Source: Candidatus Eisenbacteria bacterium (GTDB taxonomy: Bacteria; Eisenbacteria; RBG-16-71-46). From it: a stretch of DNA of 64,000 nucleotides. Positions within the stretch are counted from its first letter, which is position 1. Each line of letters opens with the position of its first letter. The notes under the pieces were generated by a model. That model was not told the DNA's origin. It saw only the letters and a program-made list of their open reading frames with translations, and did no database searches. The translations under genes were made by a program, and so were the position numbers. Positions 1 through 64,000 of this stretch are shown one piece after another. Location of the stretch: NCBI GenBank assembly GCA_020847735.1, contig JADLBL010000020.1, positions 133,632-197,631 of the forward strand, in the 5' to 3' direction.

Positions 1-1481
1 GCGGCGTCCGCGTCGCGTGACGGCATGCGCCGGATCGCCGAGTCCGAGCGGCCGCTCTCGGGTCCGAAGTGCCCCCGGACCTCGAGCGGCATGGACGGAG
101 TCGCGCGCTTGGCGCCGAAGCCGGCGCGCTCGAGCGCCTGGTAGACCCGCGTGCGGTCCTCCTCGGGCAGCTCGGCCTTGCTGAACTGGGTGAGCGCGTT
201 GAGCGCCTCGCGCCGGATCTCGGCGCTCTCGGAATCGGCGAGACGGCAGACGGACTCGACGACGCGCGGATCGGGCATCTGCGCCAGCGCGCGCAGGCAC
301 AGGGGCACCGCGCGCGGGTCGCGCGTCAGCATGCGCAGCAGCGGTTCCACCGCGCGCGGGTCGCGGGTCTTCGCGAGCGCGTCAATGGCGCGCTCGCGCA
401 CCCACCAGTCGTGGTCCTCGAGCGCGCCGATCAGGGGCTCGACGGCCCGCTTGTCCGGGACCGTGTTCAGGATCTCGACGGCGTAACGGCGGATGAAATC
501 GTCGGGGTCCTGGACCAGCTCGATCACGGCGTCGATCACCTTGGGGCCTCCGAGCGTGCCGAGCGCGTCGGCCGCGCGGACGCGCACCCACCAGTCGGCG
601 TCGCGCAGGGCGGAGACGAGGTCCTTGATCGCCTCGGTCGTCACGACCTGGTTGAGAACCTCGACGGCGGCGCGGCGGACGTACTCGGAGTCGTCGCGCA
701 GGTACTCGAGCAGATGCGGAACGGCCGCGACGTCGCCAATGGCGATCAGCGTCTCGATCGCCGCCGCCTGCACCTTGATGTCGATGTCGCGCAGTCGGCC
801 GCAGAGCGCCGGCAGCGCCTCGCTGGCCTTGAGCACGCCCAGCGTGCGGACCGCCTCGAGGCGGACCGCGGCGCTCTCGTCCTTGAGCAGTTCGGCGACC
901 CCCTGGATCGAGTCCTGCCCGGGAAGCTTCGCCAGCAGTTTGACCGCGTGCAGTCGCAGCCACCACTCGGCGTGGCGCGCCAGGCCGACGACGTCGCTCG
1001 AGATGCTGGAGTCGGCGCGCCGCTCGAGCAGCCGGAACACGCTCCCGCGGGCGTCCTTGCTCAGGTCCGGCAACACGCGGACGAGCGTCACCGGCTGAAG
1101 GCGCTGCATCTGCGCGGCGAGGATGGCCTCGAGGCGCGCCTTGGAAATCGCCGGTTCCGAGAACAGGGGCAGCAGGAGCGCCGGATCGAACAGGGCCGAA
1201 CGCGAGAGCGCGGTGGAAGCGGCCTCGACGACCGCCGGAACGGGGGACTGCAGCGCCTCGACGAAGACCGCCAGCGTCTCGTTCGTGGCCAGCTTCTCGA
1301 GCACTTCGATCGAGGCTTCGGAAGCCTTGCCGCGGGCGATGGCGTCGAGCAGCCCGCGAACGGCGGAGGGACCGAGGGCGACGAGCTTCTCCTGCGCCTG
1401 GGCGACGTCGGTCGCTTCCTGCAGGGGATCCTGCAGGCGCTTCGCGAGCTTCCCAGCCTGGAATCGCCGGATCAGGTCCAT
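1..1481 (-). CDS. HEAT-repeat protein (3' end beyond window)
   Basis: The frame reads from an ATG at 1481 down to base 1 without a stop, so at least 493 residues are present and the C-terminus is missing. It is a chain of about 30-residue alpha-helical repeats of HEAT/PBS-lyase type, with recurring signatures such as DxDWWVRxRAxDALG, DPRAVEPLL and DDSEYVRRAAVEVL. There is no signal peptide or membrane segment, so it is probably a cytoplasmic scaffold that binds other proteins. It lies 37 bp downstream of the FHA gene on the same strand, so the two are probably co-transcribed and may work together in phospho-dependent assembly. The upstream Shine-Dalgarno match is weak (GAAGCGAGAT), which leaves the exact start a little uncertain. 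The specific partner or pathway cannot be told from sequence. Confidence 0.85.
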   Translation of the reverse strand, partial: MDLIRRFQAGKLAKRLQDPLQEATDVAQAQEKLVALGPSAVRGLLDAIARGKASEASIEVLEKLATNETLAVFVEALQSPVPAVVEAASTALSRSALFDPALLLPLFSEPAISKARLEAILAAQMQRLQPVTLVRVLPDLSKDARGSVFRLLERRADSSISSDVVGLARHAEWWLRLHAVKLLAKLPGQDSIQGVAELLKDESAAVRLEAVRTLGVLKASEALPALCGRLRDIDIKVQAAAIETLIAIGDVAAVPHLLEYLRDDSEYVRRAAVEVLNQVVTTEAIKDLVSALRDADWWVRVRAADALGTLGGPKVIDAVIELVQDPDDFIRRYAVEILNTVPDKRAVEPLIGALEDHDWWVRERAIDALAKTRDPRAVEPLLRMLTRDPRAVPLCLRALAQMPDPRVVESVCRLADSESAEIRREALNALTQFSKAELPEEDRTRVYQALERAGFGAKRATPSMPLEVRGHFGPESGRSDSAIRRMPSRDADA

Positions 1482-1518
1482 GATCTCGCTTCGTCGAAGA
1501 AGGAACGGTGCAGGACTT

Positions 1519-2097
1519 CTAGCGGGAAAGCAGCAGCCAGACCGCCCCGGCGCCGAGCGCCGCGCCGAGCAGGAACGAAACGACGATCGCGGCGACCGGC
1601 GAACCGTGCGACGCCGAGGGCGACGTCATTCCCGCGGCGGCCGACACGCCGGCCGGCGGGGCGACGGGATGGACCTCGCGCTCCTTGGACGTCTCGAGCA
1701 GGTTTCCGAGCTCGGCGCGCGAGAGCACCATCGTGTGCTGCTCGGTGCCGACCGACGACTTGCGGGATTCCTGGCCGCCGGCCCTGCGATCGGTGTCGTA
1801 ACCGACCCACAGCGTGTACTTGCCGAAGCGCACGACGTCGTTGTTCTTGACGACCGCGGTGTGCACCATCTGGTCGTTCACGAACGTGCCGTTGGCGCTG
1901 CCGAGGTCCACGAGCTGGTACTCGCCGCCCGGCGTCTTCTCGAGCCGGAAATGGTCGCGCGAGACGCCCGGGTTGTCGACGAAGACGTCGGAGCCGGGAT
2001 CCCGGCCGATGCTGATGACGGGCTTGTCGAACGTGTAGTTGCGCACCGGCCGCCCCATCAGCGACAGGCGAAGCTTCAGCAGATTCCCTTCGGACAT
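1519..2097 (-). CDS. FHA-domain protein with C-terminal membrane anchor
   Basis: This 192-residue protein starts with a forkhead-associated (FHA) domain at about residues 8-100. The phosphothreonine-binding residues are visible: GR at 31-32, SRDH at 46-49 and NGT at 69-71. A flexible linker follows, then one hydrophobic helix at about 168-191 that ends in SR, so the FHA head should face the cytoplasm. FHA domains bind phosphothreonine peptides, usually made by Ser/Thr kinases; a membrane kinase gene lies in this window at 50.3 kb, but no direct link is shown. It is the first gene of an operon with the HEAT-repeat protein. A sigma-28-like promoter motif lies about 95 bp upstream (2195-2223). 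The start has GGAGGAGA just upstream. Confidence 0.9.
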   Translation of the reverse strand: MSEGNLLKLRLSLMGRPVRNYTFDKPVISIGRDPGSDVFVDNPGVSRDHFRLEKTPGGEYQLVDLGSANGTFVNDQMVHTAVVKNNDVVRFGKYTLWVGYDTDRRAGGQESRKSSVGTEQHTMVLSRAELGNLLETSKEREVHPVAPPAGVSAAAGMTSPSASHGSPVAAIVVSFLLGAALGAGAVWLLLSR

Positions 2098-2419
2098 GGC
2101 GTCTCCTCCTGGCAGCGACCTCCGGCGGGTGCGCGGCGGACGCCGGCCGACGGCGCTTCCAGTCCCGCGCCGGGCGAACGTGTGACCCTGTGTCTATCGG
2201 CCGAAGCACAGCGCCCCCTTGAGGTCGTTTTGCACGGGGTGAACCCACCCAGCCCCGGGCGCGCCCGGGCCTGCGCCTGCGGACGCCGGGCGTTCGGGGG
2301 CGCGTTCCCGGGCGCTGGTCACCCGGCAGGGCCGGGCGGCCGCGTGCCGTGCTACGGTGGGCCACGACCGTCGGCCCGCCTGCGCGGGCCCCGCATCCCT
2401 CGCCGGAGTCGCCCCCGCC
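2098..2419. other. Divergent intergenic region, FHA operon / PIG-L operon
   Basis: This 322-bp non-coding stretch separates divergent genes. It holds the sigma-28-like element for the minus-strand FHA gene (2195-2223). On the plus strand it holds a -10-like TACGGT in TACGGTGGGCCAC at 2353-2365, 55 bp before the PIG-L start. Several GC-rich short inverted repeats occur around 2260-2340, none convincing as a terminator. Confidence 0.5.
2195..2223 (-). promoter_or_regulatory. Sigma-28-like promoter of the FHA-HEAT operon
   Basis: Read on the minus strand this is CTCAAG, 11 bp, then CTTCGGCCGATA. The same two blocks with the same spacing occur before the YfiR-kinase operon at 11438-11466. GCCGATA and TCAAG resemble the -10 and -35 elements recognised by FliA-type sigma-28 factors, though the spacer (16 bp from TCAAG to GCCGATA) is a little longer than the usual 14-15. 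The identity of the sigma factor is inference. Confidence 0.5.
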
Positions 2420-4909
2420 ATGGCCCGACGCTTCCACCGTCGTCTCGCGCTCGCCGCCGTTCTTCCGCTGCTCGTCCTCGGCCTCTCCGTTCCGTCTCGA
2501 ACCGCGGATGCCGGCCCCCGGCCGGCCGACGTGCTCGACGCGGGGGAGACGCGCCTCGCGCTCGAGCGGCTGCGCGTCACCGGTTCCGTCCTGTACGTGG
2601 CGGCCCACCCGGACGACGAGAACACGGCCCTGCTCGCGTGGCTGGCCCGCGGCCTCAAGGTGCGGACCGCGTACCTGTCCATGACGCGCGGCGACGGCGG
2701 CCAGAACCTGATCGGGCCGGAACTGGGCAGCGAGCTCGGCGTGATCCGCACCCAGGAGCTGCTGGCGGCGCGTACCGTGGACGGGGCCGAGCAACTGTTC
2801 ACGCGCGCGGTGGATTTCGGCTACTCGAAGAGCCCCGCGGAAACCTTCGAGTTCTGGGGACACGATTCGATCCTCGCCGACGTCGTGCGCGCGATCCGCC
2901 ACTGGCAGCCCGACGTCGTGATCACCCGCTTCCCGACCGACGGCAGTGGCGGCCACGGGCATCACACGGCCTCGGCGATTCTCGCCGAGGAGGCTTTCGC
3001 TGCGGCCGCGGACCCGGCCCGCTTTCCGCAGTGCGGCGCGCCGTGGCGCGTGCGGCGCCTGTACTGGAACGCGTTCGTCCGCGGAAGCACGCGGGTGGAC
3101 TCCTCGTGGCTGCGGGTGGACGCGGGCGGCTTCGAGCCCCTGCTCGGGCGCTCCTGGGGCGAGATCGCCGCGGTGAGCCGCAGCAACCACAAGAGCCAGG
3201 GCTTCGGCGTCGCCGAGCGCCACGGGGCGCTGCCGAACTACCTGGCGCCGCGACTCGGAGACGCGGCCGTGGCGGATCCGCTCGCCGGCGTGGACCTGAC
3301 GTGGCGGGCCTTCGGGCCGGCGGGCGTGCGCGCCGACTCCCTCCTCGCGCTCGCCGCGGGCGAGTTCGACCCGTCGAGGCCCGAGGCGCTGCTGCCGAGG
3401 CTGTTCGAGGTCCGCCGGGCGCTCGCCTCCGCGCCGCCCGTGCGCCCCGCCCTGCTGGCGGCCAGGCGCGCCGAGCTGGAGGCGCTCATCCGCTCCTGCT
3501 CGGGGCTGTGGGCCGAGGCCATCGCGCTCGAGCCGGCCGTCACGCCCGGCGACTCGGTGCGCGTCGTGGTCTCGATCGTGAACCGCCGCGGCCTCGACCT
3601 GTCGGTGCGCCGGCTCACGTGCGGGGGCGCGAGCGGACGCGCGGCCGGCGTCGGCACCGACTACGCCGAGACGCTGACCGTGGCCGTGCCCGCCTCAGCG
3701 CTTCCGACTCAACCCTACTGGCTGCGCCGCGAACCCGTGCGCGGCCGCTTCGTGGTGGACGATCCCGCCGACATCGGCCGGCCCGAGGACGCACCGGCGC
3801 TGGCGGCATCGCTCGAACTGGCCACCTCCGCCGGCGAGTTCCGTTTCGATCTCCCGGTCGCGTATCGCTGGGCGGACCCGGTTCAGGGCGAACGCTGGCG
3901 GGCGCTGGAAATCGCGCCGCCGGCGACCCTGAATCTGGACCACGCGGTCTACCTGTTCCCCGATCGCGCGCCGAGACCGATCGGCGTGCGGGTCCGCGCT
4001 CAGCGCGACGGCGTCGCCGGGCGCGTCTCGCTCACGCTGCCGGCGGGCTGGACCTGCTCGCCGCCGACGGCCGACGTGGCCCTGCGCGGGAGCGGCGACG
4101 AGACGCACGTGCGGTTCACCGTCACCCCGGGCGCGGGGCCCGAAGCCGCCGATCTGTCGGCGGTCCTCACCGTCGGCGGGCGGCGATGGTCCCACCAGGA
4201 GGTGCGGATCGACCATCCGCACATCCCGCCGACCTCGCTCTACCCGCCCGCGACCGCGCGGCTGGTGCGCGCCGACATCCGTCACGCGGGCGCGCGCGTG
4301 GGCTACGTCGCCGGATCGGGCGACGCGATTCCCGACGCGCTGAGCCAGCTCGGCTACGAGGTCGTGCCGCTCAGCGACGACGACCTCGAGGGTGGAGACC
4401 TGTCGCGCTTCGACGCGATCGTGACCGGCGTGCGCGCGTACAACACCCGGCCGCGGCTGGGCGCGGCGCAGCCGCGGTTGCTCGACTGGGTCGCCGCCGG
4501 CGGCACGCTGGTCGTGCAATACAACACCACGGCCGACGGCCTGCCGCCCGCGCTCGGGCCTTATCCGTTCACGATTTCGCGCGACCGCGTGACCGACGAA
4601 ACGGCCGGGGTCCGGGTGCTCGCCGCTTCGCATCCGCTGCTCACGCGGCCGAACGCGATCGGCCCCGCCGACTTCGCCGGCTGGGTGCAGGAACGCGGGC
4701 TCTATTTCGCGAACCCGGCCGACCCGCGCTACGAGCGGGTGCTCTCCTGCCACGACCCCGGCGAACCGGACCGCGAAGGCGGCCTGCTCTACGCACGGCA
4801 CGGGCGGGGCGTGTTCGTGTACTGCGCCTACGCGATGTTCCGGCAGTTGCCGGCCGGCGTGCCCGGAGCCTGGCGGTTGTTCGCGAACCTGGTGAGCGCC
4901 CGGCCGTGA
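2420..4909 (+). CDS. Secreted PIG-L (LmbE-like) family deacetylase
   Basis: This 829-residue protein has an N-terminal signal peptide (about residues 1-31, ending before AGPRP). A PIG-L/LmbE fold starts at residue 57, with the metal motif AHPDDE at 62-67 and the second metal site HGHH at 179-182. Family members are zinc-dependent N-deacetylases acting on N-acetylglucosamine-type substrates. The middle part looks like beta-sandwich domains. The C-terminal third (about 610-829) looks like a flavodoxin/class-I glutaminase-like fold with no catalytic triad I can identify. I chose the ATG at 2420 because it gives a clean signal peptide; an in-frame ATG at 2357 would put 21 extra residues in front of it. 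Its stop overlaps the next GTG by GTGA, which marks it as first gene of a three-gene operon with a 44-residue membrane peptide and a sodium/solute symporter. Confidence 0.88.
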   Translation: MARRFHRRLALAAVLPLLVLGLSVPSRTADAGPRPADVLDAGETRLALERLRVTGSVLYVAAHPDDENTALLAWLARGLKVRTAYLSMTRGDGGQNLIGPELGSELGVIRTQELLAARTVDGAEQLFTRAVDFGYSKSPAETFEFWGHDSILADVVRAIRHWQPDVVITRFPTDGSGGHGHHTASAILAEEAFAAAADPARFPQCGAPWRVRRLYWNAFVRGSTRVDSSWLRVDAGGFEPLLGRSWGEIAAVSRSNHKSQGFGVAERHGALPNYLAPRLGDAAVADPLAGVDLTWRAFGPAGVRADSLLALAAGEFDPSRPEALLPRLFEVRRALASAPPVRPALLAARRAELEALIRSCSGLWAEAIALEPAVTPGDSVRVVVSIVNRRGLDLSVRRLTCGGASGRAAGVGTDYAETLTVAVPASALPTQPYWLRREPVRGRFVVDDPADIGRPEDAPALAASLELATSAGEFRFDLPVAYRWADPVQGERWRALEIAPPATLNLDHAVYLFPDRAPRPIGVRVRAQRDGVAGRVSLTLPAGWTCSPPTADVALRGSGDETHVRFTVTPGAGPEAADLSAVLTVGGRRWSHQEVRIDHPHIPPTSLYPPATARLVRADIRHAGARVGYVAGSGDAIPDALSQLGYEVVPLSDDDLEGGDLSRFDAIVTGVRAYNTRPRLGAAQPRLLDWVAAGGTLVVQYNTTADGLPPALGPYPFTISRDRVTDETAGVRVLAASHPLLTRPNAIGPADFAGWVQERGLYFANPADPRYERVLSCHDPGEPDREGGLLYARHGRGVFVYCAYAMFRQLPAGVPGAWRLFANLVSARP

Positions 4910-5040
4910 GCGAGGACGTCCGGGCGGACCGCGAGCGTCCTCCGCTCGGCGGTCGCTGGGGCACGCTGTACGCGATCGTGATCGCGGCGCTCGTGATCGA
5001 GATCGCTCTGCTCGCCTGGCTGACCCTGGCGTTCCGATGA
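4906..5040 (+). CDS. 44-residue single-span membrane peptide
   Basis: The start is a GTG whose last bases form the TGA of the PIG-L gene (GTGA), and its own stop forms ATGA with the symporter start. The peptide has a short polar head (about 1-19), then one strongly hydrophobic segment (about residues 20-42, starting GTLYAIVIAALV). The overlaps on both sides and the membrane helix make it a credible real gene rather than a chance frame. By position it may be a small accessory subunit of the symporter, as DUF485-type proteins are for acetate permeases. I see no sequence similarity to DUF485, so that role is inference. Confidence 0.7.
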   Translation: MSEDVRADRERPPLGGRWGTLYAIVIAALVIEIALLAWLTLAFR

Positions 5041-6740
5041 GGCCGCTCGACGTCGTGGTGCTCGCGGGAACCCTCGCGGCGTTCGTGCTCTACGGCCTGT
5101 GGCGTTCGCGCGCGACCCGCGACCTGCCCGCGTACCTGGTCGCGGGGCGAAGCGTTCGCTGGCCGGTCGTCGCGTTGTCGGTGATGGCGACGCAGGCGAG
5201 CGCGGTGACCTTCCTGGCGACGCCCGGGCAGGGATACGCGGGCGGACTGTCGTTCGTGCAGTTCTACTTCGGGCTGCCGCTCGCGATGGTCCTGCTCTGC
5301 CTCACCGCCGTGCCGGTCTTCCAGCGGATGCGGGTCGCGACGGCCTACGAGTTCCTCGAGCGGCGTTTCGACGGAAACGTGCGAAGCCTGGCCGCCGGAC
5401 TGTTCCTGCTGCAGCGCGGGCTGGCGGCCGGCATCACGCTGCTCGCGCCCGCGATCGTGCTGTCGGTCGTGCTCGGCTGGGAGCTGCGCTGGACGTGCCT
5501 GCTGCTCGGCGTGCTGATCGTCGGCGTCACGACGCTGGGCGGATCGAAGGCGATCGCCCAGGCGCACGCGCTGCAGTTCACCATCATCATGGGCGCGATG
5601 GCGCTCGCCTTCGCGCTGGCGCTGCGGCAGCTGCCGGCGGGCGTCGGCATGACGGACGCCCTGTCGGTCGCCGGCCATCTCGGAAAGCTGAACGCGGTGG
5701 ACCCGCAGTTCGATCCGCGCGGCCGCTACAACCTGTGGGCGGGGCTGGTGGGCGGGCTGTTCCTTCAGCTGTCCTACTTCGGCACCGACCAGTCGCAGGT
5801 CGGGCGCTACCTCGCGGCGCGCTCGACGGCGCAGGCGCGCCTGGGCCTGCTCGTGAACGGCCTGCTCAAGGTGCCGATGCAGTTCTTCATCCTGCTGCTG
5901 GGCGTGCTGGTGTTCGTGGTCTTCCAGTTCGAGCGCACCCCGTTGTTCTTCGATCCCTCGGGTGCGGCGAAGGCGGCGGCGGGCCCGCACCGCGGGGAAT
6001 GGCGCGAGCTCGAGGCGAGGCACGAGGCGATCGGGCGGGAGCGGGCCTCCGCGCTGCGGGGCTGGATCGCCGCCCGGCGGGCGGGGGAGGCGGTCGCCGT
6101 GACGGCGGCCGAGAAGGAGGTCCGGGAGGCGCTCGCGCGCACCGGAAACGTGCGCGACTCGGCGCTCTCGGTGCTGCGCGCGACCGACCCCGCGGCGAAC
6201 ACGAACGACACCAACTACGTCTTCCTGCGCTTCGTGCTCGCGAGCCTGCCCGCGGGCGTGGTCGGACTCGTGCTGGCGGCGGTGTTCGCGGCGGCGATGA
6301 ACTCGTCCTCCTCCGAAATCCACGCGCTCACCTCGACCACGATCGTGGACGTGGTGCGCCGCGTGCCGGGGGCGCCGCGGGACGAGGCGAAACTTCTCGG
6401 CTGGACGCGGGCGGTGAACGTCTTCTGGATCGCCTTCGCGAGCCTGTTCGCGCAGTTCGCGGGCCGCTCCGGCTCGCTCGTCGAGACGGTGAATCAGCTC
6501 GGGTCGCTGTTCTACGGCACCATCCTCGGCATCTTCCTGTGCGCGTTCCTGGTGCGTCGCGCGGGCGGACCGGCGGTGTTCGCGGCGGCGCTCGCCGCCG
6601 AGGCGGTCGTGCTCGTGTGCTGGAAGCTCGATCTGGTGTTCTGGCTGTGGTTCAACGTCGTCGGCTGCCTGGTCACGCTCGCCGTGGCCGCGCTGCTCGC
6701 CGCGCTGGTGCCCGACTGGCGGGCGAAGCCGGCGGCCTGA
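5037..6740 (+). CDS. Sodium:solute symporter (SSS family)
   Basis: This 567-residue multi-span membrane protein of the SSS/SLC5 family has about 13 hydrophobic segments. Typical family sequences are visible: the first-helix region with ATQASAVTFLATPGQGY (residues 51-67), RVATAYEFLERRF (99-111), and GTDQSQVGRYLAAR (249-262) near the sodium site. A charged, Ala/Glu/Arg-rich extramembrane insertion at about 303-392 separates two helices; this makes the protein longer in that loop than classical family members. The substrate cannot be read from sequence. Co-transcription with a secreted PIG-L deacetylase suggests that it imports the released product, perhaps an amino sugar conjugate or acetate. 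Confidence 0.9.
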   Translation: MRPLDVVVLAGTLAAFVLYGLWRSRATRDLPAYLVAGRSVRWPVVALSVMATQASAVTFLATPGQGYAGGLSFVQFYFGLPLAMVLLCLTAVPVFQRMRVATAYEFLERRFDGNVRSLAAGLFLLQRGLAAGITLLAPAIVLSVVLGWELRWTCLLLGVLIVGVTTLGGSKAIAQAHALQFTIIMGAMALAFALALRQLPAGVGMTDALSVAGHLGKLNAVDPQFDPRGRYNLWAGLVGGLFLQLSYFGTDQSQVGRYLAARSTAQARLGLLVNGLLKVPMQFFILLLGVLVFVVFQFERTPLFFDPSGAAKAAAGPHRGEWRELEARHEAIGRERASALRGWIAARRAGEAVAVTAAEKEVREALARTGNVRDSALSVLRATDPAANTNDTNYVFLRFVLASLPAGVVGLVLAAVFAAAMNSSSSEIHALTSTTIVDVVRRVPGAPRDEAKLLGWTRAVNVFWIAFASLFAQFAGRSGSLVETVNQLGSLFYGTILGIFLCAFLVRRAGGPAVFAAALAAEAVVLVCWKLDLVFWLWFNVVGCLVTLAVAALLAALVPDWRAKPAA

Positions 6741-6754
6741 GGCCTCGAAAGGCG

Positions 6755-6788
6755 TCCGGCCGCGGCGCCGGGAGGCGCCGCGGCCGGA
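6755..6788. terminator. Strong hairpin between convergent genes
   Basis: This is a perfect 15-bp inverted repeat, TCCGGCCGCGGCGCC with its complement, around a GGGA loop. It lies between the symporter stop and the convergent DUF2911 gene. No T-tract follows on the plus strand, and only TTTC lies a few bases beyond it on the minus strand. It could serve both directions. Confidence 0.6.
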
Positions 6789-6807
6789 ACGCGGAAAACC
6801 GAACCGT

Positions 6808-7680
6808 TTACTTCCCGGTCTTGCCCGACCACTCCGCGAGCAGCTTCTCCATCGGCTCGATCTGCGCCGGCACGAGATCCTTGTCCGCCTTGCCCAGCGC
6901 GACGGCCTTCGTCATCTGCGCGATGGCCTCCTTCGTGCGGCCCGACTTCGCCTGCAGGCGCGCGGCCAGCGAGAGCGTCTGGAAGTTCTCCTTAAGGCCG
7001 AGGGCCTTCGTGCTCCACGCCGCCGCCTCTTCCGGAGCCTGCGCGTTGTCGAGGCACCAGTTCGCGGCGCGGTAGGGCGTGCGCCAGTCGTCGGCGGTCG
7101 CGGCCGCGACGGCGGCACGGCAGTCCTTGAGCACCTTCGCGGTCACGTCCACCGAGATCCGCACCGGCACGCGCAGCTTCTCCCAGCGAAGCGCGAGATC
7201 GGTCTCGGAGGGCGAGGCGATGTCGAAGGTGAACTGCATCCATTCGACCGCCTCCGCGGACTGCGGCTTCACGGTGACGCGGAGCGCGTCCTCCTTGGGG
7301 TCGTAGGTGGTCCCGCGCCACAGGTTCTTCTGACGGCTGAAAGCGACCACCCAGCTGTCCGGGCCCGGCACGGTGACGATGGCGTAACTGCCCGCCGGCA
7401 GCGGCTGGCCCTCGACCTTCACGTCATCGGCGATCGTGAGCGTAGTGGCCTCGTTCGCGCCGGTACGCCACGGCTGGCCGTAGGGCACGAGGCCGCCCCA
7501 GATGACGCGGCCCTTGACGCCGGGACGCGAGTACTTGAGCGAGAACTCGGTGGTCCCGATGGTCTGGCTGACGCTCGCGCCGGGACTCGGGGCCGGAAGT
7601 GAGAGCGTCGCCTGGGCGAACGCGGGCGAAGCGACGGCGATGGCGGCGAGCGCCACGAGGGCGGCGTGCGGGATGCGCAT
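6808..7680 (-). CDS. DUF2911 domain secreted protein with helical tail
   Basis: This 290-residue protein has a clean signal peptide (MRIPHAALVALAAIAVASPAFA, cleaved before QATLSL). A DUF2911 domain (PF11138) follows at about residues 25-175, with the conserved stretch RPGVKGRVIWGGLVPYGQPWRTGANEAT split over 54-81. The rest (about 185-285) is Ala-rich helical sequence that looks like two TPR-like units. The family has no established function and is common in FCB-group bacteria, where it is periplasmic or outer-membrane associated. The start at 7680 is supported by a GGAGGA Shine-Dalgarno 8 bp upstream and by the signal peptide. It appears monocistronic. Confidence 0.85.
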   Translation of the reverse strand: MRIPHAALVALAAIAVASPAFAQATLSLPAPSPGASVSQTIGTTEFSLKYSRPGVKGRVIWGGLVPYGQPWRTGANEATTLTIADDVKVEGQPLPAGSYAIVTVPGPDSWVVAFSRQKNLWRGTTYDPKEDALRVTVKPQSAEAVEWMQFTFDIASPSETDLALRWEKLRVPVRISVDVTAKVLKDCRAAVAAATADDWRTPYRAANWCLDNAQAPEEAAAWSTKALGLKENFQTLSLAARLQAKSGRTKEAIAQMTKAVALGKADKDLVPAQIEPMEKLLAEWSGKTGK

Positions 7681-7875
7681 GGGGTCCTCCGGGAGGCTGG
7701 ATGCTGTCCGGTCCTGGCGCCTCGGGCGCCGGGGGGGGCAGGGCGCGGCGGGCGGCACCATAGAGGTCGCCTCGCGGGGCCTGCAAGCGGCCGCACGCGG
7801 GCGGCCGGTCCCGCACCCGGCCGGCGCGATTCGTCCGCCGCTCGCCGCTGCGCGCCGCGACCCGCCCGCAGGCGC

Positions 7876-7905
7876 GACGGGGGCGCCGTCGCCGGCGCCC
7901 CCGTC
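7876..7905 (-). terminator. Hairpin downstream of the kinase operon
   Basis: Twelve-base-pair perfect stem (GACGGGGGCGCC and its complement) with a GTCGCC loop, 43 bp past the histidine kinase stop. It lacks a clear T-tract, so it may act through stability alone or with Rho. Confidence 0.5.
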
Positions 7906-7947
7906 GGGTGAGTCCTGCGCCTCCCGCCGTGCCGGCAGGGGGGCCGC

Positions 7948-10746
7948 TCAGGCCGCCCGGTTCACCAGCCCGCGCAGCACCGGCTGCAGCCGGGCGAGCT
8001 GAACCTGCATCTCGCGCCACGCCACCTGGGCGTCGGCGAGCTGGCCGCCGCGCGCGTGCATCTCGAGGCGCAGAGCCGCGTCGGCCGCGGGCTGCGCGGC
8101 GAGCGTCAGGAGCAGTCCCTTGAACGTGTGCGCGGCGCGCGCCAGCGTGGTCGCGTCCCCCTGCTGGAGCGCCTGGCTGATCTCGCGCTCCTGCGCCGGC
8201 TGATCGCGCAGGAAAGTCGAGAGGATGTCCTGGATCACGTCCTCGTCGCCTTCCATGTTCTGGCTCAGGCGCGCGCGATCGAGGACCTCGGCCTCCGGCG
8301 CGTGGGGCCGCACGGCGGGGGTCACGGGCGTGGCCGAGCCCGCGCGATTCGGGAACAGGCGGTTGAGCGTCCCGAACAGCTCGCTCGCGTTGATGGGCTT
8401 CGAGACGTAGGCGTCCATGCCGGACTGCAGGCACTTCTCACGGTCGCCGGTCATGGCCAGCGCGGTGAGGGCGACGACGGGGAGTCTTCCGCCGGTCGCG
8501 CGCTCGCGCTCGCGGATCTTCGCCGTCGCCTCGAAGCCGCCCATGCGCGGCATGTGGACGTCCATGAGGACGACGTCGAACGAGGCGCGGGCGAGCGCGT
8601 CGAGCGCCTCGAGTCCGTCGTTCGCGACCGTGACCTCGTGCCCCCGCTTCTGCAGCATGGTCACGGCCAGCTTCTGGTTGACGAAGTTGTCCTCGGCGAG
8701 CAGCACCCGCAGGGGCGAGGTCTTCGGCGAGGACCCGGAAGCGATGGGGTTCATGTCCGTGGCGTCCTTCTGGGGTGTCGGCGCGCTGCTTTCGGGGGTC
8801 GCCGCCTTCGCGCCGAGCACCTGCGCGACGACCTGGTACAGCTGCTTCTGCGAAATCGGCTTGGTCAGGTAGGCGGCCATGCCGAGCTCGCGGCTGCGCG
8901 CCGCGTCTCCGCTCTGGCCCCCCGAGGTGAGCATCATGATCGTCGAGCCGGCCACGCCGGGCAGGTCCTTGATGCGCTCGGCGAGCTGCAGCCCGTCCAT
9001 CTCCGGCATGTGGTAGTCCATGATGATGAGCGCGAAGGGGGAGTCCTCGGCCTTCGCCCGCCACAGCTCGGTGAGCGCCGCCTGGGCGCCATTCACCGCC
9101 GTGACGCGCAGCCCGAGCGCGCCCAGCTGCTCCGAAAGGATGCGCCGGTTCGTGGCGTTGTCGTCCACGATCATCGCGCGCAGCGAACGCAGCATTTCGC
9201 GCGACAGCGTCTGCGAGCGCGGCGCCGCGGGCTGCAGACCCAGCTGGACGGTGAAGTGGAACGTCGTGCCGCGGCCGTGCAGGCTCTCGACCCACAGCCG
9301 TCCACCCATCATCTCGACCAGCCGCTTGCAGATCGTCAGCCCGAGCCCGGTGCCGCCGTACTTGCGGGTCGTGGAGTTGTCGGCCTGGGTGAAGGCCTCG
9401 AAGATGGTCTCGAGCTTGCCGGCCTCGATCCCGATGCCGGTGTCGCTCACCGAGACGTGCAGCGTCACCGATTCCTCGCCGGAGCGTTCCTGCTCCTCGG
9501 CGCGAACGACGATCTCGCCACGCTCGGTGAACTTGATGGCGTTGCTGACGAGGTTCACCAGCACCTGCTTGAGCCGGATCGGATCGCCGATGACGCCCTC
9601 GGCCACCTCGGGACGCACGTCGCAGACGAGCTCGAGTCCCTTCTGGTGCGCGCGCAGCGCGACCGTCCGCAGGGCGGTGTCCACCTCGCTTCGCAGGTCG
9701 AAGCCGGTCGAGTCGAGATCCAGGCGGCCGGCCTCGATCTTGGAGAAGTCGAGGATGTCGTTGATGACCGACAGCAGCGTGTCGGCGGACGCCCGCGCCG
9801 TCTGAAGGTAGTCGCGCTGCTCGCTGCTGAGGTCCGTATCGAGCGTGAGCTCGGTCATCCCGATGACGCCGTTGAGCGGCGTCCGGATCTCGTGGCTCAT
9901 GTTCGCCAGGAACTCGCTCTTGGCGCGGCTGGCCTCCTCGGCCCGGTCGCGGGCCGCGGTCAGGTCGGCGTTGGCGTTCACCAGTTCGGAGGTGCGGGCC
10001 TGCACTTCGGACTCGAGGTGCTCCTGGTGTTCCTGCAGCTGCAGGTCCCGCGCCTGGATCTGCCCGAGCATGCCGTTGAAGCCGTCGATCAGCTGTCCGA
10101 CCTCGTCACGACCCTCCGAGACGGCGCGCATGCCGTAGTCGCGCTTCTCGGTGACCCGGCGCGTGACCGCGGCCAGGTGCAGCAGCGGCCGCGAGATCAT
10201 GCGCTGCAGCCGCGAGGCGAGCGCGAGCGCGACGAGCGAGGCGGCGAGCAGGACCCAGCCCACGATCATCGCGTAGCGACGGATGCGGGCGTGCATCTCG
10301 AGCAGGTCGGAGCGGATGTAGACGGTGCCGATGCGCTCGCCATCCAGCAGCACGGGCTGAACCACGGCCAGCCAGTCCTGGTGCATCCCGGCGGCGGCGA
10401 CTTCGGCCCGCGCCGGCCACTGGATGCCGGCTCCGGGCTCGCGGCGATAGTTCGCGAACGGCACCCCAGACGCGCGGTACATGCACGCCGAGATCACGTG
10501 GCGCTGCGCGCGCAGCGCCGACAGGGCGTCGCGGGCGGCGCTGGCGTCGTCGAAGGTCAGGGCGGCGGTGCTGTTGTTGCCGATGACCTCGCCGAGGATG
10601 GACAGGTCGCGCTCCATCGTGCGCCGGAAGGTGAACAGCTCGTAGCCGAGGAACGCGCTGCAGGCCAGCAGCAGAACCACCACGCTGGTCAGCATCGTGA
10701 TCAGGGTCAGCTTGTGACGGATCGAGAGGTCGTGCAGGAACCGCAT
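7948..10746 (-). CDS. Membrane hybrid histidine kinase (CHASE8-like, HAMP, HK, REC, REC, Hpt)
   Basis: This 932-residue phosphorelay sensor has a first membrane helix at about 12-35 and a periplasmic domain at 36-153 that looks CHASE8-like, with the N-terminal [21 protein letters not shown] stretch at 45-65. A second helix spans 158-179 and a HAMP domain about 180-232. A coiled coil precedes the HisKA domain (phospho-His 285 in SHEIRTP). The ATPase domain has N402 and DTGIG at 435-439. Two receiver domains follow, with phospho-Asp 577 ([10 protein letters not shown]) and 729 ([10 protein letters not shown]), then an Hpt domain with H873 (AHTFKG). All catalytic residues are present. The output regulator is not in the window. 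It is translated right after the YfiR-like gene: the Shine-Dalgarno GGAG overlaps that gene's TAG stop. YfiR proteins normally inhibit CHASE8-bearing YfiN cyclases, so here the pair may regulate a kinase instead. Confidence 0.92.
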
Positions 10747-10754
10747 CGGGTCTC

Positions 10755-11387
10755 CTAGTCGCCGGCGTCCACGACGCGCGCGAGCGCGAGCAGCTTGGCG
10801 CTGATGCGCAGGCCGCTTCGCTCCGCGTGGCCGACGTTGATCTCGAATCGAACCTTGCCGGAGTCGGGAGCGAACCCGACCATGCCGCCGTGCGCCGCGA
10901 ACGCGGGCGTGTCGGCGACCGTCAGGACCGGCGCGCCGGCGACCTCCATCAGCACCGCGTCCATGTGCTGCAGTTCGGACGACGCGACGTAGAGGATCTG
11001 GCTGCCGCGGGCGTCCTGGGCCCTGCGGACGAAGCGCACGAACACCGGCTTGCCGTTGATGGTCTTGGCGCTGAGCAGGTTGGCGAGTTCGGCCGCCAGA
11101 TCGTCCTCGCCCAGGATGGTGAACACGATCTGACCCTTCGAGTTCGCGAGCGACGCCTCGGGCCACTGCACGAACTTGGCGATGTTCCAGAGCATTTCGG
11201 ACTTGGTCTCGTTGATCCCCACCGCGCCGGCGACCGGAGCCGCCAGCAGGAGCGCGGCGGCCGCGAGCAACGCCGAGACACCGCCGCGAAGCAGGACGGC
11301 GGTCGGGCGTTGCTGGCAGGCGCGGGATCTCGGCGCGGCGGCGAGCGCAGGGTCCCGCGCCGGGTCGATACGACGCGAGTTCCGCAA
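10755..11387 (-). CDS. YfiR-like (DUF4154) periplasmic protein
   Basis: The YfiR/DUF4154 core begins at [19 protein letters not shown], and the rest of the family pattern is visible: [29 protein letters not shown] and [18 protein letters not shown] near the end. A hydrophobic signal segment ([17 protein letters not shown]) precedes it. I chose the TTG at 11387 (210 residues) because GGAGATGGAGAC lies just upstream; an ATG further up at 11540 would add 51 unlikely Arg/Pro-rich residues. YfiR of Pseudomonas sits in the periplasm and represses the diguanylate cyclase YfiN. Here it is followed by a hybrid histidine kinase, its likely partner. A sigma-28-like promoter is at 11438-11466. Confidence 0.8.
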
Positions 11388-11437
11388 GTCTCCATCTCCG
11401 GTTGACGGGTCCGTCCGAAGTCCCGGCCCCGCGACTT

Positions 11438-11466
11438 TATCGGCCGAAGGCCCGGCGGGACTTGAG
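11438..11466 (-). promoter_or_regulatory. Sigma-28-like promoter of the YfiR-kinase operon
   Basis: Minus-strand CTCAAG-N11-CTTCGGCCGATA followed by AAAG, 51 bp before the TTG start. The blocks and spacing are the same as at 2195-2223. Part of a wider inverted repeat AAGTCCCG/CGGGACTT (11418-11425 and 11456-11463) overlaps the -35 side. Confidence 0.5.
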
Positions 11467-11603
11467 CGGAACCGCGCGCTGTCCCGCGCCGGGTGCCACT
11501 TCCGCGCGCACGGGATGGCGGCGTCTTCGCCCCGGGGCACGATCCGCCTGCGCTTCGGCGGAGCGCCTGCGGCATGGAGGAAGATTCGCGGGAGCCGCTC
11601 CGC

Positions 11604-12932
11604 TCAGTCGCGTCCGCCGGGGTAGCGCATGCCGCGAAGCTCGCGGTACAGGCGCACGGCGTAGTGATCCGTCATGCCCGAGACGTGATCGGTCAGGCGG
11701 AGCAGCCGTTCGTAGGCGGGAGCCGACTGGAAGAGCCGCGGGTACAGTCGGCGCAGGTGCTGGCCGCGCAGCGAGCCCGGGTCCTGGTGCGCCGCGGTCA
11801 GGATCGAGAGCAGTCCCTGGATCGCCTCGGCGCCGGCGAGCTCCATCTTGAGGACGTCGCGTGCCCGGTAGCAGCGCTCGAGGCAGACCTGCTGGATCGT
11901 GCGGAGCGTCTCGCGATGCCGCATGACCGACTCCAGCGCCGCGGCGAACGAACCCTCGAGGATCCCCTCGTGCGATCCGAGGAACGCGTCGGCCGCGTCG
12001 CGGACCAGGGTGTGGATCGCGATCGCGCGCATCAGGTCGGCCCGCTCCATCCGCTCCGCGTAGTCCGGCAGGCTCCCGAGCGAGGGGCAGCGCGGATCGT
12101 CGGCGCACAGCGGCTCGAGGCAGCGCACGAACAGATCGTCGGGCACGTGCCGCAGGCGCAGCCCGTCCTCGAGATCGAGCAGCAGGTAGGCGATGTCGTC
12201 CGCGGCCTCGGTGAGCAGCGCCAGCGGATGCCGCATCCAGCGTTCGGCCTCGCGGCGCTCGAGCCCGAGCGTTCGCGCGACGGCCTCCCAGGCCCCGACG
12301 TCGCCGTCGAAGATCCCGGGCTTCTTCGCGCCACGCTCGGGTGAGCCGCGATCGGCCGCGAGCGACGAGCACGGGTACTTGACGAGCGCGCCGAGCGTGG
12401 CGGCCGTCAGCTGCAGGCCTCCCGGGCTCGAGGGGCGCTCGAGTCGGGTGACGATGCGGAGCGTCTGCGCGTTGCCCTCGAAGGCGAGGAGGTCGCGGCG
12501 CTGGCGCTCGGTGAGTTCGTTCCAGAAGGGGCGTTCGCGGTCGAAGAACTCGCGGATCGCGTCCTCGCCGACGTGCCCGAACGGCGGGTTGCCGAGGTCG
12601 TGCGCCAGGCAGGCGGCGGCCACGCAATCGCCGAGATCGCGCGGCTCGGGGCCGCCCTCGCGCACGGCCGTCCCCGCGAGGGCGCGCGTGCCGACGAGCG
12701 TGCCGAGCGAGCGCCCGATGGACGCCACCTCGAGGCTGTGCGTGAGCCGCGAGTGGACGTGATCGTCGTAGGGCAGGGGAAAGACCTGGGTCTTGTCCGC
12801 CAGGCGCCGGAAGGACCCGCTGAACAGGATGCGGTCGTAGTCGCGCTGGAAGGGCGAGCGCGCGCCGCTCTCGAGACCCGCGGCGGCGCCGGGTCGTTCG
12901 GGGGAAAGCAGGCGCTGCCAGTCGGATCGCAT
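11604..12932 (-). CDS. dgt: Deoxyguanosinetriphosphate triphosphohydrolase-like HD protein
   Basis: This 442-residue HD-superfamily enzyme splits dNTPs, classically dGTP, into the nucleoside and triphosphate. The diagnostic dGTPase sequences are present: [17 protein letters not shown] (37-53), [18 protein letters not shown] (60-77) and the HD metal motif [11 protein letters not shown] (110-120). YPRLFQSAP and [21 protein letters not shown] occur near the C-terminus. Length and motifs fit the shorter, non-enterobacterial Dgt type. The ATG at 12932 has a GGAG-containing leader (CTCCGGAGATCCG read on its strand). It lies alone between the YfiR operon and the divergent PEP carboxykinase gene. Confidence 0.93.
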
Positions 12933-13155
12933 CGGATCTCCGGAGCCAGCTCGTGGGGATGGGGAAGCGACGCAGTATCACCCATGCGCGCTCCGGGCAC
13001 GAAACGGACACGGGCCGTGCGCGGGGCGGTGTGTTGCGGGTGCGCGAGCGCGGTGTTTAGATTCCCGCGCTATTCAGCCGGTGACGATTCGACCGCGCGG
13101 GGCGCCGTACCCACCCGCCGGGTTTCTGATCACGCCAGGAAAGGTGGTTTTCGCG

Positions 13156-14949
13156 ATGAACAGGCCGTTGGAAGCCTGGGTGAAGGAAGCGGCGGCGCTC
13201 TGCCAGCCGGACGACGTGGTGTGGTGTGACGGTTCGGACGCGGAGTATCGGGAGATGCTGCGCGTGATGGAGCACTCGGGCAGCGCGATCCGGATCTCGG
13301 AGTCGCTGCGGCCCGACAGCATCTTCGTGCGCTCCGATCCCGCCGACGTCGCGCGCGTCGAGGAGTTCACCTTCATCTGCTCGAAGACGAAGGACGACGC
13401 GGGCCCGACGAACAACTGGAGCGAGCCCGGGGAGATGCGCAGGAAGCTCGCCGCGCTCTTCGCCGGCTGCATGAAGGGCCGGACGATGTTCGTGATCCCG
13501 TACAGCATGGGACCGATCGGCTCCCCGATCGCCCGCATCGGCGTCGAGCTGACCGATTCGCCCTACGTCGTGGCCAGCATGCACATCATGGCCCGCGTCG
13601 GCACGAAGGTGCTCGAGGCGCTCGGCGAAGGCGAGTTCGTCCGCTGCCTGCATTCGGTCGGCGCCCCGCTGACCGAGAATCAACCGGATTCGCCGTGGCC
13701 CTGCAACGCGAAGTCGAAGTACATCTGCCACTTTCCGGAGACGCGCGAGATCATTTCCTACGGTTCGGGCTACGGCGGCAACGCGCTGCTCGGCAAGAAG
13801 TGCCACGCGCTGCGCGTCGCCTCGGTGCAGGCCCGCGACGAGGGCTGGCTCGCCGAGCACATGCTGATCCTCAAGCTCACGAACCCCGAGGGCAGGACCG
13901 CGTTCGTGGCGGCGGCTTTCCCGTCCGCCTGCGGCAAGACCAACCTCGCGATGCTCACGCCGACCCTGCCGGGCTGGAAGGTCGAGACGGTCGGCGACGA
14001 CATCGCGTGGATGAAGTTCGGCGACGACGGTCGGCTGTACGCCATCAACCCGGAGGCCGGGTTCTTCGGCGTCGCGCCGGGCACCAGCATGAAGAGCAAT
14101 CCGAACGCCATGCGGACGCTCGGCAGGCACGCGATCTTCACCAACTGCGCGCTGACCCCGGACGGCGACGTGTGGTGGGAGGAGATGACCGACACCGCGC
14201 CGGCGAAGCTCACGGACTGGCTGCGCCGCCCGTGGACGCCCGCGAGCCGCCGCAAGTCGTCGCACCCCAATGCCCGTTTCTGCGTGCCGGCCTCGCAGTG
14301 CCCGGTCATCGCGAAGGAGTGGGAGGATCCGCGGGGCGTGCCGATTTCGGCGATCCTGTTCGGTGGCCGGCGCGCCACGGTCATGCCGCTCGTCAACGAG
14401 GCGCTGTCCTGGCAGCACGGCACGTTCCTCGGTTCGATCATGAGCAGCGAGACGACCGCCGCCGCCGCCGGCGCGGTCGGGGCGCTGCGCTTCGATCCGT
14501 TCGCCATGCTGCCGTTCTGCGGCTACCACATGGGCGACTACTTCGCGCACTGGCTCGCGGTGGGCGCCCGGGGCGACGCCGCGAAGCTGCCGCGGATCTT
14601 CTACGTCAACTGGTTCCGCAAGGACGCCGGCGGCCGCTTCCTGTGGCCCGGCTACGGCGAGAACAGCCGGGTGCTCAAGTGGGTGTTCGAACGCGTCCAC
14701 GGATCGGCGAAGGCGGTCGAGACCCCCATCGGCCGGCTGCCCGCGAAGGACGCGCTCGACGTGAGCGGGCTGGACGTTCCGGCGGCGGCGCTCGAGGAAC
14801 TGCTGCGGGTGGATGTCGAGGGCTGGACGCAGCAGCTGGCCGCGGTCCGCGCGCACTACGAGAAGTTCGGTACCCGCCTGCCGCAGGGCCTGAAGGACGA
14901 GTTGCAGGCCCTCGAGCAGCGACTGCAGGGCGCGGCGACGCGAACCTGA
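13156..14949 (+). CDS. pckG: Phosphoenolpyruvate carboxykinase (GTP)
   Basis: This 597-residue cytosolic enzyme interconverts oxaloacetate plus GTP with PEP, CO2 and GDP; it is the entry to gluconeogenesis or an anaplerotic step. Family marks include [19 protein letters not shown], the P-loop PSACGKTN (256-263) with the reactive Cys 259, and WFRKD, typical of the GTP-dependent class. I chose the ATG at 13156 over an in-frame GTG at 13081 because it matches the usual N-terminus and has AGGAAAGG upstream. A possible promoter TTGCGG-N17-TTAGAT lies near 13032-13060. It stands next to the carbohydrate locus but is separated from it by a regulated promoter. Confidence 0.95.
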
Positions 14950-15043
14950 GTCCGGCCTGGAAGATCCTCGCCGCGGTCCGGTGCGAACGGCCCAGGGCCG
15001 CGGGCGTTCGCAGGCTTCGACGGCCGTGGTGCGCGATCGAGTC

Positions 15044-15079
15044 TTGACACTGGCCGGAGCGCGGCTGTAAACGGTTACA
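15044..15079 (+). promoter_or_regulatory. Promoter with LacI-type operator before lacI-1 / ABC operon
   Basis: TTGACA (15044-15049), a 16-bp spacer, then TGTAAA as the -10 box (15066-15071). The palindrome TGTAAACGGTTACA (15066-15079) covers the -10, so a bound LacI-family repressor would block RNA polymerase. The transcript would start with lacI-1, implying autoregulation of the repressor and the downstream import genes. Confidence 0.75.
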
Positions 15080-15152
15080 CCCAGTACGGCGATGCAGGTG
15101 ACCTGTTGCGGTCACCGGCGCACGCGGCACGCGCGCAGCAAGTCGGGGGGCC

Positions 15153-16217
15153 ATGGCCACCATCCGGGACGTCGCACGCGAGGCGGGGGTTTCGATCGCC
15201 ACCGTCTCGCGCGTATTCAACGACAGCTCGCTCGTCAGCGAGCGCACGGGCCGACAGGTTCGCGAGGTCGCGGCCCGACTCAACTACTGGCCGAACGGGG
15301 TCGCGCGCAGCCTGATCACGAACCGAACGCACGCGCTCGGCGTCCTGCTGCCGGACATGCACGGCGCGTTCTTCTCCGAGGTGATCCGCGGCGTGGATCT
15401 CGCCGCACGCCGCCAGGGCTTTCACGTCCTCGTCTCGAGTTCGCACGCCGACAGCGAGACGCTCGCCGAGGCCCTGCGCTCGATGAGCGGCCGCATTGAC
15501 GGGGTCATGGTCATGGCGCCCGACGTGGACGCGCCCGGCGCGATTCGCGGCTTCTCGCACCACTGCCCGGTGGTGCTCATCAACCCGGGCCAGGAGGTCG
15601 AGGAGTGCGACACCCTCTCGGTCGCGAACGCCGACGGCGCGCGCGAGATGGTGAAGCACCTGATCGGCCTTGGCCACCGGCGCATCGCGCTCGTGCGCGG
15701 GCCGGCGCGAAACCTCGACGGCGAGCAGCGCCTGCAGGGCTACCACCAGGCGCTGATCGAGGCGGGGATCGAACCCGATCCGCGCCTCGAGCTGCGCGGC
15801 GACTTCACCGAGCCTTCCGGCTGGGAGGCCGGCCTGACGCTGGCGCGGCTCGAGCCCCGGCCGACGGCGGTGTTCGTCGCGAACGACCCCATGGCGATCG
15901 GCGTGCTGGCCGGCCTCGCCGAGGCGCGCATCGCCGTTCCCGACGAGATCGCGGTGGCGGGGTTCGACGACATCGCGATCGCGCGCTACACGTCCCCGCC
16001 GCTCACTTCGGTGCGCGTCAACCCCTCGCTGCTCGGCGAGCGCGCGGTCGAGCTGCTGCTGCGCGCCAGACGCTCGCCCGTCACGGGCGTTCGACAGCAC
16101 GAGGTGCTGCCCACCACGCTGGCCATCCGGCGCTCGTGCGGCGCGCCGCCTTCGCGGCGCGATCCCGAGACGGCGTTCCAGCGTCGCGTGCGCGCGCTGG
16201 CCCGCACCGCGGGCTGA
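15153..16217 (+). CDS. LacI-family transcriptional repressor 1
   Basis: This 354-residue protein has an N-terminal LacI helix-turn-helix at residues 1-25 (IRDVAREAGVSIATVSRVFN), a hinge helix NGVARSLITNRT, and a sugar-binding periplasmic-binding-protein-like domain from about 60 to 330. The effector domain ends in the family pattern VAGFDDIAIARYTSPPLTSV. The central CG of the operators (TGTAAnCGnTTnCA) is typical of LacI-family sites. It is the first gene of the ABC importer operon and lies just behind an operator that overlaps its own promoter. The other repressor at 25767 has a nearly identical reading head, so both probably bind the same sites while sensing different sugars. Confidence 0.92.
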   Translation: MATIRDVAREAGVSIATVSRVFNDSSLVSERTGRQVREVAARLNYWPNGVARSLITNRTHALGVLLPDMHGAFFSEVIRGVDLAARRQGFHVLVSSSHADSETLAEALRSMSGRIDGVMVMAPDVDAPGAIRGFSHHCPVVLINPGQEVEECDTLSVANADGAREMVKHLIGLGHRRIALVRGPARNLDGEQRLQGYHQALIEAGIEPDPRLELRGDFTEPSGWEAGLTLARLEPRPTAVFVANDPMAIGVLAGLAEARIAVPDEIAVAGFDDIAIARYTSPPLTSVRVNPSLLGERAVELLLRARRSPVTGVRQHEVLPTTLAIRRSCGAPPSRRDPETAFQRRVRALARTAG

Positions 16218-16242
16218 CCGGCCGCGCCCGATCGGAGAACCC

Positions 16243-17721
16243 GTGCCCCCTGCCCCGAAGCCTCGCCGTCCCGGGCGCCCGGGCGTTCTCCCCGTCGCCC
16301 TCGCGACCGCGCTGATCGCGTGCCTGGCGTCGTGCGGCGCCGGACGCGGCGCCGCGCAGGTGCGGGGCGCCGCCGCGCTGAGCCCCGAAGCGCACGCGTT
16401 CGCCGACACCGTCGAGCGCCGGGCGTTCGATTTCTTCTGGGAACGATCGGACTCGATCACGGGGCTCACACCCGACCGCTGGCCGACGAAGTCGTTCGCG
16501 AGCGTCGCGGCCATGGGGTTCGCGCTCACCGCCTACCCGATCGGCGGCGAGCGCGGCTGGGTGACTCGTGAAGCCGCGGCCGCGCGGACGCTGGCGACGC
16601 TGCGCTTCCTGTGGACGGCACGCCAGGACAGCGCGGCTTCCGGCGCGACCGGCTACCGGGGCTTTTACTATCACTTCCTGCGGCCCGAGGACGGCGCGCG
16701 CTTCGAGAAGGTCGAACTGTCGTCCGTGGACACGGCGCTGCTCATGGCCGGCGTGCTGTTCGCCGGCGAGTATTTCGCCGGCGGGACTCCCGACGAGCGC
16801 GAGATCCGGACACTCGCCGACTCGCTCTACCGGCGCGTGGACTGGACGTGGCTGCGGGTGCGCCCGCCGCTCGTTTCCCACGGCTGGTCGCCGGAGGAGG
16901 GATTCCTGCCCTACGACTGGGGCGGCTACAACGAGGCGATGCTGCTCTACGTGCTCGCGCTCGGATCGCCGACGCACCCGGTGGGGGCGGAAGCCTGGGC
17001 GGGTTACACGCGCCACTACCGCTGGGGCGAGTTCGAGGGCCAGAAGCACGTCAACTTCTCGCCGATGTTCGGCCACCAGTACTCGCACTGCTGGATCGAC
17101 TTTCGCGGCATCCGCGACGCGTTCATGCGTTCGCACGGCCTCGACTACTTCGAGAACTCGCGGCGCGCGACGCTCTCGCAGCGCGCCTACGCGATCCGCA
17201 ACCCGGGTGGATTCGCCGGCTACGGGCCCGAGATCTGGGGCCTCTCGGCCTGCGACGGACCGCTCGACGACACGCTCACGATCGCCGGCCGCCGGCGCGC
17301 GTTCCGCACTTACGCGGCCCGCGGCGCCTCGCTGCTCGACATCGTGGACGACGGCACGATCGCTCCGACGGCCGCCGGCGGCTCCGTCGCATTCACGCCG
17401 CAACTCTCGCTCGCCGCGCTCACCGAGATGAAGCGCCGCTACGGCGACGCGATCTGGGGGCGCTACGGCTTCCTCGACGCGTTCAATCCGACGCTGACGG
17501 TCCCGGTCGAGGTCCACCACGGGCGCCTCCACCCGCGGCTAGGCTGGTTCGACACCGACTGGCTCGGCATCGACCAGGGCCCGATCCTGGTCATGCTCGA
17601 GAATCAGCGCAGCGGCCTCGTGTGGGAAACGATGCGGCGCAACCCGTACCTTCGGCGCGGACTCGCGGCCGCGGGTTTTCGCGGCGGCTGGCTGGACGCG
17701 CCCGCGCCGGCGAGGCCATGA
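16243..17721 (+). CDS. Glycoamylase-family (PF10091, GH144-like) lipoprotein
   Basis: This 492-residue exported protein has a signal peptide with a lipobox (LASC, lipidated Cys 31), so it is probably anchored in a membrane. The rest is a PF10091 (alpha/alpha)6-barrel domain. Its signatures include RAFDFFWERSD, SFASVAAMGFALTAYPIG, GYRGFYYHFL, SSVDTALLMAGVLFA, PYDWGGYNEAMLLYVLALG and MFGHQYSHCWIDFRGIRD. The characterised Chitinophaga member of this family is an endo-beta-1,2-glucanase (GH144), and the same domain occurs inside cyclic beta-1,2-glucan synthase. Start is a GTG at 16243, 25 bp after lacI-1. Its TGA overlaps the binding-protein ATG. Probable role: cutting beta-1,2-glucan for the importer. 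The substrate is inference. Confidence 0.85.
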   Translation: MPPAPKPRRPGRPGVLPVALATALIACLASCGAGRGAAQVRGAAALSPEAHAFADTVERRAFDFFWERSDSITGLTPDRWPTKSFASVAAMGFALTAYPIGGERGWVTREAAAARTLATLRFLWTARQDSAASGATGYRGFYYHFLRPEDGARFEKVELSSVDTALLMAGVLFAGEYFAGGTPDEREIRTLADSLYRRVDWTWLRVRPPLVSHGWSPEEGFLPYDWGGYNEAMLLYVLALGSPTHPVGAEAWAGYTRHYRWGEFEGQKHVNFSPMFGHQYSHCWIDFRGIRDAFMRSHGLDYFENSRRATLSQRAYAIRNPGGFAGYGPEIWGLSACDGPLDDTLTIAGRRRAFRTYAARGASLLDIVDDGTIAPTAAGGSVAFTPQLSLAALTEMKRRYGDAIWGRYGFLDAFNPTLTVPVEVHHGRLHPRLGWFDTDWLGIDQGPILVMLENQRSGLVWETMRRNPYLRRGLAAAGFRGGWLDAPAPARP

Positions 17722-19040
17722 GCCGGCCGCGGCGCGCGGCGATGTCGCGGCGGACGGTCGCGATCGCGGTGGCGGCCGCCGTGCTGGCGGCGCTTCCGCT
17801 GTCCTCCGGTTGCGCCCGGCGCGATTCCCGCACGACGCTGCGTTTCTGGGGCATGGGGCGCGAGGGCGAGGTCGTCGCGCAGTTGATCGGCGGATTCGAG
17901 CGCGAACATCCGGACGTGCGCGTGATCGTCCAGCAGATCCCGTGGAGCGCCGCGCACGAGAAGCTGCTGACCGCCTACGTCGGCCGCTCGACGCCGGACG
18001 TCAGCCAGCTCGGCAACACGTGGGTCCCCGAGTTCGCGGCGCTCAAGGCGATCCGGCCGCTCGAGTCGCACCTGGCGAGCGCCGCCTTCGACAGCAGCGC
18101 GTACTTCCCCGGCATCTGGGACACGAACGTGATCGACGGGCTCGCGTACGGCGTGCCCTGGTACGTGGACACGCGACTGCTCTTCTATCGGCGGGACCTG
18201 CTCGAGCGCGCGGGCTGGGATTCGATCCCCGCCACCTGGCAGGGCTGGCGGGAGGCGATGCGCGCGGTCCAGCGCGAGGTCGGCGCGGACCGCTACGCCA
18301 TCTTCCTGCCGCTCAACGAATGGAATCCGCCGGTGATCTTCGGTCTGCAGGCCGGTTCGCCGCTGCTCAAGGACGGCGCGACGCGGTCGGCGTTCCAGGA
18401 CAGCGCGTTCCGCGCCGGCTTCGATTTCTACCTGAGCCTGTTTCGTGAAGGCCTCGCGCCGCCGGTCACCGGCAACGAGATCGCCAACGTCTACCAGGAG
18501 TTCTCGCGCGGCTACGTGACGATGTGGATCACCGGTCCCTGGAACCTGGGCGAGTTCCGCCGCCGCCTGCCGCCCCAGGAGCAGGACCGCTGGGCGACGG
18601 CGCCCATGCCGGGTCCGACCGGCGCCGCCTCGGGAGTCTCGCTCGCCGGCGGTTCGAGCCTGGTGCTGTTTCGCGACTCGAAGCATCCGCGCGAGGCCTG
18701 GGCGCTCATCGAGTACCTGTCGCGCCCGCAGGTCCAGCTGGAATTCTGGCGGCTGACCGGCGACCTGCCGGCGCGGGTCGAAGCCTGGCGCGACCCGGCT
18801 CTCGACCAGGACCCCAACACCCGGGCGTTCGGCGTTCAGCTGCAACGCGTGGTCGCGCTGCCGAAGGTGCCGGAGATCGAGCAGATCATGATCCGGCTTC
18901 AGGACTGGGTCGAACGGGCGGTGCGCGGAACCGTTCCACCCGACCAGGCGCTGGCGTCCCTGTCGGCCGAGGTGGATCGCATGCTCGAGAAGCGCCGCTG
19001 GCTGCGCGCGCGCGGACGCACGCCGGGAGGCCGGCCGTGA
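17718..19040 (+). CDS. ABC sugar importer, extracellular solute-binding lipoprotein
   Basis: This 440-residue family-1 solute-binding protein starts at the ATG overlapping the previous stop (ATGA). A signal peptide ends in SSGC (Cys 32), probably lipid-modified. The mature part begins with the sugar-binder pattern TTLRFWGMGREGEVVAQLI, followed by FEREHPDVRVIVQQIPW, DVSQLGNTWVPEFAAL, YGVPWYVDTRLLFYRRDLLERAG and the late LSRPQVQLEFWRLTGDLPA. Such proteins bind oligosaccharides in the periplasm and hand them to the permeases encoded next. The Listeria homologue in a comparable gene set binds sophoro-oligosaccharides, but binding-protein specificity cannot be read from motifs. An alternative start at 17742 would shorten the leader. 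Confidence 0.9.
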   Translation: MSRPRRAAMSRRTVAIAVAAAVLAALPLSSGCARRDSRTTLRFWGMGREGEVVAQLIGGFEREHPDVRVIVQQIPWSAAHEKLLTAYVGRSTPDVSQLGNTWVPEFAALKAIRPLESHLASAAFDSSAYFPGIWDTNVIDGLAYGVPWYVDTRLLFYRRDLLERAGWDSIPATWQGWREAMRAVQREVGADRYAIFLPLNEWNPPVIFGLQAGSPLLKDGATRSAFQDSAFRAGFDFYLSLFREGLAPPVTGNEIANVYQEFSRGYVTMWITGPWNLGEFRRRLPPQEQDRWATAPMPGPTGAASGVSLAGGSSLVLFRDSKHPREAWALIEYLSRPQVQLEFWRLTGDLPARVEAWRDPALDQDPNTRAFGVQLQRVVALPKVPEIEQIMIRLQDWVERAVRGTVPPDQALASLSAEVDRMLEKRRWLRARGRTPGGRP

Positions 19041-19927
19041 GCCTCACGGGCGAGCGCGTGCAGGCGCGGGCGGCGTGGGGCTTTCTCGCCCCGGCGCTGA
19101 CGCTGCTCGCCGTCTTCTTCTTCGTTCCGATCGTCGCCGGGTTGCTGATGAGCTTCACCGACTTCGACCTCTACGCGATCGGCTCGCCCGACACGATCCG
19201 GTTCGTGGGCCTCGGCAACTACCGGCAGGTGCTGACCGATGGCGAGTTCTGGCGCGCGATGCGCAACACCGCCTTCTTCGTCGGCGTCGGCGGGCCGCTG
19301 TCGGTGCTGACCTCGCTGGTCGCCGCGCTGCTCGTGAACGCGAAGCTCGCGCGGGCGAAGGGCTTCTTCCGCACCGTCTACTTCCTGCCGGTCGTCACCA
19401 CCATGGTCGCGGTCGCGATCGTCTGGCGCTACCTGCTGCAGCCGCGCTACGGGCTGATCAACGCCGGGCTCGGCGGCCTCGGCCTGCCGGCCGTGGACTG
19501 GCTCGGGGACCCGCACTGGGCGATGCCGGCGATCATCCTGCTCGCCGTGTGGAAGAACTTCGGCTACAACATGCTCATCTTCATCGCCGGCCTGCAGGCG
19601 ATCCCCGAGGAGCTGCACGAGGCCGCGGAGCTGGACGGCGCCGGAGCGCGCGCGCGGTTCTGGCACGTCACGCTGCCGGCCCTGGGCCCGACCTTCCTGT
19701 TCGTGGGCGTGATGACGATGATCGGGCAGTTCCAGATCTTCGCCGAGCCGTACGTGATGACGCAGGGCGGGCCGCTGCGCTCGACGGTCACGGTCGTGCT
19801 GCTCATGTACGAGCAGGGATTCCGCTGGTGGCGCATGGGGCTCGCGACCTCGATGGCGTTCGTGCTGTTCCTGGTGACGCTCGCCGCGACCGCCGTGCAG
19901 ATGAAGCTGCAGGGAGGGAGGCGGTGA
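19037..19927 (+). CDS. ABC sugar importer permease, MalF type
   Basis: This 296-residue inner-membrane protein has six predicted spans, beginning with FLAPALTLLAVFFFVPIV. The EAA loop that contacts the ATPase is clear: EELHEAAELDGAGARARFWHV within about residues 193-213. The GTG start overlaps the previous TGA, and its own stop overlaps the next GTG, so translation is coupled. It pairs with the following permease. Family: binding-protein-dependent transport inner membrane component, carbohydrate (CUT1) class. Confidence 0.92.
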   Translation: MSLTGERVQARAAWGFLAPALTLLAVFFFVPIVAGLLMSFTDFDLYAIGSPDTIRFVGLGNYRQVLTDGEFWRAMRNTAFFVGVGGPLSVLTSLVAALLVNAKLARAKGFFRTVYFLPVVTTMVAVAIVWRYLLQPRYGLINAGLGGLGLPAVDWLGDPHWAMPAIILLAVWKNFGYNMLIFIAGLQAIPEELHEAAELDGAGARARFWHVTLPALGPTFLFVGVMTMIGQFQIFAEPYVMTQGGPLRSTVTVVLLMYEQGFRWWRMGLATSMAFVLFLVTLAATAVQMKLQGGRR

Positions 19928-20745
19928 GGCGGCTCGGACCGTCGCTGCTGCTGCACGTCGCCCTGATCGCGGGCGCCGTGCTCACGCTGACGCCGCTGCT
20001 GTGGATGGTGTCGGCCTCGCTCATGCCCACCGGCGCCGCGAACACGGTGCCGCCGCCGTTCCTGCCGCCCCGCGTCACCTTCGAGCACTACCGGGACCTG
20101 TTCACGCGGTTGAACCTGGCGCGCACCTTCGGCAACAGCATGGTCGTCACCGTGGGCGCGACGCTCGCCTCGCTGGTCATCAACGCCATGGCGGGCTACG
20201 CGTTCGCGAAGCTGCGCTTCGCCGGGCGCGAGCGGCTCTTCCAGGTGCTCATGGCCGCGCTCGTCATTCCGGCCCAGGTCGGAATGATGCCGCTGTTCCT
20301 GATGGTCAAGGGGCTCGGCCTCGTCAACACGCTCCCCGGGGTGATGATCCCGGCGCTGGCGAGCATCTTCGGCATCTTCATGATCCGGCAGTTCGCGCTG
20401 GCGATTCCCGACGACCTGCTGGACGCGGCGCGGCTCGACGGCGCGGGGGAGTTCGAGATCTTCCGCACCATCGTCCTGCCGGTGCTCGCCCCGATCCTCG
20501 TGACGCTCGCGACCTTCACCTTCCTCTCGACCTGGAACGACTTCATGTGGCCGCTGATCGTGCTCAGCGACGACGCGAAGTACACGCTCCCGGTGGCGCT
20601 CGCGAACCTCTCGGGCGAACACGTGCAGGACACCGAGCTGATGATGGCCGGCGCCGTGCTGACCGTTCTGCCGGTCCTGGCGCTGTTCCTCGTCATGCAG
20701 CGCTCGTACGTTCGCGGCGTGATGATGGGGAGCGTGAAGGGATGA
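19924..20745 (+). CDS. ABC sugar importer permease, MalG type
   Basis: This 273-residue second CUT1 permease has six spans. The EAA loop is PDDLLDAARLDGAGEFEIF (about 162-180), and the late family pattern STWNDFMWPLIVL is present. The GTG start overlaps the TGA of the first permease, and its stop overlaps the ATG of the next gene. No ATP-binding subunit is encoded nearby, so the importer must borrow an MsmK/UgpC-type ATPase from elsewhere in the genome. Confidence 0.92.
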   Translation: MRRLGPSLLLHVALIAGAVLTLTPLLWMVSASLMPTGAANTVPPPFLPPRVTFEHYRDLFTRLNLARTFGNSMVVTVGATLASLVINAMAGYAFAKLRFAGRERLFQVLMAALVIPAQVGMMPLFLMVKGLGLVNTLPGVMIPALASIFGIFMIRQFALAIPDDLLDAARLDGAGEFEIFRTIVLPVLAPILVTLATFTFLSTWNDFMWPLIVLSDDAKYTLPVALANLSGEHVQDTELMMAGAVLTVLPVLALFLVMQRSYVRGVMMGSVKG

Positions 20746-23700
20746 CCCGCGTGCGCCGCCCGGTCCTCGCCTCCGCCTGCGCGCTGGCGCTCGCCCTCCC
20801 GGGGGTGGCCGTCGCGCAGTCGCCGCCCGCACGACCGGCGCGCCCCGCCACCCCGGCGGTGACGCTCGCTCCGGGCCCCGTCGTGATCGACGGCTTCGAG
20901 AGCACGGCTCCCTGGTCGGCCACGCCCTCCGACGGCGTCTCGCTCGCGCTCGCCTCCGACGCGGGCGTTCACGGGCGTTCGCTGCGGCTCGATTTCGACT
21001 TCCACGGCGGCGGCGGCTACGCCGTCGCGCACCGCAAGCTGGCGCTGGACCTGCCCGCCAACTACCGGATCACCTTCCGCGTCCGGGGCGACGGGCCGCC
21101 CAACAACCTCGAGTTCAAGCTGATCGACGCCGGCGGTGACAACGTCTGGTGGTGCAATCGGCGCGACTTCGAGTTCCCGCGCGACTGGTCCGAGCAGGTG
21201 ATCCGCCGCCGGGAGGTGTCGTTCGCCTGGGGGCCGCTCGGCGGCGGCGAGCCGGGGCACATCGCGGCGATCGAGTTCGCCATCACCGCCGGATCGGGCG
21301 GCAAGGGCTCGGTGTGGCTCGACGACCTCGAACTGCAGCCGCTGCCCCCTCCGGACACGACCGCGCACGCGCTGCTCGCGCACGCCTCGAGCGAGCTGGC
21401 CGGGCGTCCGGCCTCGTTCGCGATTGACGGCGACCCGCGCACCTACTGGGCGAGCGGGGACTTCGACCCGACGCCCTGGTTCGCGCTCGACCTGGGCGCG
21501 CAGCGCGAGATCGGCGGACTCGTCCTGGACTGGCTCCCCGACGAGCAGGCGCTCGACTACCTCGTCGAGATGTCGGCGGACGGCCGGGCGTGGCGCACCG
21601 TCGGCACGGTGCGCGGCAGCAACGGCGGCCGGGACTGGGTGAGCCTGCCCGGCGCCGAGGGCCGCTACCTGCGCGTGCGGATGCTGCGGCGGATGAGCTC
21701 GAGCGGAGTGTCCCTGGCGAACGTCCAGGTCGAGCCGCTCGAGTGGTCCGCGACACCGAACGATTTCCTGCGCGCCGTGGCCCTCGATGCGCCGCGCGGC
21801 GGCTGGCCGCGGACGCTGCGCGGGGAGATGGCCTACTGGACGGTCGTGGGCCAGGACTTCGACTCGGCCGAGGGGCTGGTGGACGAATACGGCCGGCTCG
21901 AGAGCGGCAAGGGCGGCTGGTCGGTGGAGCCGTTCCTGCGCACCGGTGGACGGCTCCTGACCTGGGCCGACCTGAGCGCGTCGCCCGCGCTCGTCGAAGG
22001 CCGGCTGCCGATGCCCGTGGTGAAGCTCGCGGGCGGCGGCCTCGAGCTCGGCGTGACCGCGTTCGCGACCGGCGAGCCGGAATCCTCCTCGCTGGTCGCC
22101 CGCTACCGTCTGCGCAACACGGGAACGAAACGCGTGGACGCGACGCTGGTGCTGGCGCTGCGGCCACTGCAGGTGAATCCGCCGTCGCAGTTCCTCAACA
22201 CTGTCGGCGGTTTCGCGCCTCTGCGCTCGCTGGCGATCGACTCGACGGTCGCGCTCGCCAACGGCGATCGGGGAGTGACGCTGCTCGTGCGGCCTACGGC
22301 GTGGGGAGCGACGCCGTTCGCCTCGGGCGAGATCTCGGAGTGGCTGCGCGAGGGCCGGCTGCCGCCGTGGAGCGCGGTCACCGATTCGACCGCCCTCGCC
22401 TCGGGCGCGCTCGAGTACGCCTTGTCGCTCGCGCCGGGGGAGGAGCGCGAAGTGGCGATCCTCGTGCCGTTGCACGGTCCGCCCGCGCCGCGCGCCTTCG
22501 CCGACGACGCCGGAGCGCTGGCCTGGGCGTCGCGCACGCAGCGGCAGGCGGAAGCCGCCTGGCGCGCGCGGCTCGACCGCGTGACGATCCGCGTGCCCGC
22601 GGCGCTCGAGGTCGTGAACGCCCTCAAGGCGCAGCTCGGCTGGGTGCTCGTCAACCGCGACGGTCCCGCGATCCAGCCGGGGTCGCGCTCGTACGAGCGC
22701 TCGTGGATTCGCGACGGCTGCCTGACCTCGTCGGCGCTGCTGCGCCTCGGCGAGACCCGCGCCGTGCGCGAGTTCATCGAGTGGTTCGCGCCGTTCCAGT
22801 ACGCGAACGGAAAGGTGCCCTGCTGCGCCGACCGGCGCGGCGCCGATCCGGTTCCCGAGAACGACAGCCACGGCGAGCTGGTGTACCTGATCGCCGAGTA
22901 CACGCGCTTCACCGGGGATCTCGATCTGGCGCGGCGCATGTGGCCGCACGTCGCGGCGGCGGTCGCCTGGCTGGACACCCTGCGCGCCCAGCGGCGCGGC
23001 CCGCAGTGGCGCTCGCCCGAGAACGCGCGCTTCTTCGGACTGCTGCCGCCGTCCATCAGCCATGAGGGCTACTCCGCGAAGCCGATGCACTCCTACTGGG
23101 ACGACCTGTTCGCGCTGCGCGGTTACAAGGACGCCGCCTGGCTCGCCGGGCAGCTGGGATTGCCGGACCGCGCGCGGATCGAAGCCTCGCGCGACACGTT
23201 CACCCGGGACCTCGTCGCCTCGTACCGCGCGACGATGCGCGAGAAGCGCATTGACTGGCTCGCCGGCTGCGCCGACCTGGGCGATTTCGACGCCACCTCC
23301 ACCTCGATCGCGCTCGACCCCGTCAACGCCGAGGACGTCCTGCCCGATTCGGCGCTGCGCCGGACGTTCGAAATTTACTGGGGGAACTTCGAGCGCCGCC
23401 GGCTCGGCCGCGAGCCGTGGGACGCCTACACGCCCTACGAGTGGCGCAACGTCGGCGCGTTCGTGCGGCTCGGCTGGCGCGATCGCGCGCAGACGGCGCT
23501 GGCGTGGTTCATGAGGGACCGCCGCCCGCCGGGTTTCGAACACTGGGCCGAGGTCGTGTGGAACGGCGAGCGGCGCGAGAAGTTCATCGGCGACATGCCG
23601 CACACGTGGGTCGGCACGGACTTCGCGCGCGCGGTGATCACGATGCTCGCCTACGAGCGCGAGCGGGACTCCTCGCTGGTGATCGCCGCCGGCGTGCCGA

Positions 23701-24026
23701 GCGAGTGGCTCGCCGACTCCGGCGTGGTCGTACGCGGGCTGAACACGCGCTGGGGACCGCTCTCGTACTCCCTGCGCCGCGAGCCCGCGGGGCGCGGGCG
23801 CGAGCGCGTGGTGCTGTCGCTCGAGGCGACGGCCCTGCGCGTGCCGCCGGGCGGGCTCCAGGTGCCGCTGCCCCCGCTGCCGCGGGGCTGGAGCGCGACC
23901 GCTTCGGCGACCCGCTCGGCGCGGCCGGTGACGCTGGCGCCGGTCCTCACCGTGCGCGCCCTGCCGGCCGAGGTGACGTGGGAAGGCCCGGCGGCGCGCC
24001 GGCGGAAGGCGCCGGCGGGGCGCTGA
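20742..24026 (+). CDS. Secreted discoidin-domain six-hairpin glycosidase-like protein
   Basis: This 1094-residue protein has a signal peptide (about residues 1-25, ending AVAQ). A beta-sandwich carbohydrate-binding-like domain spans about 45-200, and an F5/8 type C (discoidin) domain about 206-332, with SFAIDGDPRTYWASG and LDLGAQREIGGLVLDW. A second beta-rich region leads to an (alpha/alpha)6-barrel from about 615 to 980. The barrel has the glucoamylase/phosphorylase-like sequence SWIRDGCLTSSALLRLG and later DNDSHGE-like and HSYWDDLFALRGYKDAA stretches. The architecture suggests a periplasmic or surface glycoside hydrolase of the six-hairpin clan, but I cannot assign a CAZy family or catalytic acids. 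Last gene of the importer operon (ATGA overlap); convergent with GH1, 9 bp apart. Confidence 0.8.
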   Translation: MTRVRRPVLASACALALALPGVAVAQSPPARPARPATPAVTLAPGPVVIDGFESTAPWSATPSDGVSLALASDAGVHGRSLRLDFDFHGGGGYAVAHRKLALDLPANYRITFRVRGDGPPNNLEFKLIDAGGDNVWWCNRRDFEFPRDWSEQVIRRREVSFAWGPLGGGEPGHIAAIEFAITAGSGGKGSVWLDDLELQPLPPPDTTAHALLAHASSELAGRPASFAIDGDPRTYWASGDFDPTPWFALDLGAQREIGGLVLDWLPDEQALDYLVEMSADGRAWRTVGTVRGSNGGRDWVSLPGAEGRYLRVRMLRRMSSSGVSLANVQVEPLEWSATPNDFLRAVALDAPRGGWPRTLRGEMAYWTVVGQDFDSAEGLVDEYGRLESGKGGWSVEPFLRTGGRLLTWADLSASPALVEGRLPMPVVKLAGGGLELGVTAFATGEPESSSLVARYRLRNTGTKRVDATLVLALRPLQVNPPSQFLNTVGGFAPLRSLAIDSTVALANGDRGVTLLVRPTAWGATPFASGEISEWLREGRLPPWSAVTDSTALASGALEYALSLAPGEEREVAILVPLHGPPAPRAFADDAGALAWASRTQRQAEAAWRARLDRVTIRVPAALEVVNALKAQLGWVLVNRDGPAIQPGSRSYERSWIRDGCLTSSALLRLGETRAVREFIEWFAPFQYANGKVPCCADRRGADPVPENDSHGELVYLIAEYTRFTGDLDLARRMWPHVAAAVAWLDTLRAQRRGPQWRSPENARFFGLLPPSISHEGYSAKPMHSYWDDLFALRGYKDAAWLAGQLGLPDRARIEASRDTFTRDLVASYRATMREKRIDWLAGCADLGDFDATSTSIALDPVNAEDVLPDSALRRTFEIYWGNFERRRLGREPWDAYTPYEWRNVGAFVRLGWRDRAQTALAWFMRDRRPPGFEHWAEVVWNGERREKFIGDMPHTWVGTDFARAVITMLAYERERDSSLVIAAGVPSEWLADSGVVVRGLNTRWGPLSYSLRREPAGRGRERVVLSLEATALRVPPGGLQVPLPPLPRGWSATASATRSARPVTLAPVLTVRALPAEVTWEGPAARRRKAPAGR

Positions 24027-24035
24027 CGCCGCGCC

Positions 24036-25391
24036 TCAGTCCCCGATCACCGCGCCGTTCGTGCGGATCACCTCGCGGAACAGCCCGCCGCTCGCCTTCA
24101 CGGTGCGCTGCTGGGTGGCGAAGTTCACGTGCACGATGCCGAATCGCTGCGTGAATCCCGAGCTCCACTCGAGGTTGTCCATGAGCGACCAGGCGAAGTA
24201 GCCGCGCAGGTCCACGCCCCGGGCGATGGCGGCGCGGCACGCGCGCAGGTGGCCGCGGAAGCTCTCGACCCGCAGCGGGTCGTCCACACCGCCGGCGGGC
24301 GCGACCGTCGGGTCGGGGAACGCGCCGCCGTTCTCGGTGACGTAAAGGGGCACGTCTCCGTAGCGCTCGCGAATCCACAACAGCGTGCGCTCGAGGCTCT
24401 GCGGGTGGTACTCCCAGCCGGTGGTCATGCGCACGGCGCCTTCGGGAACGACGCGCGCGTCGAAGACGGGCGGGCGCGCGGGGTCGTGACGCGTGAGCGC
24501 GCGCGTGTACCAGTTCACGCCCACGAAGTCGATCGGCCGCGAGACGCGCGCGAGTTCCTCGGCGCTCCACGGCCGCCAGTGTTCTCCGTAGATCGGGGCG
24601 AGCGCGGGAGTGTCCCGACCGAGCAGGACCGGATCCAGGAACTGTTCGTTGAAGTAGGCGTGCGCGCGCGCGGTGGCGGCCAGATCCTCCGCCGAGTTGG
24701 AGGCCGGGTCCTTGGGTTCGAGGTTGACGACGAGGCCGATCCGGTGAGGCCAGCCGCCGGCGCGGTAGGTCGCCACGGCGGCGCCGTGCGCGAGCAGCAG
24801 GTGGCGCGCGGCCCGCGGGGCCTCGGCGACGCTGGCGTGCCCCGGCGCGTTGACGCCGTGCAGGTAGCCCGCGTCCACGATCACCCACGGTTCGTTGAGG
24901 GTCGCCCACATCGGCACGCGGTCGCCGAGCGCTTCGAAGATCACCTTCGCGTAATCGGCGAACCACCCGGGCGAGTCCGGCGACAACCAGCCGCCGAGAT
25001 CGTCGAGGGCGGCGGGCAGGTCCCAGTGGTAGAGCGTGACGCTCGGCTGGATCCCGCGCTCGAGAAGGCGGTCCACGAGGCGGGAGTAGAAATCCAGGCC
25101 CTTCGCGTTCACACGCCCGCGGCCCTCCGGCAGCACGCGCGACCACGAGATGCTGAAGCGGTACGCCGCCAGGCCCAGGGAGCGCATCAGCTCGACGTCG
25201 GACTCCCAGCGCCGGTAGTGATCGCACGCGACGTCGCCGGTGTCGCCGTTCGCGGTCCTGCCCGGCAGGTGCGTGAAGCGGTGCCAGATGCTGGCGCCGG
25301 CGCCGTCCGCCAGCGGCGAGCCTTCGATCTGGTACGCGGACGTCGCCGCTCCCCACAGGAAACCTTCGGGAAACTCGTTCGGTGGCGGCAC
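24036..25391 (-). CDS. GH1 beta-glucosidase
   Basis: This 451-residue cytoplasmic GH1 enzyme is the normal length for the family. The acid/base is E167 in TLNEPW and the nucleophile is E353 in YVTENGG. Other conserved parts are FLWGAATSAYQIEG at the start, RFSISWSRVLPEG, and WSLMDNLEWSSGFTQRFG near the end. It hydrolyses beta-glucosides, here probably the short products (sophorose, cellobiose-like) left after import. No signal peptide is present. Start is a GTG at 25391 with AAGGA upstream. A LacI-type operator lies 52 bp upstream on this strand (25443-25456), tying it to the same regulation as the import and phosphorylase genes. Confidence 0.95.
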   Translation of the reverse strand: MPPPNEFPEGFLWGAATSAYQIEGSPLADGAGASIWHRFTHLPGRTANGDTGDVACDHYRRWESDVELMRSLGLAAYRFSISWSRVLPEGRGRVNAKGLDFYSRLVDRLLERGIQPSVTLYHWDLPAALDDLGGWLSPDSPGWFADYAKVIFEALGDRVPMWATLNEPWVIVDAGYLHGVNAPGHASVAEAPRAARHLLLAHGAAVATYRAGGWPHRIGLVVNLEPKDPASNSAEDLAATARAHAYFNEQFLDPVLLGRDTPALAPIYGEHWRPWSAEELARVSRPIDFVGVNWYTRALTRHDPARPPVFDARVVPEGAVRMTTGWEYHPQSLERTLLWIRERYGDVPLYVTENGGAFPDPTVAPAGGVDDPLRVESFRGHLRACRAAIARGVDLRGYFAWSLMDNLEWSSGFTQRFGIVHVNFATQQRTVKASGGLFREVIRTNGAVIGD

Positions 25392-25442
25392 TCGGCTCGG
25401 TCCTTGGGGGCGATCGAAGTCGGTTTGAGGGGATGCGTCAGG

Positions 25443-25456
25443 CGAAAACGGTTACA
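25443..25456 (-). promoter_or_regulatory. LacI-type operator before GH1
   Basis: Minus-strand TGTAACCGTTTTCG, matching 12 or more of the 14 positions of the shared TGTAAnCGnTTnCA operator. It is 52 bp upstream of the GTG start. No good -35 is visible at the expected place, so it may lie over or just after a weak promoter. Confidence 0.65.
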
Positions 25457-25648
25457 GACACGCGCAGCAGGATAGGGTGGGGCTCGGCGAAGCGTCCAAC
25501 GGTCGGCCAGGGTGGGCCCGGGGATGGGGCTCGCGCGCTGCCCGTGCGCGACGGGCCAAGAACTTCCGGCACAGGGCGATGAAGGCCGCCGCGAGGACGC
25601 CGACGGGTCGGGTTCGCGCCCCATTTCGGCCGCCCGCGCAAGTGGCGC

Positions 25649-25683
25649 TTTACAACGCCATGCGGTCCATGTAATCGTTTTCA
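25649..25683 (+). promoter_or_regulatory. Promoter with LacI-type operator before lacI-2
   Basis: TTTACA (25649-25654), 15-bp spacer, TGTAAT (25670-25675). The operator TGTAATCGTTTTCA spans 25670-25683 and covers the -10 box. The same 14 bases are found again at 41719-41732. It should control lacI-2 and the CBM9/TonB-receptor genes behind it. Confidence 0.72.
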
Positions 25684-25766
25684 TCGTTCGCGCGTCACCG
25701 GCAGGCCCTCGCGCGAGCGCACCCGATCACAACCCAGGTCCACCCCATCTTGGCGGGGGCAGTTCC

Positions 25767-26876
25767 GTGGCCACCATTCGTGACGTCGCGCGCGAAGCCG
25801 GAGTCTCGATCGCGACCGTCTCCCGGGTCTTCAACCAGTCGTCGCTCGTGCGCCCCGACACCTGCGAGCACGTGCGCGGGGTCGCGTCGCGGCTCGACTA
25901 CTGGCCCAACAGCGCCGCGCGCAGTCTGATCACCCATCGCACGAGCGCGATCGGCGTGCTGCTGCCCGACCTGTACGGCGAGTTCTTTTCCGAGGTCATC
26001 CGCGGCATCGATCTGGCGGCGCGGCGAGAGAAGTTCCAGGTGCTCGTCTCCAGCTCGCACGCGAGCGCCGAGACGCTCGTCAGCGCCGTGCGCGCGCTGC
26101 GAGGCCGCATTGACGGGCTCATCGTCATGGCGCCGGACGCCGACGCGACCGAGGCGATCCAGGATTTTTCGACGCGCTTCCCGGTCGTGCTGCTGAACCC
26201 GGGACCGATCGCGCTCGAGTGCGCGTCGCTCGCGGTCGCGAACTTCGACGGCGCGCACGCCGCGGTCACGCACCTCGCGCGCCTCGGACACCGCCGGATC
26301 GCGATCCTGCGCGGCCCCGTCTCGAACTCCGACGCCGAGGAGCGCCGCCGCGGCTGGCGGCAGGCCCTGCACGACGCCGGACTCGAGGCGGCCCCCGAGC
26401 TGGAACTGGAGGGCGATTTCAGCGAGTCCGCCGGCTTCGCCGCGGCCGGGCGGCTGTTCGCGCTCGACACGCGCCCGACCGCGGTCTTCGCGGCGAACGA
26501 CTACATGGCCGCCGGCCTGCTCGCCGCGGCGCGCGAAGCCGGCGTGAACGTGCCGGGCGAACTGGCCGTGTGCGGCTTCGACGACATCGCCATCGCCCGC
26601 TATCTGACACCGGCACTGACGACCGTGGACGTGGATGCCTGCGAGCTGGGAACGCGCGCCCTGCTCAAGCTGCTGCCGTTCGCGCGCGCGCGCCGGCCCG
26701 CCGAGGTGCTTCACGAGGTGCTGCCCACGCGCGTGGTCGTGCGGGCTTCCTGCGGGGCGGGGCGTCCGGCGGCCGCCGCAGTTCCCGCCCGGCGGCGTCA
26801 TGGCCCGCGGCCCGCGGCGTCACCCTCGTTGCGGGAAGGGCGCGGCGCGCCGGGCGGCGACGGCGCTCCAGCCTGA
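25767..26876 (+). CDS. LacI-family transcriptional repressor 2
   Basis: This 369-residue protein starts at a GTG, aligned to give the same N-terminus as lacI-1 (ATIRDVAREAGVSIATVSRV). The helix-turn-helix is followed by the hinge NSAARSLITHRT and an effector domain with VCGFDDIAIARYLTPALTTV near its end. The DNA-binding head matches lacI-1 at nearly every position, while the ligand domain differs more. A longer frame upstream exists but would cross the operator and promoter, so I reject it. It leads a block containing the CBM9-like protein, TonB receptor, PorV-like protein, second PF10091 protein and GH94 enzyme. Confidence 0.92.
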   Translation: MATIRDVAREAGVSIATVSRVFNQSSLVRPDTCEHVRGVASRLDYWPNSAARSLITHRTSAIGVLLPDLYGEFFSEVIRGIDLAARREKFQVLVSSSHASAETLVSAVRALRGRIDGLIVMAPDADATEAIQDFSTRFPVVLLNPGPIALECASLAVANFDGAHAAVTHLARLGHRRIAILRGPVSNSDAEERRRGWRQALHDAGLEAAPELELEGDFSESAGFAAAGRLFALDTRPTAVFAANDYMAAGLLAAAREAGVNVPGELAVCGFDDIAIARYLTPALTTVDVDACELGTRALLKLLPFARARRPAEVLHEVLPTRVVVRASCGAGRPAAAAVPARRRHGPRPAASPSLREGRGAPGGDGAPA

Positions 26877-26928
26877 TGGTTACGAACCCACGATTCGCTT
26901 TCACCTACACCGGAGGGAGGTAAGGACC

Positions 26929-28839
26929 ATGAAGAGAGGGGTACTCGTGGCGGTGCTGACGGCCGGCGCCGCTCTGGCGACGGTCCTGCCGAGCCACGCA
27001 CAGTTCCAGCGGTACGATTCGATGTGGGCGCGCAGCACGAACGGCGCGACGCTGACGCTCGACGGCTACATGAACGAGCCGGAGTGGGCGCAGGCCGAGT
27101 CCGTGCTCGTCCGCTATCCGCTCGACAACGGCATTCCGGGCAGCGGCTGGAAGGACGAGGGCGGGTTTCCGGCCACGGACCGGACCTACGCGGTGTTCCG
27201 CTTCCTGACGGTCGGGGACCAGCTGTGGATGTGCGCGACGGTGCGTGACAGCTCGATCGGCGGCTCGAACCTCTTCAACCGCTTCGACGGACTGCTCATG
27301 TCCATCAAGAACCACGCGAACGGCTCGCGTCCCGCCACGCCGGGCGAGCAATTCATCTCGTGGTGGGCGAACGACACCGGCGACCCGAACCCGAGCGCCG
27401 TGGACCATGCCCCGACGATGTACGGCGCGTGGCGCACCCCCGACACGCCTCCCACGCCGACGCAGCTGCAGGCGTGGGACGCGCGCGTGACCTGGCTCGG
27501 CAAGGTCAACAGCGACACGACCGCCGACGCCGGCTACACGGTCGAGATGCGCTGCGACATGCCGCTGAACGGCTACGACATCACCCGCCCCGAGGGCGAC
27601 GTGGTCGAGTGGAACGCCTCGGTGTACGACTGCGACTGGTACTGGCCGCTCGCGAACTTCTTCCGCTTCGCGGTCAACCGCTCGTGGATCCAGGGCCCGT
27701 GGGGCAACGCGTACTGGTACGGCGACGTCAAGATCCACTGCCGCCCCGACGTGACCATCGCCTCCGGCCCCGTGCCGGCGGCCGGTCCCGACCTGATCGT
27801 CCGAAACCTCGGCAACCTGATCGCCGAGCCGGCCATCGACGGCACGCTGGGCGACGCCGCGTGGATCAACGCGCCGAGCCTCGCGATCCGCTACGACGAC
27901 CTCGCCCTGCTGGACTCCTACCCGGGAACGGGACCGTGGCGTTCGGGCCAGTATCAGGCCGAGGTCAACGGCAACGGCGGTGCCGCGTTCGTCGCCGACC
28001 CCGGCGACGCGACCGTGAAGTACTTCTTCAAGGGCACGAAGCTCTACCTGTCGTTCGACGTGAACGACCAGGTCGTCCAGGACGTCCTGGCCGAGGATCG
28101 CTGGGACGGGTTCAACGTCAGCATCAACGACCGCGTCCGGCGTTTCAGCGACAACAACCTGAAGAGCTGGGCCTGCGGGTTCCGCGTCGGGCCCGGCGGC
28201 TCCATGGTCCGCGTGTTCGACCTGCCGTACCTGCAGGACAGCCTGAATGCCGTGCAGGTGGCGCTCCAGCTCAAGCCCGGCACGACGGTGGACACGCTCG
28301 GCGTGGACACCGACGCGGGCTACACGGCCGAACTCTCGATCGACCTGACGGCGCTCGGCTACCCGGCCGATCTCGGCGATCGGGCGCTGTACTTCGGGAT
28401 CACCTACTACGACGGCGATTCCTACAGCCCGATCACGGACAGCTACGGCACGCGCACGTGGTTCTTCCGCGAGCGTGAGTACCTCGACGGTCCGTGCGTC
28501 GCCTTCATGGATCCGAACCAGTACGTCACGACGGGCGTCGGCGACGAGGTGCCCTCGCGGCTGGAGCTCGCGGGCGCCTTCCCGAACCCGTTCCGGCGCG
28601 GAACCACGGTGCGTTACTCGCTGCCCGCGGCGGCGCGCGTGAGCCTCGAGGTCTTCGACCTGCAGGGCCGCGTGGTCGCTTCGCGCGACCTCGGCGTGCA
28701 GGCGGCCGGCTCCCGCCAGGCGGCGGTGCCGTCGTTCGCGACCCGCTCCGGCGTTTACCTGTACCGCCTGACGATGCAGGACGCCCGGACCGGCGCGAAG
28801 CAGGGAACGCTGGCCGGCAAGATGATGGTGCTTCAGTAG
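26929..28839 (+). CDS. Secreted protein with two CBM9-like domains and FlgD-like C-terminal domain
   Basis: This 636-residue protein has a signal peptide (1-24, ending SHA) and a very strong Shine-Dalgarno (GGAGGGAGGTAAGG). Two repeats begin with the CBM9/DOMON-like opening: LTLDGYMNEPEWAQAES near residue 40 and PAIDGTLGDAAWINAPS near 300. Each is followed by FR/LxxxGDQLW- or KGTKLYLSFDV-type strands. The last 90 residues (about 545-636) form a FlgD-Ig/type IX-like sorting domain, AFPNPFRRGTTVRYSLP to a closing GVYLYRLTMQ. CBM9 domains bind reducing ends or short beta-glucans, so surface glycan capture ahead of the TonB receptor is a reasonable inference. Confidence 0.8.
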   Translation: MKRGVLVAVLTAGAALATVLPSHAQFQRYDSMWARSTNGATLTLDGYMNEPEWAQAESVLVRYPLDNGIPGSGWKDEGGFPATDRTYAVFRFLTVGDQLWMCATVRDSSIGGSNLFNRFDGLLMSIKNHANGSRPATPGEQFISWWANDTGDPNPSAVDHAPTMYGAWRTPDTPPTPTQLQAWDARVTWLGKVNSDTTADAGYTVEMRCDMPLNGYDITRPEGDVVEWNASVYDCDWYWPLANFFRFAVNRSWIQGPWGNAYWYGDVKIHCRPDVTIASGPVPAAGPDLIVRNLGNLIAEPAIDGTLGDAAWINAPSLAIRYDDLALLDSYPGTGPWRSGQYQAEVNGNGGAAFVADPGDATVKYFFKGTKLYLSFDVNDQVVQDVLAEDRWDGFNVSINDRVRRFSDNNLKSWACGFRVGPGGSMVRVFDLPYLQDSLNAVQVALQLKPGTTVDTLGVDTDAGYTAELSIDLTALGYPADLGDRALYFGITYYDGDSYSPITDSYGTRTWFFREREYLDGPCVAFMDPNQYVTTGVGDEVPSRLELAGAFPNPFRRGTTVRYSLPAAARVSLEVFDLQGRVVASRDLGVQAAGSRQAAVPSFATRSGVYLYRLTMQDARTGAKQGTLAGKMMVLQ

Positions 28840-28860
28840 TCGTCCTCGGCGACGCTGGTC

Positions 28861-28888
28861 GTTCGCCGGACCCACGGGTCCGGCGAAC
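28861..28888 (+). terminator. Intra-operon hairpin
   Basis: Twelve-base-pair perfect stem GTTCGCCGGACC with complement, CACG loop, 22 bp after the CBM9-like gene and 42 bp before the TonB receptor. No T-tract. It more likely protects the upstream mRNA end or attenuates than terminates fully. Confidence 0.5.
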
Positions 28889-28930
28889 GCCCGGCGGCGC
28901 CGGTCGTTCGCAATCCGGGGGCTTCCCGCC

Positions 28931-31612
28931 ATGGAATGCTGGAAGAAGGGGGGACGGCGATTCGCGGCCACGCTGGCGCTCGCGTGCTTCGCCACCACCG
29001 CGCTCGCGGGCACGACCGGCAAGATCGCCGGCGTGATCACGAACGAGAAGAAGGAGCCGCTGACTGGCGTCAACGTGATCGTGATCGGGCAGCACCTCGG
29101 AGGGATGAGCGACGATCAGGGGCGGTTCACGATCATCAACGTCCCGGCCGGGGTCTTCGACGTGAAGGCGGCGGTGCTCGGCTACGCGCCCACGACGATC
29201 CAGGGAGTCGAGGTGAACGCCGACGCCACGACCCGGCTGGACATCGCCCTGAAGGAGCAGGCCGTCGCCATCGAGGGCGTGGTCGTCAGCGCACGGCGGC
29301 CGATCATCGAGACCAATCGCACGAGCAACATCGCCACCGTTTCGCGACAGAAACTCGAGTCGCTGCCCGTGCAGGAGCTGCAGGACATCGTGAACCTGCA
29401 GGCCGGGGTGGTGGACGGCCATTTCCGCGGCGGCCGCGTCGGCGAGGTGCAGTATCAGGTGGACGGCGTTTCGGTGAACAACGCCTACGACAACAAGTCC
29501 ACCCTGCGCCTGGACCGCTCGATCCTCGAGGAGGTCCAGGTCATCAGCGGCACGTTCGACGCCGAGTACGGTCAGGCGATGAGCGGCGTGGTGAACGCCG
29601 TGCTGCGGCGCGGTGGCGAGAAGTTCCACTGGGACGCCGAGGTCTATTCCGGCCAGCCCGTGTACGCGGGATCGGCCGGCCGCATCGTCGCGCCGGGGCT
29701 TCGCCCGGCGTCGCAGCTCAGCTTCCAGGCGAGCGCCGACGGGCCCACCTTCCTGCCCCACACGACCTACCTGCTGAGCGCCCGGCGCTTCCTGGACGAC
29801 GGCTGGATCCGCGGCGAGCGCCGCTTCGTGCCGACCGACACGATCTTTCACCGTCCCTACGCCGGATCGTCGGTGGACAGCGTCCGGCGGGCCGACCCGC
29901 ACGGCGACGGCGGGGAGGTCGCGCTCGGCACCTCGCGCGAGTGGTCGGGCGTCGTGAAGCTCTCCAACAGCTCGATCCGCAACGTCGCGCTTCACTGGCA
30001 GGGCATCCTGAACGTGACCGACACCCGCCAGGCGAACTGGGCCTACCGCCTCGACCCGGACGGGCTCCGCAAGCAGCACACCTTGTCGCTGGTCCAGGGC
30101 ATGGACCTCACGCACACGCTGACCGCCAACCGCTTCTACACCCTCAGCGTGCGGCAGAACTACAAGGACTACTCCGACTACGCCTACGAGAGCGTCTGGG
30201 ACCCGCGCTACGACGCCGCGGGAGCGCCGTTCGCGCTGAACTCCGAGTACGAGGACGGCGCGCTGATCGGCGGCGTGGACCTCGGCCGATTCGTGCAGCG
30301 GACGAACGGCGTGGTGCTGAAGGGCTCGTTCGTGGACCAGGTGACGAAGGAGCGACAGCTCAAGATCGGAGGCGAGTTCCAGGCCCCGCACGTGCGCTTC
30401 GGCGCGCCCGGCTACCTCTCCTTCTTCGCGGACTCGTTGAACGCCGCCCAGACGATCCACCGGGTCGTGGATTACTCGCCCCGGTTCCCGGGCGTGATCG
30501 AATACCGACCGTTCCTCGGCGCCGCCTTCGCGCAGGAGGAGATCGAATGGCGCGACCTGACGCTGCGCGCCGGCGCGCGCGTGGACTACTTCGACGCCCG
30601 CGCGTCGCTGCCGAGCGATCTGGCGAACCCGGCCAACTCGATCACCGGCGTGCCGCAGTCGCACCCCCGGCGCGTCACCCCGAAGGTCTCGGTCTCGCCG
30701 CGCATCGGTGTCTCGTTCCCGATCTCGGACGGCGCGTCCCTGTTCTTCGCCTACGGGCACTTCTCGCAGTTCCCGGGCATCGGCGACGTCTTCACGAACG
30801 CCGACTACCGCCAGCTCTCCGACCTGCAGGCCACGAGCCCCATCGTCACGATGGGCAACCCCGACATCCGGCCCGAGCGGACGGTGCAGTACCAGTTCGG
30901 CTGGAAGCAGGCGGTGAACGAGAACCTCGGCGTCGACGTGACGGCGTTCTACAAGGACATTCGCGACTTGCTGGGAACGAAGATCCTCGAGACGTACAAC
31001 GGCGCGCGCTACGCCCAGCTCTCGAACGTGGACTTCGGGAGCGTCACCGGCGTGACCGTCACGCTCACGCGACGGGCGCTGGGGCCGCTCAGCGCGACGC
31101 TCGACTACACCTGGCAGTCGGCGCAGGGCAACTCGAGCGATCCGAACGAGACCGCCGACCGCGTGGCCGCCGGCGAGGACGCCGAGCCGCGCTCGGTGCC
31201 CTTCAACTGGGACCAGCGGCACACGCTCAACCTGACCACCGTGCTGTCGAAGCCCGGCGACTACTCGCTCAGCGCGATCCTGCGCGTGCAGAGCGGCCAG
31301 CCCTACACGCCGGTGCTTTCGGCCGGATTCTCGGGCGGTCTCGAGACCAACTCGGGACGCAAGCCCGTCTCGATGCTCGCGGACCTGCGCGGCGAGAAGT
31401 CCATGTCGCTCTTCGGCACGCGTGTGCGCTGGTTCGGACGGGTGTTCAACCTGTTCGACACCCGCTTCTTCAACGGTTTCGTGTTCACCAGCTCCGGGGA
31501 CCCGTACTACACGCGCTTCCCGGTCAAGGACAAGGCCACGCTCGACGACCCGACGCGTTTTTACGGTCCGCGCCGCGTCGAAGTCGGGCTCTCGCTGAAC
31601 GTGGCGAAATGA
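28931..31612 (+). CDS. TonB-dependent outer-membrane receptor
   Basis: This 893-residue outer-membrane protein has a signal peptide (about 1-26) and a carboxypeptidase-regulatory-like domain at about 28-110 (GKIAGVITNEKKEPLTGVNV, GRFTIINVPAGVFDVKA). A plug domain follows at about 115-235, with YQVDGVSVNNAYDN and EVQVISGTFDAEYGQAMSG, then a 22-strand-type beta-barrel to the end, including PDIRPERTVQYQFGWKQAV. It should bring oligosaccharides across the outer membrane using TonB energy. No SusD-type partner is nearby; the next gene takes that place but is unrelated in sequence. Start ATG 28931 has only a weak Shine-Dalgarno (GGGGGC). Confidence 0.9.
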   Translation: MECWKKGGRRFAATLALACFATTALAGTTGKIAGVITNEKKEPLTGVNVIVIGQHLGGMSDDQGRFTIINVPAGVFDVKAAVLGYAPTTIQGVEVNADATTRLDIALKEQAVAIEGVVVSARRPIIETNRTSNIATVSRQKLESLPVQELQDIVNLQAGVVDGHFRGGRVGEVQYQVDGVSVNNAYDNKSTLRLDRSILEEVQVISGTFDAEYGQAMSGVVNAVLRRGGEKFHWDAEVYSGQPVYAGSAGRIVAPGLRPASQLSFQASADGPTFLPHTTYLLSARRFLDDGWIRGERRFVPTDTIFHRPYAGSSVDSVRRADPHGDGGEVALGTSREWSGVVKLSNSSIRNVALHWQGILNVTDTRQANWAYRLDPDGLRKQHTLSLVQGMDLTHTLTANRFYTLSVRQNYKDYSDYAYESVWDPRYDAAGAPFALNSEYEDGALIGGVDLGRFVQRTNGVVLKGSFVDQVTKERQLKIGGEFQAPHVRFGAPGYLSFFADSLNAAQTIHRVVDYSPRFPGVIEYRPFLGAAFAQEEIEWRDLTLRAGARVDYFDARASLPSDLANPANSITGVPQSHPRRVTPKVSVSPRIGVSFPISDGASLFFAYGHFSQFPGIGDVFTNADYRQLSDLQATSPIVTMGNPDIRPERTVQYQFGWKQAVNENLGVDVTAFYKDIRDLLGTKILETYNGARYAQLSNVDFGSVTGVTVTLTRRALGPLSATLDYTWQSAQGNSSDPNETADRVAAGEDAEPRSVPFNWDQRHTLNLTTVLSKPGDYSLSAILRVQSGQPYTPVLSAGFSGGLETNSGRKPVSMLADLRGEKSMSLFGTRVRWFGRVFNLFDTRFFNGFVFTSSGDPYYTRFPVKDKATLDDPTRFYGPRRVEVGLSLNVAK

Positions 31613-31644
31613 TGGCTCACCCGAATCGTCACGAGGAACGTGAC

Positions 31645-34600
31645 ATGACGCCGAATCCAGTCGTCCCACGCGCGGCTCGCGCCGTCCTGCTCGGCGCCGT
31701 GGTGTTCGCCGCGTTCGCGGCCGCGCCCGCACGCGGAGCTCAGCCTCTTTCCATTCCGCCGGACCAGCGCGCCAGCATCTCCGCCGAGCGCATGGGCACC
31801 CACGACGCCAACAATATCCGCACCCGCTTCTGGAACTTCGGCATGGTCGGGGACTATCCCGCCGACCCGGGCAACGTGGACCTCAGCATCTTCCATTCGG
31901 CCGAGGTGCCCCGCGGCACCGGCATGAATTACACGGACGGCATCACGCCCTTCGTCCTGACCCGCTACCACGCCGTCGGGGACAGCTCGGGCGCCTGGCG
32001 CTACGTGATGGAGACCGGCTACCGGGAACGGCAGGCGTTCGACCAGCTCGGGCGCATAATGCGTTTCGAGCCGCGGCCCGGTTATTTCCAGCCCGACCCG
32101 TTCATCAACGTGGGACGTTCGCCGGCGATGAGTCACGACCCGCGCACCTGGCCGGAGCGATGGCCCGACCGGCTGAACGACCCCGACGATCCGGGCTGGT
32201 CCGGGAGCTGGGACGGCTACTTCGGCAAGCGGCCCGCCGCCGACCAGGAGAGCTACACGGTCATGGACGACCAGTACTACAGCATCCTGCCGTTCAATCC
32301 CGATTCCACCGACCTGAGCCGGCGGGGCCTCGGGCTGAAGGTCGAGGTGCGCGGCTTCCAGTGGTCGAATCCGCAGGCCGGCAACGTGATCTTCTGGCAC
32401 TACGACATCACCAACGAGGGTACGTCCGATTACCCGGACGCCGTCTTCGGCATGTACATGGACTCCGGGGTGGGCGGCTCGTCGCTGTCGTGCGACGGGG
32501 TCTACGAATCCGACGACGACAACGCGTTCTTCGATCGTTCCCTCGGGCTGAACCTCGTCTACACGTGGGACGACCACGGACACGGCGTGGATCTGAACAG
32601 CACCTGCAGCCGGACCGGCTACCTCGGCTACGCCTACCTCGAGACACCGGGCAAGCCGCGGGACGGCCTCGACAACGACGACGACGGCATCACCGACGAG
32701 AAGCGCGACGGCGGGCCGGGGCAGCTGATCGTCGGGCAGGAAGCGATCCGCGCCTGGGTCGAGGCGCACTACGACACCGTCAAGTTCTTCGCCGCGTACG
32801 GCCCGATCGAGAAGCGCCCGGCCTACGTCGCCGAACGCTGGTGGACGGGTGACGAGGACATGGACTGGACCGCGGCGATCAGCGACGTCGGCGCGGACGG
32901 CGTCGCGGGCACGGGGGACACCGGCGAGGGCGACGGCGTCCCCACCGAGGGCGAGCCCAACTTCGACCGCACGGACCTGAACGAGTCCGACCAGATCGGG
33001 CTGACCGGCTTCCGCATGAACCGCATCGCCAAGGGCCCCGGCAACACCGACTACCACGAACCGGACGGCATCACGTTCGCGAACGTGGACAACAAGGACT
33101 GGCCGCGGCTGCTGTACGAGCAGTTCACCGACGGAAACCCGTCGGCGCGTTTCGACTCGGCGGCGGCGGAGAACTGGAACATCGCCTTCCTGTTCGCCTC
33201 CGGTCCCTTCGACCTGGCGCCGGGTCAGCACGAACGCTTCAGCCTCGCGCTCGCCTACGGCAGCACGCTGCCGGAACTGCGCGCCGCGGTGCACACGGTC
33301 CAGCAGATCTACGACGCGAACTATCAGTTCGCCATTCCGCCGACGCGCCCCACGGTCACCGCGGAGACCGGCGACCGGCGCGTGAGGCTGACCTGGGACG
33401 ACGCGGCCGAGCGCTCGCTCGATCCGGTCACCTTCGACCACGACTTCGAGGGATACCGCATCTACCGCTCCACCGACCCGGACTTCCTCGACCCCAAGAA
33501 GATCTTCAACGGCCAGGGCACACAGCCGATCGGCAACGGCCAGCCCATCGCGCAGTTCGATCTCGTGGACGGCAGGCTCGGCTACTCGCGGCTGTCGGTG
33601 GAGGGCGTGCAGTACTGGCTCGGCACCGACGGCGGCATCACGCACACCTGGACCGACACGACGGTGACCAACGGCCAGCAGTACTACTACGCCGTCTGCG
33701 CCTACGACTACGGGTTCGACACCGGGGTGGACTCGACCTCGTTCTATCCGTCCGAGAACTCGATTCCCGTCTCGCGCACGCCACGCGGCGGACTGATCCT
33801 GCCCTCGAACGTGGTCGCGGTGCGGCCCGAGCCGCGGGTCGCCGGCTGGGAGCCGGCGAGCACGACCGCGGCGGGCCACTCCGTCGGAGAGGGCAACGGA
33901 AGCGTGCGGCTCGAGGTCGTGAACTCGAATCAGGTGCCCGACGGGCACCTGTTCGCGCTCGGTTTCCACGCCGACCCCGACAGCGTGCGGGCGCAGCGCT
34001 ACTGGCTGCGCGACAGCACCGCGCACGAACTGCTGTTCGAGAGCGGCGGCGATCTGCTCGGCGCGGGCGTCGGCCCGGTCGGGGCGGGCCTGCTGCCGGT
34101 CGTCGAGACGGCGCCGCAGGTGGTCGTCGTGGACTCCACCTCCGCATGGCAGCCCGGCAGCGCGACGACGGCGAGGATCCGCGTCAACGCCGGCGGCTTC
34201 GCGCCGGCGCTGGACCCGAACCTGCGCCGGCCCGGCTACCCGTACGACCTGTACGTCGTCTTCGACGACGCGGTGCGCGACACGGGCATCATCCTCGGCG
34301 CCCAGCCCAGCAATGCGGAGACGACCAACGTCGCGCGCTTCCAGGTCTTCGCCCGCACGCCGCAGGGCGACGTCCGGCTTCGCTTCCGCTTCCGCGACCT
34401 CAAGCAGGGCGCGCTGGCGAAGGACGGCACGCTGAACCAGGCTGCCGAGTACATCGAGGTCGAGACCTACCAGCCCGGCGACCCGACGCCGCGGCCCACG
34501 TGGCGGCTCACGCTCGATCCCGCCTCGCTGGCCGGACTCGTCAAGCCGCGGCTCGGTGACGTGTACCGGCTCGACGTCCAGCCGCCGCTGACCGTGGACG

Positions 34601-34974
34601 ACGTCTTCACCTTCACGACCGCCGGCCAGCGGGTGAATGGCGCCGCCGCGACCGCCGACTGGCAACGCAAGCCGTACGTCGTTCCGAACCCCTACGTCGG
34701 AGCGGCCAGCTTCGAGCCCCAGCGCTTCGCGAGTTCGGGGCGCGGCGAGCGGCGCATGGAGTTCCGCTCGATTCCGCAAGGGGGGCTGGTGCGCATCTAC
34801 ACGGTGCACGGCGACCTCGTGCGGACGCTCCGGCAGGACGGGTCGCTGGACGGTTACGTGCCGTGGGACCTGCGAACGCGGGACAACCTCGACGTGGCCC
34901 CGGGGCTGTACGTCTACCACGTCGAGGCGCCCGGGCTCGGCACCTACGTCGGCAAGTTCGCGGTGATCAAGTGA
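31645..34974 (+). CDS. Large secreted protein with FnIII-like and FlgD-like C-terminal domains
   Basis: This 1109-residue protein has a signal peptide (about 1-33, ending ARGA). The N-terminal 540 residues are of a type I know only from uncharacterised FCB-group proteins found beside TonB receptors. They carry a Ca-binding-like acidic loop, DGLDNDDDGITDE, near residue 340 and a similar EGDGVPTEGEPNFDRTDLNE stretch. A fibronectin-III-like unit at about 567-715 includes EGYRIYRSTDPDF, and the end is a FlgD-like sorting domain (about 1012-1109) with VVPNPYVGAASF and LYVYHVEAPG. I chose ATG 31645 because GAGGAA precedes it; in-frame ATGs at 31612 and 31609 overlap the receptor stop. Probably a surface lipoprotein-like partner of the receptor; function unknown. 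Confidence 0.75.
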   Translation: MTPNPVVPRAARAVLLGAVVFAAFAAAPARGAQPLSIPPDQRASISAERMGTHDANNIRTRFWNFGMVGDYPADPGNVDLSIFHSAEVPRGTGMNYTDGITPFVLTRYHAVGDSSGAWRYVMETGYRERQAFDQLGRIMRFEPRPGYFQPDPFINVGRSPAMSHDPRTWPERWPDRLNDPDDPGWSGSWDGYFGKRPAADQESYTVMDDQYYSILPFNPDSTDLSRRGLGLKVEVRGFQWSNPQAGNVIFWHYDITNEGTSDYPDAVFGMYMDSGVGGSSLSCDGVYESDDDNAFFDRSLGLNLVYTWDDHGHGVDLNSTCSRTGYLGYAYLETPGKPRDGLDNDDDGITDEKRDGGPGQLIVGQEAIRAWVEAHYDTVKFFAAYGPIEKRPAYVAERWWTGDEDMDWTAAISDVGADGVAGTGDTGEGDGVPTEGEPNFDRTDLNESDQIGLTGFRMNRIAKGPGNTDYHEPDGITFANVDNKDWPRLLYEQFTDGNPSARFDSAAAENWNIAFLFASGPFDLAPGQHERFSLALAYGSTLPELRAAVHTVQQIYDANYQFAIPPTRPTVTAETGDRRVRLTWDDAAERSLDPVTFDHDFEGYRIYRSTDPDFLDPKKIFNGQGTQPIGNGQPIAQFDLVDGRLGYSRLSVEGVQYWLGTDGGITHTWTDTTVTNGQQYYYAVCAYDYGFDTGVDSTSFYPSENSIPVSRTPRGGLILPSNVVAVRPEPRVAGWEPASTTAAGHSVGEGNGSVRLEVVNSNQVPDGHLFALGFHADPDSVRAQRYWLRDSTAHELLFESGGDLLGAGVGPVGAGLLPVVETAPQVVVVDSTSAWQPGSATTARIRVNAGGFAPALDPNLRRPGYPYDLYVVFDDAVRDTGIILGAQPSNAETTNVARFQVFARTPQGDVRLRFRFRDLKQGALAKDGTLNQAAEYIEVETYQPGDPTPRPTWRLTLDPASLAGLVKPRLGDVYRLDVQPPLTVDDVFTFTTAGQRVNGAAATADWQRKPYVVPNPYVGAASFEPQRFASSGRGERRMEFRSIPQGGLVRIYTVHGDLVRTLRQDGSLDGYVPWDLRTRDNLDVAPGLYVYHVEAPGLGTYVGKFAVIK

Positions 34975-35999
34975 GCGCGGCGCACGGCGGCACCCGTCGA
35001 GTCCTCACCGCCTGGTTCGCCCTGACGCTGGTGGCCGGCGGCGCCGGAGCGCAGACGAACACCGGCACGACCATCGGTCAGTTCATGCTCATCGAGCCCG
35101 ACGCGCGGGTGGCCGGCATGGGCAACGCGGGCGCCACGCTGTACGACGGTCTGCGCGGCACCTACTACAACCCGGCGTCCATCGGCCACGTCGGCGGGAT
35201 CGAGGCGGTGTTCTCGCACAACGCGTGGTTCGCCGGCATCACCCACGACTGGGCGGGCGTCGCGATTCCGGTCGGAAGCCTGGGCGCCGTCTACGGCACC
35301 GTCACGTCGCTCAACTCCGGCGAAATGGACGTGCGCACGGTGGACGCCCCGCTCGGGACGGGCGAGCGCTTCAGCGTCAACGACGTCGCGCTGTCGGTCG
35401 GCTACGGCCGGCAGGTGTCGCTCCGCTTCGCGGCCGGCGGGCAGGTGAACTGGGCGCAGGAGACCATCTGGCACACTTCGGCCTCCACGTTCACGTTCAA
35501 CTTCGGCACGTTGTACCGCGTCTCGGACGACGGCATGCGCATCGCGGCCAGCCTCTCGAACTTCGGCACGCGCGGCGGCTTCGCCGGCCGCGACCTGCGG
35601 TTCACCTACGACAACGTGCCCGGACAGAACGGCGACAACAGCACGCTGCCCGCCGAACGCTTCACCGATTCCTTCGCCGTTCCGGTGCTGTTCCGTGTCG
35701 GCGTTGGGCTGCCGGTGCGGCTCAGCGACGTCCACCGCCTGATGCTCGTCGCGGACGCGTTCCACCCCAACGACAACGCCGAAAGCGTCAGCCTCGGCGC
35801 CGAGCTTTCGCACAAGGACCTGATCGCCGTCCGCGCCGGCTGGCAGAACCTGTTTCTGCGCGATTCCGAAACCGGCATCACCCTCGGCGCGGGCCTGCGG
35901 GCGCGCTACGAGGCCGTCACCTACCGATTCGACTACGCGTGGGCCGACCAGGGCCGCCTCGGCGGCTCGCACCGGTTCACCGTGGCCGTGGGACTTTGA
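34971..35999 (+). CDS. PorV/PorQ-like outer-membrane beta-barrel protein
   Basis: This 342-residue protein uses a GTG start overlapping the previous TGA. It has a signal peptide (ending GGAGAQ, about residue 28) and a FadL-like 14-strand barrel. The family opening DARVAGMGNAGATLYDGLRGTYYNPASIG is spread over residues about 42-70, and repeated amphipathic strands lead to a barrel-like end FTVAVGL. PorV and PorQ proteins are parts of type IX secretion and its attachment complex in Bacteroidota. Its place after three genes encoding FlgD-like or sorting-like tails fits that role, but the wider family (UPF0164) also has plain transport porins. Confidence 0.82.
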   Translation: MSAAHGGTRRVLTAWFALTLVAGGAGAQTNTGTTIGQFMLIEPDARVAGMGNAGATLYDGLRGTYYNPASIGHVGGIEAVFSHNAWFAGITHDWAGVAIPVGSLGAVYGTVTSLNSGEMDVRTVDAPLGTGERFSVNDVALSVGYGRQVSLRFAAGGQVNWAQETIWHTSASTFTFNFGTLYRVSDDGMRIAASLSNFGTRGGFAGRDLRFTYDNVPGQNGDNSTLPAERFTDSFAVPVLFRVGVGLPVRLSDVHRLMLVADAFHPNDNAESVSLGAELSHKDLIAVRAGWQNLFLRDSETGITLGAGLRARYEAVTYRFDYAWADQGRLGGSHRFTVAVGL

Positions 36000-36046
36000 A
36001 CGCACCCCCCGAACCTCGCGGGCCGCGGCCCGCCGGAGCCCGAAAC

Positions 36047-37678
36047 ATGCGTCGCGCCGTTCTCGCACTCCTCGCCCTGCTCGCACTTCCCGGAACCGCG
36101 CGCGCGGCCATCGACGTGGCCGTGCTCGATTCGCTCCAGTACCGTGGCTTCCTTTATTTCTGGAACGAGGCCAACCCCGCGAACGGGCTGGTCAAGGATC
36201 GCAACACCCCGGGTTCGGTCAGCAGCATCGCGGCGACCGGCTTCGGCCTGAGCGCGCTGTGCATCGCGGTGGACCACGGCTGGATCACGCGCGAGGCCGC
36301 GCGCTCCCGGGTGCTGACGACGCTGCAGACCTTCTGGACCGGGCCGCAGGGTCCGGGCACCGACGGGACGATCGGGTACAAGGGCCTCTTCTATCACTGG
36401 CTCGACATGAGCACGGCCCGGCGGACGTGGAACTCGGAGCTCTCCACGATCGATACCGCGCTGTTGTTCGCCGGCATCCTCCACGCGCGCGAATATTTCT
36501 CCACCGTGGATCCCGCCGACGTCCAGATTCGCGCGCTCGCCGATTCGATCACCTGGCGTGCGGACTGGGACTGGGCGCGCAACAACGGCCCCGGGCTGAC
36601 CATGGGCTGGCAGCCGGCGAGCGGCTTTCTCGGCAACCGCTGGACGGGCTACAACGAGGCGATGATCCTCTACATCCTCGCGCTCGGCTCGCCCACGCAT
36701 CCCGTGCCGGCCTCGGACTGGAACTTCTGGTGCAGCTCCTACGGCTGGACCAACCCGGCGGGGGCGGACGTGGGCTACTACGTCACCTTCCCGCCGCTCT
36801 TCGGCCACCAGTACTCGCACTGCTGGATCGACTTCCGGCACATCCGCGACCCGTACATGACGTTTCGCGGCAGCACCTACTTCGAGAACTCGCGCAAGGC
36901 GACGCTCGGGCAGATCGCCTACGCGCGACTGCAGGACCGCCTGTGGCAGTTCACCGGAAATCCCGCGTACAACCTCGGCGAGAGCGACTCGCTGTGGGGC
37001 TTCACGGCCTGCGACGATCCGGTTTCGGGCTACGCCGCCCACGGCGCGCCGTCCGGGTTCGACAACGGCACGATCGCGCCGACCGCGGCCATCAGCTCGC
37101 TGCCGTTCGCGCCCGATTCGGTGTGGCGGTGCATTCTCAACATGTGGACGCACCGCAACTCGGTCTTCGAGGGCCGCGTGTATCCGTTCTACGGTCCGTA
37201 CGGTTTCGGGGACGCCTTCAATCCCGTCAAGTCCCAGTGGTTCACCACCGCGGTTCTCGGCATCGACCAGGGCCCGATCGTGATGATGATCGAGAACTGG
37301 CGGAACGACATGGTGTGGGCGCGCTTCATGGGCAACGCCGACATCCAGCGCGGCCTCACCGCGGCCGGCTTCGCGCTCCTGCCCACGGGCGTGGACGATC
37401 CCCCGCTCGCCGGTGGGGGAGAGGTCCGCTTCTCGTCTCATCCGAACCCGGCGCGCGGCGCCTCGCTGCTGCGCTTCCGCCTGCCCCGCGCGGCTCGCGT
37501 GCGCATGGACGTCTACGACGCGCTCGGGCGCCACGTGGAGACGCTGGCGGACGGCGAACGCGGGCCCGGCGAGCACGAACTGAGCCTCGACGGACGCACG
37601 CTTCCCGCCGGCGTCTACCTGTGCCGGCTCGCGGTGGACGGTCAGCCGTACCTGCGCAAGGTGACGCTGCTGCCATGA
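36047..37678 (+). CDS. Secreted Glycoamylase-family (PF10091, GH144-like) enzyme with FlgD-like tail
   Basis: This 543-residue protein has a signal peptide (about 1-21, ending ARA). The PF10091 domain spans about 25-440 and carries the same blocks as the protein at 16243: QYRGFLYFWNEANP, SSIAATGFGLSALCIAVDHG, GYKGLFYHWLD, STIDTALLFAGILHA, GYNEAMILYILALGSPTHP and FGHQYSHCWIDFRHIRDPYM. The last 85 residues form a FlgD-Ig/type IX-like sorting domain, so it is likely exported to the surface rather than lipidated. Chemistry by family: endo-beta-1,2-glucanase-like; a surface enzyme would make the oligosaccharides taken up by the TonB receptor. GGAG lies 8 bp before the ATG. Confidence 0.87.
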   Translation: MRRAVLALLALLALPGTARAAIDVAVLDSLQYRGFLYFWNEANPANGLVKDRNTPGSVSSIAATGFGLSALCIAVDHGWITREAARSRVLTTLQTFWTGPQGPGTDGTIGYKGLFYHWLDMSTARRTWNSELSTIDTALLFAGILHAREYFSTVDPADVQIRALADSITWRADWDWARNNGPGLTMGWQPASGFLGNRWTGYNEAMILYILALGSPTHPVPASDWNFWCSSYGWTNPAGADVGYYVTFPPLFGHQYSHCWIDFRHIRDPYMTFRGSTYFENSRKATLGQIAYARLQDRLWQFTGNPAYNLGESDSLWGFTACDDPVSGYAAHGAPSGFDNGTIAPTAAISSLPFAPDSVWRCILNMWTHRNSVFEGRVYPFYGPYGFGDAFNPVKSQWFTTAVLGIDQGPIVMMIENWRNDMVWARFMGNADIQRGLTAAGFALLPTGVDDPPLAGGGEVRFSSHPNPARGASLLRFRLPRAARVRMDVYDALGRHVETLADGERGPGEHELSLDGRTLPAGVYLCRLAVDGQPYLRKVTLLP

Positions 37679-37722
37679 GGCGCACCCTTCGCCCGTCGCA
37701 CGTCCGGTTCGTCCGGCGATGA
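37675..37722 (+). CDS. 15-residue mini-ORF bridging two genes
   Basis: ATGAGGCGCACC... runs 15 codons (MRRTLRPSHVRFVRR) from an ATG overlapping the PF10091 gene stop to a TGA overlapping the GH94 ATG; both junctions read ATGA. It has no ribosome site of its own and a very basic composition. It may act only to pass ribosomes to the GH94 gene, which has a poor Shine-Dalgarno. A functional peptide is not shown. Confidence 0.4.
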   Translation: MRRTLRPSHVRFVRR

Positions 37723-40700
37723 GCCTGGACATGGTGGGAGCACGCGAGGCCCCGGCCTCGGGGCCGCGCATTCGCACGCGCACGCCGGGAGGGCGCTTCC
37801 TCTCGAACGGCCGTTACACGGTGCTGCTCACGCGCGACGGCGGCGGCCGGTCGTCCGTCGCCGGCCTCGCGCTCACGCGCTGGAACGCCGACCGACTCGA
37901 GGACGCTTCGGGCCTCGTCTTCTGGGTGCGTGACCTCGCGGGCGGAGCGCCGTTCACGATCGGCGCCGGCGCGACGGCCGCGCCCGGGCACTACCACACG
38001 GCATGGCGCCCGGGCCGGTGCTCGATCGTGCGGGAGGAGGGAGGGATCTCGGCACGGCTCGACGTGTGCGTCGTCCCCGACGCCGACGCCGAACTGCGGC
38101 GGGTGATGCTGGTCAACCGGACGCAGCGCCACGTGACGCTCGAGCTGACCTCTTTCGCGGAGGTCGTGCTGCACGTTCCGGCCGCGGACGCGGCGCATCC
38201 CGCGTTCTCGAAGCTGTTCATCCAGACCGAGTACGACCCGGAAGCGAACGCGCTGCTCGCACGCCGCCGTCCGCGCGGCGCCGGTGAATCCTTCCCCTGG
38301 CTCGTGCACGCGCTGATCGAGCCGGGCCCGACCGGGTTCGAGACCGACCGTGCACGCTTCACCGGCCGCGTGGCCGCCGGCGCGCTGCCCGAAGTCCTCG
38401 CCACCGGCGCGCCGCTCTCGGGCACGACCGGCAGCGTGCTCGATCCTGTGCTCGCGCTGCGGCGCCGCGTCGAACTGGCGCCGGGCTCGCGCGCCGAGCT
38501 GACGTTCGTGCTCGGCGTCGCGGCGGACCGGAGCGGCGCGCTCGCGCTCGCCCGGCGCTGGCGGGAGGGGCGCCGGCCGGTCGGCACGTTCGCGCGCGCC
38601 GCTTCGTGCGCCCGCGAGGAACTTCGCGCGCTCGCGCTGCCGGCCCCCGCGGCCGAGTCGCTGCAGGCGCTGGCCGCGGCGGCGCTGTACGGTCACCCGG
38701 GCCTGCGCGGCGCCGGGGAGGAACTCGCCGGGCTCGCCGGTGGAGAGGACTTGAGGTCTCGTCTCGGCCTTCGCGCCGGACACCCGCTCGTGCTGGCGCG
38801 CGAGCAGGCCGGGCACGTCACGCCGCCCCTCGATGAGCTGGGCCGCGCGGCACGCTACTGGGCGGCGCTGGGGCTCGACCTCGAGGTCGCGCTCGCCCAC
38901 ACGGGTCGGCTCGCACACTCCGCGCCGGAGGGCGTGAAGCTGGTCGCGCTCGATGCGCTGGAAGCGGGGGAGCGCGCCTGGCTGACCGCGTCCGCGAGCG
39001 CGGTGCTCGACGCCGGGCCGGTCGCGGCCGGCGACGAAGTTCGATCCGCCGAGCGGATCGCACGCCGGATGGCCTCGCCCGCGCCGCCCCCGGCGGACGA
39101 CGGGCCGAAGCACGCGTCCGAGCCGCTGCGGGAGTGGAACGGATTCGGCGGTTTCAGCGCCGACGGCCGCGAGTACGTCGTGCGCATGCCGTACCAGCCC
39201 GGCCGCGGGCATCGCCGGCCGCCCCTGCCGTGGGTCAACGTGATCGCGAACGAGCGCTTCGGCTTTCTCGTCAGCGAGTCCGGATCGGCCAACACCTGGA
39301 GCGTCAACAGCCGCGAGCACCGGCTGACGCCCTGGAACAACGACCCGCTGCTCGACCCGCACGGCGAAGCGCTGTGGCTGCGCGACGAGGACTCGGGCGC
39401 CTTCTGGTCGCCGACGCCGGGGCCCTCGCCCGCTCCGGCCGACTACGAGGCGCGCCACGGCTTCGGCTACACGATCTTCCGCCTCGAGTGCTCGGGGCTC
39501 GCGCAGGAGGTGTGCACCTTCGCCGACTCGCACTCCAGCGTGCGGGCCACGCGACTGCGGGTCACGAACCGTTCGGGCCGGCCGCGCCGGCTTTCCGCGT
39601 ACGCCTACCAGCGGCTCGTGCTCGGCACGCTCGCCGGCGAAAGCGCGCGGTTCGTGACGACCGCTCACGACGAGGCCGAACGGATGCTGCTGGCGCGCAA
39701 TCCCGCGGCGGGCGAGTTCGCCGGGCGTCACGCGTTCGCCGCGTGCGTCGCTCCGGAGGGCGCCACACGCGAGACCACCTGCGACCGGGAGGCGTTCCTC
39801 GGCGATCGCGGGATCGCCGTGCCGGTGGCGGTCGCCTCGGGCGACGCGCTCGACGGACGCGCGGGCCGCACGGGCGAGCCGTGCTTCGCCGAACGCGTGA
39901 CCCGCACGGTGGCCCCCGGGGAGACGGTCGAGTGGTCGTTCCTGCTCGGCGACGCGGCCGACGCGGACGAAGCGCGGGCGATCGTGCGCCGCCTGCGCGG
40001 GCCGGACGCGGTCCGGCAGGCGCTCGAGGCAGCGCAGGCGTTCTGGAGGGAACTGGTCGCGGGGGTCCGCATCGAGACGCCCGCGCCGGAGCTGGATCTC
40101 ATGGTCAACGGCTGGCTGGCCTACCAGACGCTGTCGTGCCGGATCTGGGGACGCACGGCCTTCTACCAGTCGGGCGGCGCGTTCGGATTCCGCGACCAGC
40201 TGCAGGACGCCAGCTCGCTGGTGGCGCTGCGCCCCGACCTCGCCCGCGCGCAGATCGTGCTGCACGCGGCCCACCAATTCCTCGAGGGTGACGTCCTGCA
40301 CTGGTGGCACCCGCCGCTCTCGCGCGGCTTGCGCACCCGCTTCGCCGACGACCTGCTGTGGCTTCCGTATCTGACGGCGTTCTACGTGAAGACCACGGGC
40401 GACTGGAGCGTGCTCGACGAGCCCGCCCGCTGGCTGGTCGCGCCGCCGCTCGCCGAAGGCGAGGACGAGGTCTTCCTCGCGCCGCGCGACTCCGGCCGCA
40501 CCTCCGACGTGTACGAGCACTGCTGCCGCGCCGTGGACCGCTCGCTCGTGACGGGTTCGCACGGCCTGCCGCTGTTCGGTTCGGGTGACTGGAACGACGG
40601 CATGAACCGCGTCGGCCGCGAAGGCCGGGGGGAGAGCGTGTGGATGGGCTTCTTCCTGTACGCCATCCTCGGCGACTTCGCGCCGCTCGCCGAGCGGCGC

Positions 40701-41630
40701 GGCGACAGCGAACGGGCGGCGCGCTACGCGGCGTGCCGCGAGCGGCTGCGCGACGCGCTCGAGGCCGGGGGCTGGGACGGCGAGTGGTACCGGCGCGCCT
40801 ATTACGACGACGGGACGCCGCTCGGATCGAAGCAGGGGGACGAGTGCCGCATCGACGGCCTCGCGCAGGCCTGGGCGGTGATCTCCGGCGCAGCGCCGCT
40901 TGGGCGTGCGACGCAGGCGATGGCGGCGGCCGAACGCGAGCTGGTGGATCGCGAGGGCGGGCTCATCCGGCTGCTCACGCCGCCCTTCAAGGACACGCCG
41001 CACGATCCCGGCTACATCAAGGGCTACGTGGCCGGCGTGCGGGAGAACGGCGGGCAGTACACGCACGCGGCGCTCTGGTTCGTGAAGGCGCTGGCCGAGC
41101 TCGGTGCGCGCGACCGGACGGCGGAGCTGCTCGCGATGCTCAGCCCGGTGAGCCACGCTCGGACGCCCGAGGGCGTCGCCCGCTACCGCACGGAGCCCTA
41201 CGTGATCGTCGCCGACGTCTACGGCGAGCCACCCCACGTCGGTCGCGGCGGATGGACCTGGTACACGGGCTCGGCGGGCTGGATGCTGCGGGTCGCGCTC
41301 GAGTCGCTGCTGGGGCTGAAGCGCGAGGGCGCCATCCTGAGCCTTCGGCCGTGCGTTCCGGACGAATGGCCCGGCTTCCGGCTGAGCTGGCGCGTCCCGG
41401 GCAGCGGGGAGTCGTACGAGTTCGAGGTCCGGAACCCGTCCGGCTCGGCGGCCGAAGTCGTTTCGGCCAGCCTCGATGGAGCGCCGGTGGCCGTGCACTC
41501 CGGAGAGCTGCGGCTGCCACTCGCGGGTGACGGTAAGCAGCACTGGGTCGAAGTGGAGCTGGGAGCCCGCAGGCCGTCGGGGAGGTCGCCGGACGCCCAG
41601 CCCGGAGCTGCACCGTCCAGGCCGAACTGA
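37719..41630 (+). CDS. GH94 1,2-beta-oligoglucan phosphorylase-like protein
   Basis: This 1303-residue protein has no signal peptide or membrane span, so it is cytoplasmic. It resembles the C-terminal GT36/GH94 part of cyclic beta-1,2-glucan synthase (NdvB/Cgs): LSNGRYTVLLTRDGGG, LALTRWNADRLED, HPAFSKLFIQTEYDPEANAL and LLARRRPRGAGES near the start, and GFSADGREYVVRM opening the second half. The catalytic half has FRDQLQD, HWWHPP, FGSGDWNDGMN (D957-W-N-D960, which holds the presumed general acid) and SAGWMLRVALESLLGL. The GT84 transferase and membrane segments of the synthase are absent. Related stand-alone GH94 enzymes from Listeria and Lachnoclostridium phosphorolyse sophoro-oligosaccharides to glucose-1-phosphate. 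I infer the same role here, fed by the ABC importer. Confidence 0.88.
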   Translation: MSLDMVGAREAPASGPRIRTRTPGGRFLSNGRYTVLLTRDGGGRSSVAGLALTRWNADRLEDASGLVFWVRDLAGGAPFTIGAGATAAPGHYHTAWRPGRCSIVREEGGISARLDVCVVPDADAELRRVMLVNRTQRHVTLELTSFAEVVLHVPAADAAHPAFSKLFIQTEYDPEANALLARRRPRGAGESFPWLVHALIEPGPTGFETDRARFTGRVAAGALPEVLATGAPLSGTTGSVLDPVLALRRRVELAPGSRAELTFVLGVAADRSGALALARRWREGRRPVGTFARAASCAREELRALALPAPAAESLQALAAAALYGHPGLRGAGEELAGLAGGEDLRSRLGLRAGHPLVLAREQAGHVTPPLDELGRAARYWAALGLDLEVALAHTGRLAHSAPEGVKLVALDALEAGERAWLTASASAVLDAGPVAAGDEVRSAERIARRMASPAPPPADDGPKHASEPLREWNGFGGFSADGREYVVRMPYQPGRGHRRPPLPWVNVIANERFGFLVSESGSANTWSVNSREHRLTPWNNDPLLDPHGEALWLRDEDSGAFWSPTPGPSPAPADYEARHGFGYTIFRLECSGLAQEVCTFADSHSSVRATRLRVTNRSGRPRRLSAYAYQRLVLGTLAGESARFVTTAHDEAERMLLARNPAAGEFAGRHAFAACVAPEGATRETTCDREAFLGDRGIAVPVAVASGDALDGRAGRTGEPCFAERVTRTVAPGETVEWSFLLGDAADADEARAIVRRLRGPDAVRQALEAAQAFWRELVAGVRIETPAPELDLMVNGWLAYQTLSCRIWGRTAFYQSGGAFGFRDQLQDASSLVALRPDLARAQIVLHAAHQFLEGDVLHWWHPPLSRGLRTRFADDLLWLPYLTAFYVKTTGDWSVLDEPARWLVAPPLAEGEDEVFLAPRDSGRTSDVYEHCCRAVDRSLVTGSHGLPLFGSGDWNDGMNRVGREGRGESVWMGFFLYAILGDFAPLAERRGDSERAARYAACRERLRDALEAGGWDGEWYRRAYYDDGTPLGSKQGDECRIDGLAQAWAVISGAAPLGRATQAMAAAERELVDREGGLIRLLTPPFKDTPHDPGYIKGYVAGVRENGGQYTHAALWFVKALAELGARDRTAELLAMLSPVSHARTPEGVARYRTEPYVIVADVYGEPPHVGRGGWTWYTGSAGWMLRVALESLLGLKREGAILSLRPCVPDEWPGFRLSWRVPGSGESYEFEVRNPSGSAAEVVSASLDGAPVAVHSGELRLPLAGDGKQHWVEVELGARRPSGRSPDAQPGAAPSRPN

Positions 41631-41697
41631 CGCGGAAGGATGCCCCTGGAAAACTCTGTATGTAACAGTCATCAATGCATTTTCATTGGACTTTTCG

Positions 41698-41732
41698 TTG
41701 ACCGTGCCAAGCCTCCCATGTAATCGTTTTCA
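41698..41732 (+). promoter_or_regulatory. Promoter with LacI-type operator before the secreted protein
   Basis: TTGACC (41698-41703), 15-bp spacer, TGTAAT (41719-41724); the operator TGTAATCGTTTTCA spans 41719-41732 and is identical to the one before lacI-2. It lies in an unusually A+T-rich patch (41650-41735) for this genome. Confidence 0.75.
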
Positions 41733-41835
41733 CCGGCAGGGACTTGCGAACGAGGCCCCCGGCGTTCGCGTGCACCAGCGAAGCCAACACAGCAGGATCC
41801 GCAGCAGTTCACCCCCACCAGGAGGAGAGGTCCCC

Positions 41836-42669
41836 ATGAAGCGGATCGGTTACCACATCCTCGCAGCGCTGGCGCTGCTGGCGATCGCTTCGGTCGCCCA
41901 GGCGCAGACGCCGAATCCCAACGGCGTCAATTACACCCTCCGCATCTTCAACGACTGCCCCGCGTCCACGGTGACGACGGGCGGCAGCTACCCGTCGTCG
42001 TTCTACATCGACGATTCGGTGCTGCCGTGTTCCGGCTTCGCGAACCTGCACGTGTGGCGGTTCTCGGAAGACGGGGGCGCGACGCCGGCTGTCTTCCACA
42101 ACAACTCGAACTTCCACTTCTGCGCCGACCTGGTGATCACCGCGAACGACGCCAACGGCGGCGAGGCGGGCATCAACATCGCGCCCTGGTGGTTCATCGC
42201 CGACGGCCGTATCAACGTCCGTGTCCCGGACGGTGAGATCGCGGCGTTCGGCGGCCGGATGCCGTTCGTGACCTGGACCAACCCGGCGGACTCGCACAAC
42301 TACTGGGGCTCGGCGCTCCACTACGTCGCGGGCGAGACGATCCACCTCGAGATGAGCTACACGTCGGGCCCGACCGGTCCGTCGGCCTCGTACCCCGGGC
42401 GGGTGCAGTACTCGGTCACCTACCAGGGCAACACCTACACCACGCCGTGGCTGCTGCTCGACGAGGGCAACGTGAACGAGGATCCGCCGCACGGCCTGTG
42501 GGGCATCCTCGATCCGGCGAGCGCGGGCGGCTTCGTGCAGCCGCGTCTCGATCCGAACAACTTCAGCTCGTTCGTGCGCGCCACGTGGAGCAACGTCTGC
42601 TACGACAACCTCCAGGTCGTGCCGACGCAGAACACCTCGTGGGGTCGTGTGAAGAGCCTGTACAAGTAG
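41836..42669 (+). CDS. Secreted protein of unknown function under LacI control
   Basis: This 277-residue protein has a clear signal peptide (1-23, ending AQA) and GGAGGAGAGG ahead of the ATG. The mature part looks all-beta, rich in aromatics, Asn, Gly and Thr, with a few cysteines (in NDCPAS, VLPCSG, FHFCAD and SNVCYD) that could form disulfides. Recognisable stretches include NLHVWRFSEDGG and ALHYVAGETIHLEMSYTSG, which recall carbohydrate-binding or jelly-roll folds, but I recognise no family. It has its own promoter and operator in front and a strong terminator behind, so it is a separate, probably highly expressed transcript within the glucan regulon. It may bind glycan at the surface. Confidence 0.8.
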   Translation: MKRIGYHILAALALLAIASVAQAQTPNPNGVNYTLRIFNDCPASTVTTGGSYPSSFYIDDSVLPCSGFANLHVWRFSEDGGATPAVFHNNSNFHFCADLVITANDANGGEAGINIAPWWFIADGRINVRVPDGEIAAFGGRMPFVTWTNPADSHNYWGSALHYVAGETIHLEMSYTSGPTGPSASYPGRVQYSVTYQGNTYTTPWLLLDEGNVNEDPPHGLWGILDPASAGGFVQPRLDPNNFSSFVRATWSNVCYDNLQVVPTQNTSWGRVKSLYK

Positions 42670-42698
42670 TTCCTTCGCGCGCTCCGGCGCACGAAGCG

Positions 42699-42736
42699 GC
42701 CGCCCCCGCCCCACCGGCGGGGGCGGCTCGTTTTTT
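42699..42736 (+). terminator. Rho-independent terminator
   Basis: Perfect 12-bp stem GCCGCCCCCGCC with its complement, CCACC loop, then TCG and six T residues. The best intrinsic terminator in the window; it ends the carbohydrate locus. Confidence 0.9.
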
Positions 42737-42798
42737 GTCGCAGCCGCGTCCGGCCCGAAAGCATCTGCAAGGTGGAGTCGCGGCTCCTTCGGCCGCGC

Positions 42799-43377
42799 AT
42801 GACGGAATGGGGGACGGGCGTGACGAAGCACGAGGTGGCGACGCTGGCGGGTGGCTGTTTCTGGTGTCTCGAGGCCGTGTTCGAGCGGCTGAGGGGCGTC
42901 GAGTCGGTCGTCCCGGGCTACTCGGGTGGCCGCGAGGGACCCGTTCGCTACGAGGAAGTCTGCACCGGGGCGACCGGCCATGCCGAGGTCACACAGGTCA
43001 CCTTTGATCCGCAGGTGCTCGGTTATCGCGATCTGCTCGAGGTGTTCTTCGCCTTCCACGACCCGACGACCCTCAATCGCCAGGGCGCTGATGTCGGCAC
43101 CCAGTACCGCTCGGCGATCTTCTGGCACGACGATTCGCAGCGGGACATCGCCGAAGCGCTGGTCCGCGACCTGGCCGCCGACGGCGTCTTTCCCGCGCCC
43201 ATCGTGACCGAGGTGGTTCCGCTCACCAACTTCGTGCTCGCGGAGGAGTGGCACCGGGGCTACTTCCGCCGCAACCCCGAGCAGCCCTACTGCGCGGCCG
43301 TGATCGCGCCCAAGGTGGCGAAGCTGCGCCGGAAGCTGGCGGGCCGGCTCAAGCCCGAGGGCCAGCCGGCCGGCTGA
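42799..43377 (+). CDS. msrA: Peptide-methionine (S)-S-oxide reductase MsrA
   Basis: This 192-residue cytoplasmic repair enzyme reduces methionine-S-sulfoxide in proteins using thioredoxin. The catalytic motif GCFWC (about residues 19-23) is followed by LEAVFERLRGV and GYSGG, with the family pattern HAEVTQVTFDP, FFAFHDPTTLNRQGADVGTQYRS and EEWHRGYFRRNPEQPYC. The start is uncertain: ATG 42799 has a poor ribosome site, while a GTG at 42820 lies behind GGGGGACGGG and would remove seven residues. It follows the terminator of the glucan locus and appears independent. Confidence 0.93.
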   Translation: MTEWGTGVTKHEVATLAGGCFWCLEAVFERLRGVESVVPGYSGGREGPVRYEEVCTGATGHAEVTQVTFDPQVLGYRDLLEVFFAFHDPTTLNRQGADVGTQYRSAIFWHDDSQRDIAEALVRDLAADGVFPAPIVTEVVPLTNFVLAEEWHRGYFRRNPEQPYCAAVIAPKVAKLRRKLAGRLKPEGQPAG

Positions 43378-43398
43378 TCCCGCTTCGCCCCGGCACGA

Positions 43399-43848
43399 TC
43401 ATTTCCCCGGCGAGGGCCGCAGTTCCGCGCCCTGGGTCGCGACGACGTATTCGGGTGTCGGGCAGGCGTGGCCCTCGCCCTCTTCCTCGTGGGCGTGGGC
43501 CGCCGGCTTGAGCGCGGTCACGACGCCCTGCAGCACGACGAACTGCCCTGCGCAGTCGCGGGGCAGGAGCACCGATTCGTCGAGGCTCCTGGCGAGGAAG
43601 GTCCGGCCCTTGTCGTCACGGACCCGCACCCAGCAGCCGCGGCCCTGGCAGACTTCGGCCACCGTGCCCTCGATGCGGACGGTTCGCCCGGCGAACTTGT
43701 GCGGAGCGCTCGCGAGCTTCGCGACCGGGGTGCGCTTCTTCGCGGTGACGCTCGCGCCGAAACGGGCGGGTTCGGCGCCGGCGAACGCGGCGAGGGCGAA
43801 GGCCATGGTCAGCGCCGTGGCGAGGAGTGTCGTGACGATGCGCTTCAT
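43399..43848 (-). CDS. DUF4920-like secreted protein
   Basis: This 149-residue protein has a signal peptide (about 1-24, ending AFAGA). The mature part is a small OB-fold-like domain with VTAKKRTPVAKLASAP, FAGRTVRIEGTVAEVCQGRGCWV (two Cys, likely a disulfide or metal site) and QFVVLQGVVTAL. This matches what I know of DUF4920 proteins, which are of unknown function. A His/Glu-rich stretch (HAHEEEGEGHA) near the C-terminus could bind metal. The ATG has GAGGT upstream. Confidence 0.75.
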   Translation of the reverse strand: MKRIVTTLLATALTMAFALAAFAGAEPARFGASVTAKKRTPVAKLASAPHKFAGRTVRIEGTVAEVCQGRGCWVRVRDDKGRTFLARSLDESVLLPRDCAGQFVVLQGVVTALKPAAHAHEEEGEGHACPTPEYVVATQGAELRPSPGK

Positions 43849-43981
43849 GTGCGGACCTCGGGTGGCGGAAGATCGGTCGTACCGGCGGAACCTCGCGCGT
43901 GAGGATAGCCGGTGGGCCTCGCCGGCCCAAACGCGGCGGCCCGCGGCTGCTTCGCCGCGGGCCGTCGCATGCGTGGGCTGC

Positions 43982-46226
<2,245 letters not shown>

Positions 46227-46317
46227 AGCGCGCACGGCCCGGCTCCATGGCCGCCGCGCCCGATGCGCCGCGCGCGGGCGACGCGCCCGGGAAGCACGAC
46301 CTCCGCGTGCGGGGGCC

Positions 46318-47067
46318 TCAGCCCTTGCGCGCCTCGCGATAGCGGCCCGAGATCGCGTCCCAGTCCACGACCGACGCGAACGCGGTCACGTATTCCGCCC
46401 TGCGGTTCTGATACTTGAGGTAGTAGGCGTGTTCCCAGACGTCGAGCCCGAGGAGGGGCACGGCGCCGCCACTGAGGGGTGAGTCCTGGTTCGCGGTCGT
46501 CAGCACGCGGACCGCCCCGCCCGGATCGGCCACGAGCCACGCCCAGCCGCTCCCGAAGACGCTGGCCGCGGCGGCATCGAACTTCGAGTGGAAATCCTCG
46601 AACGTGCCGAACGCCCGCTCGATCGCCGTCGCCAGTTCACCCGACGGCCGGCGCGCGCCATCGCGCCCGAGTTGCGTCCAGAAGAGCGAATGGTTCGCGT
46701 GCCCGCCGCCCTGATTGCGCACCGCGCCGCGAAGGTCCTCGGGGACCTGCGCGAGGTCGCGCAGCAGTCGCTCGAGCGACCAGCCTTCGACTTCCCCGCG
46801 GCCGGCGACCGCCTTGTTGAGGTTGGCGACGTAGGCCGCGTGATGCCGGTCGTGGTGAATCCGCATGGTCTGCGCGTCGATCGCGGGTTCGAGCGCGTCG
46901 TAGGCGTAGGGCAGGGGCGGCAGCGTGAACGGCCCGCCGGGCACGGTCCGCGGCGCGGAAGCGCCGCCCGCGGCCGGCGCCGAAGCGCTCGCGAGAACGC
47001 GGGACGTCGAAAGCGGAAGCGTGGCGGCTGCGAGCGCCATGGTCCGGAGGACGTGTCGGCGATTCAT
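46318..47067 (-). CDS. Fe/Mn superoxide dismutase with Tat-like signal
   Basis: This 249-residue protein begins with a twin-arginine-like signal (MNRRHVLRTMALAAATLPLS), so it is likely exported folded to the periplasm. A linker rich in Ala leads to the SOD domain from about residue 46: FTLPPLPYAYDALEP, RIHHDRHHAAYVANLN, GGGHANHSLFW, FGSGWAWLV and the metal signature DVWEHAYYLKYQNRR. All metal ligand positions are present; Fe versus Mn cannot be decided safely. The start at 47067 has AGGAG upstream. Most bacterial Fe/Mn SODs are cytoplasmic, so export is the odd feature. Confidence 0.92.
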   Translation of the reverse strand: MNRRHVLRTMALAAATLPLSTSRVLASASAPAAGGASAPRTVPGGPFTLPPLPYAYDALEPAIDAQTMRIHHDRHHAAYVANLNKAVAGRGEVEGWSLERLLRDLAQVPEDLRGAVRNQGGGHANHSLFWTQLGRDGARRPSGELATAIERAFGTFEDFHSKFDAAAASVFGSGWAWLVADPGGAVRVLTTANQDSPLSGGAVPLLGLDVWEHAYYLKYQNRRAEYVTAFASVVDWDAISGRYREARKG

Positions 47068-47223
47068 GTGCGGGGCTCCTGTCGGGATGGGAGTTCGGCA
47101 AGGCGCGCGAAGTCGGCGCACGCCGCGGGTGGCGCGAGGGAATCCTGAAGGGTGACGATGCGCGTTCGATGCGCGCTCCGGCGGAAAGTCTCGCGGGGAT
47201 TTCGGCAACAGGGACGCGACGAA

Positions 47224-49305
47224 TCAGCCGGCGGGCCCGTCCGCAGGCTCGGCCCCGTGCGCGAGAAGCGTCCTGGCCGCCTCGATGGCTTCTGTCGTGC
47301 CCGCGAGCGCGAGAACATCCCCTGCCTGCAGCCTTTCGTGACCGTCGGGCACCAGCACGACATCCTCACCCCGCGAAATGGCGATGATCGTGGCCGCGGT
47401 ACGGCCGCGAATCTCGAGATCCGAGAGCTCGCGTCCGACGGCGGCGTCTCCGTCCACAAGCCGAACCGGCACTGGTTCGCCGAGCCCGGGCAGCAACTTG
47501 TAGGCGCGTTCCAGGGCCCGCTCGGAGCCTTCGGGGCCTCGTAGGCGCGCGCGACGACCGAGCGCGTCCACGATCACCTCGGCGGCTGCGCGCACGTGTC
47601 CATGCAGGTTTGAGACTGAGCGCCAGAGCGCCACAAGCAGCGCGAGCAGAGAAGCTGCGAGCAGGCCGAGCCCGGTGAAGGGCGGCAGGAAGGGCTGCGT
47701 CACCGCGACGAGCGGCGCGCCGACCACGAGCACCGTGGTGAGCTGGACGGCGACGATCATGCCCCGGCGCGGGGCGGCCGCAAGATCGAGCCGTCCCGGG
47801 ACGGGATCCGCAAATGCGCGACGAGACAGCTGCTGGCCCAGGGCTCTGCTCGTGCGGAAGATGCCGGTGAGGAACGGCAGCGCGAGCAGTGCCGCGGCCC
47901 CGACCACCGCCTCCTGCGCGCGCCCGGGCGCCAGGCCCGTGCGCGCGGCCAGCAATGCCGCGGCGCCGTGACCGAGTTCCGCGGTGGCGATGGCCAGCGC
48001 CGCGATCACGAGCGCGTCGATCGCCAGCACCTGCAACGTGCGCCGCATGCGCGCGCGCTCAGCTGACGTCTCGGGACGCTGCGTCAGGCTCTCGATCCAG
48101 GTGCCGTGCAGCGTCACGAACGTCTGAAGCGGGCGTGGCAGGTTGCGGTCCACCGCGGCCGCGACCGGCTCGGCGAAGCGGATGAGCCAGGGCGTGAGCA
48201 GCGTGGTCACGGCGGAGACGGCGACGATAATGGCGTAGAAGTAATCCGGCATCACGCCCGCGGCGAAGCCCGCGCTGGCGAGGATAAACGAGAACTCGCC
48301 GATCTGCGCGAGGCTCATGCCCGCCTGCAGTGCCGTTCGGATGCCGGCGCCGGTCAGAAACGCGCTCACCGAGACCGCCCCCACCTTGCCTACCACGACC
48401 AGCAGCGTGAAAATCGCGACGGCAACCCAGTGCTCCGCGACCAGCCGGGGTTCGATGAGCATTCCGACGGAGACGAAGAACACGGCTGCGAACATGTCGC
48501 GCACCGGCTCGACCAGATGCGACACGACCTTCCCCTCGCCGGACTCCTCGACGAGCGAGCCAGCGATAAACGCCCCGAGCGCGACCGAGTATCCGAACGA
48601 GCGTGCCAGCAGCGCGATCGCGAAGCAGATGCCGATGCTCGCGACGAGCGTCGTCTCCGGCCGTTTCATGCGCGCTACGAAGCGCATCAGGCGCGGAACG
48701 ACGAGCATCCCTATCAACAGGACCCCGGCGAGGAACGCACCGAGGCGGACGAGCGTCTCGCTGACCGGAATCGCGGCCGGCCCGCCAGCGGACAGGGGCA
48801 CGAGGATCGCGAGCATCAGGATCGAGAGCACATCCTCGACGATGAGAACACCGAACACCAGGTCCACCACCCGTCCCTGGACCTTCTGGTCGAGGAACGC
48901 CTTGATGATGATCGTCGTGGAGGACACGGCGATGACCGCGCCCGCGAAGATGCTCTGAAGCACACTCCAGCCGAACAGCCGCCCCGCCGTGTAGCCGAGT
49001 CCCAGCATGAGGGTGCTCTGGAGCACGGCGACGATGAGAACCGGCCAGCCGGCGCCGACCAGCCGCCGCAGGCTGAACTCGAGCCCGAGCGCAAACATGA
49101 GCAGGATGATGCCGAGCTCGGAGAGTGTGTGCACCGTGGCCGAGTCGGCGACGAGCGGGATTGGCACGTGCGGGCCGACGATCAGGCCGGCGAGCATGTA
49201 ACCGAAGACCACCGGCTGGCGCAGGCGCTGGAACACCACCGTCGTGACGGCTGCGACGCCGAGAACGACAGCGAGCGTTCGCAGGAAGTCGGGAGCGTCG
49301 TGCAT
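47224..49305 (-). CDS. CPA2-family cation:proton antiporter with RCK_C domain
   Basis: This 693-residue protein has about 12 membrane helices of the CPA2/KefB type: VVFGYMLAGLIVGPHVP, SELGIILLMFALGLEFSLRRL, AGAVIAVSSTTIIIKAF, VEDVLSILMLAIL and VALGAFIAGSLVEESGEG. After the transporter core a further set of helices lies at about 460-600. A cytoplasmic TrkA-C/RCK_C-like domain (about 615-690) includes DLEIRGRTAATIIAISRGEDVVLVPDG. It exchanges K+ or Na+ for protons. It resembles YbaL/KefB but lacks a full NAD-binding RCK_N. ATG 49305 follows GCGAGGCC; a possible longer start is 49323. Confidence 0.9.
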   Translation of the reverse strand: MHDAPDFLRTLAVVLGVAAVTTVVFQRLRQPVVFGYMLAGLIVGPHVPIPLVADSATVHTLSELGIILLMFALGLEFSLRRLVGAGWPVLIVAVLQSTLMLGLGYTAGRLFGWSVLQSIFAGAVIAVSSTTIIIKAFLDQKVQGRVVDLVFGVLIVEDVLSILMLAILVPLSAGGPAAIPVSETLVRLGAFLAGVLLIGMLVVPRLMRFVARMKRPETTLVASIGICFAIALLARSFGYSVALGAFIAGSLVEESGEGKVVSHLVEPVRDMFAAVFFVSVGMLIEPRLVAEHWVAVAIFTLLVVVGKVGAVSVSAFLTGAGIRTALQAGMSLAQIGEFSFILASAGFAAGVMPDYFYAIIVAVSAVTTLLTPWLIRFAEPVAAAVDRNLPRPLQTFVTLHGTWIESLTQRPETSAERARMRRTLQVLAIDALVIAALAIATAELGHGAAALLAARTGLAPGRAQEAVVGAAALLALPFLTGIFRTSRALGQQLSRRAFADPVPGRLDLAAAPRRGMIVAVQLTTVLVVGAPLVAVTQPFLPPFTGLGLLAASLLALLVALWRSVSNLHGHVRAAAEVIVDALGRRARLRGPEGSERALERAYKLLPGLGEPVPVRLVDGDAAVGRELSDLEIRGRTAATIIAISRGEDVVLVPDGHERLQAGDVLALAGTTEAIEAARTLLAHGAEPADGPAG

Positions 49306-49727
49306 TGGCCTCGCGATCCTCATGTGTAGTTCGGCGGCGTGGAAACCATCGCAGACTAGCGCGGCCCGTCGCGGAACCGCCAGCCGCCGGAGCAGCGCCG
49401 CACCCGGGGACGGTCGAGTCCGGAGGGCCTGGGGGGATGTTCGTTCCGCCTCGCGGACTCGTTTACCCGTTGCGGAGGTGGGGCCGCGCCCGGCACGCCT
49501 CTTCGGGCATTCACGGAGGTGGAGATGCGTCATGGACCGGTTCCCGACTCGCCCGGAGGACGGCGCGCGCGGCCGGGTTCGTGCGGAAGCGGGCAGGACG
49601 GGCCCTGCCCGCGGGGCCGCGGGCTGAGCGGGCTGCTCGCGTGCACCCGCCCGCGGGCGGGCCGGACTCGGCCGTGGGTTAAGATGTCCGCCCGCCCGCT
49701 TCCACCTCCACGATCCGGAGTCGCGTC
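49306..49727. other. Divergent intergenic region, antiporter / ECF operon
   Basis: 422 bp. TTAAGAT at 49679-49685 may be the -10 of the sigma-factor gene, and GGAG lies before its ATG. A short frame 49532-49627 (31 codons, behind GGAGGTGGAG) has no recognisable product and I do not call it. Nothing else stands out. Confidence 0.4.
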
Positions 49728-50333
49728 ATGGCCGCACCCACGGGTGACGACGAGCGTCCCCGAGCCACACCGCCGCTGGAGACCACGGCGTGGCTGCTGG
49801 ACCGGGCGCGGGGTGGCGACGACCGCGCGCGCGAGCGTCTCGTGGCGCGCGTGCTGCCTCCCCTGCAGGCCTGGGCGCACCGGCGGCTGCCGCCGCGGGC
49901 GAGGGACCTGGCCGACACCGACGATCTCGTGCAGGTGGCGATCCTCCGCGCGCTGCGTCACCTCGACACGTTCGAGAGCCGCGGCGAGGGGGCGCTGCTC
50001 GCCTACCTGCGGCAGGTGCTGCTCAACCTCGTGCGCGACGAGGTCCGCCGCGCCGGGACCCGCCGTCCCGGCGAGCCCGTCTCCGACTCGCTTCCCGATC
50101 GCGCGCCCTCGCAGCTGGAGGAACTGGTCGGCCGCGAGACGCTCGCACGCTACGAGGCGGGACTGGCGAAGCTGTCCGCGGAGCAGCGCGAGGCCGTGAT
50201 TCTCAAGGTCGAAATGGGCTACTCGAATCCCGAGATCGCCGAGGCGCTCGGGCGCCCATCGGCGGACGCGGCGCGGGTGTTCGTCGCGCGCGCGCTCGCG
50301 CGGCTGGCCGAGGTCATGCATGAACCCTCCTGA
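49728..50333 (+). CDS. ECF-type RNA polymerase sigma factor
   Basis: This 201-residue sigma-70 family protein has region 2 at about 20-95 (WAHRRLPPRARDLADTDDLVQVAILRAL, where DTDDLVQ is the typical core-binding helix) and region 4 at about 145-195 (LSAEQREAVILKVEMGYSNPEIAEALG, helix-turn-helix). There is no anti-sigma gene next to it; instead its last 14 bases overlap a Ser/Thr kinase gene, a pairing known for several ECF groups controlled by kinase phosphorylation. The kinase is therefore a likely regulator. Confidence 0.9.
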   Translation: MAAPTGDDERPRATPPLETTAWLLDRARGGDDRARERLVARVLPPLQAWAHRRLPPRARDLADTDDLVQVAILRALRHLDTFESRGEGALLAYLRQVLLNLVRDEVRRAGTRRPGEPVSDSLPDRAPSQLEELVGRETLARYEAGLAKLSAEQREAVILKVEMGYSNPEIAEALGRPSADAARVFVARALARLAEVMHEPS

Positions 50334-53028
50334 ACCACCGCCCGAGCCCGATCCGAGGCTGGTCGAGCTGGCGCTGGGCCTTGCGGACGACGTTCCCGTG
50401 GACTGGGAAGGCGCCCGCAACACGGCCGCGGACCTGTCGGAGACGCTCGAGCAACTTCGCGAACTCGAAACGCTCGCGCAGGCGCACCGGCGCGACCGCA
50501 GGCTGCGCGATTCGCGCCCGGACGCGCCCGTCTTTCGCTGGGGCGCGCTCGAGGCGGTCGAGAAGCTCGGCGAGGGAGGGTTCGCCGAGGTCTGGCGCGC
50601 CTACGAGCCCGCGCTCGCGCGCGAGGTCGCGCTCAAGCTGCGGCGCGCGGACGCGCCGGGCGGTCCGCGCTGGCTCAAGGAGGCTCAGCGGCTGGCGAAG
50701 GTGCGGCACCCGAACGTCGTTCAGGTTTACGGCGCGGACGTGTTCGACGGGCGTCCCGGGCTGTGGACGGAACTGGTGCAGGGCCGCACGCTCGAGCAAC
50801 GCCTGCTGGCCGAGGGTCCCTGCGGCGCCGCCGAGACGGCCGCCATCGGCATCCAGGTGTGCGCCGCGCTCGCCGCGGTGCACGCCGCCGGGCTGGTGCA
50901 CGGCGACGTCAAGACCCGGAACGTGATGCGCGAAGGCGTCCCCGCCGGGCACGGCCGGCTGGCCGGATCCGGCAGGGTCGTTCTCATGGATTTCGGCGCC
51001 GCTTCGGACGCGGACGAACGGGGCGCCGGGTCCGCCGGCACGCCGATGTTCGCGGCTCCCGAGCGGCTCGCGGGCGGCGAATCGAGCGTCGCGGGCGATC
51101 TGTACTCGCTCGGCGTCGTGCTCTACCGCCTGCTCACGGGCCGCTTTCCGGTGGAGGCGACGAGTACGGAGGCGCTGCGCGCGAAGCTGGCGCGCGGCGA
51201 GCTGACGCCGCTGCGAAGCCTTCGGCCGGACCTGCCTTCGGGGCTGCTGCAGGTCATCGAGCGCGCGCTCGAGCGCGACGCCGGCCGGCGGTTCCCCGGC
51301 GCGGCAGAAATGGAGCGCGCGTTGATCTCGGTGCTGGCGCCGGCCGCAGCGGGACCGGGCGCGGACGGCACCGCACGGTGGCGGTTCGCGACAGGGCTCG
51401 TGGCGGGCGTGCTGATCGCGCTGGTCGCGGCGGCGGCCTTCCTGCAGGTCCGCGATCGGCTCGCGCCCCGATTCCATTTCGCTTCGGCCGCCCGTCCGCT
51501 GCCGCACGTTCTCACGCCGCTCGTGCGCGAGACCGAGTCGGGCCAATGGATCGGAATGTCGTCGGTTCGTATCGGAGACCTGGACGGCGACGGCCACGCG
51601 GACCTCGCCACCGGCGCCCCGTTCGAGGGCGGAGCCGGACGGGTCCACGTGCTCTTCGGCGACGGCCATGGCGGATTCCCACGCTCGCTGGCACTGGCAG
51701 GCCGGCAGACCTCGGCGATGTTCGGCGGCGCGCTCGCCGCCGCGGACCTGAATGGCGATGGCCGGCCCGACCTCGCCGTGGGCGCGTCGAACTGGTCCGG
51801 CGCGTCTCCGGGAGGCGGACGCGTGCTCATTTACTATGGCGGCGCGCCGTTCGACTCGGCCCGCCACCGCACGCTTCAGGTGGCGCACGCCGGCGCGCAG
51901 TTCGGCTTCTCGCTCTCCTGCGGCGACTTCAACGGCGACGGCGTCGCCGACCTGGCCGTGGGCGCGTGCGGCGACGCGAACGCGGGCCGCACGCCCGCCG
52001 GACGCGTGTACGTCTACTTCGGCGGCCCGCGGATGCGCGATTCGCCGGACGTGACGCTCGGCAGCGACGCGCCCGACGCGCAGTTCGGAAATGCCGTGGA
52101 CCTGGGAGGGGACCTGAACGGCGACGGCATCGCCGACCTCGCCGTCAGCGCGCCGTGGGAGAGCAGCGACGGGTTGCGCGCCGGACGCGGTTACGTCTTT
52201 TTCGGAGGCCGCGTTCCCGCCACCACGCCGGCGCTCGTGCTGCGCGGCCTAGGACCCTGGCAGCAGCTCGGCGCCCCGCACTACGTGGGAGACCTCGACG
52301 GCGACGGCTTCGACGACCTGCTGGTCGCCAACGAGCGCGGCGACGGCTTCGAGCACGCCTCGGGCACCGCGTTGCTGTTTCGCGGTGCGAGCGCACCGTC
52401 CGACGTGCCGGCGCGCACCTATCGGGGGGAACGCGAAGGCGATGGTTTCGGTCGCTGGGCCACGAACGTCGGCGACGTGAACGGCGATGGTCGCGCGGAC
52501 CTGGCGATCGCGGCGTGGTGGAGCGACGTCGGCGGGCCCACCTCCGGCGCGATCTACCTGTACGCGGGCGGGCCGCAACTCGACACCGCGCCGCTCGCGC
52601 GGCTGCCCGGTCCGGGTGTCGGAGCGCGATTCGGCACGGCGATCGCCGGCGCCGGGGACCTCGATGACGACGGCTTCCCCGACGTGCTCGTGGGCGAGCC
52701 GTCGAACTCGAGCCAGTGGAGGGGTGGCACCTTCCTGGCGAGTTTTCATCGCTTCGTGCTCTCGAGACCGCGGCCCGACGAACGGTGGCGCGGCGGAGAG
52801 CGGGCGGTCGTGGCCTGGCGAGGGGAGACTCCCGCCGCGCTCGAGTACTCCGCGGACGGGCGGGCATGGACGACGCTGCTCGGACATACCGGTGGCCGTG
52901 GCTCGAACTCGGTCTCGATCCGCGTTCCGCAGGTGGCGGACACGTTGCTCGACCTGCGCCTGCGCCCGGCGGATTCGAAGCTCCGGGGCGCGATCGAAGT
53001 CGCGGTCCCTGTGGCCCGGGGGCGCTGA
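50320..53028 (+). CDS. Membrane Ser/Thr kinase fused to an FG-GAP propeller
   Basis: This 902-residue protein has a Pkn2/PknB-type kinase domain at about 73-340: glycine loop LGEGGFAEVW (83-92), ATP lysine K106, catalytic HGDVKTRN (194-201, HGD where most have HRD), DFG (224-226) and the APE-type AAPERL. One membrane helix (about 357-376) follows. Then six or seven FG-GAP/integrin-alpha-like repeats, about 407-830, each with a Ca-binding loop such as DLDGDGHADLATG, DLNGDGRPDLAVG, DFNGDGVADLAVG and DVNGDGRADLAIA. The C-terminal 80 residues are beta-rich. The outer propeller is a probable sensor of ligand or cation. Overlaps the ECF sigma gene by 14 bp. Confidence 0.92.
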   Translation: MNPPEPPPEPDPRLVELALGLADDVPVDWEGARNTAADLSETLEQLRELETLAQAHRRDRRLRDSRPDAPVFRWGALEAVEKLGEGGFAEVWRAYEPALAREVALKLRRADAPGGPRWLKEAQRLAKVRHPNVVQVYGADVFDGRPGLWTELVQGRTLEQRLLAEGPCGAAETAAIGIQVCAALAAVHAAGLVHGDVKTRNVMREGVPAGHGRLAGSGRVVLMDFGAASDADERGAGSAGTPMFAAPERLAGGESSVAGDLYSLGVVLYRLLTGRFPVEATSTEALRAKLARGELTPLRSLRPDLPSGLLQVIERALERDAGRRFPGAAEMERALISVLAPAAAGPGADGTARWRFATGLVAGVLIALVAAAAFLQVRDRLAPRFHFASAARPLPHVLTPLVRETESGQWIGMSSVRIGDLDGDGHADLATGAPFEGGAGRVHVLFGDGHGGFPRSLALAGRQTSAMFGGALAAADLNGDGRPDLAVGASNWSGASPGGGRVLIYYGGAPFDSARHRTLQVAHAGAQFGFSLSCGDFNGDGVADLAVGACGDANAGRTPAGRVYVYFGGPRMRDSPDVTLGSDAPDAQFGNAVDLGGDLNGDGIADLAVSAPWESSDGLRAGRGYVFFGGRVPATTPALVLRGLGPWQQLGAPHYVGDLDGDGFDDLLVANERGDGFEHASGTALLFRGASAPSDVPARTYRGEREGDGFGRWATNVGDVNGDGRADLAIAAWWSDVGGPTSGAIYLYAGGPQLDTAPLARLPGPGVGARFGTAIAGAGDLDDDGFPDVLVGEPSNSSQWRGGTFLASFHRFVLSRPRPDERWRGGERAVVAWRGETPAALEYSADGRAWTTLLGHTGGRGSNSVSIRVPQVADTLLDLRLRPADSKLRGAIEVAVPVARGR

Positions 53029-53303
53029 GCGGCGGGCCCCCGCCGAGCATGCGGGCGCCCGCAGGCCCGCGGCCGGTGCCGCGCCGCGGCCGCGAAGACC
53101 CGGCCCGTGTTCCTTGCACCTCCGGGACTCCGGCCGGACATGCCCGGAAGGTGGGTGACGATTCATGCACAGCCGGGGCTTGACGCGGGCGGAACGCGGT
53201 CGCCCAATTGGGTCTGGAGAAGCCTCCGCAAGATCCGCACGGGTCCGATCCAGCGCCGCTCGGCGTGCCCGGTGTGGACACGGCGACTTCGGGGAGGAGC
53301 GCG
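53029..53303. other. Intergenic hairpin cluster
   Basis: GCGGCGGGCCCCCGCC and TGCGGGCGCCCGCA (palindromes) follow the kinase stop within 45 bp, then CGCGGCCG repeats. They probably terminate or stabilise the sigma-kinase mRNA. The last 20 bp hold the GGGGAGGAG ribosome site of the next gene. Confidence 0.45.
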
Positions 53304-54035
53304 ATGCCGTCCGTGCAGGCCATCATCGACCGCCAGATTCGTCTCTGGGAGATGGAGAAGAACCTCCGCGAGGCGCAGCCAGCGGGACAGGGGGCCGGTC
53401 CGCCGGTCCACCCGGTGATCACGGTCTCGCGCGAGCACGGCAGCGGCGGCAGCCGCGTCGCCGAACTGATCGCGCAGCGCTTCAACTACACGCTGCTGCA
53501 CCGCGACGTCATTGACCGCATCTGCGCCTCGGCGCACCTGCGCCGCAGCATCGTCGAGTCGCTCGACCAGCACGTGAAGTCGCAGCTGGCGATCTGGTGC
53601 GACGCGATGGTCGCGCAGCGCTACACCGACTCGAACGACTACGTGCGCTTCCTGCTCGAGATCATCCGCTCGACGGCGTCGCTCGGAGGCGTGGTCGTCG
53701 TCGGGCGGGGATCGAACTTCATCGTCGGCGCCGACGCGGGGCTGCACGTGCGTATCGTCGCGCCGCGCGAGCAGCGGATCCAGACGCTGGTTCAGTTCGC
53801 GCAGCTCACGAGCCATCAGGCCGAGCAGGAGATGGAGGCCCGGGATCGCGAGCGGGCCGAGTTCGTGCGCAAGGTCCTCGGGCGCGAGGTCACGGACGCC
53901 GACGGCTACGACCTGGTGATCAACAGCGCCGAGTTCTCCCCCGAGCAGGCGGTCGAGCTGGTCGCGACCGCGGCGCAACTCAAGTTCGAGCGCCTGCGAA
54001 TCGCCGCCGCGAGCGCCGAGAGCGCGACGGGCTGA
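53304..54035 (+). CDS. Cytidylate kinase-like family protein
   Basis: This 243-residue soluble protein belongs to the Cytidylate_kin2 type (PF13189). A short helical head (IDRQIRLWEMEKNLREA) precedes the nucleotide-binding part VITVSREHGSGGSRVAELIA (about 40-60), with LLHRDVIDRI, VVVVGRGSNFIV, LHVRIVAPREQRI and DLVINSAEFSPEQAVELV. Members bind nucleotides, but many are not true CMP kinases; the P-loop here is HGSGGS rather than the classical GxxxxGK. Strong GGGGAGGAG before the ATG. Function in the cell is open. Confidence 0.85.
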   Translation: MPSVQAIIDRQIRLWEMEKNLREAQPAGQGAGPPVHPVITVSREHGSGGSRVAELIAQRFNYTLLHRDVIDRICASAHLRRSIVESLDQHVKSQLAIWCDAMVAQRYTDSNDYVRFLLEIIRSTASLGGVVVVGRGSNFIVGADAGLHVRIVAPREQRIQTLVQFAQLTSHQAEQEMEARDRERAEFVRKVLGREVTDADGYDLVINSAEFSPEQAVELVATAAQLKFERLRIAAASAESATG

Positions 54036-54043
54036 GTCCGGCA

Positions 54044-54061
54044 GGCGGCGGGACCGCCGCC
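54044..54061. terminator. Hairpin between convergent genes
   Basis: GGCGGCGG-GA-CCGCCGCC directly after the cytidylate-kinase-like stop and 47 bp before the end of the convergent fusion gene. No T-tract; probable bidirectional terminator. Confidence 0.5.
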
Positions 54062-54107
54062 CTGCTCGCGGGGGCCGCCGGGAGGGCCGGGAAAACGCCG
54101 GTACAGG

Positions 54108-56225
54108 TCAGTCGGCGCGCAGCGTTCGCGTGTCGGTGTCGAAGCCGACGAGCCGTGCGCGACCCGCCTCGACGAGGAGCGAGTCGGCGAACGACAGGAC
54201 GAGCCCGACGCCCCTGGGGTCGTGAACGGGCGTGAACTCGACGCGGACCGCGTGCCTGCCGGGCGCGGCCGGCAGGTCCTGCTCGACGAACAGCGGGCGG
54301 TCGCCGCGCGCTCCCAGCGGCGCGACCTCGCGCTCGGTGACGAGCCTGCCGTCCAGCCAGGCGCGCAGGCGATAGCGCAGGTAGACGGTGCGGCAGTCCT
54401 GCGTCCGCCGCATGTGCGCGGGCATGCGCGCGATCTCGTCGGCCGAGAGTTCCCGGCAGTCGAGCCACGACTGGCCCGGCAGCCGCCACGCCAGGCGCAC
54501 GGCTCCCTGCGGCGGAGTCGCGCCCGCCGACCACTGGGACAGCGTCGCGGTGGCCGCCAGCGCCGCGAGCCCCAGCAGCGTCGCGAGGATCGCGCCGGCG
54601 GCGCCGCGAATGCCCGGCGCGAACGGGCGGCGCGGGACCGCTCGCGCGCCGGCGGCGCGTGCGAACAGCTCGAACTCGCCCGCCAGCCAGTCGAGATCCG
54701 CCGAGGCCCCGGCCGTGAAGCGCACGCGCGTGGGGTCGAGCGGCGTCTTGAGCTCGGGATGCCGGCCGAGCAGCAGGCGTTCGAGCGCCAGTCCCGTGCC
54801 CTCGCGCGAGCGGCAGCGATGCGGCGGGCAGCCGAGCACGAACACGCCGCGGTGGCGATCGCTGAGCTGCGAGACCGCGAGCGAGTGCAACGAACCCGCG
54901 CAGTCCACCTCGACGCAGGCGACCCGGTGCCCCGCGGCGCGCGCGCGCCCGGCGAGCGCTTCGCCGACGCCGTCGTGGCTGCAATGCACGAGCGCGAAGC
55001 CGCCGGGATCGGCGGCGGCGTTGACCGCCTTCACGGCCCGGACCTGCGCGTGCCCGTCGCGGCCGGGCGGACCGATGGCGAGCTGGTCGCACGAGCCCGA
55101 GCACAGCCCGCAGGCGACGCAGCGCGCGGAGTTCACGATGGCGATGGTCTCCGAGCCGCGTCCGGTCGGGTTCGGTCCCATGGCGATGGCTTCGAAGGGG
55201 CAGTCGATCGCGCACTGGCCGCAGCCGGTGCACGCCGCCGGGTTGTGCAGCGCCGTCTCGCGGCGGCGATCGCGCCTCGGCCGCCACCACAGCGGCACCG
55301 ACAGCGGCAGCAGGGCGAGCGCGAACGAGGCGGCCCAGGCGGCGGGCGGCGCGAGCCGCGCGGCGATCGGGACCCAGGCGGTGTAGAAGACGTCGTACGT
55401 GGCCCGGTCGCCGAGCCGGAGTCCGTCGGCCGCCGGACCGAGCGCGACCGGAACGGCGAAGGAAAGCACGGTGAAGGCGAGGGCGACCGGCACCCAGACG
55501 CGCGTTTCGGGCAGCCAGCGTCCGCGCGCGAGGCGCAGCGTGTGGATCCAGACCAGCAGCGTCATGCCGAGCGGCAGCGACATGTGGACGAACAGATTGA
55601 GGAAGAAGAACGACGAGGGCGCGGCGGCGCCGCCGCCGAAGATGCGGCCGATGGGCGTCGCGAGCAGGCCCAGCGAGTCGAACAACCGCGCGCCGGCGGC
55701 GCCGAGGATCAGGCCGTGCATGTCCCAGACGAGCACGTACCCGGTCCAGCCGACCACGAGCGTCGCCCCGGTCAGCAGCAGGCCCGTGACCCACGCCAGC
55801 ACGCGCGGGCCCCACGTGCGGCCCTCCGCGAACATGCGCAGCGCGTGCAGCGCGATGCACGCGACCGCGGCGTCGGAGGCGTAGCGGTGCAGGGCGCGCA
55901 GCCAGCGGCCCGCCCAGACCTGGGCCTGGATGCGCTGCATGGATTCGTAGGGCGCGCCGATCCGGTAGACGAGCAGCAGGTACACCCCGGTGGCGATCAC
56001 GACCAGCATCAGCGCGATGACCAGCGGCCCGCTCTGGTGCAGCGGATTCCAGCGCGAGCCGTAGGCGCGGTCGAACAGCGAGTCGAGCGCGGCGAGCGCG
56101 GCCTGGAGGGGCTTCGCGGCCGCGGGCGCCGTCTCTCGCTCGAGCGCGTCGGGGTGGCCGAGCGGAAGCGCCCGCGACGGCGGCGTCTCGACGGACGGGG
56201 CCTCGTCCGGGAGAACCGCTTTCAC
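54108..56225 (-). CDS. Cytochrome b / 2x[4Fe-4S] ferredoxin / MvhD-like fusion
   Basis: This 705-residue membrane protein starts at a GTG overlapping the SCO stop (GTGA). Residues 50-320 are a cytochrome b6-like domain with two heme-ligand pairs, H113/H127 and H214/H228, each 14 apart. Residues about 330-385 hold two ferredoxin clusters (C332, C335, C338, C342 and C369, C372, C375, C379). Residues about 408-485 resemble the MvhD/hydrogenase iron-sulfur delta family (VHCSHDGVGEAL, VEVDCAGSLH, LGCPPHRC), though one CxxC is reduced. A further membrane helix (about 538-560) and a beta-rich domain follow. It could move electrons between quinone or b hemes and a soluble iron-sulfur carrier. Last gene of the operon. 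Confidence 0.85.
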   Translation of the reverse strand: MKAVLPDEAPSVETPPSRALPLGHPDALERETAPAAAKPLQAALAALDSLFDRAYGSRWNPLHQSGPLVIALMLVVIATGVYLLLVYRIGAPYESMQRIQAQVWAGRWLRALHRYASDAAVACIALHALRMFAEGRTWGPRVLAWVTGLLLTGATLVVGWTGYVLVWDMHGLILGAAGARLFDSLGLLATPIGRIFGGGAAAPSSFFFLNLFVHMSLPLGMTLLVWIHTLRLARGRWLPETRVWVPVALAFTVLSFAVPVALGPAADGLRLGDRATYDVFYTAWVPIAARLAPPAAWAASFALALLPLSVPLWWRPRRDRRRETALHNPAACTGCGQCAIDCPFEAIAMGPNPTGRGSETIAIVNSARCVACGLCSGSCDQLAIGPPGRDGHAQVRAVKAVNAAADPGGFALVHCSHDGVGEALAGRARAAGHRVACVEVDCAGSLHSLAVSQLSDRHRGVFVLGCPPHRCRSREGTGLALERLLLGRHPELKTPLDPTRVRFTAGASADLDWLAGEFELFARAAGARAVPRRPFAPGIRGAAGAILATLLGLAALAATATLSQWSAGATPPQGAVRLAWRLPGQSWLDCRELSADEIARMPAHMRRTQDCRTVYLRYRLRAWLDGRLVTEREVAPLGARGDRPLFVEQDLPAAPGRHAVRVEFTPVHDPRGVGLVLSFADSLLVEAGRARLVGFDTDTRTLRAD

Positions 56226-57145
56226 GACCGGCCCCGCACGCGGCGCACGCCCTCGACGATCCACTCGGGAGGGGGGTTGTTGAACCGGTAGGCGATCCGC
56301 CCTTCGGCGTCGAGGATCATGACGATCGGCGCATGCGAGACGTCGCCGCTCTTCAGATCGCGCTCATGCGCGACCCGGAGCGTATCGAGCAGCCGGCAGA
56401 CCGCGTCGGGATCGCCGGAGAGCAGCCGGCCGTCCTCGGGGAGCGACCAGCGGGACGCGAGCGCGGGCAGCGCGCCCGGCGTGTCACGCCACGGATCGAG
56501 CGTGACCAGCGCGATGCGCGCGCCGCCGGGGCCCAGTTCGCGGGCGGCCCGGCCGAGGTTCGCGACGAGCACCGGGCAGACGGTCTGGCAGTTCGCGAAC
56601 GCGAAGCTCAGCACGGTCGGCCGGCCGCGAAGGTCCGCCGCGCCGAAGGCCCCGCCATGCTGGTCCACGAGCGTGAACGCCGGCACGGGGTCGCTCGAGC
56701 GCGGCCAGTTGTCCGGCAGCGGCCCGCGCTCCTCGGGCGCGAACGACACGGTCGCCACCCGGCGCTGCTCGCGGATGCGACCGGCCGCCCAGCGCACCTC
56801 GACCATGAAGACGAGGACGCACGCCGCCGCGATCCCGTGGGCGAGCGGCGAACGGGCGAGCCGCGGCAGGGCGGTCCTGAGCTCGCCGTGGAAGGCCGCG
56901 CCGATCGCCGCCAGCATGAGCAGCGGGGCGGGAACGAGCATCATCCAGCCCTGCACGGCCGGAGGGCCGCCCGGCAGCGAGCCGAAGCACGCCGACTGCG
57001 CGGCCGAAAGCCACGAGGTGTCGCCGGCCGGCACCGGCCAGAACGCGAAGCCCCACCACGAGACGACGGCGAGCGCCCACAGCAGCAGGAGCGCCGCGCC
57101 CACGCGCGGCGCTCCCCCGGGAGCCACACCCGGAACCACGGCCAT
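56222..57145 (-). CDS. SCO1/SenC-like copper protein with membrane head
   Basis: This 307-residue protein begins with three hydrophobic segments (about 14-37, 64-86 and 99-118), then a thioredoxin-fold SCO domain from about 150. The copper site is complete: CQTVCP (C186, C190) and H271 in DVSHAPIVMILD. SCO proteins deliver copper to the CuA site of subunit II, and that gene is two places upstream. Its ATG overlaps the stop of subunit I and its stop overlaps the next GTG, so translation is coupled. The long multi-span head is unusual; typical SCO proteins have one anchor. Confidence 0.9.
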   Translation of the reverse strand: MAVVPGVAPGGAPRVGAALLLLWALAVVSWWGFAFWPVPAGDTSWLSAAQSACFGSLPGGPPAVQGWMMLVPAPLLMLAAIGAAFHGELRTALPRLARSPLAHGIAAACVLVFMVEVRWAAGRIREQRRVATVSFAPEERGPLPDNWPRSSDPVPAFTLVDQHGGAFGAADLRGRPTVLSFAFANCQTVCPVLVANLGRAARELGPGGARIALVTLDPWRDTPGALPALASRWSLPEDGRLLSGDPDAVCRLLDTLRVAHERDLKSGDVSHAPIVMILDAEGRIAYRFNNPPPEWIVEGVRRVRGRS

Positions 57146-58872
57146 CAGCCCACCTTCCAGAGGAACGACAGCATCTTCCAGTTCGTGAAGTAGTAGAGGA
57201 CGAAGCAGGCGAAGAATACCCCGACGAGCACGAGCGTGCCCTTCACTCCCTGCTGGTGGACCTGGTCCGCGAGCGGACCGGTGTGCGACTGCGCCGGCAG
57301 CCGCAGGACGCCCGAGGGCAGCCCAGAGGCGCCCGCGGCGATGGCTTCGGCCGTCACCGGCTTGCCGAAGAACACCGTGGTCACGGCGATGGCGATGAAC
57401 ATGAGCGCGCCGGTGGCGGCCAGCAGGCCGCCGATGCCGAACAGCACCTGCACCAGCTCGGACGCCGGGTGGATCTCGACCGGGAACGGCGCGCCCGCGA
57501 ACGACGAGTCCCAGTGGCGGCGCGGAATGCCGAGGATGCCCATGAAGATCATGCCCATGGCCATGGCGGTGAGGCCGGCGCCGAACACGTACGGCTGGAT
57601 CTTCGCCATCGGCCAGAACGCGACGCGACGCCGGAAGATCAGCGGCAGCACGTAGTAGGTGACGGCCATGAAGGCCAGCGTCGTGCCTCCGACCACGGTC
57701 GCGTGGAAGTGGCCGGTCACGCGCAGCGTGTTGTGGACGAGGATGTTGATCTGCTCGGTGCCGATGGTGACGCCCGTGATGCCGCCGAGGAAGCCGAAGA
57801 TCACCAGCGAAAGCCACATGCCCGAGAACCCCGGATCGTCCCACGGCGCCTTGCGCAGCCATTCGAACATGCCGTTCGTGTAACCGCGCAGGCGCTGCCC
57901 GGCCTCGATGCCGGCCGGGACCGTGAAGCCGTGGATCATGCTCGCGAGCACCGCCAGGTACATCGCGTAACTGGTGTTCCAGATCTTCCACGCCGGCCCC
58001 ACCCCGGGGTCCACGAGCAGGTGGTGCGCGGAGGCCATCGAGATGAAGAGCACGTACAGCACGAACGCGGTCCGGCTCACCTTCTCGTTCACGACCACGC
58101 CGCCGACGGTCAGGCCGCCCAGCAGGTACCAGACCGAGACCATCGCGGCGACGTTGATCTGCTGCGACGAGTGCCCGAGCCCCCACCACACCATGCGGTA
58201 GACCTCGGGATCGATGTTGCCGACGTTCATGGACCACAGCCAGGTCGGAATGTAGACGGCCGCGCCGTGGAGCAGCGTGATGACCGCGATCACGGCCGCC
58301 GTCAGCCCGCCGAAGGTCACGAGCGGCATCGAGCCCGTGTACGTCTTCTCGCGTTTCGCCACCACCAGCGAGGCGAAGAACAGCGAGACGGCGATCAGCG
58401 CCCCGACCGCGAACAGGATCACGCCCAGGTAGTAGTTCGGCGTCGCCCGCAACGGCGGGTAGGACGTGAACAGCACGTCGGCCTGCCCCATGAAGACCGT
58501 CGCGTCCACGATGCCCGCGCCCACGACCATCAGCCCGAACGCGGCCCAGGCCAGCTTCGGCGCGGGCTGCCGGCAACCCAGCACCACCGGACCGGCGAAG
58601 TAGAGCACGGCCATCTCGAAGAAAAGGATCCAGAAGATCAGCATGTTGAGGCCGTGGGCGGTCAGGAAGCGGTAGTACATCTCCGCGGGCAGAAGGTGGA
58701 TGGCCTGCCAGCGCGTGAGCACCAGGCCGATCGCGGCCAGCGCGCCCACCAGCATCGCGACCACCGCCACGACGGCGTTGGCGCGGATGAGCAGTTCCGA
58801 GTCCCGATTGACCTTCAGTCCCGTCACCGGACAGGTGCGGAACCGTTCGGCGAATGTTTCGATCGCACTCAT
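57145..58872 (-). CDS. B-type heme-copper oxidoreductase subunit I, possible NO reductase
   Basis: This 575-residue protein has about 13-14 membrane helices. The heme and copper histidines are all there: H73 and H390 for the low-spin heme, H388 for the high-spin heme, and H234, H283 and H284 for CuB. SAHHLLVDPGVGPAWKIWN and VTGHFHATVVGG match the B (ba3-like) class. The residue four after H234 is Q238 (GHSSQQ), where O2-reducing A and B oxidases have the cross-linked Tyr (HPxVY). Loss of that Tyr is typical of heme-copper nitric oxide reductases. It may therefore reduce NO, or be an oxidase using another residue. AAAGGAGGA precedes the ATG. Confidence 0.87.
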   Translation of the reverse strand: MSAIETFAERFRTCPVTGLKVNRDSELLIRANAVVAVVAMLVGALAAIGLVLTRWQAIHLLPAEMYYRFLTAHGLNMLIFWILFFEMAVLYFAGPVVLGCRQPAPKLAWAAFGLMVVGAGIVDATVFMGQADVLFTSYPPLRATPNYYLGVILFAVGALIAVSLFFASLVVAKREKTYTGSMPLVTFGGLTAAVIAVITLLHGAAVYIPTWLWSMNVGNIDPEVYRMVWWGLGHSSQQINVAAMVSVWYLLGGLTVGGVVVNEKVSRTAFVLYVLFISMASAHHLLVDPGVGPAWKIWNTSYAMYLAVLASMIHGFTVPAGIEAGQRLRGYTNGMFEWLRKAPWDDPGFSGMWLSLVIFGFLGGITGVTIGTEQINILVHNTLRVTGHFHATVVGGTTLAFMAVTYYVLPLIFRRRVAFWPMAKIQPYVFGAGLTAMAMGMIFMGILGIPRRHWDSSFAGAPFPVEIHPASELVQVLFGIGGLLAATGALMFIAIAVTTVFFGKPVTAEAIAAGASGLPSGVLRLPAQSHTGPLADQVHQQGVKGTLVLVGVFFACFVLYYFTNWKMLSFLWKVG

Positions 58873-58883
58873 GGTTCCTCCTT

Positions 58884-59432
58884 TCAGTCCTCGACGAGGA
58901 CCTTGCCGACCATCAGGTGGTGGCCGATGCCGCAGAACTCGTTGCAGATGATCCGGAAATCGCCCGAGCGATTGGGCACGACCCGCAGCCCGTAGTCGTA
59001 GCCGGGCACGACCTGGAAGTTGAGGTTGACGGGATAGAGGCTGAAGCCGTGATTCAGGTCGGAGGACGACAGGTGCAGCGTGTACTGCACGCCCTTCTTG
59101 AGCTTCAGCACCGGGTACCACTGCCACATTCGGCCGAGCAGGTAGACGTCGGCGCCGGGAGGGGGCGCGACGACCGGAATGCCGCTCTCCTCACCGACCT
59201 GGTATTCCTCGACGAAGCGGTCGACGCGGGCGACGTAGGCCTCCGGCGTGACGCGGTAGCGGATGCCGGACGGGTTCTGTCCGCCGCGGAAGTGCCAGAG
59301 CGGCATCATCGCGAACAGCACGAGACACCAGATGAAGGCGATCGCCACCCAGGTCTTTTCCTGGCGGTGCGCCGGCAGCCACCAGATGCCCTGGGGCGGA
59401 ACCAGCGCGGAATGGAATTCATGCGCGGACAC
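58884..59432 (-). CDS. Heme-copper oxidoreductase subunit II (CuA)
   Basis: This 182-residue protein has one N-terminal membrane helix (about 27-46) and a periplasmic cupredoxin domain. The CuA ligands are complete: H128 (LNHGFSL), C163, E165, C167, H171 and M174 in CNEFCGIGHHLM. It accepts electrons from a cytochrome c or other donor and passes them to subunit I. The small size and single helix fit B-type subunit II. Start is a GTG at 59432 behind GAGGAGGG, 18 bp after the small-subunit stop; subunit I follows 11 bp later. Confidence 0.92.
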   Translation of the reverse strand: MSAHEFHSALVPPQGIWWLPAHRQEKTWVAIAFIWCLVLFAMMPLWHFRGGQNPSGIRYRVTPEAYVARVDRFVEEYQVGEESGIPVVAPPPGADVYLLGRMWQWYPVLKLKKGVQYTLHLSSSDLNHGFSLYPVNLNFQVVPGYDYGLRVVPNRSGDFRIICNEFCGIGHHLMVGKVLVED

Positions 59433-59450
59433 GGGATCCCTCCTCGGGGT

Positions 59451-59621
59451 TCATGGCAGCGGCGCCTGCTTGAGTGACAGGATTTCGACCAGTCCCCAGA
59501 GCGTGTAGAACGCGAGCATCACGACGATGCCCAGGATCAGAAGCAGGAACGGCCGGTCATAAAGCCGCTGACCGAGCGGAACCTTCTCTTCCGTCCCGCG
59601 AGCGGGTTTCGACTCGTCCAT
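59451..59621 (-). CDS. 56-residue membrane subunit, first gene of the operon
   Basis: Polar N-terminus (MDESKPARGTEEKVPLGQ) and one hydrophobic helix at about 25-47. Position before subunit II, strong GGGAGG ribosome site, and length resemble the small IIa-type subunit of B-type oxidases. No motif identifies it further. Confidence 0.75.
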   Translation of the reverse strand: MDESKPARGTEEKVPLGQRLYDRPFLLLILGIVVMLAFYTLWGLVEILSLKQAPLP

Positions 59622-59925
59622 CGCGACCTCCCGGCGGTCTCGGGCGGCTCCACCACGGAACCGTTCGGCCGTCATCGGGAGGGAAGTTCGGTCGTGCGGC
59701 GGCGGGCCGGTATGACGGCGGTCATATCGCGCGCGTGTTTCATGGCCGGGCCGCCTCCCGGGGGCCTTGCCGGTTCCGCGCGTGCCGATCGAGGGAGGGG
59801 CTTCGGGCCCCGGCCACGCCGCCGGTCCCGGTGGCGCGGGCCTTGGGCCGGTTCGATGAACGCCGGCGCTTCGGGTATGGTGGCGCCCGCTCGCTTCGCA
59901 CGCCCACCCCGCACGAGGACTCCCG
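59622..59925. other. Divergent control region, respiratory operon / helicase
   Basis: 304 bp. It holds the TATGAC-N4-GTCATA palindrome for the minus-strand operon and a -10-like TATGGT (59876-59881) before the helicase start. Nothing gene-like is convincing. Confidence 0.55.
59711..59726. promoter_or_regulatory. FNR/CRP-type palindrome
   Basis: TATGACGGCGGTCATA: six-base arms around four bases, 90 bp upstream of the respiratory operon start. Spacing fits CRP/FNR superfamily sites (half-sites TATGA/TCATA six apart). The regulator is unknown. Confidence 0.5.
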
Positions 59926-61278
59926 GTGCCCTTCGCACGTCTCGGCCTGCCCGCGCCCCTGGTCAAGGGCGTGCGCGCCGCCGGCTACACCGCCCCAACG
60001 CCCATCCAGCAGCGCGCCATTCCGCTCATCCTCGAAGGCCACGACCTGATCGGCGCGGCCCAGACCGGCACCGGCAAGACGGCGGCGTTCGTGCTGCCGA
60101 TCCTCGCCAGGCTGCTCGAGGGCTACCAGGCGCTGCGCGCGCTCGTGCTCGTGCCGACGCGCGAACTGGCGGCCCAGGTCGAGACGAACGCCCGCGACTA
60201 CGCGCGCTACACGCGCGTCCGCGTCGGCGTCGTCTATGGCGGCGTGCCGATCGGGCCGCAGGAGCGCATGCTGCGGCACGAAGGCGTGGACCTGCTGGTC
60301 GCGACACCGGGCCGGCTGCTCGATCTGCACGGCCGCCAGAGCGTGACGTTCGAGGACATCGAGATGCTGGTGCTCGACGAGGCCGATCGCATGGTGGACA
60401 TGGGCTTCGCGCCGGACCTGCGGCGCATCCTCCGGCTGCTGCCCGAGAAGCGCCAGACGCTCATGTTCAGCGCCACCATGCCGCCCGACCTCAACAAGGT
60501 CGCGAGCGAGGCGCTGCGCAATCCCCAGCGCGTGGATCTCGCGCCGCCCTCGCGGCCGGCGGCGGGCATCACGCAGGCGATCTACCCGGTCCCTCGCCAT
60601 CTCAAGCTCGACCTGCTCGACCAGATGCTGACCACCTCGGACGTGGGCAGCGCCATCGTCTTCACGCGCACCAAGCACGGCGCCGACCGGCTGGCGCGCC
60701 AGCTCAAGGCCCGCGGCCACAGCGTCGCCGCCCTGCACGGCGACCGGACCCAGAGCCAGCGCGAGCGGGCCCTGTCGGACCTCAAGCGCGGACGGATCGC
60801 GATCCTGGTCGCGACCGACATCGCCTCGCGCGGCATTGACGTGGACGACATCTCGCACGTCATCAACTTCGACGTCCCGCACGGTCCCGAGGACTACGTT
60901 CACCGCATCGGCCGCACCGGCCGGGTGCAGGCGGTGGGCGACGCCTTCACGCTGATGAGCCCGGAGGAAAAGGCCGACGTCGTGGCGATCGAGAAGTTCC
61001 TCGGCCGCTCGATCCCACGCGTGACGCTACCCGACTTCGACTACCGCAAGCCGATGTCGGCGGTCCCTCCGCAGGGCGGGCGCCGCTTCGAGGGCGGTGG
61101 TCGCGACGGACAGGACCGCTCCCGGCGCGGACCCGCCGACGACCGCGGCCCGCGCGGCGCCGCCACAGGTCCGCCGCTGCCCGGCATCAGCCGCGCCGGC
61201 ACACCCGGACCCGCCGCCGTCGAGCACGGCCGCCGCCCGCAGCGCAACGCTCCCGACCGCCGCCGCCGCAAGATGTAG
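59926..61278 (+). CDS. rhlE: DEAD-box RNA helicase, RhlE type
   Basis: This 450-residue helicase has the Q motif (TPIQQRAIP, 25-33), Walker A AQTGTGKT (45-52), PTRELAAQV, GVDLLVATPGRL, DEAD (in VLDEADRMVDMGF), SAT (FSATMP), IVFTRTKHGADRLA, ATDIASRGID and HRIGRTGR. The C-terminal 75 residues are Arg/Gly/Pro-rich and disordered, as in RhlE proteins that bind RNA. It acts in ribosome assembly or mRNA turnover, often at low temperature. Start is a GTG at 59926 with GAGGAC upstream. Confidence 0.94.
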   Translation: MPFARLGLPAPLVKGVRAAGYTAPTPIQQRAIPLILEGHDLIGAAQTGTGKTAAFVLPILARLLEGYQALRALVLVPTRELAAQVETNARDYARYTRVRVGVVYGGVPIGPQERMLRHEGVDLLVATPGRLLDLHGRQSVTFEDIEMLVLDEADRMVDMGFAPDLRRILRLLPEKRQTLMFSATMPPDLNKVASEALRNPQRVDLAPPSRPAAGITQAIYPVPRHLKLDLLDQMLTTSDVGSAIVFTRTKHGADRLARQLKARGHSVAALHGDRTQSQRERALSDLKRGRIAILVATDIASRGIDVDDISHVINFDVPHGPEDYVHRIGRTGRVQAVGDAFTLMSPEEKADVVAIEKFLGRSIPRVTLPDFDYRKPMSAVPPQGGRRFEGGGRDGQDRSRRGPADDRGPRGAATGPPLPGISRAGTPGPAAVEHGRRPQRNAPDRRRRKM

Positions 61279-61567
61279 GCGGCGCCCGCGGCGACGAACC
61301 GGGTGGATCCGGGACGGCCGCGAGCCGGGCTGCGGAATGCAATGCCGCGGGCCGAAGCACCCGCCGTTCCGAATCCGAGCCCATCGGAACGCGAAGAACG
61401 CTGTGGCCGTGGCGCCGGGTTGCCGATGATCGCCTTGACCCGGCGGACCCTCGATGGGGTAGGGTGGGCCACAGAGCACGCCACCCCACAGGCAGGGCTC
61501 GCACTCCGTCCACCCAGATCGTTTCGTCGCTTCTCGAGCCCCACATCGAGGTGACGTCGGAGGTTTC

Positions 61568-63364
61568 ATGCGTCGCGCCTCCCTGCGCACGGGCCTGCTC
61601 GCCTGGCTCGCGCTGCTCCCGTCCGTTCTGCTGATTTCGCCCGCCGCCTCCGCCCGGGAGCGCGGTTCGCTGCCCTGGCATCCGCGCCCCGCGTCGCCCG
61701 CCGCGCTGACGCCGCAGGAGCAGGTGTGGCACGACCGGCTGCTCGCCGCGATGACCGGCAGCGAAGTGCTCGCCAACAACATGATGACCACCGGCGACGC
61801 CTACGACCTCGGGCGCGGCGGCGGCGACTACGTCGAATCGCTCATCATGGCCTACCGGGCGACCGGCGAGGCGCAGTTCCTCGACCGCGTCTACGACCTG
61901 ACCGAGATGGCGCGCGGCTCGCTGCGCGACGCCTGGCTCGACGGCACGACGGACGGCTACACGAGCTGGCTGTGGCTCATTGACCCGTCGAACGCCACCT
62001 ACTACGGCAAGGACATCAACTGGCTCGACGAGTCCATCTGCTCGGGCAACGTCGCGCTGTGGGCGTGGGCGCTGAACGCCAACCGCGACCTCGACCCGCG
62101 CTACGGCGTCGCGGCCGACTTCTGGCGCAACTGGCTCGAGACGCAGTTCCTCGCCAAGTGGTACGCGCGCGCCGGCGGCAACCCGCTGACCGCCTGGAAC
62201 ACGCCGTACGCGGCGTTCTACAAGCCCGACACCGAACCGCGCTCGGCGAACTGGCGGCTCGCGCACTACCTGTGGAAGCTGACGGGCAACACCTTCTACC
62301 GCGACCGCGAGAACCAGATCGTCGCCGAGTTGAGCGGCGCCAATCACGTGAACCCGGCGCGGCCGCAGGCGTTCCGCTGGACGAAGGAGACGGCCCCGAG
62401 CTCCGTCAACTGGCAGCCCGTCAACTACGCCAACTACTACATGCGGGCGGTCCTCGAGATGAACCTCGAGGGCATGCCGTTCTACTCCGACCCCGTGAAC
62501 ATGAAGAGCTTCGCCGCGGCGTTCCGCGATGTCGTGTACGCCTCGACGATGCCCGCGCGCACGACGATGACGGGCAACGTCAACGGCGACGGCTCGACCG
62601 GCTACGCGCTCTACGCCTTCAACGGCTTCGCGGCGTGGGACTCGACCGGCTTCCTCATGAATCTCGCCGACGCGTCCATCACCGGGGCCGGCAACTACGC
62701 GGGCGGCGGCACGTCGAAGGCGGCGCGCAACGACGTGCACATGTCCTCGTACGCGCTCATGGCGCTCAGCCCCATGGGGCCCACGGCCACGCTGGTGACG
62801 CGTTTCCAGGCCGTCGCGCTGTCGGGCGGCGCGGTGCGGATCGAGTGGGAGCTGTCGGCGGACGGCGCCACGGTGTCCACGAACCTCTACCGGCTCGCGG
62901 CCGACGGGGTCGAACGCGTCCGGCTCAACGACGCGCCGATCTCCGGCTCGGGCGATCACGAACTGGTGGACGGGGCGCCGGGCGACGCGCCGTCGCTGAC
63001 CTACGAACTGACCGAGGTCACCGAAAGCGGCGAGCGCGTGCTGCAGCGCCTGACGCTCGACCGGGGCACGACCTCGGGGCCCACGGCCGGGCTCGCGCTC
63101 GCGCCCAACGTGCCGAACCCGTTCGAGTCCACGACGCTGATCCAGTTCGACGTGCCGCGCGCCGACCGGGTCCGGGTCGCGATCCACGACAGCGCCGGCC
63201 GGCTGGTCCGTCTGCTCGAGGACGGCGACCTGCCCGCGGGCCGCTTCTCCCGCCTGTGGGACGGTCGCGACGCGCAGGGCCGGTCCGTGCCGAGCGGGCT
63301 CTACTTCTTCTCGGCCGAGTCCCGCAACCAGCGCGTCGTGCGGCGGGCGATCCGCGTGAAGTAA
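61568..63364 (+). CDS. Secreted (alpha/alpha)-barrel-like protein with FlgD-like C-terminal domain
   Basis: This 598-residue protein has a signal peptide (about 1-29, ending ASA) and GGAGG before the ATG. Residues about 50-400 are helical, with repeated sequences such as SGNVALWAWALNAN, DFWRNWLETQFL and YANYYMRAVLEMNLEG, suggesting an alpha/alpha toroid as in polysaccharide lyases and unsaturated glucuronyl hydrolases. A FnIII-like unit follows at about 415-505, then a FlgD-Ig/type IX-like domain (about 515-598, NVPNPFESTTLIQF to the end RRAIRVK). Family and substrate are unknown. It lies outside the regulated glucan locus, with its own promoter region (61279-61567). Confidence 0.75.
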   Translation: MRRASLRTGLLAWLALLPSVLLISPAASARERGSLPWHPRPASPAALTPQEQVWHDRLLAAMTGSEVLANNMMTTGDAYDLGRGGGDYVESLIMAYRATGEAQFLDRVYDLTEMARGSLRDAWLDGTTDGYTSWLWLIDPSNATYYGKDINWLDESICSGNVALWAWALNANRDLDPRYGVAADFWRNWLETQFLAKWYARAGGNPLTAWNTPYAAFYKPDTEPRSANWRLAHYLWKLTGNTFYRDRENQIVAELSGANHVNPARPQAFRWTKETAPSSVNWQPVNYANYYMRAVLEMNLEGMPFYSDPVNMKSFAAAFRDVVYASTMPARTTMTGNVNGDGSTGYALYAFNGFAAWDSTGFLMNLADASITGAGNYAGGGTSKAARNDVHMSSYALMALSPMGPTATLVTRFQAVALSGGAVRIEWELSADGATVSTNLYRLAADGVERVRLNDAPISGSGDHELVDGAPGDAPSLTYELTEVTESGERVLQRLTLDRGTTSGPTAGLALAPNVPNPFESTTLIQFDVPRADRVRVAIHDSAGRLVRLLEDGDLPAGRFSRLWDGRDAQGRSVPSGLYFFSAESRNQRVVRRAIRVK

Positions 63365-63368
63365 GCCG

Positions 63369-63404
63369 CGCGGCCCGGCTCCGCATTCGCGGGGCCGGGC
63401 CGCG
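63369..63404. terminator. Large hairpin between convergent genes
   Basis: A 16-bp stem with one T-G pair and an ATTC loop, starting 5 bp after the stop of the secreted protein and 31 bp from the end of the rhodanese gene. Likely bidirectional. Confidence 0.65.
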
Positions 63405-63434
63405 GGGGGCTACGCCCGCGGCGTGGTGCGCGAG

Positions 63435-63938
63435 CTACGAAGCCGGCTTCTCCGTGGGATAACCGTGGCTCGCCCAATCGCGTTCGAAGTCCTGCTCGAT
63501 CCACAGCGCCTTCACGTTCGTGAAGCCGGCCTCGCGCATCGCCGCGAAAGCCGCCTTCATGTTCGGGCAGTGCACCGCGGGGCAGCAGCCGCAGTAGATG
63601 ACGATGTCCCGGTCCTTCGGTTCGTCCTTGACCGCCGCGAGCATCGCGTCAATGCCCCGCGCTTCCGAAGCGGGTCCGACGTAGCGCGAGTTCGGAATCG
63701 CGCCCTGGCGGTAGAGCGCCGCGACGCCGACGTGCAGCAGAAGGGGCTTCGCCGCCGCGGAATCCGCCAGCTGCGCGGCGAGTTCGGCGGGCTGAACGAG
63801 GCGCGCGCCACCCCACGGGCCCGCCGGAGCTTCCGCGGCGGGGCCACCGGCGCGGCAGCCAGTGAGCAGGGCGATCGCCAGCAGGAGCGGGAGCGAAACC
63901 AGCGCGCGTACGCGCCGGACGGTGTTCGATCGGAGCAT
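63435..63938 (-). CDS. Rhodanese-like lipoprotein with Cys-rich active loop
   Basis: This 167-residue protein has a signal peptide with lipobox LTGC (Cys 28), so it is a lipoprotein. The rhodanese-like domain runs from about 45 to 160: LLLHVGVAALYRQGAIPNSRYVG, then RDIVIYCGCCP and WIEQDFERDWASHGYP. Normal rhodaneses have a single catalytic Cys in CxxxxR; here the loop reads YCGCCPAVHCPN with Cys 116, 118, 119 and 124. It could handle sulfur, copper or a thiol redox relay outside the cytoplasm. GGAAGGAACC precedes the ATG. Confidence 0.85.
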   Translation of the reverse strand: MLRSNTVRRVRALVSLPLLLAIALLTGCRAGGPAAEAPAGPWGGARLVQPAELAAQLADSAAAKPLLLHVGVAALYRQGAIPNSRYVGPASEARGIDAMLAAVKDEPKDRDIVIYCGCCPAVHCPNMKAAFAAMREAGFTNVKALWIEQDFERDWASHGYPTEKPAS

Positions 63939-64000
63939 CGGAGGGTTCCTTCCTCGTGGTTCGGCGTCGGGCGGACGCCGCGGGTGATGTGTCTCAGCGC

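Follow-up and report, generated by a model that had tools for sequence, protein, structure and literature searches.

An ECF sigma factor paired with an integrin-like receptor kinase that carries a sigma-linked N-terminal domain in Candidatus Eisenbacteria

How might a sigma factor be controlled when the gene for a receptor kinase begins inside its own? This question is raised by a locus in a 64,000-nucleotide stretch ("the window") of a 3.66 Mb Candidatus Eisenbacteria genome. There, an ECF sigma factor gene (49728-50333) and a kinase gene (50320-53028) overlap by 14 bp, exactly as the initial annotation had placed them. That annotation proposed a circuit running from an outside signal through a propeller and a kinase to the sigma factor, with no anti-sigma factor. 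The features of the locus are as follows.

49728..50333, plus strand: ECF sigma factor, 201 aa, regions 2 and 4 (open reading frame and profile matches)
49914..49925, plus strand: sigma2.2 motif D63-T64-D65-D66, with the T64 codon at 49917-49919
50320..53028, plus strand: receptor Ser/Thr kinase, 902 aa, with its first 14 bp inside the sigma factor gene
50347..50493, plus strand: N-terminal domain (aa 10-58) linked to the sigma factor, with the motif ADxxxVDW...LRxL and two predicted helices
50551..51294, plus strand: Hanks-type kinase domain, aa 78-325 (Pfam, alignment)
51388..51444, plus strand: single membrane helix, aa 357-375 (hydropathy)
51559..52755, plus strand: predicted outer part with seven FG-GAP repeats, each bearing a Ca-type loop, aa 414 to ~812
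52756..53025, plus strand: C-terminal segment of ~90 residues past the propeller, with no Pfam family, conserved in loci L052 and L067

The single membrane helix had also been anticipated; a second hydropathy peak, at aa 175-193, falls within the kinase domain. Elsewhere in the window, one minus-strand open reading frame (54108-56264) joins cytochrome b and 4Fe-4S ferredoxin domains to FlpD (hydrogenase delta subunit), an uncommon-looking electron-transfer fusion, and two others (493-1095 and 1123-5037) had no matches in Pfam or NCBIfam profile searches.

The sigma factor consists of regions 2 and 4 only. Its matches to Sigma70_r2 (3e-11), Sigma70_ECF (1.9e-10) and Sigma70_r4_2 (6e-8) all exceed their cut-offs, and its score against TIGR02937 (65.2 bits, cut-off 42.9) places it among the ECF sigma factors. 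The best NCBIfam match was to TIGR02984 (Planctomycetaceae-specific sigma subfamily 1), but its 84.4 bits fall well below the cut-off of 183.75 and membership was rejected.

The kinase (Pkinase, 4e-32) is of the Hanks Ser/Thr type and, as had been claimed, has a complete catalytic core: K106, E121, H194-G195-D196 and D224. E121, H194, D196 and D224 are invariant in 52/52 related kinases and K106 is present in 51/52. The HGD triplet, pointed out earlier as a departure from HRD, is indeed there, but it is ordinary among these kinases, since the middle residue is Gly in 23/52 (Arg in 25), and it does not mark an atypical enzyme.

Outside the membrane, the FG-GAP match (2e-55) falls into seven stretches, which settles the repeat count, given before as six or seven, at seven. 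All seven D-x-[DN]-x-D-G-x-x-D loops (aa 420, 476, 536, 598, 658, 719 and 780) are intact, bearing out the Ca-type loops. An integrin alpha chain likewise has seven FG-GAP repeats with Ca-type loops, and the PDB sequence match is to integrin alpha-6; unlike an integrin, the window protein has no integrin stalk domain in Pfam and is joined to a bacterial kinase. A single-sequence AlphaFold2 model of the whole kinase is poor (mean pLDDT 34.9, with only blocks within aa 11-50 at 67-80), so the propeller geometry is taken from the repeats alone. Sensor domains are modular in this group: among 52 sigma-adjacent kinases (51 from the phylum plus L031) we found DUF4384 in 25, TPR_12 in 11, AAA_22 in 8, FG-GAP in 5 and PD40 in 4. 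The five FG-GAP kinases are the window kinase, two from one genome of the same genus (L052 and L067) and two from the same family (L064 and L066), and none occurs among the 40 gammaproteobacterial and 40 acidobacterial loci considered below. They occupy at least two separate places on the kinase tree, many forks of which are weak, and the small count and scattered positions suggest an input that is rare and can be exchanged for others. Literature searches of open-licence papers returned no relevant paper linking an FG-GAP kinase with a sigma factor.

The pairing of the two genes is conserved. A search of 47 genomes of the phylum with the sigma factor gave 69 places at or above 73 bits, followed by a gap down to 61 bits, and 67 distinct loci were examined (the window and L051-L116). 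A homologous kinase lies directly downstream in 51/67 of them, usually with an overlap of 4-14 bp, which argues that the adjacency is not due to chance. The sigma factor was also found in at least 42/200 genomes of the gammaproteobacterial order Lysobacterales, to which locus L031 belongs (and in at least 3 of 398 sampled genomes of the phylum of L031), and in at least 34/297 genomes of the phylum of Acanthopleuribacter (L047), which we take to be Acidobacteriota. The kinase is downstream in 38/40 and 26/40 of the loci fetched from these two groups, respectively. Coupling of sigma factor and kinase, for which the initial annotation had named conserved pairing as a check, is well supported by that pairing in three phyla; the proposed absence of an anti-sigma factor fares less well, as described below. 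Three other neighbors in the window (a cytidylate-kinase-like protein, an antiporter and a superoxide dismutase) were not found in any of the 80 loci L051-L130, and the regions upstream of the 67 sigma factor genes yielded no common promoter above shuffled controls.

A conserved Thr or Ser in sigma region 2 had been suggested as something to look for, and one is present. The canonical sigma2.2 motif is DAED, whereas in the sigma factors of this group it is (D/E)-T-x-D, with T64 as the first residue of a predicted helix (64-77, DSSP). T64 is nearly invariant: it occurs in 67/67 distinct loci of the window phylum (alignment of 69 rows that includes L031 and also L032, a duplicate of L098), 41/41 gammaproteobacterial loci (L031 included) and 39/40 acidobacterial loci, or 147/148 sigma factors across three phyla. 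D66 is kept in 68/69 rows, 41/41 and 40/40, respectively. For comparison, we fetched 20 of the 23 background ECF sigma factors listed below the 73-to-61-bit gap, and the equivalent position is Ala in 17, Gly in 1, Ser in 1 and Thr in 1. The two with Ser or Thr (L131 and L149) are the only two of the 20 with a kinase directly downstream, a coincidence with 1 chance in 190 by our arithmetic if the traits were unrelated. Sequences from other groups (L033-L050, 18 in all) have Ala at this position in 16 cases, Gly in 1 and Ser in 1. Three further conserved residues, T20, S128 and S178, are each located where a helix begins or immediately ahead of it and are not favored as phosphosites. T64 starts a helix too, but the equivalent residue is Ala in most background ECF sigma factors; T64 is the prime candidate phosphosite in region 2.2. 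T64 is also carried by sigma factors at kinase-free loci and by those without a nearby kinase, and thus it may instead be a contact for the N-terminal domain or a structural residue.

A short conserved segment, L..a..ADG..VDW....L..LR.L..IA..hR, lies within the first ~60 residues of the kinase. In an alignment of 53 sequences of this N-domain one column, a Trp, is invariant. No Pfam family, anti-sigma families included, is common to the 53 members, and no PDB match was better than E 0.6, so the N-domain does not belong by sequence to a known anti-sigma family. A poor single-sequence AlphaFold2 model predicts helices at 12-21 and 29-65 (block pLDDT 53-80).

The N-domain is distributed with the sigma factor. 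Six-frame searches found it in 26/47 genomes of the phylum, and these coincide exactly with the 26 in which the sigma factor occurs, with none discordant; copy numbers within the 26 are correlated (Spearman 0.976). It was absent from the 21 sigma-free genomes, a result from whole-genome searches with a profile built mostly from sigma-linked examples, which favors such matches. The kinase query matched all 47 genomes. Of 66 N-domain places, 51 are directly downstream of the sigma factor and 15 are elsewhere. None was found in 42 background loci, and laxer settings produced one weak, distant match in 20 background loci (L143, 11.5 bits). Loci without a recognized N-domain directly downstream number 16/67 in the phylum, 20/40 in the gammaproteobacterial order, where the domain is more degenerate (20/40 recognized), and 14/40 in Acidobacteriota. 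Covariation between sigma factor and N-domain was examined in 97 pairs; 4/60 within-phylum shuffles reached the observed maximum, and the signal did not stand out from shuffled pairings.

The N-domain is also mobile with respect to the kinase. At L074 and L081 it is a stand-alone protein of 58 and 61 aa, respectively, overlapping the sigma factor stop, and a separate soluble kinase lies upstream of the sigma factor. On six other proteins (L053, L056, L060, L063, L065 and L069) it is joined to kinases that group with non-sigma kinases on a fully supported branch of the tree, which suggests replacement of the kinase domain with retention of the N-domain; L076 is suspected of the same swap, but its branch is very long. 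For L056, L060, L063, L065 and L069, no membrane helix is predicted by hydropathy outside the kinase domain. At L220, L225 and L228 the N-domain is followed by one membrane helix with no kinase in the fetched stretch; it is the single N-domain found in each of these genomes, and the three may share one origin event. In L220 the helix is followed by DUF4384, the family found on 25/52 of the kinases. An unusual receptor layout is found in the phylum of L047 at L234, L238 and L251, where three to six membrane helices separate the N-domain from the kinase domain; the L251 match, at 9.1 bits, is a weak one and was left out of the downstream counts.

These forms bear on the earlier claim that there is no anti-sigma factor, which is not supported: the kinase itself begins with the N-domain, which is linked to the sigma factor and in relatives forms a protein by itself or part of a kinase-free membrane protein. 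A gene directly behind that of the sigma factor, whose product has a cytoplasmic domain and then a membrane helix, is the layout of an anti-sigma factor, and it is seen both in the window receptor and in L220, L225 and L228. Judged from sequence, the kinase-free forms are built like membrane anti-sigma factors. Among known anti-sigma domains, those of class II (CnrY-like) are short cytoplasmic helix-linker-helix segments with one membrane helix, encoded by genes adjoining those of ECF sigma factors. The N-domain resembles them in its two predicted helices, in the membrane helix that comes next and in its position beside an ECF sigma factor, but differs in having no Pfam or PDB anti-sigma match and in being mostly fused to a kinase.

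Because the N-domain accompanies the sigma factor, at times without a kinase, the receptor probably both holds the sigma factor and modifies it. Our preferred reading, to which we give a probability of about 0.58, is that the two genes form a self-contained module in which one receptor chain is both anti-sigma-like and a kinase. The sequences themselves show that the genes are paired, that the N-domain is mobile and distributed with the sigma factor, that T64 is nearly invariant and that the sensor is modular; from this we infer binding and inhibition, phosphorylation and its site, the direction of the effect and a ligand, as follows. The two-helix N-domain would hold the sigma factor at the membrane, in an anti-sigma-like or docking role, probably masking it. 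The outer FG-GAP propeller would sense a ligand or surface, and the signal would reach the kinase through the one membrane helix. Either the bound sigma factor, with T64 in region 2.2 as the foremost candidate site, or the N-domain that holds it would then be phosphorylated by the kinase, and the sigma factor would leave and join RNA polymerase. Several observations weigh against this reading: T64 also occurs where no kinase is near; the acidic motif, with D63 and D66 in place, does not depend on phosphate for its charge as that of EcfP does; covariation did not rise above shuffles; a share of the loci in each of the three groups lack a recognized N-domain directly downstream; the N-domain resembles no known anti-sigma family in sequence; and the three kinase-free forms may go back to a single event.

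In a stricter version, the N-domain, with its two helices and VDW motif, would represent a new anti-sigma class fused to the N-terminus of membrane Ser/Thr kinases, such that one chain sequesters the sigma factor and phosphorylates it at region 2.2. We regard this as possible, at slightly less than even odds; the possible novelty would lie in the anti-sigma class, kinase-linked ECF sigma factors themselves being a known kind. If true, the kinase-free versions would directly connect, in evolution, the kinase control of sigma factors with classical anti-sigma control, and the input to the sequestering and phosphorylating receptor would here be an integrin-like propeller. Searches of the open-licence literature gave nothing that describes the N-domain, its kinase-free versions or a kinase bearing an anti-sigma-like domain.

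Among the alternatives, the one that survives best is a switch in which the N-domain is merely a docking handle and the sigma factor is free but weak until phosphorylation of T64 or of a linker Ser/Thr activates it. It has precedent in the ECF43 pairs EcfP/PknT and EcfK/PknS, as described in excerpts of PMC13147305 and PMC8999054, and it fits the way in which Ser or Thr at the T64 position tracks a neighboring kinase in background ECF sigma factors (2/2 versus 0/18). We nonetheless consider it rather unlikely: the window motif retains its acidic residues (D63 and D66), unlike ECF43, and the kinase-free proteins beside T64-bearing sigma factors would leave a docking handle with no kinase. The N-domain could alternatively be the sole effective regulator, a plain anti-sigma factor, with the kinase acting elsewhere or on the receptor itself. 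The kinase-free loci, and the DUF4384 that L220 shares with many of the kinases, suit such a reading, but near-complete conservation of the catalytic residues and the frequency of a kinase directly downstream in all three groups make it improbable. Finally, inheritance of an operon in which the kinase has no control over the sigma factor might account for the minority of orphans (11/67 sigma factor loci of the phylum with neither kinase nor N-domain directly downstream, and the N-domain kinases L122, L123 and L130 with no such sigma factor adjoining), but is highly improbable given an overlap conserved in three phyla while other neighbors vary and the exact co-occurrence of N-domain and sigma factor.

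The preferred reading, of a receptor that both holds and modifies its sigma factor, can be set against known systems, since ECF-kinase coupling as such is already known from ECF43 and other groups. According to excerpts of the published accounts, EcfP-PknT of Vibrio parahaemolyticus and EcfK-PknS of Xanthomonas citri both belong to ECF43 (PMC13147305; PMC8999054), and direct phosphorylation of the sigma factor has been demonstrated for both pairs (PMC13147305; PMC8999054; PMC8103513). As far as these excerpts describe it, ECF43 shares with the window family a neighboring Hanks-type receptor kinase, variable outer domains and a candidate Thr in the sigma2.2 motif. It differs in that its motif is uncharged and QTTA-like with the phospho-Thr third, whereas the (D/E)-T-x-D motif keeps its acidic residues and has Thr second. 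The window sigma factor, although it has the kinase neighbor, was for this reason not assigned to ECF43. PknS, which spans the membrane with one helix, bears at its N-terminus an 83-aa extension of three to four helices, without assigned function in the excerpt (PMC13147305); the N-domain has two helices, and the two are likened by description only. That PknS too has such an extension suggests that a sigma-binding role of N-terminal extensions could be general.

On other contigs of the window genome, four sigma factors of the Sigma70_ECF type (PF07638; L117-L120) have a kinase in the fetched stretch and perhaps represent a second kind of sigma-kinase pair. The L117 and L118 sigma factors carry QSTELVHE, a motif that recalls ECF43, and the kinases beside them have a different N-terminal extension, without the VDW motif.

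Groups ECF59, 61, 62, 217 and 283 resemble the window family, by their description in an excerpt of PMC8999054, in having the sigma factor beside a kinase and no separate anti-sigma gene; they often retain a DAED-like motif, with Ser or Thr in or around it. The same excerpt calls the control of kinase-linked ECF sigma factors outside ECF43 open, since the core-binding motif is retained. To this question the window family offers a concrete, testable answer, namely a sigma-partner domain fused to the kinase together with a near-universal Thr in the core-binding motif, and its stand-alone, kinase-free and kinase-swapped natural variants are ready-made controls.

Follow-up and report, generated by a model that had tools for sequence, protein, structure and literature searches.

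In the window (the whole stretch of 64,000 nucleotides of Candidatus Eisenbacteria DNA that was analysed), an operon on the minus strand encodes, in this order, a 56-aa one-helix protein, a CuA-bearing subunit II, the heme-copper subunit I, an SCO/SenC protein and a cytochrome b/Fe-S fusion protein (Table 1). The gene of subunit II lies immediately upstream of that of subunit I, and its product carries the CuA motif C-x-E-x-C-G-x-G-H-x-x-M, a motif of the same kind being present in 89 of 89 subunit II homologues. At the corresponding loci of relatives, heme o synthase CyoE is often a neighbour (53 loci), and there are NO-related neighbours as well, namely hemerythrin (30 loci) and, in Thermus, an Rrf2 regulator, DUF542 and cytochrome P460. 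Elsewhere in the window, a plus-strand gene (50320-53028) appears, on reading of its sequence, to encode a protein-kinase-like N-terminus followed by FG-GAP-like repeats (GDLDGDGxxD).

Table 1 Features assigned at the locus, with their positions in the window.
Feature	Coordinates	Strand	Remarks
Small one-helix subunit, 56 aa	59451..59621	−	Homologue in 79 of 94 loci searched (6 of the 94 are ba3 loci)
eNOR subunit II, cupredoxin with CuA site CNEFCGIGHHLM	58884..59432	−	GTG start, GAGGAGGGA upstream
eNOR subunit I, heme-copper catalytic subunit	57145..58872	−	575 aa; assigned from ligands and Gln238, COX1 match, tree and model
SCO1/SenC copper chaperone, N-terminal membrane region	56222..57145	−	PF02630; overlaps the stop codon of subunit I
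eNOR-associated fusion, 718 aa	54108..56264	−	Start uncertain, GTG at 56264 or later

The reading frame of subunit I is unbroken and begins with an ATG that is preceded by an AGGAGG ribosome site. Its product matches the Pfam COX1 model with 201 bits, the nearest solved relatives by sequence are the Thermus thermophilus ba3 structures (E ~1e-42), and Thermus ba3 is likewise the top fold match (TMq 0.78) of an AlphaFold2 model built on 31 sequences (pLDDT 83). The heme and CuB ligands are all present (H73, H234, H283, H284, H388 and H390, 6 of 6), and four residues past H234, at the site of the cross-linked Tyr of O2 reductases, the protein has Gln238. An earlier note on this DNA had reported the coordinates of the gene, the six His and a Gln at H234+4, all of which proved exact on re-reading of the sequence; the CuA subunit that it claimed is also real, with the motif CxExCGxGHxxM in the gene listed in Table 1. 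In the K-channel region, alignment with ba3 indicates that Y249, S311 and T317 are kept, with Thr312 changed to His314 and Tyr244 to Val245.

Conservation was analyzed in a set of 88 relatives, which includes 80 named genome loci from a pattern scan, four relatives from the phylum and plasmid copies; rows L006 and L048 are one genome, and several other rows are close kin. Gln occupies the cross-linked-Tyr site in 88 of 88 eNOR relatives, in a sample that leans to eNOR because one of the patterns behind its 80 scanned loci, WGxGH[GS][AS], ends right next to the Gln, and Tyr occupies it in all six ba3-type oxidases aligned with them. Plasmids searched by tblastn, a search without bias toward Gln, gave a clean Gln/Tyr split that agrees with the genome scan: Gln was found in Defluviimonas (55% identity), Thermomicrobium roseum (47%) and Thermus thermophilus (46-50%), and Tyr in the ba3-type proteins of haloarchaea, Geobacillus, Deinococcus and Sinorhizobium (~30% identity in those inspected). 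Gln238 is neither an assembly error nor a chance occurrence, since the 88 relatives span many phyla and all have Gln, and the six ba3-type oxidases all have Tyr. The residues E86, Q237, N240, Y273, N299, Y302, H314 and D455 are also present in all 88 eNOR sequences and absent from the six ba3 oxidases. A homologue with 86% identity is encoded by another member of the genus (G020; the same protein stands at L006/L048). Four eNOR copies carry GHFK instead of GHFH (L040:8983-10668, L041:2983-4665, L081 and L095), which by ba3 alignment places Lys at a ligand His of the low-spin heme (the H390 site); the window protein keeps His at this position.

In the maximum-likelihood tree, the window protein falls within a 35-row Gln clade (99/99) that is sister to a 7-row ba3 clade (100/99); Thermus and Thermomicrobium anchor the Gln clade by name, and the Rhodothermus marinus eNOR lies outside the sample. 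Clustering with O2 reductases, one half of what the earlier note had named as a refutation of its NO reductase reading, did not occur, the Gln clade being apart from the ba3 oxidases with their Tyr. Members of the superfamily are told apart by the residue at this site, with Tyr in O2 reductases, Glu in cNOR and qNOR, Asn in sNOR and CuANor, Asp in gNOR and Gln in eNOR, and a conserved Gln is the defining diagnostic of eNOR (PMC8756737). The window protein has the Gln, the six His, an adjacent CuA subunit II and a place in the Gln clade, outside the O2 reductases. Taken together, sequence, operon, conservation, clade membership and predicted fold point with high confidence to a locus encoding a nitric oxide reductase of the eNOR type. 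Other families were considered and rejected: a B-family (ba3) O2 reductase requires Tyr four residues past the first CuB His, bNOR/CuANor requires Asn at this site (PMC8756737), and cNOR/qNOR have Glu there (PMC8756737) along with heme c or a fused quinol subunit; the protein has Gln238 at the site and is accompanied by a CuA subunit.

The eNOR enzyme type is already described, and the window protein is a further eNOR, in Candidatus Eisenbacteria. A Tyr-less sister clade of the B-family oxidases, suspected of NO reduction, was noted in 2019 (PMC6431628); subtype ba3-a1, renamed eNOR, is reported to reduce NO with electrons from cytochrome c (PMC8879329), and eNOR has been biochemically characterised (PMC11388526). 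Thus, of the two readings put forward in the earlier note, a CuA-bearing NO reductase of the cytochrome c type is borne out by the residue signature, the tree position and published work, and a new variant is unneeded, given that the Gln is a published diagnostic, the Tyr-less clade was already on record and activity has been reported for the subtype. Judging from the literature on the family, the window enzyme very probably converts NO to N2O rather than respiring O2. The ba3 oxidases also reduce NO, slowly (PMC8780969), so that NO reduction alone would not rule out the use of O2.

By inference, the window protein would act as an NO reductase whose electrons come from a cytochrome c or cupredoxin in the periplasm, enter at CuA in subunit II and move on to the low-spin heme (H73/H390) before reaching the heme-CuB site (H388; H234/H283/H284), at which two NO would be joined to N2O. 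In O2 reductases, the Tyr acts as an extra electron and proton donor for O-O cleavage; NO reduction is a two-electron reaction, so that the cross-linked Tyr would be dispensable in the window protein, with Gln238 taking its place. Protons would probably be drawn from the cytoplasm through an altered K-type channel (Y249, S311, H314, T317), and, with cytoplasmic uptake by this route, the reaction may conserve energy. SCO would load the copper, and the linked cytochrome b/Fe-S/MvhD-like protein would probably act in this system too, either in electron transfer or in maturation.

This fusion protein combines a cytochrome b6-like domain, two [4Fe-4S] clusters like those of the HdrA C-terminus, an MvhD/FlpD-like domain, a TM helix and a C-terminal beta domain. 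Invariant in 27 sequences are H102, H116, H203, H217, the eight cluster Cys and C404, C431 and C455 (numbered on the shortened protein, 54108-56192); the four invariant His of the cytochrome b6-like domain would be expected to hold two bis-His hemes. The fusion is encoded near eNOR in 70 of the 88 loci, on the same strand in 57, mostly no more than 2.5 kb downstream, and on the opposite strand in 13; among eight further genomes whose eNOR contig was without the fusion, seven carry it elsewhere. Within the phylum, long matches to the fusion occur in the five genomes that have a long eNOR match, which come from two genera and are therefore not independent; the other 42 genomes gave none, at most partial matches. 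The fusion was not found near the plasmid eNOR copies of Thermus and Thermomicrobium. No description of a link between eNOR and the fusion was found in the literature searched, a body that stops short of the main eNOR paper (Murali 2024) and of the ba3-a1 cluster figure of PMC6431628. It is conceivable, and we put it forward tentatively, that most bacterial eNORs use this fusion as a dedicated membrane partner, which would relay electrons for NO reduction between the quinone pool and a carrier in the cytoplasm or periplasm. If so, eNOR would belong to a larger system for NO respiration instead of being a lone cytochrome c-driven enzyme, and the linkage of the two genes would make the electron supply of eNOR directly testable. 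The conserved partner protein is the part of the locus worth following.

Two further arrangements were observed around the fusion and its relatives. In many relatives, the C-terminal domain of the fusion is a separate open reading frame (e.g. L038:11985-12503), with a conserved motif resembling CRxxxxEExxxLPxxMRxxxxC. Sulfuritalea and Rubrivivax MAGs have a second cytochrome b fusion after the eNOR cluster, with [2Fe-2S], FAD and NAD domains, and related open reading frames occupy the corresponding position in Accumulibacter and Dechloromonas (L103:9987-11831, L116:11787-13679 and, by blastp, L074, L079, L090, L094, L104 and L125); a literature search for an Accumulibacter cytochrome b fusion found nothing.

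The genome encodes two more proteins of the COX1 family, namely an A-family oxidase with Tyr (L001) and a Tyr-less CuA enzyme (L003, on G000 contig C7) with Asn at the Tyr site, subunit II at 861-1448, subunit I at 1456-2892 and SCO downstream. In the tree, L003 groups with Asn-bearing proteins of Thermomicrobium roseum and of Ruegeria pomeroyi, whose genus was formerly named Silicibacter. As 'Silicibacter' is among the sNOR holders (PMC8756737), L003 is best called sNOR-like. A clade II (Sec-type) NosZ is encoded as well (G000 contig C24:51227-52948, L128; 865 bits). NirK, NirS and NrfA were searched for in the genome and not found, so that NO probably comes from outside; the NarG and NapA models gave weak matches, below the cut-off. 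Under the simplest reading, the host is probably an incomplete denitrifier that scavenges NO and N2O produced by other organisms; with eNOR, clade II NosZ and an sNOR-like enzyme together, this Eisenbacteria genome becomes a probable sink for both gases. As eNORs are routinely annotated as O2 reductases, under names such as 'cbb3-type cytochrome c oxidase subunit I', genomes of this kind are read as aerobic when they are probably able to consume both gases.

A different view of the physiology, possible although on the unlikely side, is that eNOR only detoxifies NO without energy conservation and that the fusion is a maturation factor for the copper or heme site instead of an electron donor; this view is compatible with the eNOR assignment. 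The presence of SCO and often CyoE in the same cluster speaks for it, as does the probable external origin of NO in a genome where NirK, NirS and NrfA were not found. However, the K-channel positions are retained, with changes that are themselves fixed (H314 in 88 of 88), which suggests that protons are taken from the cytoplasm, and the fusion, with four invariant His of the heme type and three Cys sets resembling cluster sites, seems to go beyond the needs of a chaperone. Far less probable is an O2 reductase with a substitute Tyr, as in the cbb3 oxidases, where the missing Tyr is supplied by a different helix. Candidates are Tyr302 (88 of 88 eNORs) and Tyr305 (86 of 88), both on the helix after the HH pair and neither present in the six ba3 oxidases; by alignment, Tyr302 adjoins ba3 Thr302 on the K-channel helix. 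Nevertheless, the eNOR clade is fully apart from the Tyr-bearing ba3 oxidases in the tree, and NO reduction has been reported for family members (PMC8879329, PMC11388526). An sNOR or bNOR, the former being our first guess from an operon order (II, I, SCO) that matches norSY-senC (PMC4940428) with the same CuA subunit, is improbable in the extreme and was rejected on the residue table and the tree, as both have Asn where the window protein has Gln (PMC8756737) and the Asn-bearing sNOR-type proteins (L003 of the same genome, Ruegeria and Thermomicrobium) lie in a clade of their own, distant from the window protein.

The known system closest to the locus is eNOR, the B-family-related CuA NO reductase that includes the 'ba3-a1' of alphaproteobacteria and was characterised in Rhodothermus marinus. 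The two have in common Gln in place of Tyr, all metal-ligand His, an upstream CuA cupredoxin, SCO in the cluster and a position in the clade sister to ba3; they differ in the host phylum, here Candidatus Eisenbacteria, and in the linked cytochrome b6/HdrA-ferredoxin/MvhD fusion, which goes unmentioned in the eNOR literature surveyed (Murali 2024 lying outside it). With the Thermus thermophilus ba3 oxidase, a B-family O2 reductase, the window protein shares the fold, the ligands, CuA and the K-channel helix, whereas Tyr237 is replaced by Gln238, Thr312 by His314 and Tyr244 by Val245, at ~25% identity. The sNORs (norSY-senC) of Nitrosomonas and Silicibacter/Ruegeria are likewise Tyr-less and have a CuA subunit and SCO in the operon, but carry Asn at the Tyr site and form a clade of their own.
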